A DNA stretch of 64,000 nucleotides from Scatophagus argus (Eukaryota; Chordata; Actinopteri; Scatophagidae), in NCBI RefSeq assembly GCF_020382885.2, contig NC_058496.1, positions 7,370,501 through 7,434,500 of the forward strand, in the 5' to 3' direction. Both the position numbers and the translations under genes were made by a program. The notes under the pieces are model-generated. The model was not told where the DNA came from and made no database searches. It worked only from the letters and a program-made list of their open reading frames with translations. Positions within the stretch are counted from its first letter, which is position 1. Each line of letters begins with the position of its first letter. Below are positions 1 through 64,000 of this stretch, piece after piece.

Positions 1-3000
1 TCCAAGGCTGCAGGATGAGGCGGGCTGAGGCGTCACTGGGATGCCACCGCTGCAAGGCGTTAGATAGCTTGCTCCTGATTGGTGGGTAAAGCGGCTCCAG
101 ACGGGATTGGAGAAGAGGCAGCCAAGGGTGAATCCAGGAGTGGATGGGCACTGTGTCAGTTAAAGGGTTCCAGTTCTCCACCTACAAAACAGGAAACAAA
201 AACAGCTTGTGATGTAGAGGGAAATTATTCACAAGTAAACTATGTGAAAGGAACAAAACCACTGGAGTTTCTCCATTTCTAAGTATGTGTGTCTTTAAAT
301 GGACATAGTGGGTGTATCTTGCCTCTCTCTGTAGCCGTGGTAAAATCAGCTGCTCCAACAGGTGATCCAGGATCCACAGGGGAAGAAGAGGAGCCCACAC
401 TTCCACGCAATCCACCATTGGCCCAACCATACGAGGCTGCCAGCTTGACACACAGGACCGCATCACTGGGATCCACACTTCCCACAACAGTCTGAACAAC
501 AACAAAAAAAAAGTACACATACAATCAAATACAAACTCCAACGTCTAGTAGTAGAACTAATCCAAATCTCTCCAGCACAGCTTAATTAAGTTTGAGTGTT
601 TAAAATGACCTGTGGTAAGGGTCCATGTTTGAATCTGTGACACTGGAGTGGAGGTCTCTAGATTCAAGAATTGCTCTCCACTGACCAATGTCTTCCAGAC
701 AATAAGAACTGTCCTGAAATAAATGGAGAACAGGGGTAGCTTTATTAATAATTAACTAATCAATGCCAATAATGGAAGTATGGAAAAGCCTAGAATAAAT
801 CCAAAATCATACCTTCAGAGGATCCCAGGAACGAAGTTTCTCTTTGAGTAACGGGTGAACAACGGCTACAGCCAGATCAGCAAGTCCCATTGTCTTGTAT
901 TCTTCATAATAATCTGTTTGTAAAGTCTCAAAGATCCGAGCACACTCCTGAAGAAAGAGGAGGAAGGTACCAAAACCAAAAGTTACCTATGTGGCTGTGA
1001 TAACAGAACATGGACTGAACTGTAGCTATGAGTCTGTGTGTTCAACAATTACGCACCTGCAAGGTGGGTCCCTCCCCTGGTGCCATCTCTGCAGAAGGAA
1101 AACGCTCGACAAATGCCAGAACGGCCTCCATTCTTCGGATTGCATCTTCCTCTGCTTCCAGTCTGCTCTGCAGCGCTCGTGACTCGTGGCTCAAAGAGAC
1201 AACCACATCTTTTTCATGCTGCAGACGTCTGGCAGACTGAAGGAGGTAATATAAGATAGGAAAAGAGAAAATATGTCAGTATGTGGTTGAGAACATACTA
1301 GAGTGGCACACAGAAAACCTGTAGAAATCACAATGACATAAAACTACAGATATGTTTGGTACTCTCATACCTGTAATATGTCCTGTTCTGTAAGGTCAAT
1401 CAGTAACTGCAGGTTATGTTCGAGTTCAGGGAGAGCAAAGCCGGATCCCTTCTGATCCTGAGCGGAAATGCTCGGTGGACCTTCGTCTGGAACGCTGTGC
1501 TTGTTGGACATCTGACTGTAACTGTAATATACCTTTTGCTCTCTTCCAGTCATATCTATTACCTAGAAAGATATAAGAAAAATAGACAAAAATAGCAGCT
1601 GACCATGAGCTTACATTCATTTAAGAATTTCATCCACAACAGACTGTGTGCAAAAGTACAGCTGACTTATACAACATTGCAGCATAATTCAAGAGGTGTG
1701 CTGATCAAAACCACAGTGTTCTGCTGTGAGACAGACACAAAGGAGTTTTAATATAAGCCTTTTCCAACATACCTTGACCTGTGCCAACTCTCCAGCAGAT
1801 ACTGCTGTACTGCGCACTGCCAGCTTGCCTTTAGCCTTCAGCTCATCCACAGTTTTGTAGGAATACTTGGGCTTCTTCTTTCCTCCAGGGCCTGCAGGAT
1901 CCTTACGCCATTGTCCTAGCTCCTTCTGAAACTCCTACAGAGACAGAAATGGAGAATTAAGTCAAAATAATAATGATGATTGACTTTACAATGTCACTTA
2001 TGCTAGACAACACAACAGTGAGCATAGCTGGAAAAGAGGCATAGATAATCTTTTGATAACACTGTACCTTTTCCTCCTCTTCCTCTGAGTCGATCACAGG
2101 GAAATCCTGAAGACTCTGCTGGGTTCGCTCATTGCCATAAGCACCCACTGCTCCTTTGCCTTTTCGAACCTTTGCCTCAATGGGGTTTACAATACCTGCA
2201 GAAATAGAGGGGACGAGGTCAGAATATATCAACCCTACTCTGTTGCTCCAACAAATCACAGTATTACCCAACATCTCAGTAACACAACCTCTTCAGGCCT
2301 GCCCACCTTGAGCGTTCTTGCCCAGTCCTTTGCCTGGTTGGTAGCCCATTTTCTGCAGAAGTTTCTGTCCAATTCCTTTGGTGTGCTTCTCCCAGCTCCC
2401 AATGCCTTTTCCAGACTGTATGCCACCTGCAAACCTCTGGGACTGGTTCCCCCTGAAATTACCCTAAGGACAATAATAGACAAAACACTGTTACAGAACA
2501 TACTACAATGAGCAAAGAACAACGACAAGAACAAAATTTACCATCTGAAGCTTTTTGGGCGCAGTGCCACGAGAAGCAGGAGGTGCTGAAGGGCCATCAT
2601 TGTCAGAGTCATCAGAACCCCCCTCTGCTTTTTGCTGTTTCTCCTCAGCCGCAGTCTTACGCAGACCAGCACTCACAAAGTTCACTGGAGCAGTGTAGTC
2701 TTTCGATCTAAAATACAAACAAATCACTCAACTTGTTAATAATTGTTTTTAAAAAACCTTGTACTGTTGAATAGCGACGTTTGCCCCATTGGGGTCACAG
2801 GCAATGTAAGGTTATGGTTCGGGGTTAGGCATAGCAGAGATCAGTGATCGAGTTGGGATAAGGTTGGTGTCAGGTTAAGCATCACAGAGGAGGACCGCTT
2901 GGGGTAAAGGATAAGGTTGTGTGCAGGTTGAGGTGTGGGGAAACACATTTCAACAGGGGAAACGGATGTAAGACACATCAAGAGAATTAAGGCTGCAATA

Positions 3001-3226
3001 TAATGGAACCCATGCCTTACTTCTTGCCTCCAAAGCTAGGTCTTTCATCCTCGTCTGAATCCCTGTCAGCCCAGATGCCATAGGTAGCCTGCTCCTTGGT
3101 CTGCCTGAATCTGCGGCGATCGGGGTTGAATTCATTGGCAAGGTCCCAGTCAGTCACCTCAAAACTCTCCACCTCCACACCTTCTTCCTCCTCATCTCGC
3201 CGCCCATACAGATGGGACATTGACAT
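1..3226 (-). CDS. tfip11: TFIP11 (tuftelin-interacting protein 11), G-patch spliceosome disassembly factor, 3' end off window
   Basis: TFIP11 is the metazoan Ntr1-type factor that activates DHX15 to release the intron lariat in the nucleus. Coding exons on the minus strand, 5' to 3': 3226-3021, 2707-2542, 2463-2307, 2195-2068, 1934-1773, 1562-1371, 1236-1057, 947-813, 713-610, 491-323 and 181-1. All phases join, giving about 593 residues; human TFIP11 has about 837, so the C-terminal third lies beyond position 1. The N-terminus ([20 protein letters not shown]) is acidic. The G-patch is near residues 150-200 and reads [26 protein letters not shown]-type region follows from about residue 390 and includes [17 protein letters not shown] and [12 protein letters not shown]. 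The start is the first ATG of the exon, two bases after its acceptor at 3229. The tenth exon ends in a GC donor. The gene is divergent from SRRD, as in human. Identification is by remembered similarity and is very secure. Confidence 0.95.
182..322 (-). other. tfip11: TFIP11 intron with a GC-AG splice pair
   Basis: The exon ends in LQRE and is followed on the minus strand by GCAAGA instead of GT. The acceptor TTTTGTAG precedes VENWNP at 181. The human protein continues directly from LQKE into VEEWNP, so the junction is placed by homology. No GT lies near enough to serve instead. The donor otherwise matches the strong consensus typical of GC-AG introns. Confidence 0.8.
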
Positions 3227-3773
3227 CTCTGCATAAATCATAGAAACAAAAATACCAAGACGGTTAAAGTAACGTAAAAAATTCAAATGACAACCGAGAT
3301 AATTAAATGCGAATGAAAGCCACCAGCGGTAGCCAAAAGTTCGTTAAGAAATCTAACGTTAGCTATAATACATTGAGATTTTTTTCTTTCGGCTACACTA
3401 ACCTCATATCCAGAATTCTTTGTTTATTTTTAGTCGAAATGAAATGGAAATTGTATCTTACCTGGAAATGATGTCAACAACAATGATCTTAACTTTCTAA
3501 ACGATATAGCATATCGATGTAGTATATCGTTTAACAAGCTAAGCTCATATTTAGTCTTTTCAACAGATTTACTACAAACAACATCATCTGAAACAGCAGA
3601 TGGTAGCTAGCTAGCAACACAAGTACTATTCGTAAACATCTCTAACCAACTAGCTACATTGCTAGTTCTGCCCCTGAGGAAAAAACACAAACGTTAAGCT
3701 AGTATATACTAGCTTGTTAGCTAATGCAAACCGCTCGTTTTGTCCGAAAAACTTAGGAGGAAGTGTTTCTTAC

Positions 3774-3915
3774 CTGAAATGTTCGTTATCTCCCTGCTCA
3801 GAGATCAAGAAAAGTATGCTTTCATTCTTTCGTGAGAGCAACGAAAGATATTTCGACTGAAGTGATAGAAGCTTCACGTTAGTCGTTGTAGGCACGAAAA
3901 CACAAGTACTTCCGG
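3774..3915 (-). other. tfip11: Probable TFIP11 5' noncoding first exon
   Basis: A strong minus-strand donor (CAG then GTAAGA) lies at 3774/3773 and could join the coding exon that begins at 3228. A second possible donor is near 3465. The upstream boundary is a guess based on an ETS-like ACTTCCGG at 3908-3915, common near TATA-less start sites. No open reading frame of interest is seen here. Confidence 0.4.
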
Positions 3916-4633
3916 TTGTCACAATAACTGCCGGTGTTGTATCAAATTTTGTGCCCTGAAAATTGTAATTCCTTGTCGTATATGTTCGCATGAACACGCG
4001 TAGATATGTCTCAGTGTTACACAACAAACAAAATAATTGAGAAAATAAATCGATTTTATTTTTCGATAACTGAAATGGTAGTATTTTAAAATAATTTCAA
4101 TCAAATAGAATTTGGTGTGTTTCCCCACAGTGAGATGATTAGGTCATTATCTCCAATCACAAATGTCAAGTAATTATACAAAATGAAAACAGTGAAACTA
4201 ATTTTATTCTTTGCAAATGTTTTAATAACAGATTTAACAATATATTTAATAAACACGCACACAAATGCATGCAATACCAACTTTTGGCCAGCAGACGTCG
4301 TCCTTTTTACTGTATCAAATGATTAACCATTTTTAATACGACTGTTTCGATTTGGCGCTTCAGAAAACGTAGTTTCTTCCATCACAACGGTGACGTATAA
4401 GTTACTCACCTGCAGCGTATTTATTATTCATTTATTTATCCAGGGTAAACCAAGGAATACAAAATATGGCATAACACCGGAAGAGGAAATCCGTGTGTTA
4501 CACCGTAAATAGTCCGACTTGCTACAGACATGCCGACCAGAGGCATCGCTTATATCCGAACGTTGTTGATAAAACGAATATCGATATGAAATGTCTGTGC
4601 ACGGGTATATGGGCAACCGGTGAATTATCATAG
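3775..4633. promoter_or_regulatory. Shared bidirectional promoter region between TFIP11 and SRRD
   Basis: The two start codons lie about 1.4 kb apart, head to head. ETS-type cores occur at both ends: ACTTCCGG at 3908-3915 and CCGGAAG at 4477-4483. A CRE-like TGACGTA lies near 4391. No TATA box is evident near either start. The same head-to-head arrangement exists in human, so shared regulation is plausible but inferred. Confidence 0.55.
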
Positions 4634-6490
4634 ATGTCGGACACCGGGGAGGAGTGGCAGGTGGCCGGGAGAAGAAAGGGTACAGCGCGGAAATCAAAAA
4701 CACTTCAGGTGTCCTCAAATGCAGCATGCTGCCAAGAGCAGCTGGACATCGGGAAAACTGTTAAACGAATTAGAGACACGGTGTAAGAAGTCTAAGTCCA
4801 GTTAAGCAGCATAGTCCTAGAATAGCAGTAAAAATTCTTGTACACGAACTCAGAATGATACAATAACGCTGCGTATCCTCCTCTGTAGGTCTGAGCTAAG
4901 ATGCGAGGAGTTTTGGCAGGAGTGGAAAGGTGAGTCACCTGGAGAAGTTAGCACCACATATTTTTCCTGGCTGTGGAACTATTTTTCTTACAGCTCAGTG
5001 AACCTTTGAAATCCCTGTTTTCAGAACAGCTGCTGGGTGCAGGATCAGCAGCTCTCTCAAAACCTCCAGAGAAAGGGGGCATTGAGGACCCCACCACCGA
5101 TGAGCTGGGGAGGAGCGGAGACGGCAGATCATGCCAGCAGCTGGAGTGTGTGTGTTATGGCCTCGGCCCCTTTTCTTCCTGCGTCTCAGCTCGCTACCAG
5201 CTTGCCATGTTGCTTCTGCTGCTGGATGCCGGACAGGTTAGAGGATGTGTTTATCTAATGAGAAAACAAACATTCGACACGAGACCCTGTTCATTATAAA
5301 TTCTGCCTCACTGCTCCTCCTCCCTCCAGATTCCCCTGAAGGACTGCTCCGTGTATGACCCTGCTTTCTCCTCTGGAGAGAGGGATGTTTTGAGAGAACT
5401 TGGTGTGACTGTACTCACAGAAAACGAGGTCAGTTGTTGACAGTTGTGTTTTATTTTGAAAAATGAAAAACCTCTGGGAGACAGTGCAGAGAACATGTTG
5501 ATAATGCCAGTGTTGAATGTTGACAGTTGTGTTTTATTTTGAAAAGTGAAAAACCTCTGGGAGACAGTGCAGAGAACATGTTGATAACGCCAGTGTTGAA
5601 TGAGTCAGCCGTGTCAATTAAAATTACAAATGCTTAACAGCTCTGTCAAGACCTCAACAAGTTTTTTTTTAATCAAACCGAAAAATGCTTACGTTTTTTT
5701 ATGTAAATACTCAGAGTTAATGTTGGGAGGTATCTGAGCTGCAAGTGTGGGCGTTTTCGTGAAAGTTTCCAGTGTTATGGGATTAAGAGCTTGTAGGAAA
5801 CTCTTTGCAACCAAGATTTAAGACTCAGCTGCTAAAATGTTCCTAAGCATGAAAAAAAGTGCTTTATTAAAATGTTTGCTTGGTGGTAAATTTTCAAATC
5901 TCATATGTCCAAGTGTCTTTTTAGCATGTGAATGTAAATAATAAATTAACATAAAACATTTGAAAAGTAGTTGATTTTCATAGCTTACTGGCCGTCTGTC
6001 GCACTGTACTGTGCAGGAGGGGAAACGTCTGGCGACCAGGCCCACGCTCTTTTACTTGATGCATTGTGGGAAAGCCCTGTACAACAACCTTCTGTGGAAG
6101 AACTGGAGTGCACAGTGTCTTCCTCTGATGATAATCATTGGAAACAGCTTCATTGGCATGAGAGAAAGGTTTGTACAAGACATGAATGAGGCAGCTAACG
6201 GTTAAGAAATTGGAAGTTAGTTAACATCTCCTGTCTGTCGTCCCAACAGGACAATCGACAGGGAGTTCAAGCGCGATTACAGCTACATTACACAAGCCGT
6301 GTCCGTGTGTGAGGAGAGACAGCTGCCTTGTCCATCCCGACTGATCGACGTCTTCAGTGACACAGCAGTCATCACCTTTCCTACCGGCAGCCTTAACAGA
6401 CTCCCACAGTCCACCTGGGTGGATCCACCCGAACCACAGTACCAACACTGCGCTGATTTAGAGATTATTCAGAGGAAAATCCAGAGCTGA
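4634..6490 (+). CDS. srrd: SRRD, SRR1-domain-containing protein
   Basis: Six coding exons: 4634-4782, 4889-4929, 5025-5236, 5330-5428, 6017-6168 and 6250-6490. They encode 297 residues and end at TGA 6488-6490; the phases close throughout. SRR1-like motifs follow human SRRD closely: [20 protein letters not shown] (near residue 115), [36 protein letters not shown] and [10 protein letters not shown], with [12 protein letters not shown] at the C-terminus. SRR1 proteins are linked to circadian input in plants and to heme and growth regulation in animals; the biochemical reaction is not settled. Exon 1 ends at GT followed by GTAAGA. Using the GT two bases earlier would put a stop in frame, so the downstream donor is required. 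The third exon uses the TTTTCAG acceptor at 5024, because the earlier CAG at 4991-4993 gives a stop. Confidence 0.93.
5436..5601 (+). repeat. Two-copy tandem duplication, 83-bp unit, in an SRRD intron
   Basis: Copies 5436-5518 and 5519-5601 are nearly identical, each starting near TTGACAGTTGTG and ending near GCCAGTGTTGAA. They differ at only a few bases, which suggests a recent duplication. The first copy begins a few bases after the SRRD exon 4 donor at 5429. Confidence 0.9.
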
Positions 6491-6606
6491 GACAGAAGAT
6501 GGACAAGGAATGGACAGCACTGAGTGTTTTTATTGTTGACATTGATTTAAGCAGTTTTTAAATAAATGCACCCTGCTTCCTACTTTCAACAATTTCCTGC
6601 AGGATC

Positions 6607-6612
6607 AATAAA
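6607..6612 (+). terminator. srrd: SRRD poly(A) signal inside a repeat-like tail
   Basis: An AATAAA lies 117 bases after the stop codon. The surrounding GGATCAATAAAGTTCTTATC resembles the 3' tail shared by many teleost retroposons (recalled, not searched), so the signal may have been supplied by a transposon remnant. An earlier AATAAA occurs near 6561. Confidence 0.5.
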
Positions 6613-7820
6613 GTTCTTATCTTATCTCTTATCTGAACTTGAGAATTAAATCTTGTAATAGTGAGTCACCATCACAGCAGTTTGTCTCACGGGATGAAGG
6701 CAGTACTGCTGAGCCTCTTGGGGAAGTTCCTAACAATAAAACAATAAAATCTCGCTCTTAGTGACCTCCTTTGGGTTAATTTCTCATCCGGCTGCAGTGA
6801 CGTGCAGGTGTACTTCAGGACAAAGTGAGGTCACGATGTGGTGTGGTTTCAGTTAAATAAGAGCCCATTTCTGAAATTTCAGTTTATTTTTTGAAAAGTT
6901 CAACCAGTGAAGGCAGTGAAACACAGCTGCTCTTCCTTGTGCTGTTATTCTCTAAGTAACGATTATACAGACCTTTTGAAAACATTTTCTTCAGTTAGTA
7001 CAGCATGGAAGTCAATCTGAAAGCCACTCAAATGAGATGATACATCACACGTAATACAACTAGCTTTATCCTTTTCTTTTTTTCTGAAAACAAAAGCAGT
7101 AGATGCTTTTCAGCAGGTGGAACATGAATGTCTCTGGTATCAAATGCTTTCTTGTTGTCAGAATTGACTTTTCAAAGTGATATGTTCTTTGCAGAGCATT
7201 TCTATGTGGTAAAAATGTAACTTTTACATAAAAGACATACTATTTTATATGATATTTCCATATCTTGAGTTTGTTTCATCAGTGTGCAGATCGATTTCCA
7301 CTGATCTCCTTTTTGTTTAAATGATACTTCACTTGTGGCATTTCTTGTGTTTGCGTTTTCACATTCGGTTAGAAACATTATAAAAGTTCTATTCTCAAGT
7401 CCTAGTTCTATTTTTACAGCTTGACTTTCCTACTCTGAACTCAAAACAACGTCTCAGAGTTTTCTTTTAATCTGGTGAAGACTGTTAGTTTGTACCTGAA
7501 TTCTAATTGTTTATCAGAGAGCAGAATCACACCTTCACACATCATTTTTACATGTGTGGATGTACTGTGCTTGTGCCAAAAAAAACCAAACCAGAGTAAA
7601 AAGTTTATTGCTGAAAAAACGTAACACTCAACAGTACAGCCCTCTCCCAGCATCAGCATTAATATCTCCAACACAAAGAAGTACTCATCTGACTCTCTGT
7701 CATCTTATGCTCTGCTTCCTGTTCATCGGATCAGGTTTCATCTGGGATCCTGGGAGAATTTTATCTTACAGCAGTGACTTGTAAAAACTCGGTTACAACA
7801 CTGTCATCTTTTTTCTGTTT
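6613..7820. other. Convergent gap holding the CLUH-like 3' UTR
   Basis: SRRD and the CLUH-like gene end towards each other here. On the minus strand an AATAAA signal lies at 7604-7609, about 210 bases beyond the CLUH-like stop codon. The rest is AT-rich, and I see no conserved gene in it. Confidence 0.6.
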
Positions 7821-10800
7821 TCACTCCTCAGCTACTCCGTTCTCTGTGACGCTATCTGTCACTCCATTGACTGTTCCGTTAGCTACGGGAGCCTTTGAAA
7901 CAACATCTGCCCAGGTCCCTTTACTCTTAAGGACTGTTGGGCTAGTGGTGATTTCCAAAGCTCCATTCATCTCACCATTAACGTCATCTGACTTCATCTC
8001 AGTTTCCTCTCCTGCAGCCCTGACCTCTGACTCCCCGTTCACTATCTTGACCTCAGCATCTGAAGCTGCTGTGTCACTGTCCCCATGCTGGTTCTGTTCA
8101 GCCGGCTTCACCACGTGACCATTAGCTGAAGCTATGGCCGCTCCCTCCACCAAGGTCTCTTCCACTGGCTGCTCCTGTTGGCCCTCGCTGGTGTTCTCCT
8201 CTGCCGAGATTCCTCCGTCCTCAGCGTCCTTCCCGCATCCTGTTTCTTGAGCTGGGCTCTTCTCCCCCTCTTGCACAGTCTCTGAGGGCACAAGCTCGTT
8301 GGGAATTTTAAATCCCAGTTCTTTCGCCACAGCTGCCTTCAGTTCCAGGTGTTTCTGCTTATACTCCTGGAACCTGTCACTGTGAAAACACAACAAATCC
8401 ATGAGAGGCTTCCTACATAAGAGAAAGTCGATCTGAAAATGATTTTATGCACCAGAGCAATAAAAAGAGGTTAATATTCAAATTATCAATTAAAAAACTA
8501 TGCATCACTGAGATCAGTTTATATTCATTTAGAGTGCTGTCACATCTCCTACAATATCATGTTATTTATGGGAAATTAGAGTTTTGGTTACTTTTAGATA
8601 AATATTGAACGTTTTTGCTCATCACAGATACGAGTATAGCAGCAATTGTTAATTGGTTGGAGGATAAATAATATTACTGTAAAAAAAACACCAAAATGAC
8701 CAGTATCAATACTTAGAGAGAGAGTACTGACAAGTTTATTTTTCAACATATCTTCAAGTAAACAAATGTAAAAGCTTGTAATTAAGAAAATTATTAGTTT
8801 ATGTGTGTAAAAAATGAGTTTGTTTATTGTATTTTTTTTATGATTTTTATATCAGTCCTATATGCAGTCAAACTACATTTCAGCATCAACACAGTGCCTG
8901 TCATACCATTTGGTATCATACATTACAGTGAATATTTACCTTTGTGTAATCCTCCTGACCCCCATCACCAGAACCATTTGCTCCAGCACATTGTCAGTTG
9001 TGGGAGTCAGACACTGAGGACAGAGGGTACAGAGAGATAAGTAAGCACACTGTTCCCCCTTTTTCCCAGCATTTCAAAGAGCTTAGCGGCGACAGAGACA
9101 ACATGAGCTCTTGGGTAGACTGTACCTCCACTATTTGCTCCGTCTGGTCAGCTCCTGCCTGTCTGAGGGAGCGTTCCACCTTCACCGCTTGCTTGGTTAG
9201 GGTGCACAGAAACTCTTTGCTGCAGCGTGTCTGAGCGTGATCCTCTCCAAACTGAGAGACATAATAACCATAAAATGACATGCACACATAGCCAATCTAC
9301 GCGTGTTTCATCTTCTCTCAAGTAGATATACTGACCAAGGAGGTAAAAGCAGCCAGGGCCTCTTTCTCAAAGTTCATAGCACTTCGGTAGTCACCTTTGC
9401 TGCACATCCACTGGGCCAACAGGTGCTGACTGCAGAGGCAAGAAACCAGGGAGAAAAATGGTGAGGACGTTGGATCAGGGTACATATTTTGCATACAAAA
9501 TGGGTGCGCAAGCTATAAACTGCATCTTACTTTAGAGCAGTGTGTACATTAGTGGATCCGAAGAAGGAAATGTTGAGTCTGAGGGCGTTCTTCAAGTACT
9601 GCCCTGCCAGATCTCCTGTCAGCACCAACCCAAGACAGGTCTACACAAAGCAATGAGATTGTTAGAAAGTAAATATTGTTTATCACGATACTGTGAAAAG
9701 CCAATTTTGTGCTTGGTGCGAACACCAAGTTGTTGGAACCTACATCCAGCGTGGCAATGTAGGGATGGTCCTCTCCATGGACTGTTAGCGTTAGCAGACG
9801 AGCTCTGAGGAGACACTTCTGGGCAAGGGCAGTTTCTCCTCCAGCAAACATATACACACCCAAGAGAGCCTATATATAACAATAAATTTAAAATAATCAC
9901 ACGTTATACACATGACACAGTGAATACTTCATGAAGAAAGAAAAGAAGAAGGAATGAGTGGTTATCGACCTGGGGATCTGAGGGGGATTTCCATTAGCGC
10001 TACCACCAGGTTAATCACACACACGGGTACAAAACGTGTGGCCATACTCACATATTGCTGGATGGTGTTTGGATGGTCAAAGCCAAGCACTCTCTCACTG
10101 ATGACCACTGCTTTCAGCTGGACACTGCGAGCCTGGAGAACAGAGAAAGTCACAATGAGGATAACAGTCAGCTTCACGTATATAAAGATTTACAGCCACT
10201 TCAGCACTTCCTGAAATTGACACGGACACTTGGGCCAGATATAACAATGGCAACGTTCAAAAAATAATTGCATTGCAGTGTCAGAAGAAGCCCTGCAATA
10301 CAAGTTGTACTAACAGTTAAAATATATTATCATCAAAATGCATGAAAGGGTAAAAATGCTCATTATGCAGACTCTTTCAATGTGTTATGATATTTTATAA
10401 ACTAATTAACTAATGAACCGTCAGATTAATGTAGTGGAGTAAAAATTACCACAAAAAATATTTCCTTCTCAAATGCGTAAATGTTTCTACCACTGTAAAG
10501 TGTGTTAATGTAGCCGTAAAAACCCACCTCAGCTGCCTTCCCCTGCAGGAAGGCCACCCTGGCCAACAGGCTGTGGCAGTAACAGGCCTCAGGGTGCAGG
10601 TCATCACACACTCTGCCAAACAGGTAGACTGCTTCTTTCAGGTTCTCATGGGCCTGATCCAGCAGACCTGCATTTGGGAAACACAGACTTTACTTTCCAT
10701 TTAGATTTTGTTCAAAAACACAGATTGAGCATAGAGATTAAAAATACATGAGGCTGCAGCACAAGAACTCTTTAGCTTTATTTACGCACCTTTCTGAATG

Positions 10801-12146
10801 GAGGTCAGTGCAGCTTGATGCGCTGCTGAAGCATCCACAGTTGGAATGCGAATATGCTTGACGATGGGGAAGATGTTGAGGACGTCGTCTGGACCAATGG
10901 GAGCTTTACTTTGGTTGTCGAGGAAGTAGTCTCTCAGCCTCAGCTGGTATAGACGCAGAATTTCAAAAATGCATATTTGTGTTTTAGTTGAGTTAGTTAC
11001 TAATTTTACCAAGCTAACAACACTAAATCCATATTTCAGAAGTCAGGCACCTGTACTCCAGTCTTCAGACAGAACTCTCTTAGCAAAGAGATCTTATGAA
11101 GGCCATAGTGCTCCACCAGGTGGTTTGGACTGGAGCTGTCACAGAGAAAATAGGCATTGTAAAATGGACTCTAAGACATAACACAAATAACAAACATGCA
11201 GTGAGAACAAACAAAGACAGTTTCTTCACCCGAGGCTGTCAGTGATGTTATATGTCTCAACAGCTTCCTGGCAGACCAGGTTATACAGCTCAGCCCCTGT
11301 GAGCGTGCTCCAGGGCGTGCTCTCGGAGGCACCAGCACCTCGGCCACGCCGCCTCGACTTCTTTTTAGTCTCCTCCTGCACGGAGGCGGGTGTGAAGTGA
11401 GGAACCAACAGGCAGCAGAGGAAGTGACTGACAGCTGCAGAAAGACTGGGCACGTCCACACCCTGCAAAGACATAACCGGAGGGTGCACTTCATTCTTCT
11501 GAGTTGCTCTGAGCGCACACCTGCTGCTAGTTCACCACCTAACTTTGAAGTGTGCAAGCATGAGAACAAATAGGAATGCTCACTAAAGAAATATAGTAAA
11601 TTACCTGGAGGAAACTGTTGAACACTCGTCTTGCTGAGCGAATGAAAATTTCACCTATGATTGTTCTCTGGTTAAAACAGAAAGGGGAATGTTAGAAGGT
11701 CAGAAGAGTGATTATATCCCCAAGACTAGTTTAAGTTTGGCTATGTTGTAAGTCAGATGTACCATTATATGCCTCAGGCGCTCCTTGTGTTCTGACTGGC
11801 TGATGGTCTTGATCACATGACCCAGATATCGGAGGTTGATGCCTCTCTGGTGTAGCGCCTGTTTTAGAGAAGCTCCATCCATTGGTGCTTCATTGCTTTG
11901 GAGGCAACACTCCACCTGTACACACACACACATACATATGCTGAGCTTGTTTCATGTTTGCAGTAGATATGCCTAATATAGAATGTAAACAGTGGATCCA
12001 CTTACAAAGGCTGGTATCTGGTGTGTAATGATGAAAGATGCAGCTTCCCTCAACAACCTTCCCTGCAGCTTTGTTGATTTACTTTCAGTAGCAGGGAAGG
12101 ATATTCCTGAACACAAAGTACAAGAGTCATTGTAAGTAAAGATTTG

Positions 12147-12183
<37 letters not shown>

Positions 12184-12534
12184 ATAGTTTCTCGTGGTAC
12201 CTGGAGAGAAGATGTTTGAGTTGAAGCGCATCTCAAAGATAATGTCGCTAACTGAGCCCACTTCTTTACAAGCCGCTCGTACTGCCATAGTGGCTCGAGA
12301 GTCACCTGTAAGTAAACAAACATATGTCAAACTTAAAATGGCCCAAGTTCTTAACTATACTTTTGTTCTCCGTTGGGTTAGCTCTCCAAAAAACACTTCT
12401 TACCTGCTGTTGCGCATTCTTCAAAGCCTCCATTCTCGTCCAAGATCTCCCTGACACGCTGAGTGAACTGGCAATGTCTAATAAATAAATAAATAAATAA
12501 AAATCAAAAAACAAGACTTCAACTTTGTAAAAAA

Positions 12535-12566
<32 letters not shown>

Positions 12567-15500
12567 AGAACTATAAAACTGACTTTAAAAAACATTTTAT
12601 TTCATGTAGAACTCACTTGTGCTGGATGAAGGCCTGCACCAGCTCTGGCTTCAGTCTACATAGACCATGAGGAAAACTCCTCGGCAGCCCGGAGTCTGAG
12701 TGATAATTCTCTGGCCAGCCTTCTTTTACACAACCCTTCCTCTCCTCATCGCCCTCACAGCCTTTATTACTCTCATTTTCTTCAATGACCATCTGACTTT
12801 CTGTCTCCACCTCTGGACAGAAGTTGGCATCAGCCGGGGAGGTCCTGAACACATCCAGTATGTAGAACCTCCCATCAGCCCCCAGTAGACCCTGAGCATC
12901 CACTGACGTGAACAGTGGTACCTGTTGACAGCTGGGTGTCACGACGACATGTCTCTGGAGACAAAGAGACTTGGCAGCGTGAGCCAAGAGCTCTAGCAGC
13001 CGTCTGCGGTGGGGGGACTCTTGGGGTCCTGCATTTACACCATACAGCAAACCCCTATAGAGCAGAAGAGACAAAAAATGTTGAGTGTTGACACCACTAC
13101 CACAGTGAACTGTTGAATAACGGGTCCGCAGGGTATACCTTGAAGCAGGAGCGGTTCCCTGGTCCTGCTCTGAGCCTTCTAAGCCAGGAGCCAGACCTTG
13201 AGCAGATAGCCGCACTCCTCTGTAGTCTACAATGGCTGTAGGTAGAGTGTGCAGCGCTTGTAGTCCCTCTATGTTACTGTAGGCCTGAACTCCTTTAAGC
13301 TCTAGTCTCTGAGCAGCCCTGCAGATACAAGGTGAGGAAAACTAAACTAAATAATCAGTGCCAAATCAGACTCAAAAAATATATTAGGCTCTCCGACCCA
13401 GCAGGTGGACAAGGTGTGCTTTGGGAATCATTTACAGCTATAGCACAATGAGATACCACAATTATGATCAAGTGTCTTTACGCTAACAGGATCTGGTCGT
13501 TGGACTTGTGGTTCGCTCTCACCTGCGACCCCTTTCCCCGCCAAACATTGCACTTGCCGCCCCCTGGCTCATGAACAGGCCACCCCACAGGAAAGCGGGG
13601 TCCTCTGGGTTTCCATTAACCGGCTCTGCAAAGCCATCTACAACTGTCACTGCCCCCTGCATCACAGCCCTCACAAATGCACTGTTCACCTGAGAAAACA
13701 GGTACAAATGAAGTTGAGATGAGGAGAAGCTGAGTGAAGAAAGAAATGAAACAACTTAAAAGAGATCTAAATTACAGGTTGTCTTCATTACCTGAAGCAG
13801 AGCCCTGTCTCTCTGCAGCCTCTCCTCCAGAGTGCCAACTGGACGATCTCTGGCTGCTTGCAACTCCTCATTCCAGTCTGGAGCCTACACATAACACACA
13901 TGGTTACACTTGCTTTCATTGCCAGCAGCACACCATTCGACAAATAATTACACAGTCTTGTAAGTAACCTGTGTTGCTGGCTCGTTATCCACTGCCAGTC
14001 TGCTGAAGGTGTTTTTGTGAGTGCGAGAGGCACAGGGAGGCCCGAGCCAGCTCAGTGTGTGGTAATGAGTGGGCATCACCTCTGCTGGAGTTAACTGTGA
14101 CCTAAAGCAAGAAAGAGAGAAAACTTCATTACCAAAAAATACATTTCACTGCACTGATTTTAAAATAGCAGTAATTATGATAATTTTAATGATCTGAGTT
14201 TGTGATATACACCTTGCTAAAACTTCCCTGTTAGGATACTGTAGTATTCACGCTTCCTGTATGCACAGGAAATCATGTTACCTGTTTTTGAGTGTGGTAA
14301 AAGCTTGTTTGAAGGCAGGGCTGATGTGACAGAGCAGCTCAGTAAAACTGTGACAAACTGGGGAAGACTGCGCAGGGCGAGGATCGAACACGTCCTCTGT
14401 AGACCTGAGCGTAAGAGGGCAGAGAGAAAGAGAAGTCATAATTAAACTAAAACATTTATCGAGTTAAAGTTCAAATATTAACAAAGCCGGTCACTCAGAC
14501 AGAATGATCCACTATTAGCCTATCATACATTGTAACAACTTGCAACAATAAATAGAAAATAGTTTGAGTGGAAGTCCTTTTTTTTTACCTATTGAGAAAG
14601 AAACCTTTTGGACAGGATGTGATGTCACACCGTCGCCCTTCTATTGTCACCACAGTGATGTACAGGAAGTCTCCCTGCAGCTTCCTGTGTCCTGGAGGTG
14701 GATTCCAGCAACTCAGAGACAAATCCTTCAAGTAACCGGGGGCCTGGTGAGACACATATAAAGTTGCAGAGTGTCTGCGTGCACTATGGGCCAGGCTAAA
14801 ACAAGTTTCCAGGAAGTTACATACTTCTGGCTGAGAGCTCTGTGGTAGCAGGGCCATGAGTGGTCTCTCTGAGGAACCAGGGAGGAGGTACTCTGGGGGA
14901 GCGCTGTCCGGGCTGGTTGTTTCTGTTTTTGTGTTGCTTAAAGTGCGTTTCAGACTCTTTCCATTCGATAAGCTGGAGTCTGCAGCAGGAAAGAAGGGAG
15001 ATTTTAGTGTGAGCTTAACCTTCTAACTTTGCCCTTTGACTTGATGCAGAGTATGTGTGTGTACCTGGCGTATGCGTATGTGTGAGTGCCTCCAGTACAC
15101 TTGGTGAGCGTCCTTCTCTCAGTGCATCCTGAGGTCCCGATGCTCTCAGCAGCTCCAGCACACGAGCCAGATGGAGCCGGACTGAGTGGGCAGTGTAGGG
15201 CTCTGGAAAAACACTCAGTGTTACTGACCTTCATGGAAGTATGAACAACCCTGATTAAACAGCCAGAAAGAACAGGACAAACCTCACTCATGAGGTCACA
15301 ATCAACTTAAACTGCTAAGTTTACATTAAATGTTAGATTTTAAATCTTAAAATGACATTGGGTGTTTATCAGTTAATTAAGGATATTCTAATAGACATAA
15401 ATCTGATAGGTTACATTCTGTGCATCCCAAAAGATTGGCTGCAGGACTGTTTCTTTCAGTATCTCAACAGCTAGCTGATAAGACTCTGACTAATTAGTTG

Positions 15501-18246
15501 ACACACAGCTGTAATCTCTGCAACTATAAACTGTGTTATGTCTCAGAAGAATTGGGTCAGCCTTTTACAATCAGCTGAGAGAAACTTAAGCATGTGTGTG
15601 AAAGGTAGAGGGTGACGAGTGTGAAGAAAATATGGACAGGATAATTCTGTTCTATATATTCCGATTTTATATTTAATTATTATATCATAAATGACCCTAG
15701 ATATGTACACACACAAACGGACATGTAAGGGAGATCTTGTTAAAAGGTACACTGTTAGAGTACACTGTTATAATGCATGGATGACAAAGAATGCACAAAA
15801 GTTTCAATAGAAAGTCAGCTTCTCAATTAAGCAAAAAAAAAAAAAAAAGTTTCCAGACAACTCAACTAACTACATGCAACAAATGTGGATTGGAAATCTG
15901 AACTAAACTGTGATGACTTTCAAAAAAAATAAAAAAAAATAAGCAATGCCAATACCTTCCACCAGGCGAAGGATGGCTCCTGGTTTAAGCCCTTTAATAC
16001 TTAGCAGTTCTGCGAGAGGGTCCAGAGTCGTGCCAGCCAGTGCCAGTGACAGATTGGAACGTGGACTCACCTCGTCCCTCGAAAGCAGAGCCATTACTGC
16101 ATCTTGAACATGCCAAAAACCATGAACCTACAAAGAGACGGTGAGTTTAACATAGCAAGTGGTGCAAAAATATAGATTATAAACCAACGTTTTCCATGAG
16201 GGCACCTCAGACAGATATAGATAAGAGAGAGAACATGGAATATTGCACATAGTACATCAAACATTAACACTGACAGAAAATACAGTATTACATGAAAAAA
16301 CACACAAGGTCTTCACACGGTCATAGAGACAGATCAATGTGCGCACAATGCCAACTCTGGACTGTCAGAGTTCTACATTGTCAAAAATGACAAGAGTGCA
16401 CAAAATAAGGATGATGAATATTTATCAATATGTAGTCTTAGCTATCAATGTTAGTTTTCATCACTTGTCGAGTGTTAATATTTGTAGAAGAAGAGGCAAC
16501 AGAGAGGAAACGACAGTCTGGTTTTGTACCTGCAGCTCAAATGGCTCTACTCCTGCCCCTTGGATCTTCACAGGGAACGACGTGTCCTCACCTTGCTTCA
16601 TAACTGCATCCTTTCCACCAGCCCGGCTGATTACATCTGTTGCAAGAAGAAACCAGAGAAACAAAACTAACTGAGCATAGTCACGGAGCAAAATAGATGT
16701 GGTTGTCTTCCTGCCTTCTCCTCTTTACATACTGGGTTTTCTTGCAGCTAGCTATGACTTCAAAGTTCACTTTCACTGTGATTGGCAATGCATGAATAAC
16801 TGAATGAGTGAATGAATAAGAGAGAGCCATGACTTATGATTACTCAGATTTCATCATCTGTTCTTTGCTGCAGAATCAAACAAGACCACTAATCTCCCCT
16901 GAAATTATCATGAGTGAGAAGGACTAAAGAGTCAGTGTGTGCGAGACTGCCTGCGGGTGAGGGCGAATCTATGTTAAGAAAATGTCAAATAAAGGGAAAG
17001 TGGGGTGTGTCTGCCTTTGACACACACGTAGTACCAGAGGGAGAGCAGGACCCGGCGTGTTCTTCAACCTGAAGTGTGACTAAACCTGTTGAATTTGCCT
17101 ATTGGACTTCATGTCATCTCAGGGTGAAGGGACAACCACACCCAACGCAGGCATGTGAGCACACAGCAGAATGCTAAAATGCATAGACTAACAAACCTAT
17201 AGCTTGGCAATAGATTGTGCTTACATGCATGGAGGCATGCAGATACTGTTTATCTGACTTCACTTTGCACACATCGCTGAAGGCTGAAGTTCATTGTACA
17301 TTAAAACCTCAGTTTTTGCTGTCAATCTGGGACTACTTTACTACTGGAAAGCACCCAAATAATAGCGTCTCTATTTGTGATTGGATGGAGGAAGAACCCT
17401 CCTCTCTGCAGGCTCGGAGCCATCAGTGTCTTTTCTGTTGAAGCTGCTGCCTTACTACTACACGAAACAGCACTGTTTTCTGCACTGAAGCCCCAGAAGT
17501 TTGTTTTGGCACCATACCAATACAATGAACTACACAAGCAGGCAGAATTCCTTCCACATATGACATATATTAACATAAAAATATATCACAATGCTGTGCC
17601 CTCGCATTCTTATCTCTGTTGTGGGGGTATAAACACCTTAGGGCAGTCGCATCTGCTAGCACACACTTTAATTCAATCATCCTGTCTTGAGAAAGGGGAG
17701 TGGCAGGGGCTAAAAGAGGTAGAAGGCCCACTTGAGTGTGACAAAAGGATCAGCACAGCATAACGTTAACAAGGTTGTTGAAACTTCAAAAACAGGCAGA
17801 AGGATTTTGGGTGAACAGAAAAAGTGTGTAGAATCAGAATACTTTATTTATCCCTGTGTACACGTTTTATTTATCCCTGGGGGAAACTGGAGATTTAAAT
17901 AAAAAGCTACTCCTTAAAGGATCACAGCTTAGAACTGGGGATATCAGGATGATTTGGCTGTGTGTCTGTGTGAATAATTTCACCACAAAAGTTTAAAGTG
18001 CACAGCAGACCAACTGATTCGAAAGTTGCTGAAAGCAGAGAATGGCTGCAGCCATGTTCAGAGCAGCAGTGCTAAATCTTCCACCCTTCTCACAGTCTCT
18101 AGTGAGGGAGGCACTAGAAAAAAAGAAGGAAGAGGAAAGTACAAAAAAGGGAGACAGAGGGAGAAAGAGGAGCAAAAAAGGGAAACACATTTCTCACCAG
18201 TCTTGGCCTGATTTCTTCCTCCCCCTCTCCTCACTTTGTCCTTCAT
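7821..18246 (-). CDS. cluh: Divergent CLUH-family (clustered mitochondria) protein, 28 exons
   Basis: CLUH binds mRNAs of nuclear-encoded mitochondrial proteins in the cytosol and affects mitochondrial distribution. Coding exons (minus): 18246-18198, 16636-16530, 16127-15956, 15202-15065, 14979-14825, 14743-14589, 14404-14282, 14101-13969, 13884-13792, 13689-13523, 13318-13139, 13054-12617, 12477-12404, 12305-12201, 12106-12006, 11915-11763, 11667-11605, 11462-11230, 11135-11051, 10943-10790, 10667-10528, 10132-10052, 9869-9744, 9640-9531, 9429-9336, 9251-9126, 9013-8940 and 8379-7821. All phases close to 1395 residues. The CLU-N segment includes SFPVKIQGAGVEPFEL and SCWNPPPGHRKLQGDF. The CLU core is near residues 300-640 and the TPR array near 960-1185 (GEDHPYIATLD, ALAQKCLLRARLL). 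The Glu-rich tail ends TENGVAEE. The CLU core is far from human CLUH (TAIVDYRGVRLSAQ where human has TVVVDYRGYRVTAQ), so this is a paralogue; I cannot assign an a/b letter. The start exon rests on phase match and first in-frame ATG and is the least certain part. Confidence 0.88.
12151..12181. repeat. (TG)n microsatellite in a CLUH-like intron
   Basis: Uninterrupted TG dinucleotides about 20 bases from the donor of the neighbouring exon (12201). Confidence 0.95.
14744..14824 (-). other. cluh: Short stop-free 81-nt intron in the CLUH-like gene
   Basis: Strong signals GTATGT and CTCACCAG bound a segment of exactly 81 bases. It is open in the coding frame, so retention would add 27 residues between QPE and APGYL. 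Human CLUH has no such insert at this position, which supports splicing as the main form. Confidence 0.7.
17828..17892. repeat. Retroposon tail-like fragment
   Basis: TACTTTATTTATCCCTG occurs once and is followed by a second TTTATTTATCCCTGGGGGAA. This resembles the minus-strand form of a tail common to teleost LINE/SINE elements. The match is from memory only. Confidence 0.4.
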
Positions 18247-20489
18247 GGCTGCTTGCTGAAGCTTTTCTTGAGCGGTCCTCTTGTGTTTTTTTGTGCTTCT
18301 CTGTGCTGGAAGTTGCCTCCCCTCAAAAGACTTACTTCAAACCGCTGGAAGAAAGCACACAAGGGGAACAGAGTGAGTAGGAGTGTGCAGCCGGACTGCT
18401 GAGTGAAAGTAAACGGCAGCCTGTACAGGATTGTAACTCCTGCCCTCACTACAAGGCAAACTCAGTTTATCTGTTGAAAGAAAAAAAAAGCCACACCCTC
18501 TTATTGCTCCACACAGGCTCATGTCTCTCACACTTTGTTGGACTGGGTGTGTCTATGTGTTTTAGCTCTACTGACTCTTCCTCCCCTGGCATGTTTAACT
18601 CTTCCCTCCCTCCATTAGCCCTGGAGGGGAGGTGGGAAATAAGCATAAAGTGTGTGTGGTGGTGGTTTGACCAGTCACACTATGTCACAAATGTTGTGGT
18701 CCCTTTAGTGAATCTGAGTACACGTTTGAATGGAAACAGAGGAATTAAGTTGTATGCAACTTTCTGAACCCACATGTATTCATTGAAAATAAGTAAAATA
18801 AGGTAATTCTAATGGATCAATTCACTGTGGTGACTAATGATAATGAATCATTCTGCTGGAAATTCGACCACATGACAGTTAACCTGCTACAAATGGGTGT
18901 GTCTATGACTTTTAATTCAGCTGCTTATCTTAGTGAGAGGCCTACACCTACTACATTCACATTTTACACATACCTGGGTATATTTCAGTTCAAACCAGTC
19001 CAAGGATTTCTGGGTTAGGCTGGTCAGGTGACTTGTTTAGTCCTGATTGACATTCTATCCAACATCTACAATATGCTAAGCTCTGGTTTTAGTTGCTTCT
19101 CAGCTGGAGGACATTAAAGTCAAGAGAGCATCTGCTCAAAATCTTCACCTTGTCATTCCTATCATTTTAATTTATTATATGAGTAGTGCACTGAGAAAAA
19201 AAGATATACAATAATTGTCAGATTCTTCTTATTATGTCAAACCATTGGGAACACCATCAGAATAAAATCAGTTACATATAATTTGTGATAAATAGGCTCT
19301 ATATATTTGGATTTAGGCTGTAACAATATAACCCAAGCACCCCAAAACACCTACTCATTTACAATTACTGAATTTATGTAAAATGTTATAATCAGCAATT
19401 ATCCGTTAAATACGTTAAGTTACGATTACCTTCCACTACGTTGGAAAAATCTGAAATTTTAACGCATCCGTCTCGCTGAAGCTGCAGAATTACAACAACC
19501 AAAATCTCAATATTAAAAATTCGTGACGTTAGCTTAATTGGGGGCGGTGTCCTCGTGATGTTGTGGTGTTGTATGTTACATTCGCGTGCGCCTCGTGAAT
19601 TTAACGTTTAATATGACGTTTCCTTTCTTTTACACTTTAGGTGATGTTTTCGGTGACTGTTTGATTTAGAATCAAACAAACACATAATTACGTCGTATTA
19701 CACCGAATACTGACTTGAACTAAACGAAGAATGTTTTTCTTTGAGAATCTTTTTCCTTTATCTTGGGACACTGTGTTCACGTCTTTCACCTTTTGCTACT
19801 GCGACATTTGAAAGCCTTGGCATCACAGTAAACATTCTGTGTATCAATATTGTTGTTTTTATGTTTTCATTTGTCCGTTAGTGGGGTCGTTCGTCATCGT
19901 TAATCTCTTAATAGTCATATGTCCGAGAAACCAGGCTGCGTTTGACAGGAGGCTGTCCTTGGTTAGCCGAGCTAGCCAGAGCGAGCTAAACAACGAAAAG
20001 AAATCATCTGCATTAGCTGTATGTGAAGTTGTCGGTGAGTTTAATTTAACGACTGTGCTATAACGTCCAAATCACCAGCAAAATGTCCAAACAGAAAACT
20101 TGACGCTGGTGTTCCGTCCAGCCATAGTAACGCACAGCTAGCAGAAGCATAAGCCAACGTCAACCACCTTTGGCCTCTGGGATGTGTGAGTTTCATTTTG
20201 AACATTAACATGCACCAGTGACAGAAATAACCTTTTTCCATTTCCGTGAAAGGTGAAGTTACTGAGAGCCGGGATTAGTTGCTAGTTACCGTTAAACCGT
20301 TGATAGGGTGTGAGCTTACGTGATCTGGCTTGTTTCGCTTTCTGTCCCATCACCAAGCTGCAGGTATCACTAATAAATCCCTTGATAGTTGTACAGGCTA
20401 TAACATGTTATATAGTAAGTGTGATGATGTGGCGATGGACTTTAAGCCTCCGTTTTGCTCTCATTGTGTGTGCTGCTTGGTTGTTACAG
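18247..20489. promoter_or_regulatory. Divergent 5' region between the CLUH-like gene and DDHD2
   Basis: The CLUH-like start codon (18246, minus) and the DDHD2 start codon (20560, plus) face away from each other. A probable DDHD2 noncoding first exon ends at 20034. The sequence around 19460-19620 is locally rich in CpG (GGGGGCGGTG, TTCGCGTGCGCC) and is the likeliest DDHD2 start region. The CLUH-like frame stays open upstream of its ATG to a TGA near 18337, without another ATG. I see no gene between them. Confidence 0.5.
19840..20034 (+). other. ddhd2: Probable DDHD2 noncoding first exon
   Basis: A strong donor (GTTGTCG then GTGAGT) follows 20034 and can join the acceptor TTGTTACAG at 20489, which precedes the start-codon exon. 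The 5' boundary is not determined. Confidence 0.45.
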
Positions 20490-20559
20490 GTTCTGTTTCT
20501 CTGTGCGCCCCCCGCCCACCTCAGTACAGAGCTGAGGGTTGTGGTCAGGTCCTGAGCTA

Positions 20560-23500
20560 ATGTCAGACTGTCCTGGTGAAGAGGGGGGTCTAACTCAGGC
20601 CGCCCCAAACGTCAACACCCAAGACCTGTTTGACAACCCCACTCAGACTGCGGTAACAGTGAACACACCTGAGGATCAGGTGAGACTGCCTGTGTGTGTT
20701 TTTTTTTTTGGTTTTTTTTTTGTACGAGTGTAATAATGTTGTTTGTCAGAATCTCTCCTGTCGTGCTGACCTCCATAATTGAGGTTAGGATTTAGGTTTG
20801 GTTAGACTTTGCAGAGGTGATGGATTAGGATTAGGTTTGTGTTTATGTTTATGTAAGGGGAAACATACATTGATGGTGAACAGACTTCCAGTCTTCTCAT
20901 TTCTCATTTATCAGTAAAGTAAAATAAAGTTATTTATATAAAGTTATTTCGCTCCTGAACTTGACTGAGCTGTGACTGTTGTTCTTTCATACAGCAAACC
21001 ATGAGATCTTGCACAATTTCAAGGCCCTGCCAGCACTGAAATACTTTGTCACATCAGTAGTGTTATAAATAGAATTCATTCCTCCCAAAGGATTATGAAA
21101 TTGAAAAAGTGCAAGTGTTACTGTAGTAATGAAATGCAGTTCTAATCATATGTTGTATTGTGGGGCTCCCATAAAGGCTTTATGAAACCATTCACTGCCC
21201 AGTAAATGTTATTAACAAATCCAAATGTAAACAGAAACTGTTTGTGCGCCTAGTATAGTACAGTAGGGCAAAGTGGCAATGGTGGGCTTGTTGAGGGGGA
21301 ATGTGTGTAGTGGGTGAACAGTGTGCATAAGGTATGCACATGTGACATACTGTCCCTCTGCAAGGTATGCACATGTGATATGAGACAACAAAACCGGTAT
21401 GATGTCCGAGGCTAGTGTCAGTGTGTGTCTGTCTGTCAATGATAAACTGGAAGCATATGTAAATGAACTGAGTATTATGAATCATTTAAGGTACTTTGCT
21501 AAAGAAACTTTGACTGTTTTCATGTTGCATAGTGTTACCAGATGTAGAAACAGGAAGGTATTACTTGCAAGGTGATCAGCCAGATTTTATTCCTAGGAAG
21601 GGCGTTCCATTCACACGTCAGTTAATTCTCAATCTTATGTTAAATCTGTACACCTGCTGTATGCACATGGCGCTGCAAATCAGATCCCCGATTTGGCAGC
21701 TGTGTGTACTGTATGTGTTTGTTTGTTGTTGTGCCAAGCAGTGGCAGGCTCTCCCTCTCAGCACTCCGAAACAGGAACAGCAGAGTGCCGAAGTATTACT
21801 GGCAGCATTGTTTCTGAATGCAAGATATTCAGTGGAAAAAGACTGTCCACACGCTGTAGCTGTGGAAAGAATAGGAGACAAGAGGCAGCTTGTAGGGGAG
21901 TAAAGAAAACAGGGTTTTGTGTGCCTGATCCTTTCCAGACTGTCCATTACTTTGTCTGATATTCACAGTTTCCTTGATAGAAGCTTATTGGAAGAGCACA
22001 GTCGTAGCTCAGACTTATATTTATATAAGTCTGAGCTACGACTATATATTACTGGCTGATCACCTTGCAAGTAATACCTGAAAACTGAAAACTACAGATC
22101 TGGCCTGATGCAAAGAGGGAAACGTATCTAACGCTGATGCCATCATTTTTCTAAAGGTGTCGTCTGTGGTGGATGAGGCTTCTCCTTCTTCCACGTCGTC
22201 CTTTGAGATACTTGACATGGAGTCAGTCCCAGCTCCTTATCAAGAAGTGCAGCCTCATTGGTTTTTCTGTCGACGAGCTGAGGACAACACCTCCTGGCTT
22301 CCTTTCAGCAGAGAGGACTCTGACAAGCTAGAGAATGCCTGCAACAGTGGTAAGCATGTATTTATACTTGACATGTACATTATGCACTGCAAATAGTTGA
22401 GTACATAGAGTATAGAGTACAGCTGTAAGTAATTTCCAAACCATTCGTTGCTTAGAATCTAGTTTAAGGATATGGTTTTATAAATCCTGTTTGTGTCTGC
22501 TCACACGTGTCTGTCTTTACTGTGCAGTAGGAGAAAAGGAGGAGAAGGTGGTGGTAGCTGTGGACGGAGAGCGTTATGATGTACATGTCAGGGAGAGGAA
22601 ACGCTATGCTGTGTACTGGGACCAAGCTCCCACTGAAGTCCGCCGCTGTACCTGGTTCTATAAAGGAGATAAAGACACCAGATTCATGCCTTACCCTGAG
22701 GATTTCAGCATACGTCTAGAGGTAGTCTGGCAATGAGCCATCACACTGCTCATTCCTACAGCGTCTCACTTTATCCTCTTCCTAACTATACCTGTTTCTC
22801 TTTTCATATCGGTTGGTTCCTTGCCCTCCAATTTTTCAGGACGCTTATATGGTTGCAGTAACCTTGGGTGAATGGAAGACGAAACTGGAATTTCCCACTG
22901 GAGAGACTGTCATCTTACACAATCCCAAAGTAAAGCCTGCTGTTAAAATATGACCATGCAGTCTGTAATTAAATACATGACAAAGCCACATCAAGGCTTT
23001 TCTGAGTATATAATTTTTTTGTTAGGTACATTGCCTCTTTCTACTAAGCCTCTTCTCCTTTATTTTCATCCTCCTCTCTTCAGCTGATAATGCAGTATCA
23101 GCCCATAGGGTTGCAAGATGAGTGGGTGTCCTCCCCTTCGGAGCAGACCCGGCCTCGAACAGTCAAAAGAGGAGTGGACAGCATCTCTGTAGAAATACCT
23201 GATGGTATGTGTGTGGATGTACCAGTAAGGCATAAACTGGGGTATAAGCCCATTTCACAAAGTATTACCTACAGTTAACACCGCTCACACAGTCGGACTC
23301 ATATTTCTCTGTGTTCCCAGGTGAACCAGAAAAAGTGGACCACCTTGTCTTTATGGTCCATGGCATTGGTCCGGCATGTGACTTGCGCTTCAGATCCATC
23401 ATACAGTGTGGTAAGTGTGACTGTGAATATGGTGAAATACAGAACACATACGTGTGTGTGTGTGTTTTGTATGACTCCTTCATTTGGGCAGCCGTGGCTG

Positions 23501-26500
23501 GAGGTTGGAGAAGCGGCTTGTGATCGGAGGGTCGCCGGTTCGATTCCCCTACCGGACGGGCAGGAAAAATTTGGGTGTGGTGGAGTGATTGATGTGAAAA
23601 ATGCCCCCCCCCCCCACTCCATTAGCCGGCTGATGTGCCCTCGGTTCTCTGATCCTGTTTGACCTGCTGACTAACCAGAGAACTGATTCAGAAGCCAGGA
23701 AGGGGGTATAATTACGTTGAGCAAGTCACTTAACCCCCAGTTTGCTCCCCGGGTGCTTGATAGTGGCAGCCCACTGCTCCTGTATGTTTCAGTTGCATAA
23801 TTTGCTCGGTGTTGTACGTGTGTTCAACTAAGGATGGGTTAAATGCAGAAGACAAACTGAGTGTGTGTATGTAAAAATGTATATACTGCCAATAAAGCGA
23901 TTGCTAATTCTTAATTCTTCTTAATTTCTGTCTTACTCCAGTAAATGACTTCAGGAGTGCTTCCCTGTCCCTGCTGGCCTCTCATTATAAGCGCGCTCAG
24001 CAAGATGGCAAGGTGGGTAGAGTGGAGTTCCTCCCAGTCAACTGGCACAGTGCTCTACATGGGGATGCCACTGGAGTAGATGAGTAAGTATGATAACAGA
24101 TAACAAGATAACAAACAATAACAAGATTTCTATGTTGTGCAACACTTGCTATGTCTCCAAAAAATTCAGTAAATTGTGAAACACTCTCCTCCCACCCTTT
24201 TATTTTCTCCCTCATTGCCCACTTTCCAGAGACATCCAGAGAATAACCCTGCCCAGCATCAGCAGGCTGAGACATTTCACCAATGACACTCTGCTGGACC
24301 TGTTCTTCTATAACAGCCCCACCTACTGCCAGACCATAGTGGACACAGTCGCCTCAGAGATCAACAGGCTTCATGCCCTCTTCACACAGAGACACCCAGA
24401 GTTCAACGGGGCAGTTTCAGTTGTGGGCCACAGCCTGGGTTAGACATGCACAAATAGAGAAACTTTGGTCAAACTGATGATGTTACAATGCTACTGCTTT
24501 CATTCACAACACAGCTACACACATTTTCCCTGTCTCAGGCTTGAGGTAACAAGTTGGCAGCTCTGATTTCCTTGAATTTTGATCCCTGCTCCACTTCACA
24601 CCAGGCACCAAGTAGGAAATGTTCCAGAGCATTCCAGGGATAGACTACACATGTGAAAGGGTTTTTTGTCTCTCATACCTTAGGTTCGCTGATCCTGTTT
24701 GACCTGCTGACCAATCAGAGGACTGATTCAGAAGCCAGGAAGGGGGTATAGTTACATTTTCAGCAAAAGTTGACATCAGTGTACTGATGAAAAATGTTTC
24801 ACGTATCTCTGCATAAGGATCCATCTCATTCTGTCCTTCATTCCACTTAAGGTGCCTTCTGATGAACCCATTCATGTGACCTGTGACACTCTAGAGCAGA
24901 CTCTGACTAGACTGGAGCTACAGCAGTACCTGGATACACTACAGGCAGAAAACCTAGACTTAGAATCACTGGTAATATACACACACACACAAACAACTCA
25001 CGAATGCAAACGCAATTCCAATTGTAATGTATAGTCACAAACCTGTGACTCTTCCGTTTTAGGCTCTTTGCCAAGACTGTGATCTCAAAGATTTAGGAAT
25101 TCCTCTTGGACCTCGGAAGAAGATCCTGAATTACGTCAGGAGGAAATGGCTTCCAGAGGTCAGACACAGTCTGAAATTGTACTAACTTTTCTTGAGTTGG
25201 AACTTATGACCATTACAACCCCTTTATGTTTATATGTTTCTTCGATCTGAACTTAATCTAGATGAAGTTTAACTAGATGGTTTTAATGCTTGGTATTAAT
25301 ATACCTTCAGCGTTCATATCAAGGCCACATACCTTTAACAAACCTTTATTTGCAAAAAAAAAACAACCAAAAAAATACATGACCACAAATAACTTTTTAT
25401 ATTTTTAATCTAAATAGTACTGTAAGACAGGAGCAGTACGACTGGCACCAGGGCTGCAAGCGCCACCTTCAGTGACCAGTGATCACGATGGTAACCAGCC
25501 TTCAGGACAGACGATGCAGCAGTCCCAATTCCACAGGGCGCAGTCTGTCACCAGTGCTGTAGACTACGAATACTTTGACATGGGCATCGGACAGGTACCG
25601 CACTCGGACACAGACATGATGACTTGCTTGCTTGGGAGTACCAGTAGATAAAAGCTTCGATGCATCACCTTCCTGCTTCTCTCCTCCCCCGCTTGTCTGG
25701 ACAGACCAATGGAGGCATAGCCAAGGGACAGGTGTGTCTCACATGGTGTCCCCATTGCTCTCACACTTTGTCCTCTGTTATCTTTGGTCTCATTGTGTCT
25801 GGAGTTTCTCTTCATAGACATTCTGATCTGATCAGAGAAAAATCCTGGCAACTGTGTAATAGTGGCTGTGTTATGAGCAATGGGGTTTCCTACATTTTGC
25901 TGTGATTGTGGCCACCATCTTTGTCCCACTGAGTCACATAACCAAAAACCACACTCAGCATCTGTGCTCATCTTGTGTTGCATAAATGATCAGTTCCCTG
26001 GTCCCCCGCTGTTCCGTGCTCCCTGACTGTTGTCTTGATGTCATAAAATGTAGTTTTAATGTTCCCAATACCATTGTTTTTCTCTCTATCCTGTCTGAAT
26101 AGCTGTGTTATCTCAGAAAAAAAAAAACTGTCTGAATCTGTATTTAAATCATTAGAGTTTCCAACACATTTAATGACACAAATGTTGCTCACCCCAATTT
26201 CTCTCCACAGGTATCCATTGATTACCCACAGCTGGCATTCCACCCTCAAACGTTTTTTGCTTTTGGCTCTCCTATTGGAATGTTCCTGACTGTTCGTGGA
26301 CTCAAGCGCATTGATCCAAACTACACCTTTCCAACCTGCAAGAGCTTTTACAACATCTACCACCCAGTGAGTAATTGCCGATTTGCTCTGCTTACATTCA
26401 GCTCTCGGGCCCCAAAAAGGGATAACATCCACTTTTAGTTTTTACTGCTACTGTTTGACTTTTATCCATTTGTACTCTGAGAAGCATTAAGAAGGCAGTT

Positions 26501-29500
26501 CTGAATGTTTCCAAAATTTGCCTTTGAATGGTTAGAGTCATGTAATGATAGATTTACCAGCAGCACAGAATCAACTCAATAACACTCAAGAACACCGGTG
26601 GCAGTTTCACTAAATACACAGTAACCCATCGGCCTAATGTTACTTTTGCCAATTATAAACACACCCATGTGCTAAAAACAACATTCAGTAGAACATAACA
26701 AATAGGACACATTGGTGACATTCATCTCTTCCTTTTTATTTATGTGTAGTATGACCCTGTGGCTTATCGGATAGAGCCCATGATTGTGTCAGAGGTGGAT
26801 CTGGAGCCCATGCTGATCCCTCACCATAAAGGCCGCAAGAGGATGCACCTGGGTATGGCAGTCTGCCTCTTTCTACATGTCTTTGTAGACCAATAATGTA
26901 TTATGGGCTTTTGTTTCATAGGCTTAATGATAATCTCTGCTTCTCTCTGTGTAATAGAACTAAAGGACAGCTTGACTCGTATGAGCATGGACTTGAAGAA
27001 CAATGTTTTGGGATCACTGCGGACGGCGTGGCAGTCCTTCGCCAGATTGCCAGTCGCTGCACTGCCCTCAGTGGAGGAAGGAGAAACTACAATAGAGAGA
27101 AACCTTCAAGAGGCACAGGGTAGAAAAGGCACTTCTATTTACCTTTGTGTATTTGTGAATGTTTTTTATGTGTGTGCGTGTGTGTGAGTGCCCACAAGAG
27201 CGTGTCTAACCCAGTCTCTTCATACTCCTCTCACCCTTCTCTGCATGCTGCCACCCTCCCCGTCCTCCCTTTCCCTTTTGTGCTTTATCTGGTGGTTGCC
27301 CCTGCTTCCCACACTCCTTCCCACATTGCCTTGAACCTCAGCCTCAGCAGCAGCCACTGCTTCTGCTAAGAGGGAAGAGAAAAGTGCTGATTTTTGGACT
27401 AAAATTCTGGAGTGGCCCAGGGCCCTTTATAAGCATTACTTCCCAGGTAAGCCAGGTTAGTCACTTGGCTAACATAAACGAGAAAATGGAAAAATGAACT
27501 CTTTCTATCTGGTTTTCTCTGTAAACTCTCCTGATTCGCTGAGCTTGTGAGCCCATATAGGCTGTCTTTTATTCTACTTGTTTCATTTAAGTGCACTGGT
27601 TTGAATTTGGAGAATAAACATAACAAAGCAAAATCTAATACAGTCATTACCTTTTTTTAATGGTTACCTTGCTGCTCTGCCTGCAGAGTTAATATGTATA
27701 TATATATGTATATATATATATATATAATAACTGATGATATTCACTTGCTATGGTTTACTTTGGCATGTCAGCTCTATGAAGAGCAGTTTTTATGTAATGT
27801 CTGTCGTTTCTGCCACAGGCTCTTGCTACTCTTCTGCTCCTCCTTCCATTGACTATGCTCCCACTGTTGTACTTCTTATCTTCAACTCAACATTTAATTT
27901 ACTGGCCCCTCTTTGAGGCCCTTCTCTCCCTCCCTCCCTCTCCTGCTGTCAGTTCTAAATGACTGGATTTACTCACTGCTTCAGTGATTGTTAACATAGA
28001 AACCACTTTTGTAAGTGGCCCATGAAACACTCTGGTATGTGCTTAGCAAACAGGACAAGTTAAATAGCCGTGATCACGCTTGTTTTTTTTAACAAGAGTA
28101 ATTGGCTGAACCTGAGCCAGCGGGCCATGTCATTCATCGGTAGCAGGTCACCTACAAAAGCTGCATGCAGGCACACGTCCTGCCCTTTTCTGTAACAGCT
28201 CAAGTATTTCGTCTTTCGATTCATTAAATAGGTCAAATAAAAATCAGCTGCTCTTAGGACAGACTGTACAATTAAATAACACAATAACTTTGTGTCTACT
28301 TTTCACTCTTTCTGTTAAAGACAAATTTTCATTTACAGTCCTCATTTGTTCTGTCAAGTATAATTGTGCAAGATTCCAAACACGAGAGGCTTTAGGATAT
28401 AATATAATTTATTTTATTTTGAGAGTAAGATTTTTATCTCTTAATGTCAGAATTCATAGCCAGCAAATGCAGAGGTAGATTAGACATTAAAATGTATGAG
28501 AAGCTGGCAGCGAGCACTTCCATCAGGGTTCATCACCAGCAGAGCGTTAAGTCTTTATGGAGATTCTTAAGACAACAAGAATTCATAACATACCATCAGT
28601 CATCACAAAACTGTCCCGCCTTACTGATATTTGCTCAACATCTATCTTGTGTGAGTGCACGGACATTTATCGGGGTCAAAGGCAAAAAGTTGATAAAGAG
28701 GGCTGTTTTCAAATGACCAATAGCCAATTCTCTGAAAGCTTGTAAGATAAGTACACCCTCCATCTCATATTTCAGTCTAATCAAAATCAGCACAAATTGT
28801 TCAACTTTACTTTACTTATAACATCATTGTCTGAAATATGCTTGTCAGGAAGAGATAATTGCTTAGATGTGATGGTTCTGATAGTGATGGATGCCGACCG
28901 AATAGCAAATCAAATTCGACCGATGTAATTTTCGGTCAATGACTCACCCCAGAGGTGAGTCATTGACCGACTGCTGTGACTCACCTCCGGGGTGAGTCAC
29001 TGACTCTGGGAATACTGGAAGTAATGTGAGCTCCAGTCACCTGCTGCACACTCTCTTCTTTCCTGTCTTTTATCTGATTTGTTCATGTCAAAGTATGAGC
29101 CAAAACAAATACTTGGTGGTGGTTACTATCGTGTTTTTGTTGTCTGCCTGTACATCCTCATCTTTTTATCTTTTTACTTTATTTTTACCTGTGTCCCCGA
29201 AGGTGTTTGTGAGGAGGCACAGTCCTCAGTGTCAGCAGAGCAGACAGAGCACCCTGAGATTAAAGTGGGGATGTTGAATGGAGGGCGAAGGATCGACTTT
29301 GTGCTTCAGGAAAAACCCATTGAAAGCTTCAACGAATATATGTTTGCCATCCAGTCTCATCTGTGTTACTGGTGAGTCATGCATACCCGAGGGGGCTCAT
29401 TTGTATTTCATTTTGCTGATCTTTTCTCTTTGTTGTACTGCATTTTAGTGCCCTGATTTTGATCTGTGCATGAAATACTTTCCCTTCCCTGTCTGTCTAT

Positions 29501-29589
29501 CTGGTAGGGAATCTGAGGATACAGCTCTCTTGCTACTGAAGGAGATCTATGACAAACTCGGCGTCGCTTTTGAGCAACCACAACAGTAA
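20560..29589 (+). CDS. ddhd2: DDHD2, intracellular DDHD-family phospholipase/triacylglycerol lipase
   Basis: DDHD2 hydrolyses acylglycerols and phospholipids on Golgi/ER and lipid-droplet membranes. Exons: 20560-20679, 22157-22349, 22528-22721, 22840-22929, 23084-23204, 23321-23410, 23942-24083, 24230-24438, 24684-24745, 24852-24971, 25063-25158, 25418-25594, 26211-26366, 26750-26852, 26958-27119, 27342-27446, 29203-29371 and 29508-29589. All phases close to 796 residues; human DDHD2 has 711. A WWE domain spans roughly residues 60-150 ([29 protein letters not shown]). The lipase motif GHSLGS has its Ser near residue 385 and is split between exons 8 and 9 of the coding set. A SAM domain is near 410-480 ([20 protein letters not shown]). 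The DDHD domain is near 540-785 ([55 protein letters not shown]). The extra length comes partly from exon 27342-27446, absent from the human protein I recall. SEC23IP is excluded by the short N-terminus. Confidence 0.95.
21556..22080. repeat. Foldback-like segment with 28-bp inverted termini in DDHD2 intron 1
   Basis: The 28 bases at 21556-21583 are the exact reverse complement of 22053-22080 (the right copy starts CTGGCTGATCACC). Identity stops sharply at both ends. No clear target-site duplication was recognised, so it may be a small nonautonomous transposon or an inversion/template-switch product. Confidence 0.6.
22000..22043. repeat. Perfect 21-bp palindrome with 2-base spacer
   Basis: The arm 22000-22020 (starting AGTCGTAGCTCAG) is the exact reverse complement of 22023-22043; the spacer is TT. 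It lies 9 bases inside the right end of the 28-bp inverted repeat. Confidence 0.9.
23486..23925 (+). mobile_element. tRNA-derived SINE in DDHD2 intron, interrupted by an exon copy
   Basis: The head carries a box-A-like GTGGCTGGAGGTTGG near 23494-23508 and a perfect box B, GGTTCGATTCC, at 23537-23547. The body includes TTGGGTGTGGTGGAGTGATTG, and the 3' half includes GAGCAAGTCACTTAACCCCC and GGGTTAAATGCAGA. It ends in CCAATAAAG followed by repeats of AATTCTT. These blocks match teleost tRNA-SINEs as I recall them. In such elements GTGCCC normally runs straight into TTGAGCAAG; here about 75 bases of unrelated sequence separate the two. Confidence 0.8.
23643..23715 (+). pseudogene. Copy of DDHD2 exon 24684-24745 with flanking splice donor, inside the SINE
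   Basis: Positions 23643-23715 align without gaps to 24683-24755, with five substitutions. The exon part is 62 bases and encodes [20 protein letters not shown] in both copies. The four exonic differences (TCG/TCT, ACC/ACT, AAT/AAC, AGG/AGA) are all synonymous. Ten bases of the donor intron, including GTATA, are also copied, so the copying was from DNA. The original acceptor AG is not preserved (CG precedes the copy). A C-rich tract ending in ATTAG at 23625 could act as an alternative acceptor, but splicing from it would meet a TGA at once. Confidence 0.9.
25705..25731 (+). other. ddhd2: Candidate 27-nt DDHD2 microexon
   Basis: TCTGGACAG precedes the segment and GTGTGT follows it. It is phase 0 at both ends and would add TNGGIAKGQ between DMGIGQ and VSIDYPQ. 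The human protein I recall joins those two motifs directly, so if real this is an optional cassette. It is not included in the main model. Confidence 0.35.
27342..27446 (+). other. ddhd2: Probably optional 105-nt DDHD2 exon absent from human
   Basis: Bounded by ACCTCAG and GTAAGC, with phase 1 at both ends, so it can be included or skipped without a frameshift. It encodes an Ala-rich start and then [21 protein letters not shown] second acceptor six bases downstream (CCTCAG then CAGCAG) would remove two residues. Confidence 0.65.
27691..27728. repeat. (TA)n microsatellite
   Basis: An AT/TA alternating tract with a few interruptions in the DDHD2 intron after 27446. Confidence 0.9.
28933..29000. 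promoter_or_regulatory. Twin palindromes carrying four AP-1/TRE-type sites
   Basis: The first hairpin has perfect 16-bp arms at 28933-28948 and 28954-28969 with a 5-base loop. The second has perfect 10-bp arms at 28976-28985 and 28991-29000 with a 5-base loop. Both share TGACTCACC-N5-GGTGAGTCA. TGASTCA cores fall at 28940-28946, 28956-28962, 28977-28983 and 28993-28999. TGASTCA is the AP-1/NF-E2 family core. The enhancer role is inferred. It lies in the last long intron of DDHD2, about 200 bases before exon 29203. Confidence 0.75.
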
Positions 29590-30322
29590 TTAAGTTTTAT
29601 GAATGTGGACTTTTTATTGTGACAGTAACCTGAAAGTGAGATAATGAAGGACGGCTGACAGAACCAGAGGCTGCACAATCCTCTTCCAGAATGCCTTACC
29701 GTTTGGGTGTTACCTGAGTGCCCCACCCTCTGCTCCCTTGACAGTGGAGACCATCTGGCTGCGGTCAGGTGATCTTGGTTCAGATATCTCTGTCAACTTT
29801 AATTTTGCGGTTGTGGTGTCTACTCCTAAACCACCATCGAAGAACTGGTTTTATTGTCTGATTGAAATCCACAAAAATATTACTGTCATGCTCCTGGTCG
29901 CACATTATTTTCCTTTTTTTGAGTCATTCTTTATTTTACTCTACTCTGCACTTTCACTCATCGTTGTTCACATGTCATGCAACTAATGATGGTTCAGGTG
30001 GTTTAATTTGGTTGACTATAAAATGTTTACTGGTTGATGTGTTGTCTGTTACAACTGCTCCAGGCAGCTCTGTTTTCTTTCTGTCAATATTTAGGTCACT
30101 TAAAACCCAAAAAGCTGCTACTCCTACATGTGTGCAATGTAAAAAAAAAAATCTCTTGATGTCACTTCTCTTTCATTTTGAAGATGTAGTCCTGCTAATC
30201 ATATTTTTATTTAGCTTCAAGTATGTATTTCTGCACTATCTAAAAGAAGTAATCCTGATGAAGATTTGTTTCATAAATGCAGTAGCGCAATGCAATGAAA
30301 GGTCAAGCTGCTTGTGTTTTCA

Positions 30323-30324
<2 letters not shown>

Positions 30325-30358
<34 letters not shown>
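30325..30358. repeat. (GT)n microsatellite
   Basis: A GT tract of 34 bases in the DDHD2 3' UTR region, followed by GTATGTGTGTATG. Confidence 0.95.
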
Positions 30359-30365
<7 letters not shown>

Positions 30366-30660
30366 TATGTTCTGTATGCAGTATGTACATTAAAACAGTG
30401 TGCAGACTGTACAGAAAGACCAGTCTCCCCCCAGTTGTGTGCCATTCCTCTTCCACTCTTCTTTCTACTATTTTGTAGTTTCTAACATCAGTTCATTCTT
30501 TATTCGATTACAGACTGACATCTCACTTAGACATCTCCAGTTTTTGCATAGTCTAAGGACCAGTAGATGCATGTTTTTTTCATCTGTTCCTTTGTACCAT
30601 GCAATACTGTAAAACAATCTTTTTGATCTGTATCGCATGCACTTTTTTTGTTATATTAGA

Positions 30661-30924
30661 GCAGGGTTTCTCATCATTTTCTGGCCCTGACCCAATTCTT
30701 AAATTCCGAAATGTTTAAAGTTCTCATGGACCCATTAATAAGAGAGTCCTTACTTTATATAAAGTCCAAGATTTTGTGGGAGTATGGGATTTCAGAACAA
30801 ATAAATGTATTTTATACAAAAATATATGAAAGAGATATCTATATATCAGTGTTATAAATATTCCAGATCTGCGCCTTCATATAAAACAACATGGTAGTTG
30901 AGTACAAAGTTGAGAAACTGTGCT
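30661..30924. mobile_element. Possible hAT-like nonautonomous DNA transposon remnant
   Basis: The left edge GCAGGGTTTCTCA and the right edge TGAGAAACTGTGCT form an imperfect terminal inverted repeat of the kind seen in hAT elements. The interior (CTGACCCAATTC, ATGGACCCATTAA) has no coding potential. No clear 8-bp target duplication was identified. Confidence 0.3.
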
Positions 30925-31439
30925 GAGTAATTTAACTTTTTTTTTTTTTGTAATGACTTGTATGATATGCACTGACAGGGCTCCACAGCCCCCGCCACCA
31001 AAGCTCTGAATGGCCTGTATGTCATCCTTCCTCTTTACAAATGCACTGAAAACTGAATTATTATCATGTCATCATTTCTTTGAACCTCATAACTGTCTGT
31101 TTCTGTCCATTTTGTGTCTAAACAGTGAACCAGGACTTTATGGTCCCTGTATCCTCTGTTTGTGCACTTGGCGCTACATTATTGATGCATACCAAAAAAA
31201 TGAAAAAGTTCTCCTCTCTGAATATTATGAATATGGTTACATGTTATGTGTGTCACAATAAACCACTACAAGAGTCTTGTGTTCTTTGAATTTCAAACCC
31301 AATGGATGACGACAGAATTGCAGTATGTTGAGCTTCCTCTAAATCAGTTAGAATACTTAATTTTAGGTTATTAATATAAGTGCTGATGACCATCATAAGC
31401 AAACAGTGGGGGGGGTTAATAAGAAGAATATACTACAAA

Positions 31440-31570
31440 TTTACAACCTGCGGCTCCTTAATGTGGAAAATCACGTGAGCATGCGCAGTCGTGTCCAAAA
31501 CACAGCATCACTTGGGGCGGTTGAATTGACGAGCAACCTGAGACAGCAACTATGAGGCAAGTTGAACTCT
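31440..31570. promoter_or_regulatory. Candidate TATA-less promoter upstream of TACC1
   Basis: An E-box CACGTG (31472-31477) is followed by an NRF1-like GCATGCGCAG (31479-31488), a combination common at constitutive vertebrate promoters. It lies about 180 bases after the DDHD2 poly(A) signal and 1.4 kb before the first TACC1 exon. The transcript it would serve is not determined. Confidence 0.35.
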
Positions 31571-32521
31571 TGATAATTGATTTTTGGTGTTTGTTTTTAA
31601 GCTGTTGATCAGAGCTGTTTTCCACATTGTTGAACTGGCCATCTGTTTGTTCCTTATTTGTTAACGTACGGCGCTAGCGAGTTAAAAGCCAACAAGTGAT
31701 CAGAGTAGCTGTAATGGCTAAAAAAAGTTCCATATTCATTCAAACAGTCGTTGTAAAAGGTACTCACGTCGGTGTCATGCTCTGTGTGTGTTTGTGTGTG
31801 GTTGTGCCCACTTTGTATGTGATGTGATGAAGTTACTCTGAAGCTAGGACCTCGGTAGTGAACCATGTGATTCATTTTAGTGGGAGTTATGCACTAAAGC
31901 CTCTCAGTTATTCTCAAAGGCGAGCCTGTCCTGCTGTGGGCGCACCAGTGCTCTGAGGGCTTTTAGCCATTTTTCATTTTTATCAAAAGGCACTTAAAGG
32001 ATGGCGCAGGCTTGAATCGGGAGGTATGATTTCCTTCTTTAGTCATTTATGTATTGACACTTAATAGGGTGAACGGACCAATCATTTAGTGACTAACTAA
32101 CCTTGTGTCTAACTAGCTGTTATTGTTATTCGGTCTTTTATCAGCCTTTTTGTCCGCACTGATTGCTTTGTTTGACCTGATTTTGAAGGGAGTCCAGCTT
32201 TTGGTTTTAGGTTAAGAGGTCAAAAGACAGTGATGAGCTTAGGAAATGAATATGTATTGCAAACAAACCCGGAGCTCTGACAGTGTATGTGTGTGTATTG
32301 TCATGCAAAAAGGGTCTGCAGGGGTGGGCATGGGGTCACAGCAGGTAGTGGGAATGTGGCACAACAAGTGGGGCTGTGTTTTACGCCGCCAACTCTCCCT
32401 CCATCGTCTTCCATCCCTCCCCCTGGATCTCAGATCTGGTATTCAGCTGACTAACAATAGAAGAGACTCTTTCAAGCTTGAACAATACTCTAACCCCTGC
32501 CAGATACCCCCATGGCTCAGT

Positions 32522-32606
32522 GACACACACACACACACACACACATGCACACTCTCAATCTATAGGATATGCACTGCCTGACCAAGTGAATGTAATCTGC
32601 CTCTGC

Positions 32607-32641
<35 letters not shown>

Positions 32642-32642
32642 G
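32522..32642. repeat. (CA)n and (GA)n microsatellites
   Basis: CA dinucleotides near 32522-32545, and GA dinucleotides near 32621-32642, lie just upstream of the alternative TACC1 first exon. Confidence 0.9.
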
Positions 32643-32878
32643 ACATTTAGAGCGAGGAGGCGGGACTGTCAGCAGCTCTGGTGCTATTCACATAAGATCA
32701 GGCTGTACAGCATCAACAGAGAAAAGACAAGGAGAGGCTAGCTGGTTAAATGATAACGAGTCAGTCATGAGAAGCGGTGCGCTGTAGGGCTCTGACGCTG
32801 TCAGAGGAGAGGCAGAGGTGAACCTTGGGAGGTGAAAAGGACATACGTAGCATCTGGGATAAACCTCTGCCATTGCCA

Positions 32879-32943
32879 ATGGGGGGTTCCCTGAGCCAAA
32901 ACAGGAAGGGCTCCCACAGCTCTCCGCGGAAGAAGAGCAGCAT
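32879..32943 (+). CDS. tacc1: Alternative first coding exon of TACC1 with MGGS N-terminus
   Basis: The ATG at 32879 opens MGGSLSQNRKGSHSSPRKKS, and the exon ends at AT followed by the strong donor GTAAGA. It ends in phase 2, the same phase as the main first exon (39376-39479), so it can join exon 41150 in frame, giving SSI then SDSEG. Gly2 with Ser4 and a basic stretch fits the N-myristoylation-plus-basic membrane anchor pattern. Human TACC1 also has alternative promoters, and I recall an isoform starting with MGGS, but this is from memory. There is no transcript evidence here. Confidence 0.65.
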
Positions 32944-35900
32944 GTAAGACGAGATGCTTCATTGTTTGTACGCTTGTATGTTTGTGTGTGCAGGTTCTTT
33001 ATGTATTTCATGCATAAAGTTGCACAGGCAGAGATTGTCCAGAGCAGCTATGTGGATGTTGTTGATCAAGAAGAGCGGATCAATTTCACCCTTTGCTGCT
33101 TGAGGTTGTGTTGTCTCGTGTCTATGAACTCAGTGCTTCTGTATTAGGAAAGGGGAGAGGAGTGGGAAATAAAGAGTTGAAGGGCAGCTCTGACACTTTG
33201 ATACTTCCTTTAGACCCGGGCTTTCCCTGCTGGACTGAAACCAAATCAGCACATGAGTACGACACTGCACACAGCCTCTCTCATCGACTTATTTGCAATA
33301 CTATTTAAGTATTCAAATCTAAGGAAATAAGGAACATCCATAGTGGTACAGCTGATGACATTAGCAGAAAAGCTAATGTAACAAACATGAGCTGTTGAAG
33401 TTTTGCCTCCGAAATCAAGGCGGCTTCCAAACCTTTCTTACATTGGGTTTAGTGTTTTGTAGTTACAATGTTGTAAGAGATAAAGCTGTGCAGTTTATTT
33501 CTGTCCGAGCAGGTACCCCAGTGTCCTCTTCTGTTCATGCAGTGCGTTTCATTAAAGTCCTGCGTGATGTACGGCCTGCGGCTATCTGGCGATTGAAGGG
33601 GAAGGGAATGAAGATGTTGTTGCTGAGGCATATTTCAGAGCTTGAAAGCGCTTAACTGCCATGTTCCCTCTTCTTTTTTTTTTTTTTCTAATCCTTTGTA
33701 ACAGAGGAGTGAGCCCTTTCACTTTGTTCTCCCAGCTGATCCCAGTGACGCTTTATATCTCCATTTTTAAAAGCTTCTGTAAGCCCCTTGTAGCGGGAAC
33801 ACTTTCTCTTGACACACGTAAATGCACAGGCTAATCCATAATTCAGCCATTCTTTTCTCAAGTATCGATGTGTTCACTCAGTGGTTCGAGCCATGGAGAA
33901 AAGTGTTTGTCAATATGAGAAGCAGTGCTGCCAAACCCATGTTAATCCAATACTAATTGTTATTTGGGTGTTTTAAAAAAAAATCCAACTCATCGCATAA
34001 GCATACTGTAGTCCTTTGCATCTGTGTTTGTGTTAGGGCAGGTGGGGGTTGGGATCCTCCCCGTGGGAAAACCGGGAAGCCATCCACTGCTGTGGGATCG
34101 CAGTTTTCTGATCTAATTTTAGTTGGATTAATCATCCATTTTATGTCTTAACTGGAGCAGTCTTTGATGTATAGTGGACTTCCTGTTCTCCACAACCCCT
34201 GAACATCCAGACAGTCCCTCATTTGGGGAAAAGGCTGACCTGCATTTGGAGCTCATTTCATGCTGCAGTGGTACAAATTCAGGCCACTGTGGGCTGAAAA
34301 ACTTTACTTATCTTTGTGAAGACTCACAGTATGAATACATGAAGACGGGCACAAAATGTGAGGACTGACATTGTAATTACTCGTAAGTCTGCACTGACAA
34401 GGTTTGCATGAAAGTGAAACTCACTGCTGCTGACTCATGGTGAAGTTACTGGCTGAAAACCCCCCTCTTGCAATGTCAGTGCAATGTTATAAATAATGTA
34501 GATATCCCTGTGTGAAGCGAAAACAATTTAACACAGCTACAGGACAGTCTGAATGAAAGTTAAATCTGACTGAGCTTGATTTTAAAAAGGGAAATAAAGT
34601 GAATGGAAACATGAAAAGTATAACAGTAGGGGGTGTGTTGTTTCCCTCCTCTGTGCGTGCATGCATGTACAATGTACATGCACTATTGTCTGGGAATTGT
34701 GTGCTCTTGTGTCCCTGTCATAGTCATGAACAATAGCTCAGTCGGTGTCTGTACATGACTTTTCTCGAGTAAACCCCTCCTCTCTTTATATCACGTTCCC
34801 TCATTCTTTCCCTTTTTGTTTTATCATGCCACTGTCAGTTAAGTTTTCCTGATTCACTATAGCATGGCGAGTGCTTCTAACTCTGTTCCCTCCGTGCTTG
34901 TTTTCTGCTCTGATTGCAGCTAATTGGGCCTTCTCCATTAAAAATGCAGAGATGTCAGGGATGTAAATGCAGCTGTGCTTCCCAAAAGCACATCAAAGTT
35001 TGTGGAGCATCTGTGTCTCTCTTTGTATATTTTATCTCTGTGATTCTGATGTGCCCTGGATAATGCTGATCCGTAGCATAAAAAATGAATAAAAGATAGA
35101 AAATATCATCAGCGGATTCTTTACCTTCTCTACCGCATACCTCTGTGTGTGTGAGTGAGAGTGTATGTGGTGTCTATATGCATGTTTTCATATTGTAATA
35201 CCCTTGTGACCCTCTCTCAAATTGTTGCCAAACCAGACAACCTGTCAGCTCTGTTTAAGCTCTGAGATGTGACGTCAGACCTGTTATGTATCTCCCTCGC
35301 TTTCTCTCTCTCTCATCTACTCATCCTTAAGCTCCTTTTACCTCCTTTCTTCTTCTTTCATCAAGACATCTAGGCACTGAAGGGGAATACTGCTGAATCA
35401 AACATTGTTGTTTTTTCAATATTATTTTGTGATATTTTTGCGAGGAATCTGGCTAAGAGTCCAATAACGACCACTAGATGGAGCCATATTATAGAACAAG
35501 CGCACATTACATGATTTAGCAGTGCTTTTCTGTTCTGATTAGATGCTGTGAGCTATTATATATACTGACAGTCAGTCAGCCAGTCCATCTGTCCTTCCTA
35601 ACAAAATCTTGCAGGTTGTCACCTCAATCAAGCTACTGCATGGTAAAAATGGATGTTTTCACTTTTTGAAACCCAAAAAGATATAAGACACACCAGAAAC
35701 AGAATTCACGTTATTCAACAATCCTCTCATGTAAGACGCTTTTCTTGACCAAATCTAACAATCTGTGTACATGGGATATGTAGTTGTGCTAAATTTACAG
35801 CTGTTGTGGTTGTGAATATGGACACTGACACTGTCATTAGGTTGCAGGTTTGTGTTGTGTAAATGTCGATCAAAGTGTAAACATTTAAAGACGGCGCTTA

Positions 35901-36289
35901 CTGCATGATTTTGAATGTAACTTATGATTGAATCAGGGTTAGTGATGAAGTCTAAAATTTAAAGATTGAAAGCTGCAATTACATGCTGCAAATATAAAAT
36001 TGTTAGACAGACGACATACTAATGACCTGTTATTCTTAGCAAACTTGTCAAAAAGATGTTATGAGTTTGAGGACAATAAAAATCAAAATGGAAAGTTGAC
36101 ATTTTGGCTAATGTGGAGGAAAGCATCTGTTGTGTCCAAAATGGGAAAGTGCTCAGTAATTTCCACATGAATCCAGTCATTAGGTTATGATTTATTTTCT
36201 TTGTGTTTTCATGAAGGTGGCTTTTTGGGATTCATCTGAGTACAAATAAGACAAAAGAGTCTACGGCCTTGTTAGCTTCTCTGTGAGGC

Positions 36290-36640
36290 TTTAGTTTGGT
36301 CCAGAGGTGTTGGGTGTTAACATCTACATGCTAACATGCTCACAACGGCAAAGCTAACAGTGCTGAGGTTTAGCAAGTGCATTGTTTACCATGTTCACCA
36401 TCTTAGTTTAGCATGCTAACCTTTGCTAATTAACATGAAACACAAAGTCCAAATGGGGCTGATTGAAAGGTCATTAGCTTTAGGACTAACTACGATTTTC
36501 ACCATGTGATGATGCAACAGAAAAGTCAGGTGATCAACACAAGCCATTAGGGTGCATCCTCTCATTATTACAGATATGTTTTCCAAATTTCATGGAACTC
36601 TTGAGATATTTTGGTTTGTATCAGCTGTACAGAGACCAGC
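36290..36640. repeat. Diverged dispersed teleost repeat
   Basis: Phrases such as ACATGCTAACATGCTCACAA, TTTAGCATGCTAAC, TTGCTAATTAACA and CAAATTTCATGGAACTC are characteristic of an abundant percomorph-type interspersed repeat as I remember it. No ORF is maintained. Confidence 0.45.
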
Positions 36641-38947
36641 TGTGTTGCTAGCATGTCAACAAATAATCACAGTAAACGGATTGTAAATTCACCCGTGAAC
36701 TTTGAAGATAGCTTGTCACGGACCATCATGTTGAAGTTCGTTAAAACGTTGACCTGGTGGTGGTGCTATACAAACTGTCCGGTTCATGGCCTTCTGTCAT
36801 CATGCTTTGGGATTAAAAGCAGAGATAAACAGTGTGTGATAGCTGAGAAGCTACTCTAATTTTCTCTCAGTGTGCGCACACACATGCTCACATAGCTATG
36901 CTGTATCACATTTCCTCTGTTGTGGGCATGTTTATCATTGCTGATTTATTCTTAGCTCATAAGTGCACGTGTTGCGATCAGTCAGAATCTAATTGATGAA
37001 CTCTGTCTCTGTGTGCTAAGCTAGCTTTTCTGCATGTGGGTGTACCTTGTGTGTGGCTTTTCCACCATTTCACTCTGTGCTATTTGTGGTTTCAAGATAT
37101 TACATAAGAGCTGATTCTTTTCCTTCTTTCTATTTTCCTTTTTTTCTCTGTCTGTTGCTCATGGCTCTGCCAGGGAGAGAGACAAGGATATTTCCACTCT
37201 GTCCACTCCAGCTGTGTGTCCATAGAGAGAGAGTTTACAACTTCAAGGTGTAGAAGGGTAAACAGTTTGTCACATGATGCCCATTATGTCTGAGAGTGCT
37301 GCCTGGGGGGGTTTGTTTGCTTCTGACAGATCTTGTCTTCTGCAAGACAGACAGGTTTGTCCTCTCAGCTGTGCAGACTGATAAATAAGGAAACAAAGGA
37401 GGGAAAGGAGACAATGTCAGGAATGTTTAAGGACAACAAGAGAGCGTTTCAGATTCGAGCCCTACCCCAAAACTCACTTTCTTTTTGGTCTCAGTTTTCA
37501 AAATATTCACATCCTTGTTATCTCTCCATCTGACACTCCCCACTTTACGATCATCCTGTTTTCCATCTGCCGTGCCTTTAATTTGCTCAATTATTCAGTC
37601 CAGCTATCGCAGATTGAACAGAGACTCTTTCTCTGTGTTCACCAGTGTGTGACATTATTGCCTGCCCGTCTCTGTGGACCAGCTCAGTAAGTTTCTGCCT
37701 TTTTTTCCATGTTTTTCTACATGTGAGCAGTAAACAGCAGGAAAGGAACCTCAAAGTGCAAATAACGAGAAATGCATCTCTGCTGCTTCCTTCATTTTCC
37801 CCCGTTCACCTTTTTTTTTTTTTTTTTTTTTACTGTGGCTCAACTATTCGCCTCTATTAGATTAGTCATGGTCCATGTTTTTCAAAGAACACATCTCATC
37901 TGGCCTAGATGTGTGTGTGTGTGATCATAAAGCTGGGAGAGAGAGAGAGAGGGAGATGTATAAATGTGAAAGCCTGTATTTAAAGTTACATAAGCCATCC
38001 ATGAACAGCCTCAGAGGCTCATGTGTAAGTGGATGAAAGTGTGTGTGAGCAGTGATGAGAGACATCCACACAGTTTCACCATTACTGTTGAATGTAGGTT
38101 TGCTGTATTGATTTGTTTGCTGTCTATCCTGGAGTGAACAATAGATCTTCTGTGTATTTGGTAACACATTATGGATGGGCTAAATTTCCAGCCCAGTGGT
38201 TATCTGTGTGGATTTTTGAACACATACAGGGTACAGTCTTAGTCCTTACTGAAAATATATTTCAGACTTTGTAGCTCTTGTGTCCCTTTATTCATCCTGG
38301 GAAAAAAGTGCTCTTTTTCAGCAAAGCTTTGTGTCATAATCGCTGTAATCCCCAGTTTCTGCTTGGAGCTGCCAAGTAAACAGACCATTAGCAACTCGAA
38401 TTACTCTTAAAAATCATTGTGGGCTGCTCAAACATGTCATCAAGTCACGTGTCACTTAATTTTCACAGAAAAGAGTAAGAGATAATTGCTGTTTCAAAGC
38501 ATCAGTGATCCTAAAGGATGTAGTGTTCCTGGAAGCTGATGAAATGTAGATAGTTATGGCTTAACTGCGTTCTACTTTATAGTTGTAGGGGAGTAGCGAG
38601 GTGTAATTTCAGTGAGATGCCAAAGCAATGAGATAAATTCAGGATACACTGTGAGCTCCAGTCCTCACAAACTCATCAACTTACATCCTTTAAAGTTTAC
38701 TGCTGGCCTCATCGTTTCCTCCCGTTCTTCCCCTGCTCTCTTTTCACCTCCTCTTTCTTGAAGACACAAACATCTGGTTGTCTGTCTGTCCCAGTGTAAC
38801 CAGACTTTGCCTCTTTAAACAGAAAGCATTGGCTGCCCTATACCCTCCTCTTTCCCCTATACAACCGACAAAGCCAAAAGGACAGGGGAGGGGATAAACT
38901 CCTGAGCGAGCTGATGTCTGTTAGCCAGCTGATTGTACACCCAGACA

Positions 38948-38967
38948 GGGAGAGGGGAGGGGAGGGG
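38948..38967 (+). promoter_or_regulatory. tacc1: G-quadruplex-type motif upstream of main TACC1 first exon
   Basis: Four G-runs (GGG, GGGG, GGGG, GGGG) with loops of 3, 1 and 1 bases lie within 20 bases, about 430 bases before the TACC1 start codon. Such motifs also bind SP/KLF/MAZ-type factors. Confidence 0.6.
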
Positions 38968-39375
38968 AGCAGAGAGAGGAGTGACTATTGATGCTCCAGT
39001 AATCTGCACCGTGTGAGTCAGTGCTGTGGAGAGCAAAGCAGCAACAGAAACAGCAGCAGCAGTGAGACACGTTTCTCTCTCACGAGCGTCGAAGAGGAGG
39101 ATGGGAAAGCAGAGCGTCTAGGCAAGAGGAGGAAGTGAGCAAGCCATATAGGAAGCAAGAGAGACACAGAGGCTGACGTTAGGAGGACGAGAGGCAAGAA
39201 GACAGATCGACTGCTTCTTTTTCGAGAGTCTCACATTTGCAATTGAAAGGAGGACTATGAACCATCACAGAACCTGATTGACAGCAGTGACCATCTAAAC
39301 CGATACAAAGGAAGAGGAAGTTTACTGTTACATTGTGAAAGTGGCAGCAGGTTTAAGACTCAACGTGGTGCAGGG

Positions 39376-40496
39376 ATGTCCTGGTTGTCTCCAGTCCAGT
39401 GGGCCAAATGGACATGGTCAGCAGTGACTGGGGGCGCGGGGGACGAGGGACAGTCCAAGTCCCAGGATGACGGAGACAAGTAAGAAGACTAGGCCATATT
39501 GTTTGTGTGTGTGTGAGAGAGAGCGAGTTAGAGGCAGCTGGCTTACAGGTGGGTCTGTGTGACAAATAAAAAGTGAGAGTATCTAGACAGGACATAGTGA
39601 CTTTCTGTATCTGCTTCAGTTTAATCAGGGCTCGATTGATTTTGTGAACCATGTGTGGGGGTTTGTGATGACTGCAGATTCCCCTGAGTCATACTGACAG
39701 GTGGTGAATATATACACACAAAGACAGACAAACTGACCGGCTGATGCTATAGCATAATCTCAGATTCTTTCCTACGCCTTGGACCCCAGTGGTTGGTCCG
39801 TGCTGTCACTGGCTAAAAACAGATTCTTAGTCAAAATACAGACACTCAAACGACTGTTTTGTGAGGCCCTGCTTTGTGTGTGCAGCATCCTGTTTCTCTG
39901 TGAGAAACCAAAGGCTGAGGATCAGGCTGTCTAAGCCTGTTTTAATGTGTGTTTGAGAGTGTGTGCGTGAAGGCTGTTTGGCAGTTGAGGAACAGTTGCT
40001 GAAAGTTGGGGGAAGGGGAAGAAAGCCACAGTTTCCAGAGCTTTTGATTCTTTTTCTGTCCATTTCTAGTTTCTAAGTAACCATCCAAGATCGCAGCCAC
40101 TGGGGCCATCACTGGGACGTGATCCAATGTTTGTGTGGGTGTGTGCGTGTGTGTGTAGGGCTGGGGGTGGGTTATGTATATGAGGATTAGCTCTGGATGG
40201 TGGTGTTTGTGTAGAGCTCCAGCTTGTGTGAATGTGTTTGTGTGAACTGATATCAGAGATGATTGTGGTTGGACATTGGCAGTGTTAGGTTTGTTCCCTC
40301 GTGTGCTCTTTTTCATTAGTATGCAGACTGTTTGATGTGTGTTCAAGTGACTGGGAACGAGTTCACACGCACACACAAACACACTCTCAACCACATGAAC
40401 TCTCACTCTCCCTGTCTCTCCCTTCCTTTTTTGTCTCCACAGTTTGGAAATAAATTTGGGCTGGGTGTCTAGGCAGCTGACACAGCAGACCAAAAG

Positions 40497-40542
<46 letters not shown>

Positions 40543-43500
40543 AGTCTGGTAGGGCACAGTGTGTCCTTATTGAGGGACAAAGGATGCAGGTGGCCTTGTA
40601 GGACTTCACTTCCTCTTCTCTCCCTTCCTCTTCCTTTAACATAAAAGCAGTTTGTTTATTTGGAGCTGCTTAGTGCTGTGAGATCTATTGTTGTTATGTC
40701 ACTTGAAGAAAACAGAAGATTGATATTGGAAAGCCAGTGCTTATTTGTTACAATGATATTTACGCTTCACATCCAGGGGCCTTAATCATTGCCATCCAGT
40801 ATACACGTTATTTAGTTGCTGTTTCTAGCAGATATATGTAGATATTTAGTCTGACCAGCACCTTTTTCCGTGGCTCTCTGTTATCAGAGGCAGCTGCTCG
40901 AGAAGCTTTCGTATAGCTTTAAACCCCGCAGTGTGATTTGTTTTTATCACATGCTCCAGATCACTTCATAGGAACAGTTTTTTGTTTTATGGATCATATC
41001 AGTTTCAGCACATTTTCGTACACGTTCGTTTACATTTAGTTCAAGTCAACTCTGACTTCGCTCTCTCTTGGCCTCTTTTTCTCTGTGTCTTTACCTTTTT
41101 TGTGCATGATGTTTTTTTTTAAGGTTTTCTTTTCTCTTTCTCTTCACAGTTCAGACTCTGAGGGGACCTTTGAGACTCCAGAGGCAGAGTCTCCAGGTGT
41201 TGTGAAGCTCTTGGGCCAGGTGGACAACTCCGACCAGACAGGTGAGATGGCTCAGCTGTTTGCTGATCAGGTGTTCTTACACTGCTCAAAGCACGTCACA
41301 CCTGAATGCTGACAGTGGATTTTACTAAGTTCAAACTGTATTTTTTTTATTTAATGTTTAGACTTGAAAAATTTATCATCAGGTTGAAAATCAATCCAAA
41401 AAGGGTCCGACGGAGTCTGTAATCACACAGACCCCGTCGGACCCTTTTTGGTTACGTGACAGTGCCCTGAAGTACACCCGTACACCTGTCACTGCAGCAA
41501 GCTGGGGTTTTTTCTCTGAGTAAGGTTTCAGTAAAGCTCTGATGCTTCAGTAGTGTATCAACATTAGTATTAAAATGATAATAATGAATAAAAACTGCCT
41601 GATACTTTGGTGGCATAGGTGTGAAAAGTGAAAACTTTCAACTATTAAAGATCAGGGAGTGAAGTCAGACAGCAACACCTGGAAGTATTAATACTCCATG
41701 AATGGCTTTTTTTTCTTTTTTTTACCATGACACTAATGATATCATTGGTCCTTTTTTCCCCTTGACACCATTACTTCTACAAATGTGATAAACATCAAAA
41801 GCTTGGAAATCTCATCAGCCTTCGTTTCATTCTTTCATTGTAAGAAAGCTTGAACTGATTTGAACTGAACTGTGCCAGATGAACGGTGCAGTAAAGCAAT
41901 CTTGCAGATTTTGCAGACATACATTAAAGGGTCAGTTCATGCAAAGTACAGACGAACATTTTCAGCAGCTAATTTAGCTTGTTTTTTGTTTTGTTTTTTT
42001 CCCAGATTTTGAGATATTACAATCAGGGCTCAGATCATTTTTCTTTTGTTTTTGTTTTTCAGACGAATGCAGCATGATCATTATACAAATGCTGTTATTC
42101 TGTGTGGAGCATTGTGTTGCTTACTGTGTTGACCACAATCTCAACTTGCTTTCCTCTGATGGTCACACAGATCTTGGATCAGCTTTTTGTCATGTGTACA
42201 GATAGAGTGTATGAAGAGTCATTAGAGTTAACAGTTAAAGAGCTTCCTCCTATTTAGCGCAGACATGCACATTGGGTGATAAATGGGCCGTAGATGAATC
42301 TGATCTGTTTGAAGCTGCTTAAGAGGCCCTCTGCTGTCCAGTCCACATCCCCCCTCCTCACCCCTCCCACTGCCCTGCTTTCACCCACACACACCCAGTA
42401 GATTATCTGGAGGGCATCTTCTGTGCTGGAACAAATGCTATTATCTCTGTGATATTTGCAAACTCTGTTTCTCCCTCCCCATGTGCTTTCATCAAAATGA
42501 TTGATTTTCACACGCACTGTGGGATCAGGATGAAATTTGTCTGCATGTTTTGAATGTCTCAGCTAGTTGAAATTGGACACGTTTTGATCACAACACATGA
42601 GGCGCTGTACTGGATGATAAACAGAGAGGTGAAAGTATTATTAAATCTATTTTGCAGACAATAACGGTCTCCTTTTTATGCTGAAACAGTCACATGCTCT
42701 GTACAAAATCTGGGTTAGTTTCATAAATAAAAGATCAACTGTGTGGAGAAACTGATATTCTGGTTCCCTATAATTATACTCCCAACAGCTTGCGGGGAGT
42801 TACTGTTCTGTTCATAGGAGCAACCATAGGCCATAATCCAACTGTGTGTACTGTTGAAATAGGACATAGCTGAAACCTTAGAAAGCAATTTTGTCTACCT
42901 GTTTATCTCCCATTGTTTTTCTGTCTTACTTCCTTTTTTGTCTCCTTTTCCTCTTTTTCGTCTATTTGTGAAACTGTAATAAAGCCTGATGTTGTCTTTG
43001 TTGCTAGGCCGCATGGTGGTGTGTACTCTGCTTGACTGGGTGTGGTTCCTCTACATCTGTTCCCTGTCTCCGAAGGGTGTGTGTGTGTGTGTGTGTGTGT
43101 GGCTGAAAGTACCGAGATTTTGAGCAGAAGCTTACATAAACTTGCATCACTTGAATAAATGTGATGTAATAAGTCACACATTAGCTGTCAGTCACGACAA
43201 ACGATGTGAGAAGCTGTTACCCACCCAAGGTGAAACCACAGTGATTTCATTCATGTTGTGTGCATATTGAGAGGAAGTACAGGAGAATACAGGAGAGGTT
43301 TTTTACGGTTTTATTATTCCATGTGGTTGAGTTTTACAGTGTGTGTGTGTGTAAGTGTGTGTGGGGGTATTTTTCAGTAACAGAGAGTCATGTGTTTCAG
43401 CAGCAGTGTGACTCAACAGAGACCAGCCTGCTGCTTTGGTCGTTAGCTGGCTGTTAACGGGATGTGTGAGGACACAGGATGTGAAGGGCTCTGAGAGGAA

Positions 43501-46500
43501 GCCAGAAGTCATTTTAAGTGTTCTATGACAGGAGAAGGAGAAGCCATCAGCTCAAGTTTAAATCCCTGAATAACAGATAAAACCACTAAGTAGCCACAGG
43601 ATGGCGATGTTGGGTTTTTGAAATAGATGTTGGAGGAAGGATTAAGCTGTTTTTCTCTGGGTCAGTACTGGAGTGCTTCTCCTTCTACCTGTCTGATAAG
43701 ATTTTCTCAGTTGCTGTTTGTTTGGTGTCTTTGTGTTCTTACCTGAAACTCTGTGGTGTGCCTCAAGGTTCTGTCCTCGGTCCTCTTTTGTTGTCGAGGC
43801 ATATACTTCCCTTTGATCAGATAATAAGTGATTTTGAAAGTATCTCCTATCATTGCTTTGCTTATGCTCTTCATTAATGCATCTTACTTAACTTTCCTGT
43901 CATCTTATAACGAACAGCATTTTTAAATTAACAAATGACAACATGAAAACATTGTAACAGTGAGAAAGAGGTCACTCATAGTGATGAACCTACAGAAAAT
44001 GAATTATCACCCAGTCTGAAGATTACCTAAGCTTTATGCAGCTTCATAGTGAGTTTAAGCTCAATTATCTGACCGACACACAATTTTGCTTTTGCTTCAC
44101 AGTCTTGCTTCACGTTCACCACTCTCATGATGTTGTTTTTGGATGCAGCAGGCATCTCTTTCCAGCATAAATCTCTTCTCACCACACACTGCAGCATGCA
44201 GCATGATGACATGTCAATGTTTTTCTCGCAGCTTGTTTCCACTGAATCCAAGTACACAAAAAAAAGTTGTTTCAGATTTAGGGGTTCATGGGTTTAACAT
44301 CAGAGAGAGCTGATGTTGTTTTTATTCTTATTATTCTTCCTCGATCTGCATTACGTGTCTATTATCTGATGTTTTTATTGTGAAGAACATTGTGACATTC
44401 TGCTCTTTCTTACCCCCACCACTTCACAGTTCTTCCTGATGTTACAAATCACTCTCTGGACAAGAACTTCAACCAGGATGTGGGCCCAGTTTCAGTCCAA
44501 GAGGTTGATTCCCTGAACAATCTCACAGGATCTTCACCTAACGACAGCAGCTTTGGTTTGGACCAGAACCTCAACCTGACCCTCAGCAACAAGCCCAGTC
44601 CTGGCTCTCTCCTGCTCCAGCCTCCAGCCCTCCGGCCCCCATCCCTGTCCGTCCTCTCCCCGCTAAACAAACCTGATCCTTCAGAGGTGGATGACGAGGC
44701 TCCGGTGACGTCTGACTCCAGCCCGGACTCGAACTTGCTCCCTGGTCATGGCATTTGCGTGGACCCTGACTTGCTCAATGGCAACATGAATTCTGACGCT
44801 GCACTGCCAAACACAAAACTAACCTGTGAGACCAGCAGCTCAAATATCACGTGAGTAAAACATTAGAAGACAAACATGCACAAAGGCCAGTCTTCGTCAG
44901 TCGGTGGCTGAACTAATATGACTCACAGATTTTCAAGCTGAACAAACGCTGCTCTTTTGTGGCCGTAGGGAACATTAATGAATACTCGCTGTTGTGCACA
45001 GTGAACCTGAAGTGATCAAAGTGTTCCCATTTTAATTAGCTGTGGTGGCCTGTTGTGTGTGTTGTTTCTCTCCTGCGCATCCTTTCATTTCTCACCAACG
45101 TTATTATAGTTTTTAATGTTAATTTTTTTCTTTTTTTTGCTTTGAGTTATTGTTCTATTTTTGATTTTTTTTACTTCAGTTCACGTGAGGATTTGTTTTT
45201 AATTGGCCTCCATTATTCCACACATTATTATTTAGGGATATTTTTCAGTGTTCATAGCTGGATGAAATATTTATAGCAACTGTTTTGTGTTTCATGGCAG
45301 AAAATGTTTCTTGAACGGTGAAGAGAAGATAATGTGTCAAACAGTGCCCTCTTGTGGCATTTTTACACTTTTCACACTGATTCACATCTCTGTTATCTTC
45401 ATCAGAATTGATAGAAGTTGGTGACGTCACCCGACATCACTGCACCCTAATTAAATGAGTATTTTGACATGTGTGAAACGTGTAAAGCAGAGTTTCATGC
45501 TTGCGTAATGGGTTCGATTTTAAAGGCCAATATACTGCATATAAAGTTAATTTTGTTTATATATCGTCTATATTGCAACTTAAAGATAAAGGTGAAAATC
45601 TCTTCACATTTTATTTTATTGTCACAATTCAGTCATCCTTTGTTGTTTGCAACTATTTTTACATGGTGGCTTTCTTGCTACGCAGCCTTAGCAGCACATA
45701 TTTGAGAAACTCATCCTTAGCCATACGTTTGGCTTGAAATTTGTCCTGATGATAATGCAGCAAAAGAACCGTCAACCCAAGTATTTTCAATACCTCTCAA
45801 ACTTTTATCATATTTGTGTTAAGTTTGTTAAGGAGTTTTGGTTTTAACAAGGTTTTACTCTCCAGTTAGATCAAAAACTCTCACCTATCGCCTTAGTCTT
45901 GTTTTTTTTTTCTTTTCTTTAATTTTCTAAACTATAATAACCCTGCATTCACCTTGTATTAAACCTAACTCATGTCCCGTCCTCTCCTCTGCCTTCCCTT
46001 CCTTTTCTTTCCAAACCTGTCATTCTGTTTCCCTTCTTTCTCTGTGTGGCATCAGGACTGCTGAGCAAGTCCATTTCCTCTGTGTTCTGTTGTAAGTACT
46101 GTACAAACGTCTGTGCAGGTGTGTGTGTGTGTGTTTGTAACGTAAGTCCTCACTGTTCTCAATACAAGTCCAAGCCCTGGCTCATTCCACAGACTGTTCT
46201 GTCAACCACCTGAACTAAACTTTCCTTCATACACAAAATGAAGGTGAAAAATAAGTGTATGGAGTAGATGTAGAGAGAAGAGGAGAGAGAGAGAGTGTGT
46301 TGGTGGGAACCCTGTAATTCCCTCTAATGCTCTGTGGAACTGTTGTTGCTCTCATCGCAATTTGGCAACAGTCTCTTTCTTTAATCTGCTTTTTCTTCTG
46401 CGTAATTCAGCACTTTTAGCAGAGCATGTGAACTGAGCACACGCACAGAGCACGGCAGTAAGGTCTGGTTGTAAGGCTTTTTCTGTCTCTCCTGCTTTCC

Positions 46501-49500
46501 CTGCTCATCAATACACCAGTCCACATGTACACACACACAGAGATATTGATCTGGTTAGTGTTGACGCTGATGTTGTTGTTGACCTTCATCCTCAGGAACT
46601 CCTGTAAGGTGAAGCAGAACCAGCTGATGCAAAAGGACTTCAGCGGACAGGTAAGAGGTGTTGATGTGTCTACTGTTCATCTGACTCTTGTGTTAGTGTA
46701 AGCTCTTGAAAACCTTCGTGCAGTCGGAGTGGTTGACTCAGTTTGATGTTGTTAAAAGGACGACGACCATCATGGAGGCCACGCCACAGACGAGGAGAAG
46801 TTGGCCAGCAGTGTGTGTGTCAAACCAGACAAGGACGAAAGCAGTGAGTAAAAAGGGATCAGTGAAGATCAATTTCAAAGTTGTGCTTGTGTGCACATGC
46901 CAGAGTGCGATCAGTTATTACCCAGCTCAGTGAGGGACTGTATTGTGTCGAGATCAGATAACTGGATGTTAACGTTTAGACAGCTTGCTTGAGCTTCCCT
47001 TGGGAATTTATCTTTGCCTCATGAGCACAGCATTAATGATTAACTTTGCACGTCATTTTACCCTGAAACTTGTGACTATGTGGGTCATGTGCACCGTCAG
47101 AGTACAGCTGTTCACAGCAACAGTGCACTATGTCTGTGCCTTTTTTGAGCAGAGCTGTTTTGGTCTCAATAAACATATTCAGATTATATGATCATACAGG
47201 TGCCTTCAGGCTGCACGTGGTGCAGCTTTAGTCAATGGGAGATGTTTCTAAAGGCACAGTGGTGTTTCTGGCGTTCCCAGAAGACCGTTGGCCCTCAAAG
47301 ATGTGATGAACCTTATTAAATTACAAGTCATAGCATCTCTCACCCTAAGGTGTTTTTAAAGTGTCTATTGCTTTCTTTTAAGTTTCCGACTGCATCGTGA
47401 CATCAAAACCCGAGGACTCAGACTGCTGCTCTCTGGTGAGTGAGCATCGGGATCATCCATGCCCTTTTCCCTACATGTACAGTCCCATGAGGAGTCCCTT
47501 TGCTTAGACTCTCACACATCATCTGTCACAGTAGCTACACTGTGAAGCCACCAGTGACCACTAGGTGGGGGTGAAACACTCTTATTAGTTAAACTAAAAT
47601 GTTGCAGGGAAAAGCAAGTGCAGACAGGTCACACTGTTGCTATGTATTAAGCTCTTATTTGATCTAATTTACATTATAAATGCACTTTCCTCAATAAAGT
47701 GTGTCTTAATTTCAACATGTCCCTAATAGACTGCATCATATCCAAAGCTGAATGGTCACCTGTCTGATATGATGACTGCACTGTGCTGCAGGACAGCAGG
47801 AGATACTTAGTGTTTGTCACCATGTTCATGTACTCAGGTGACAGATGGATTTAGATTAATCATTCGGGAGATTAGAATATGACTGTCATAATCCTGGGAA
47901 GGACAAAATGAGAGTGCGGAGAGACGGGGGGGAGGAGAAGAAGGGTTGAGATGTCTAAGAACGCAGATTGAAAGGCAAGAGGGGTATTGGGTTAAAAAAT
48001 GAGACTCAGAGAAGTTTGAGAGATTGATGGAAAAATTATAAGCGGAAGGGACAGAGAGAAGGAGAAGCAGAGACAAAGAGACAAATCTAATATGTTCAGT
48101 TTAACATAATTAGTGTGGTAGGTTTGTATTATTTTGTTTTACTCCAAAAATAAAAATCTTCAAGTAGAGTTGACAGCCATGGTGTTAAATGAGGTTGCAT
48201 AGAAGTGAATCAAAAAATAATAAATTGCAGTTTATTATAGAAACCAGTTGGCGGATCTGACGGGTGATACAAGCCATAGCAAGTTGCATGAAAGATTTTG
48301 TATTGCTTCTTTATAAGCACTTTCTGGGATTCCTGTTTCCTGGGAAAAGAGTAGTAATAACACAGCAGTTATGCATTTTATACTTGTGAAAGAAACAAAG
48401 TAGTTTGCATTGAAAATTATCTGTAATAATAAAAGAAGGTAAAAACAATATTGGAAGTCATAATGTTAATTAACCAACAACAAGAAAAAGTGGGTAAAAT
48501 GTGTATAAAAGGTTTTATGGTGGTATTGGTAGACGCTATTTGACAAGATGTAAATTATGCATTTTTGTCATGAATATCTTGTAAATTCTTTAAATGTTCA
48601 GGTGGGCTTATCCACCATTGTACTACTGGATGTACAATGAAAGACGGAGGCTGACATAACTGATTTCCTTCTGCCCTTAACAGTATGAGGATCCATGCAA
48701 ACTGAAGAGCAAGTCGGGAGGAAGTGAAATGGAGAAAACAGGAAGTCAAGTCCTGGATTCCATCTGCATAAGTGAGGCAGAAAAACAGGCCGTCCTCAGC
48801 CTCATTAGAGAGGAGGTAAACACTTTTATCACACTCATCCAACTTGAAATATGTCAACAGTGTGTCTGCTTTCGTGCATGCAGATCTTTCTTTGATTCTT
48901 TGAATGTGCAGTTCAGCTCACAGTAGACATCTCTTTTTAGATAATCACTAAAGAGGTGGAAGCCAACGACTGGAAGAAAAAGTTTGAGGTCAGCAGACAA
49001 GAAGTTGCTGAGATGAGGTTAGAAAACGTGTTGCTGCTTCCTTTTCACTTGACAAACAAGGATCAGAGGCCGTCTCTTACTGATGTTGTCTGTGATCATG
49101 CGAGGTTTGTGATACAGAGCAGATTTAGATGTTACTCATGTCACAATTTTGTATCCCAAAAAAAGGAAAATATGAAATATGAAAAAAAAGGAACCTGGTG
49201 TCTAAACAGCGATGTAAATGTTATCTGCACGACCCACCAGTCTGTCATAAGGTTAGTTAAGAAATAAGTAGGACTTGTGATCATGTGTTTTGTTTTATAA
49301 CAGGAAGATTGTTGCAGAATATGAGAAGACAATCGCTCAGATGATCGGTGAGTAGAAACGTCGAAATATACAGACTTCAGTTTTTCATATAACTGTACAC
49401 CTGACTGACTGCTGTGCTGATTTTAGCACTACAAAACATACCTTTCACCTAATCTTTGAATGTAAGAAATAACTTATTTTGCACTTCACAGTGATCTCTT

Positions 49501-50789
49501 CTTCTTTCCTTGTCTCAGAGGATGAGCAGCGTAACAACCTGAATTCCCAGAAGGCTTTGCACACTGTGACGATGGAGAAGGAAGCCGCCCTGGCAGACCT
49601 GAACTCCGTGGAACGCTCTCTCTCTGACATGTTCCGGCGTTATGAAACCATGAAGAGCACCCTGGAGGGTTTTAAGAAAGTAAGGAGAAGTTCATTGTTC
49701 AAGGAATCTGTTTCGAGAGCTGAGGTGATCAGCTGATAGTAGCACAAATTGGAGGCCTGTAAGAGGATTAAGATCAGAATAAGGTTGGAAAGGATGTGCC
49801 ATTAGGGGCAGTGGCCGCATGGAGGTGAGACGAGCAGGGGGGTTTACGTAGAAGGTCCTAGACTCAACGAGTAACACGGGTCTCTTACTCAACAACTGCT
49901 ATGGGAAAACTGCTCTATTAAAGCAGTTTACCATCAAATGCTGACCCCCACTTGACCCACAGATGGATTACAGAAGCTGCTCATGAGCGAACAGGAAGCT
50001 GTGGTCATTACATTGGGCAGCTTCCAGAGGTGAATGTGTGCCACTAAAGAAGGAGAATGGCCTCCAGTGTTTGGAAAAATTATCCATATATAAGAAAAGA
50101 TTAAAAGAATCACCACTGTTTAATATTCAAGTCCATAATTATAATTTTACTTAACAAGTATATGGATGCACACAGTCCCATAAGCTTTCTGTCTGCGTCA
50201 CCATAAATAACCCTGGCTGTTCTCCTCGTACAGAATGAGGAGGTGCTGAAGAAGTGTGCTCAGGAGTATCTGGCCAGAGTCAAGCAGGAGGAGCAGAGAT
50301 ACCAGACACTTAAACTCCATGCTGAGGAGAAACTAGACAAGTACGTAGAAACTGAAAAGAAATCCCATTTTACCACCTGACATGTCGTCAGTTATAACAA
50401 ACTTGTTACGAGATGCTGCTACATAAAACTTTGTCGATTTCCCTCCCTCCTCGTATCGCTCAGGGCCAATGAGGAGATTGCTCAGGTGCGTACCAAAGCG
50501 AGCTCAGAGAACATGGCGCTGACCGCTGGTTTGAGGAAGGAGCAGATGAAGAACGAGTCTCTGGAACAAGCTCTGCAGCAGAAGGTAACGCATGTCCTCA
50601 TCTTCCTCCATGATAATGCTAGGTGAAACTTTTGCCTCGCAATGATGCACACATATTTACTGTCTTTTTTGCTTTGTTTTATTGAATGTACTTCTTCATT
50701 CTTTTGTTGTGATGTCATAGAATCAAGAGATCGAGGAACTCACCAAGATCTGTGATGAGCTCATTGCCAAAATGGGAAGAACAGACTGA
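39376..50789 (+). CDS. tacc1: TACC1, transforming acidic coiled-coil protein 1
   Basis: TACC1 is a centrosome/spindle and transcription adaptor. Exons: 39376-39479, 41150-41241, 44430-44850, 46596-46650, 46759-46843, 47383-47435, 48684-48815, 48941-49017, 49304-49347, 49519-49679, 50234-50340, 50464-50584 and 50721-50789. All phases close to 506 residues. The N-terminus [17 protein letters not shown] and the next exon's [15 protein letters not shown] match human TACC1. CKVKQNQ and [12 protein letters not shown] follow the human order. The C-terminal TACC coiled coil spans roughly the last 220 residues ([73 protein letters not shown]). The protein is much shorter than human (about 805) because the central serine/proline exon is only 421 bases. 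The TGA is at 50787-50789. TACC2 and TACC3 are less likely given the N-terminus. Confidence 0.94.
40500..40538. repeat. (GT)n microsatellite
   Basis: A GT tract of 39 bases in the TACC1 intron after 39479. Confidence 0.95.
41396..41451. repeat. 25-bp inverted repeat with 6-base loop in TACC1 intron
   Basis: The arm 41396-41420 (starting CCAAAAAGGGTCCGACGG) pairs with 41427-41451 with a single mismatch; the loop is AATCAC. Pairing stops abruptly at both ends. At 56 bases in total it is shorter than a typical pre-miRNA. Confidence 0.85.
41452..44429 (+). other. tacc1: TACC1 intron
   Basis: About 3 kb between exons 41150-41241 and 44430-44850. It holds GT-rich tracts at 43077-43101 and near 43339-43362 and otherwise ordinary sequence. 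I looked for the large serine-rich exon of mammalian TACC1 here and found none. Confidence 0.6.
46056..46091 (+). other. tacc1: Candidate 36-nt TACC1 cassette exon
   Basis: Bounded by GGCATCAG and GTAAGT, entering and leaving in phase 2, so inclusion adds 12 residues ([12 protein letters not shown]) between the 421-base exon and NSCKVKQ. Skipping gives ITNSCKVK, closer to human ITSGCKVK, so the main model omits it. Confidence 0.4.
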
Positions 50790-52302
50790 GAGACACTCCC
50801 TGTGAATCAGCCACTCCTGTCCCCTCGGTCCCGCCTGACGGTCTCGCCCTGTGCATGCCTCAAGCCAAGAAGCAGTTCTCATACCCTTTGCCAGCCAGAC
50901 TGCTTATGTACAGATGTCTGAAGTAACTTCCTGTATACTACATTTGCACTACTGCACATTGTATGAGCTGGGACTCTGTTAGCCATATGTGGTCACGTTG
51001 TTTTGTTTGCAGTTTTTTGCCCATTATGAGGCCAGCATCGGGGCCTCTCGTGCTTTCGTCCATGCCAGTGAACAGCAACAACCTGCTTGTAACTCTAAAA
51101 TTCCCAGCGGCTTAACGGCTAAATTCCCAGCTACTCCTTCAGCAGGATGACATCATCGCAGGCAGTCGTTTTAGAGTTGCATGTAGACATACAGTATGTT
51201 TCAATGGGCTTTGACGAGGATTGTTTTATATTAGAGCAACAATCCATAAAATGTATTTTTCTATATAGTAGATAAGGATTTTACTCTAAAAGAGCAAAGC
51301 TCAGGGGTAATGTGTGTGGCAGAATGAGGTCAAACTGCACAAGAACTGGAGGAAAGGATTCGGGATCGTTTGAGGAAATCCAGTAGTCCTTGACATTTTG
51401 TTTTTTTCGTTGTTGTTGTTTTTTTGTTTTGTTTTTTGTTTTTGTCAGAAGTGACACTGAAATCACAACGAGTCAAGACCACATGTCAGTGAAACTAAAG
51501 CTGCAAACAGCTCACAGTGTTTGCTTTGCCTCTCAGAGGAGTATAATAACCTGACAATCGTAGACTTTCCTGTCATCGTATCAGCTGTGTGGCATTCACT
51601 GTCTTGTCCAACTCACTAAGTCAGGAAAGAGAATTTTATCCTGATGTGTATAGAGCGAATAAAATCACCTCCACTACGATACTCTGTGTGAAGGGTCCTG
51701 GACCACTGGAAAAAAGTTAAACCAGAGTGTCTCTATATTTTGTTTGAATATATTTAAAAGTGTTAGAGACAAATAAGTGGTGAAATATGTCTGTAATGTT
51801 CTTTTAAACCAACACTGTGTCTAAGTAATCACACTGACCTCTTGGCATAAAGGAAAGTTAGCTTGACAGCTTTGTGAGAGGTTTTGTTGCTTGCGTGTGG
51901 TGAAGGTGAGCATTTACAGCACTGCAATCATTATTCAACAGATAAATCTATTTCCTTGCATGTTTATTTTCATAGTTTCATATTTCTCAGAATGCAGATT
52001 GTTTACTTAACGCACCAGTAAAACTAGTTGTGTCTGGCTCAGTGATTTTAGTGAAGACTTAGTGACTGCGTATCTGAGTATTGGTTAAAGAAATCTGAGT
52101 GTGATTAAAGAAAAACCTTTTCAGTGTTATGTCACTGTTTATTGAGGACTCAAAATACTGGTTATTACAGCTCAAAATTTTTTCTGCTTTAGCCCCTTTC
52201 TTTAATTGTCATTTGTACTTTAAAATTAGAAACGGCGGATCTCACATGCGTGTCGACACACTGAGGACTGAGTGTACTTAAGTGTACATTTGCCTAAATA
52301 AA
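50790..52302 (+). other. tacc1: TACC1 3' UTR
   Basis: Two AATAAA signals fit: 51658-51663 and 52297-52302. No ORF of interest lies between. A T-rich stretch occurs near 51400-51445. Confidence 0.6.
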
Positions 52303-52551
52303 CATAAATATACTTTGTTCTACTACAGGTTTTTCTTGTTTTGTTTTTTTTTTTTCTTACTCGTGTTTTTACAGTTGGTAATGATTATCTCAGTGTGTGT
52401 GTGTGTTGTGTGTCAGTGTACTGTCAGTCAGTGTGTCATGGCTGCAGCTTTAGCCTCAGTGCTTGTAATGATGTCCAGTGTTTACATCATCGGACTTCCC
52501 AGCACTCCCATCCCTGCTGAGGTGGTCACATGAGTGTATAATGACCTTGAG

Positions 52552-52555
<4 letters not shown>

Positions 52556-52583
<28 letters not shown>
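52556..52583. repeat. 28-base poly(T) tract
   Basis: An uninterrupted T run between TACC1 and the Ly6 gene. It could be the reverse of a retroposon poly(A) tail, but no body was recognised. Confidence 0.9.
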
Positions 52584-52916
52584 GGGCAGCTTCAGCTTCG
52601 TTCTGCATCTGCACTTTTATAAACTCTCAAGTAGTCACGAAAACAGTGTTTTAGAATCAATACTCTTTACAAGTGACCTCAAAATATTGAACTGTAAATT
52701 TTGTCTCCCTGTAAGTCCATTACCACAGGGTGCTGGCTGTGCAGCATAGATGCAGATTACAGAGATAAGTCCTTAATGCCCTCAGACACCTTCCCATGCC
52801 TAAACACCCTCCTCCCCCCACCTCCTCCACTTCGTCCCCTCCATCAGAGACTCCTCTCAGCTCATTCACTCTTTCTCCGGACTCTTCAAGACATAGTGAT
52901 CCATCAGTCCCCCGCC

Positions 52917-54327
52917 ATGAAGTCTGCTCTCGGCCTGCTGCTGTTCGTCTCCATGGCCTGCTACAGTAAGTATTTCAGTGATACCAACACTGGGATTCGA
53001 GGGTGGGGGGTTTCAGCAGTGAGGGAAGGATTTGGTTGATTAGCAAACTCGTTGTTACTGATGCACTGTGATTTAAAAGACCTTCTAAAAACTGACCTTT
53101 GTGGAAAGATTAGTTTTCCCAAGGCCAGCACAATTAGGGACATTTTCCATTTAAATCTGTCACAGTTTTGAACATGAAAAGTTTGAATTATTCCTATGCA
53201 GACTTAATTGGTAATTAATTCAGCTTGCATGGTGGAAAAATCTATACACTTGCGCAATTGAACAGGTTGTGACAGATAACAGCCTCGACTGTGTGCAAAT
53301 GAGTCCAAAACAGAAAGAATCTGAGCCATGTGTGGATCTCTGTTCAATATACCAACAAGTGAGTGTGTCCATGGACACACTGTAGGCTGAATGGACTATA
53401 AGAACATATGGTCATGTGTCCGTATGCTTACACTCGCCTGTTAATATACATGCTTAGTCTCAAGTCAGGCGTCCTCTCTTGCTCTGTCTGCCAAGGCCAC
53501 GCTCTTAAATGTCACACATGTGTGGCGTCCAACGAAGACGACTGCAATCGACAGGGCTCCGCCTCCTGCCCTCAGTACGCCGATGCCTGCTCCACCATCA
53601 CAGGACCCAGTGAGTAAACACACACTCCCCCTGTAAACAGGCAACGCAGGTATGATTAGGTTGGATCCAGTATTGTAAAAGCCTCACCAGGAGGTCAGCA
53701 TGAGACCAATGACCAACTGCTCCAGTGAGGCCACTCTTAGTGCTCATGCTGTCTCTGTTGATGAAAAAAAGAGGTTTTAAAGTGGATATATCACAAAAGT
53801 CAGACTTCTGTCTTACTCAGTGTGAATAACACATTCAAGTGTGAATAACTCTGTGTGTGTATCATAAAGCTAGCCTCTCATTATTTGAGGTTGCTGGATG
53901 GTTTTACCCGGGCTGTTTATGATAACCACAAACCTCCATATGTGCATATCTATGTGTGTGTGTGAGTGAGAGAGAGTGAGAATAGGAGAGGGGAGTTCAT
54001 TGGGTTCACGTTGTTGTAATAAGTAATAACACACAGCCTTCATTCAGCTGAGGGCAGTTTAACTGTGAGCATCACACGTCCGTCTGCGTCTCCCTGTCGT
54101 TTCCAGACACCGTGGTGAAGTCGTGCACGTACAAAGGTTTCTGCGACAAGGCTCAGGGCAGCAGCTCTGGAGCCAAGATGGAGTGCTGTTTTGGTGACGA
54201 TTGTAACGGGCCCCACAGGAGCCGCAGCCACGGGGCCCATCACCACAACAGTGCAGGGGCTCTGGCCTCCAGCCCAGTCCTGCTGATCACAGCCCTGCTG
54301 CTGCGCATGGCCTTCAGTCAGCTGTGA
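52917..54327 (+). CDS. Ly6/uPAR-domain GPI-anchored surface protein (not further identified)
   Basis: Three exons, 52917-52965, 53496-53609 and 54107-54327, encode 127 residues in a closed frame, matching the usual three-exon Ly6 layout: signal peptide, first half of the domain, second half plus anchor. The signal peptide is MKSALGLLLFVSMACYS. The mature domain starts LKCHTCVAS and has ten cysteines, including the ECC and final CN motif (FGDDCN), as in three-finger Ly6 folds. After a short His-containing linker (RSHGAHHHNS) a hydrophobic tail ends at Leu (SSPVLLITALLLRMAFSQL), typical of GPI attachment; the cleavage site is probably in the NSAGA region. Possible roles are receptor modulation at the cell surface; no ligand can be inferred. 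Poly(A) signals occur at 54458-54463 and near 54641. Confidence 0.85.
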
Positions 54328-54463
54328 ACGCCTCCACTTTTCTTTTTCTTCCAGTGATTCATTATCTCATCCTTGTCATTTGCTGTGTTGTCTTTCCGCC
54401 CATCCAATCTCTCCTCTTTGTCACTGTGTCCCTCACAGATTTTTAATGCCAGTTTACAATAAA

Positions 54464-56840
54464 AAGGATATAAGACAGAAAAGTGTCTTTCTGACGACAG
54501 AAAGACACAGTGAGGGTATCCCCTTCAGCGCCTTTCACTGTGTCATTTTTTTCACCATCATCAAAAACATGAATAGCAACCTCATTATCTGTAGTGGTGT
54601 ATTCACTTTCAGGTGATGTTAAGATGTAAAGCGACCTGAGAATAAATGTGTACAAAGTGAAGAACACCGACGTATTGTTTTGGTGTAGCAAGTGGGCCTC
54701 TAGTGTGGTTTTGGTAGGTGCTGGGGTGTCTCATTTGGTAGCTAGCGCAAAGTTCACTTGCTGCCATAATACCACATTACTCACCTGTGTCGTTACCATG
54801 GGAACCAGAAAGGAAACTCAGACTGTTTAACGCCTCGGTCTTAACTAAATGTTGTGGTCATGGTGTGTTTGATGCATTTTTTTTCCCCTGCATGCACGCT
54901 TGTCTGAATAAAGATACAATCACACCCTTATTTTTGAGTGCGTGTTCATGAGCAGGTAAGATAACCTTGGCGTGATATTTGACACCCCACACTTGACCTT
55001 TCAAAGTCAGGGAAAATACATTTGTGTTTATGTGAATGTCCCTGATTGTAACATGTACAGTGGGGAGAAAATTGTCAGATAGTCTGTAATTTTCAGAAAA
55101 AAATTGGGAGGTGGTGGCAGGGTTCTGGAAGCTTCAGGACTTCCTTCTGCAACTGTGTACAGTCGCCACAGGATATGAAATAAGTGAGGTAGGTCTCCCT
55201 CCTCAGGCAGGTCATATGATGTGCAACCACTTCCTCTTAACAAGCCACAAATTTTACTAAAAGACAGGGGAGAAAATCACTTCTGTAAATGCAGACATTT
55301 GCTATTTCAACATTCATAAAGGTGAAAGGCTCTGCAAAACTGTGACTGTACACGTGTGAAAACTCACAAGACTCTTGATTAGGCATACGTGTTGAAATTG
55401 GGTGGGGGTGGTGGTGGTGGTGGTGGTGGTGGTGGGTGTCAGACCAGTTTATCCACTGAGCGCTCTTTGCGTCTCTCAGGAGTTTCATCACAGGACTCAG
55501 ACTGTGGTCACCTTTGTATTAAGGTGGATTAAATAGTGAAGCAATGCTGAAGGTACAGTATTTCAGTAGGATTCAGGGTGAGGTGCTTCAAAAGAAAAGA
55601 TGAACATTTTGCACTGCAGCCTTCGTCTAATGTTGAGGTTCTTACTTTGCATAAAAACATGAAATAAGCTCAGAAAATAAGATGCATTCCTTAAGTTTAA
55701 AACTATGATGTAGTCAAGCCAAATACCACCTGGAGAGGAGCTTAAAACACACATTTCATTATCTGAAAAGGACCTCTCTTCATCAACACCTAAATTTCCT
55801 CCAGTGACTCTGAGTGACAAAACTCATGAAGCTTCTGAGGTTTGATTCCTCATATTGAATGTATCTGTCATGGTAAATTGAAAGTGATCTTTGTTTGTTT
55901 TGCTTAGAGGTGTTTGTGGTAAATATCACAGCTGGCACTGTGTAGTCGCTTACACTGAACCCGACAATCTCAGACAACTCTTTGACCAGAGTTTACCTAC
56001 ATCAGACACAAGGCTGAAACTGGCAGCCACATGCAGTGCAGTTAAAAAAGCACTGAGCACAAGTAAGGAACAACCACAAAGGTGTGTTTTTGAATTGTTT
56101 ACATAAGTGCATGTGACAATAAAATACAAGACAAACATCTTTAACTTCTGGCCTAACTTTAGCACAAAAAACTTTTATTCAGAGCTGTATCCACCACTGA
56201 GGACACAGAAATTATGCACCTACACACACATATACGTATGTTGGGGGTCAATTTTTTTATTTTTTATTTATTTTAGATTGGATGGCTTTGAGATTGACTG
56301 TTTTGTTGTTGTTGTTGTTGTTGTTTTGGTTTTTTTTTTGGCAGAAATTGAATTTAGAGAGGTTTATCATTCCTCCACCAGAAACACCTCACAATAATGT
56401 CTGTAGGTTCTCAGTCAATATAGAGAAGGCATTTTGAATTTACATTTGCAAGGATTATGCAATTTAAAGACAATATTATTCATCAGGGTTTTTTTTCCCT
56501 CTTTTGGCAAAATTACTTAAGGCACATCCTCCTGCACCTGTCGTGCTCATCTCCACTGACAGGTGTATGAATAACACTATTCTTCTGTGTTCTGGTTATC
56601 CAGATGGACACCCTCTTCCTGTAGCTGCTCATTTATATGGATCTTCTCGTTCAGATGAGGGTGTTTTTCTGTGTGTGTGTGTATGTGTGTGTGTATTTTA
56701 TTTTCTAAAGTCATGCCTCAATCAAAAACGCATAAGCTGTCAAACAGACAGATATAAAGGAGAAGCCTCTGCTGCATCGCTTATCCTGTTAACATTTTAA
56801 GAAGTTGAGCTGCGCTGAGTTCCCCTTATGAGGATTCAGC
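54464..56840. other. Intergenic region between the Ly6 gene and PLEKHA2
   Basis: No supported gene. It contains a (GGT)n tract at 55407-55434, a (GTT)n tract near 56303-56326 and short unsupported ORFs. Confidence 0.55.
55407..55434. repeat. (GGT)n trinucleotide repeat
   Basis: Nearly pure GGT triplets; on the other strand a short His-encoding shadow results. Confidence 0.9.
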
Positions 56841-56849
56841 AGCAAAGTA

Positions 56850-56887
56850 GAGGAGGAGGAGGAGGAGGAGGAGGAGGAGGAGGAGGA
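56850..56887. repeat. (GAG)n repeat just upstream of PLEKHA2
   Basis: Purine-only GAG/AGG triplets about 300 bases before the probable first exon donor. Confidence 0.9.
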
Positions 56888-56889
56888 CC

Positions 56890-57177
56890 CGGCCAGAGCT
56901 GAGAGGAAGCATAGATCACATCCGGGGCTGGTTTATTCTAATAACGAAACGTCCAACCCGGAAAAAAGACAAGTCTCTTGTAATCCGATCACACAAACAA
57001 ACAGGCGAGAGTGTGCGAGTATGGTGCACGCCGGCCTCGTCAAAGTACGAGTATCGTGAAAGTTTAGTAGAACTTTATCTAACATGCTCCAAACTGTTTA
57101 CCAAAGTCGGATCTCACCTCTCTGCTTCGGAGCCGTGCGGGGCGCTGGCTGTGGCGCACACTGACTCTCCACAGCGG
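56890..57177 (+). promoter_or_regulatory. plekha2: PLEKHA2 promoter and probable noncoding first exon
   Basis: This stretch is CpG-richer than its surroundings (GTGCGGGGCGCTGG, GTCCAACCCGGAA). A strong donor, CAGCGG then GTAAGTAG, lies at 57177/57178. It can join the acceptor GTGCCACAG at 60373 before the start-codon exon. Start site not determined. Confidence 0.5.
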
Positions 57178-57202
57178 GTAAGTAGTCAGTTGACAGAGGC
57201 AC

Positions 57203-57205
<3 letters not shown>

Positions 57206-57250
<45 letters not shown>
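57206..57250. repeat. (GT)n microsatellite
   Basis: A GT tract of about 45 bases, some 30 bases after the probable PLEKHA2 first-exon donor. Confidence 0.95.
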
Positions 57251-57252
<2 letters not shown>

Positions 57253-58947
57253 GCCTCACGCCTGTGTATGTGATGGCACAGTGCTGTAGGTGTGGCAGGC
57301 TGTCGAGACGTTGGATCTGGTGAGTCAGTGCAGGTCATCTGAGCATTATAAATGTACCGACTGTCAGGTGTCGCTGAGTAATCCTGCCGGATCACGTTAT
57401 AAACTTTTCATTGCACGCTCATAATCACGTTGCGTTTACGTGCACGCCCGGGATCTTCCAGCTTGTCGTTTGGCGGCGTGAAGCTCGTGCCTGCGCCGCT
57501 GCTGATGTGATTAAATGCTGTGAATATCCAGTTGTCACTAGCAACGAGAGTAGACTGAAGTGTGAAATCGTTTGGTTCACATAATAACAGACAAAGACAG
57601 GTCTGAAAAGGGCCTGTCACGTCTCTCAAGCTCAAGGTAACACCTTCAGATGGCCAACAGTTCAAACCCCGCCCCCCAAAGATAATCACTTTATGGCCAC
57701 TTTTTAAGTAAATCTAAATTTTATATTTTGATACCACTTGTGTGTTCAGTCCACCACACTTCAGAGGCCAGTCTTGTAGTTTTTATTCCAGTACAGTTAT
57801 TTTAAAGCTGTGCTTTTCCAATCAGGATTTTACTTTAAAAACGCACTGTAAAACAATAATTTTGGAGGGTAGGGCAGATTCACTTTTCAGTTTCACTTTC
57901 AGCAAAGCCAAGGCCCTCCCCGGCTTTGTTAAAATGTTCAATAGACCCTCCTCTTGACTGAAAAATAATAATATAACAATACTGAGCGGGTATATCTTGT
58001 ATCGTTATCAAAGCAGGCACACTTCACAGTAAAAACTGAACTGGTCTAGTGCCATCCAAACGTCACAACACCTCCTCCCTGAATAATTTGAAAACATTCT
58101 ATCTATCTATATTGTATTAATGATATCAAAAATATTTCACCACCAGTTTAGCCAGTGAGAATGAATGATGCAACATTTGAACGTTAATGTGAACAACTAA
58201 TTAATTAAAATCAAGGCTGAATAATTTTCAATCAGCTGTTTAACTGATTTAATTATCATCATCACGAGTACGATTCAGCGTGTTGTTTAATAAAGGAAGC
58301 TTCCTGAGAAAGACCGAGAAAATAGGACATATGGTTTGGGCTCGAAGTCTTAAAATTGTTAAAACTCAGCGTTGGAGAATGAAAGACACATTGACAAGAC
58401 AGGCAGGGTCCAGCAAAAGATGCTGCATTCAGGGAAGTACAGGACTGAGCGTTTGTGGCTTTTGACTCAAAGTTGAGACATCTTGACCTGTTCTGCATTG
58501 ATTCTGTCCATTCTTTTGTGTTTGTTTATTTAAAGTTCCCAAACATGGCAAAAATGCCCGAATGTAACATCAATTTGAATCAGTTTCTGTTAATCAGAAA
58601 AGAGGTTACATAAATAAAGCAGATGTGTAAACTGGGTGTAGGTGGGTTTCACTTCACTGGCCTGGATGTGGTAAAAGACAAAGACACTGCTGTCGCTGCT
58701 GCAGTCTGCACGCCGCGTTCTGTCCTCGCTCACACAAACTTTATTTACATTAACTTATATACAAAGTATGTGTGCTGTCCTGCTATACAAAACCAGAGTG
58801 CTTTAAATTTCGTATGTGCCGTAACTGTCTGAATTATATTTATTGGTAAAGTTTCGCCGAAGATGCCACAAACTCACCACTGCTTCTCCCTGTAATCATT
58901 AAACCAGATGTTTTCTGATACCCAAAATGTTTTATGTATGTGTGCCT

Positions 58948-58949
<2 letters not shown>

Positions 58950-58996
<47 letters not shown>
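58950..58996. repeat. (GT)n microsatellite
   Basis: A GT tract of about 47 bases in the PLEKHA2 first intron. Confidence 0.95.
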
Positions 58997-58998
<2 letters not shown>

Positions 58999-60177
58999 GT
59001 GTGCCGGTCTCAGTGTTGGTATCTGTGTGACTTTTGTGGCTTCATTGTGACTTTTCCATTACACCTAGAGATTCTGCAAAAGGCTTCTGAATGCTTTTTA
59101 TCTCTGAGCCATTTCAGCCGTGCGCGAATGACGACCCACCGGTTTTTCAAACCACTTTCAAAATGAAGCATTTTCCAAACCATCAGCTTAAAAATAGTTT
59201 CACAGGAGTTCCACCAGCACAGTGAAGATGCCGCCTGTGTGTTTGTTGTTATTTCTGTGTCTGTGCTTTGCTGCATGACTTGTGCGAACGTTTTCATGGA
59301 AATTTTGATCATTTCCATTTCTTCGATGGTTTTAAGCCAAGTGTGAAAACACTGGCAGAGGGCTCAGCCATTCAGTCCTGATCATATATTTTATATGACT
59401 GTCACAGTATAATTTTTGTTCTGATAAAAAAAAAAAAAAAAAAAATCAGTCACAGATGTGTTCTACATATTACCTTTGAGCCAATATTACTTTTCAGCCC
59501 TTCCTTTAAATTGAAGTATTGGGGGAAAATGAGGACTTACGAAAAGGGAAACAAGGAAGTTTTCAGTGCATCTGACTGTGCATAGTTTGCTATTGTGATT
59601 ATTTTATGTTTAGTCTGCAGATATGAACCAAAAACAACAGTGGAGGGACTGAAAGTTCTCATGCAGGATGAGATTATAAAATAGAGCTTTCATGAGGCAA
59701 GAAATCTGCTGAGCCTCTCCCCAGAAAATAACAAAAAAAAAAGAAATACTTTACGTGGACATACTTTCATGTACACATGTCACATGGATAAACTTCTCAT
59801 GGACAGCAAACACCATTGAAATCTCGTCAGCATTCCTGACTGTCTGAGCTGAGTTAGTTTTGATTTCGTTTAGAAACCAGTCAGTCAGCCAGTCAGTCAG
59901 TCAGCAGCTCGGTGATTCACTTGCATGGCATCATCTTAATGAATACATCTTACCAGTGCCCCCCCCCCCTCCATTCACCCATTCCTCCCTCCTTCCCTCT
60001 CGTCTTTCCTCTCTGGCCAGTGGAAATGTGCGTGTGTGCAGATCTTGAGTGCAGTCTGTAATTTTTGGCTGTGGTGGAGGGCCTCAGCTCAGCCTCAGGC
60101 TTCAGGGTTTGCTGCTCAGCCTCAATCACGTCACATGAAAAACTGCTGAGTGCGAGCATGTCTCTTTCTTCCAGGAT

Positions 60178-60178
60178 G

Positions 60179-60217
<39 letters not shown>

Positions 60218-60218
60218 T
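60178..60218. repeat. (GT)n microsatellite
   Basis: A GT tract with one GC unit and one GG break, about 155 bases before the acceptor of the PLEKHA2 start-codon exon. Confidence 0.9.
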
Positions 60219-60348
60219 ATGTATCTGAACAGTAAATGAAAGATGTTTTATCCTCCACATCTGCTTGACTCTGCCTTTCTGTTCTATGAGTCCATTTCCT
60301 TCTGTTGCCCCCTTTTACACTTTGTTTCTTATTGTCTGTCTGACTTGA

Positions 60349-63949
<3,601 letters not shown>

Positions 63950-64000
63950 GTGAGGAGTCAGACTTTTTGATGTTTTTTCAGTGGCTGTGGTCTTTGCCTT

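Follow-up and report, generated by a model that had tools for sequence, protein, structure and literature searches.

A SINE in an intron of DDHD2 is split by a 76-nt copy of an exon lying farther downstream in the same gene, and we regard this copy as a local templated insertion, that is, a break-repair or template-switch patch (rough probability 0.78). The copy is real, and we read it as an ordinary but well-preserved event of this type. A templated patch is favoured because donor and target are separated by 1 kb and point the same way, both flanks of the SINE are complete, intron sequence is included in the copy, and reading the sequence against the SINE alignments revealed neither a target-site duplication of at least 5 bp nor poly(A) at the insert ends. 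All positions refer to the window, the 64,000-nt stretch of DNA that was analysed, and the features are collected in Table 1.

Table 1. Features of the DDHD2 region that bear on the insertion, in window coordinates.
Feature	Position	Strand	Basis or remark
DDHD2 exon preceding the SINE-bearing intron, with a phase 1 end	23321-23410	+	boundaries by reading
SINE, 5′ part, up to GTGCCC	23486-23640	+	alignment with other SINE copies
C12 tract of the SINE (G12 on the opposite strand), 25 nt 5′ of the insertion point	23604-23615	+	read from sequence
Candidate acceptor CATTAG, belonging to the SINE	23620-23625	+	kept in 33/33 fetched copies
Inserted copy: 62-nt DDHD2 exon (23644-23705) flanked by 3 acceptor-side nt (TCG; source TAG) and about 11 nt of donor intron	23641-23716	+	sequence comparison
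Candidate donor GTATAA, brought in together with the exon (GTATAG in the source)	23706-23711	+	each 4/9 consensus positions
SINE, 3′ part, beginning at TTGAGC; carries GATAGTGGCAG of the older subfamily (also L011-L014 and L051); approximate 3′ limit	23717-23903	+	alignment with other SINE copies
DDHD2 exon downstream of the SINE-bearing intron	23942-24083	+	boundaries by reading
Source segment: acceptor TAG, exon 24684-24745 and beginning of donor intron	24681-24756	+	sequence comparison

Sequence comparison identified 23641-23716 (+) as a diverged second copy of 24681-24756, with 69 of the 76 positions of the insert proper identical. Self-comparison within the window placed the match at 23643-23718 versus 24683-24758 (76 nt, 92% identity, E 2e-27). 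The two segments lie on the same strand with their starts 1,040 nt apart, and the donor, whose exon encodes the residues directly after a lipase-type GHSLG, is intact. Four of the 62 exonic positions differ, each at codon position 3 and each synonymous; of the remaining three differences, one affects the acceptor, where the copy has CG and the source AG, and the other two lie in the roughly 11 nt of donor intron that was carried along. The first-pass annotation had described an exon copy within a SINE of the preceding intron, differing from its source at synonymous third positions only, and both statements hold, the match extending over 76 nt with SINE flanks on both sides. Its length of 73 bases covers the well-aligned part alone; the full insert has 76 nt, with one further mismatch on the acceptor side.

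The pair is unique. A genome search with the 76-mer returned two matches from two candidates, the insert itself and the source exon (93%, query 3-75). Within a 264-kb background, consisting of the window and 20 sampled 10-kb loci and compared with itself under a low-complexity filter, 11 pairs were recovered in total, and copy and source alone are dispersed, in direct orientation and at least 85% identical; the rest comprised a tandem duplication and palindromes, along with two inverted pairs and a direct pair of 67% identity. Elsewhere in the window, an 85-nt tandem duplication at 5435-5602 is near-perfect (98%), palindromic or hairpin-like segments of 39-71 nt occur at 3483-3548, 22000-22043, 28932-29004 and 41396-41451, and a long CT-rich repetitive tract at 60996-61975 (GA-rich on the other strand) gives long spurious ORFs in several frames.

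The host gene encodes a SAM domain and a DDHD domain (DDHD, E 1.7e-59), and we take it to be DDHD2 rather than the paralogue SEC23IP. Sixteen matches were obtained in a protein search of the assembly, seven in the host gene and the others in clearly diverged paralogues; one of these, DDHD2-like and perhaps SEC23IP, lies at C10:17819568-17821925 (L044, L047 and L050) and shares 58-70% protein identity. This paralogue was rejected as the source on account of that divergence and of the 76-mer having no DNA match there, and the DNA search with the 76-mer and the protein search together found no second DDHD2 locus in the present assembly.

The insert divides the SINE exactly between GTGCCC and TTGAGC, and no SINE bases are apparently lost on either side. 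All 33 fetched SINE loci, which are best matches and not a random sample, have an uninterrupted 28-nt junction at this point with 0-2 mismatches. Among the best 40 of 2,160 candidates, window included, both flanks of the insert, adjoining one another, are matched by 36 of the other 39 SINE copies, and one flank only by the remaining three; when the SINE without its insert served as query, 40 of 41 matches ran through the junction and the 41st was a 97-nt partial (best 40 of 3,653 candidates). These first-pass candidate numbers of the two genome searches mark the family as multicopy, and BLAST at E 1e-3 found no further copy of it inside the window. With the junctions unbroken and the 76-mer unique, a SINE carrying the insert elsewhere in the genome is ruled out among the best matches. 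The element had been called a tRNA-SINE. The SINE part of this name stands; its putative assignment to the tRNA-derived class rests on the B-box-like motif GGTTCGATTCC, ARAGORN having reported no tRNA in the window. The fetched copies fall into two subfamilies in the 3′ half, one with GATAGTGGCAG (L011-L014 and L051) and the other with GATGCTG (other fetched copies). A chimeric SINE with the insert at the seam of the two subfamilies was considered and discarded, as additional copies put the window element in the older GATAGTGGCAG subfamily, whose 5′ half is conserved.

We propose that the SINE landed first in the DDHD2 intron and that a break or a stalled fork then arose inside it, perhaps aided by the nearby C12/G12 tract, a possible obstacle to replication. 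Repair would have inserted about 76 nt templated by the exon some 1 kb downstream, the orientation and the SINE bases being kept. We infer the break, as well as the enzyme, which would act by microhomology-type template switching (Pol theta end joining or an MMBIR-like route), and the template, for which unspliced pre-mRNA would be as suitable as DNA. Since the copy contains intron, it does not derive from spliced mRNA, which rules out spliced RNA or a retrocopy as its source. The right junction permits a TT overlap. At the left junction there is no clean microhomology: CCTT occurs nearby in both partners, but the product reads TCG and not TTAG, and this TCG may reflect an added base pair or a later change. 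On its left side the copied segment (23641-23643, corresponding to 24681-24683) starts no more than 3 nt from the source exon's 3′ splice site; this may be chance, or it may point to an RNA template. Against a templated patch stand this left junction, the unexplained closeness of the left end to the splice site, the nearer templates and small deletions usual with Pol theta, and an excess of silent and intronic differences.

That excess emerges when the differences are set against the age of the SINE. Roughly 12 substitutions are private to the element among some 320 sites (3.7%); a machine count gave 16/322, five of which (23792-23797) belong to one misaligned stretch and were scored as one substitution, and another SINE alignment gave 18/326 raw private differences. 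These substitutions set an upper bound on the age of the copy, and the simulations used 11-18 changes. This clock predicts no more than about 1.6-2.4 nonsynonymous changes in the copy, and none at all occurred in 0.11-0.23 of the simulations at full SINE age and in 0.39-0.52 with ages drawn uniformly below it. Without selection on the copy, in a model in which one lineage (the exon) is purified and the other (the copy) is free, four out of four exonic differences are silent with P 0.026-0.077 across several mutation models (0.057 at kappa 3), and with P 0.025-0.039 when conditioned on at least four exonic differences. Silent and intronic differences number six, versus 1.3-3.8 expected from the SINE clock (P 0.013-0.19), and the joint P of this excess and of no nonsynonymous change is 0.003-0.015, a post hoc value from small numbers. 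On the favoured reading, the exonic differences are exclusively silent because one of the two lineages is a purified exon and few changes accrued; as the clock is young, zero nonsynonymous changes is unremarkable and constraint is not required. The earlier expectation of several non-third-position changes in an unconstrained copy was overstated, since the four changes are split over two lineages, the exon lineage mostly fixing silent ones, and zero nonsynonymous changes arose in 11-52% of simulations. The argument that selection keeps the copy is weak, and the copy is most likely inert intronic sequence. The excess over the SINE clock leaves room for error-prone copying or for a diverged template.

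A diverged but functional DDHD2 template, either a later-lost duplicate or an introgressed haplotype, would have brought the silent and intronic differences along at arrival. An excess of such differences without nonsynonymous ones (six in about 33 silent and intronic sites, above the clock prediction, and none in about 42 nonsynonymous site equivalents) is the pattern that it would leave. However, the numbers are small, a silent and intronic difference of about 18% is far above allelic variation, and a single DDHD2 locus is found today, both DNA matches and seven of the 16 protein matches lying in the host gene and the rest in clearly diverged paralogues, so we consider this origin distinctly unlikely. 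A jump during retrotransposition, from SINE reverse transcription to local DDHD2 pre-mRNA and back, would fit the orientation common to SINE, insert and gene, as jumping between RNAs requires, and chimeric retrocopies formed through template jumps are reported (PMC2104539). Two jumps would be needed here, the second returning to the very next SINE base, and the other fetched copies (33/33) have nothing at the junction; such a jump is less likely than a templated patch and, in our estimate, very improbable. Gene conversion needs about 200 bp of homology between donor and target. Here the homology stops after 76 nt at 91% identity, too short for this requirement, and refreshment of the copy by conversion, one of the options raised in the first-pass annotation, is accordingly unlikely. 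An assembly artefact is hardly credible: a false duplication would be near-exact and would scarcely leave 7 of 76 bases different, and the source contig spans 27.7 Mb.

Selection could also be keeping the copy, as a poison exon or a splicing decoy: the acceptor ending at 23625 and the donor at 23706 would delimit a stop-containing exon of 80 nt whose inclusion would reduce DDHD2 output. The geometry had been predicted correctly: for the candidate exon 23626-23705, joining G at 23410 to CC GGC TGA gives an immediate in-frame stop upon inclusion (TGA, 23631-23633). The candidate acceptor is pyrimidine-rich at 13 of 14 positions, compared with 11 of 14 in the source acceptor, a YTNAY branch-like A (TTGAT) lies at 23592, 33 nt upstream of it, and the donor arrived with the copy, whose exonic differences are silent only. 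Nevertheless, the copy has CG in place of the exon's own acceptor, and CATTAG is found throughout the SINE copies fetched (33/33), so the acceptor was not made by the insertion. The candidate donor is weak, at 4 of 9 consensus positions, a score equal to that of the working source exon's donor. Moreover, an exon that begins with a stop gives no reason to preserve codons, and the silent pattern has P 0.03-0.08 even without selection. Judged from the sequence, a poison exon appears possible but unsupported, and its maintenance by selection would be quite improbable. The broader proposal that the copy may be either a regulated poison exon under selection, built from a SINE acceptor and a borrowed exon and donor, or the molecular fossil of a vanished, diverged functional DDHD2 haplotype, seems unlikely to us.

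Inserts made by Pol theta are usually shorter than this, with the template nearer the break and small deletions alongside; the present insert is longer and its template farther away than usual. SINE exonization and poison exons offer a likeness in that the SINE gives an acceptor-like CATTAG and the copy a donor, and a difference in that the candidate donor is weak and the case is known from sequence. Like Pol theta-mediated end joining (PMC2895639; PMC4654259), the event left a templated insert at a presumed break, plausibly beside a G-tract. In C. elegans, Pol theta repair at G-tract barriers can leave templated inserts, usually with deletions (PMC4654259); the SINE, by contrast, has no deletion. 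Insertions by MMBIR or template switching (PMC8421209) share the local template, the direct orientation and the return to the original strand, but microhomology is limited here to TT at one end, and the event is deduced from sequence. Human class 2 templated sequence insertions (TSIPs) have a reported size of 73-414 bp and are argued to be RNA-derived (PMC5110952). Like them, the 76-nt insert is a short patch within this size range whose donor is intact elsewhere and which has neither target-site duplication nor poly(A); unlike them, its donor is not distant, lying 1,040 nt away in the same gene, and its left junction has no clean microhomology (PMC5110952). The insert works like a class 2 TSIP and is not classed as one, its donor being local. 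Among the papers listed by the literature searches none described the DDHD2 insertion, which is no proof of absence.

For short exon copies in general, a record of only silent differences is weak evidence of function unless both lineages and the age of the host element are counted. On our reading, the DDHD2 insert itself cleanly preserves the trace of a short local templated insertion in a vertebrate germline: donor, recipient site and direction can all be read from the sequence, and the host SINE provides an independent upper bound on the age of the insertion.
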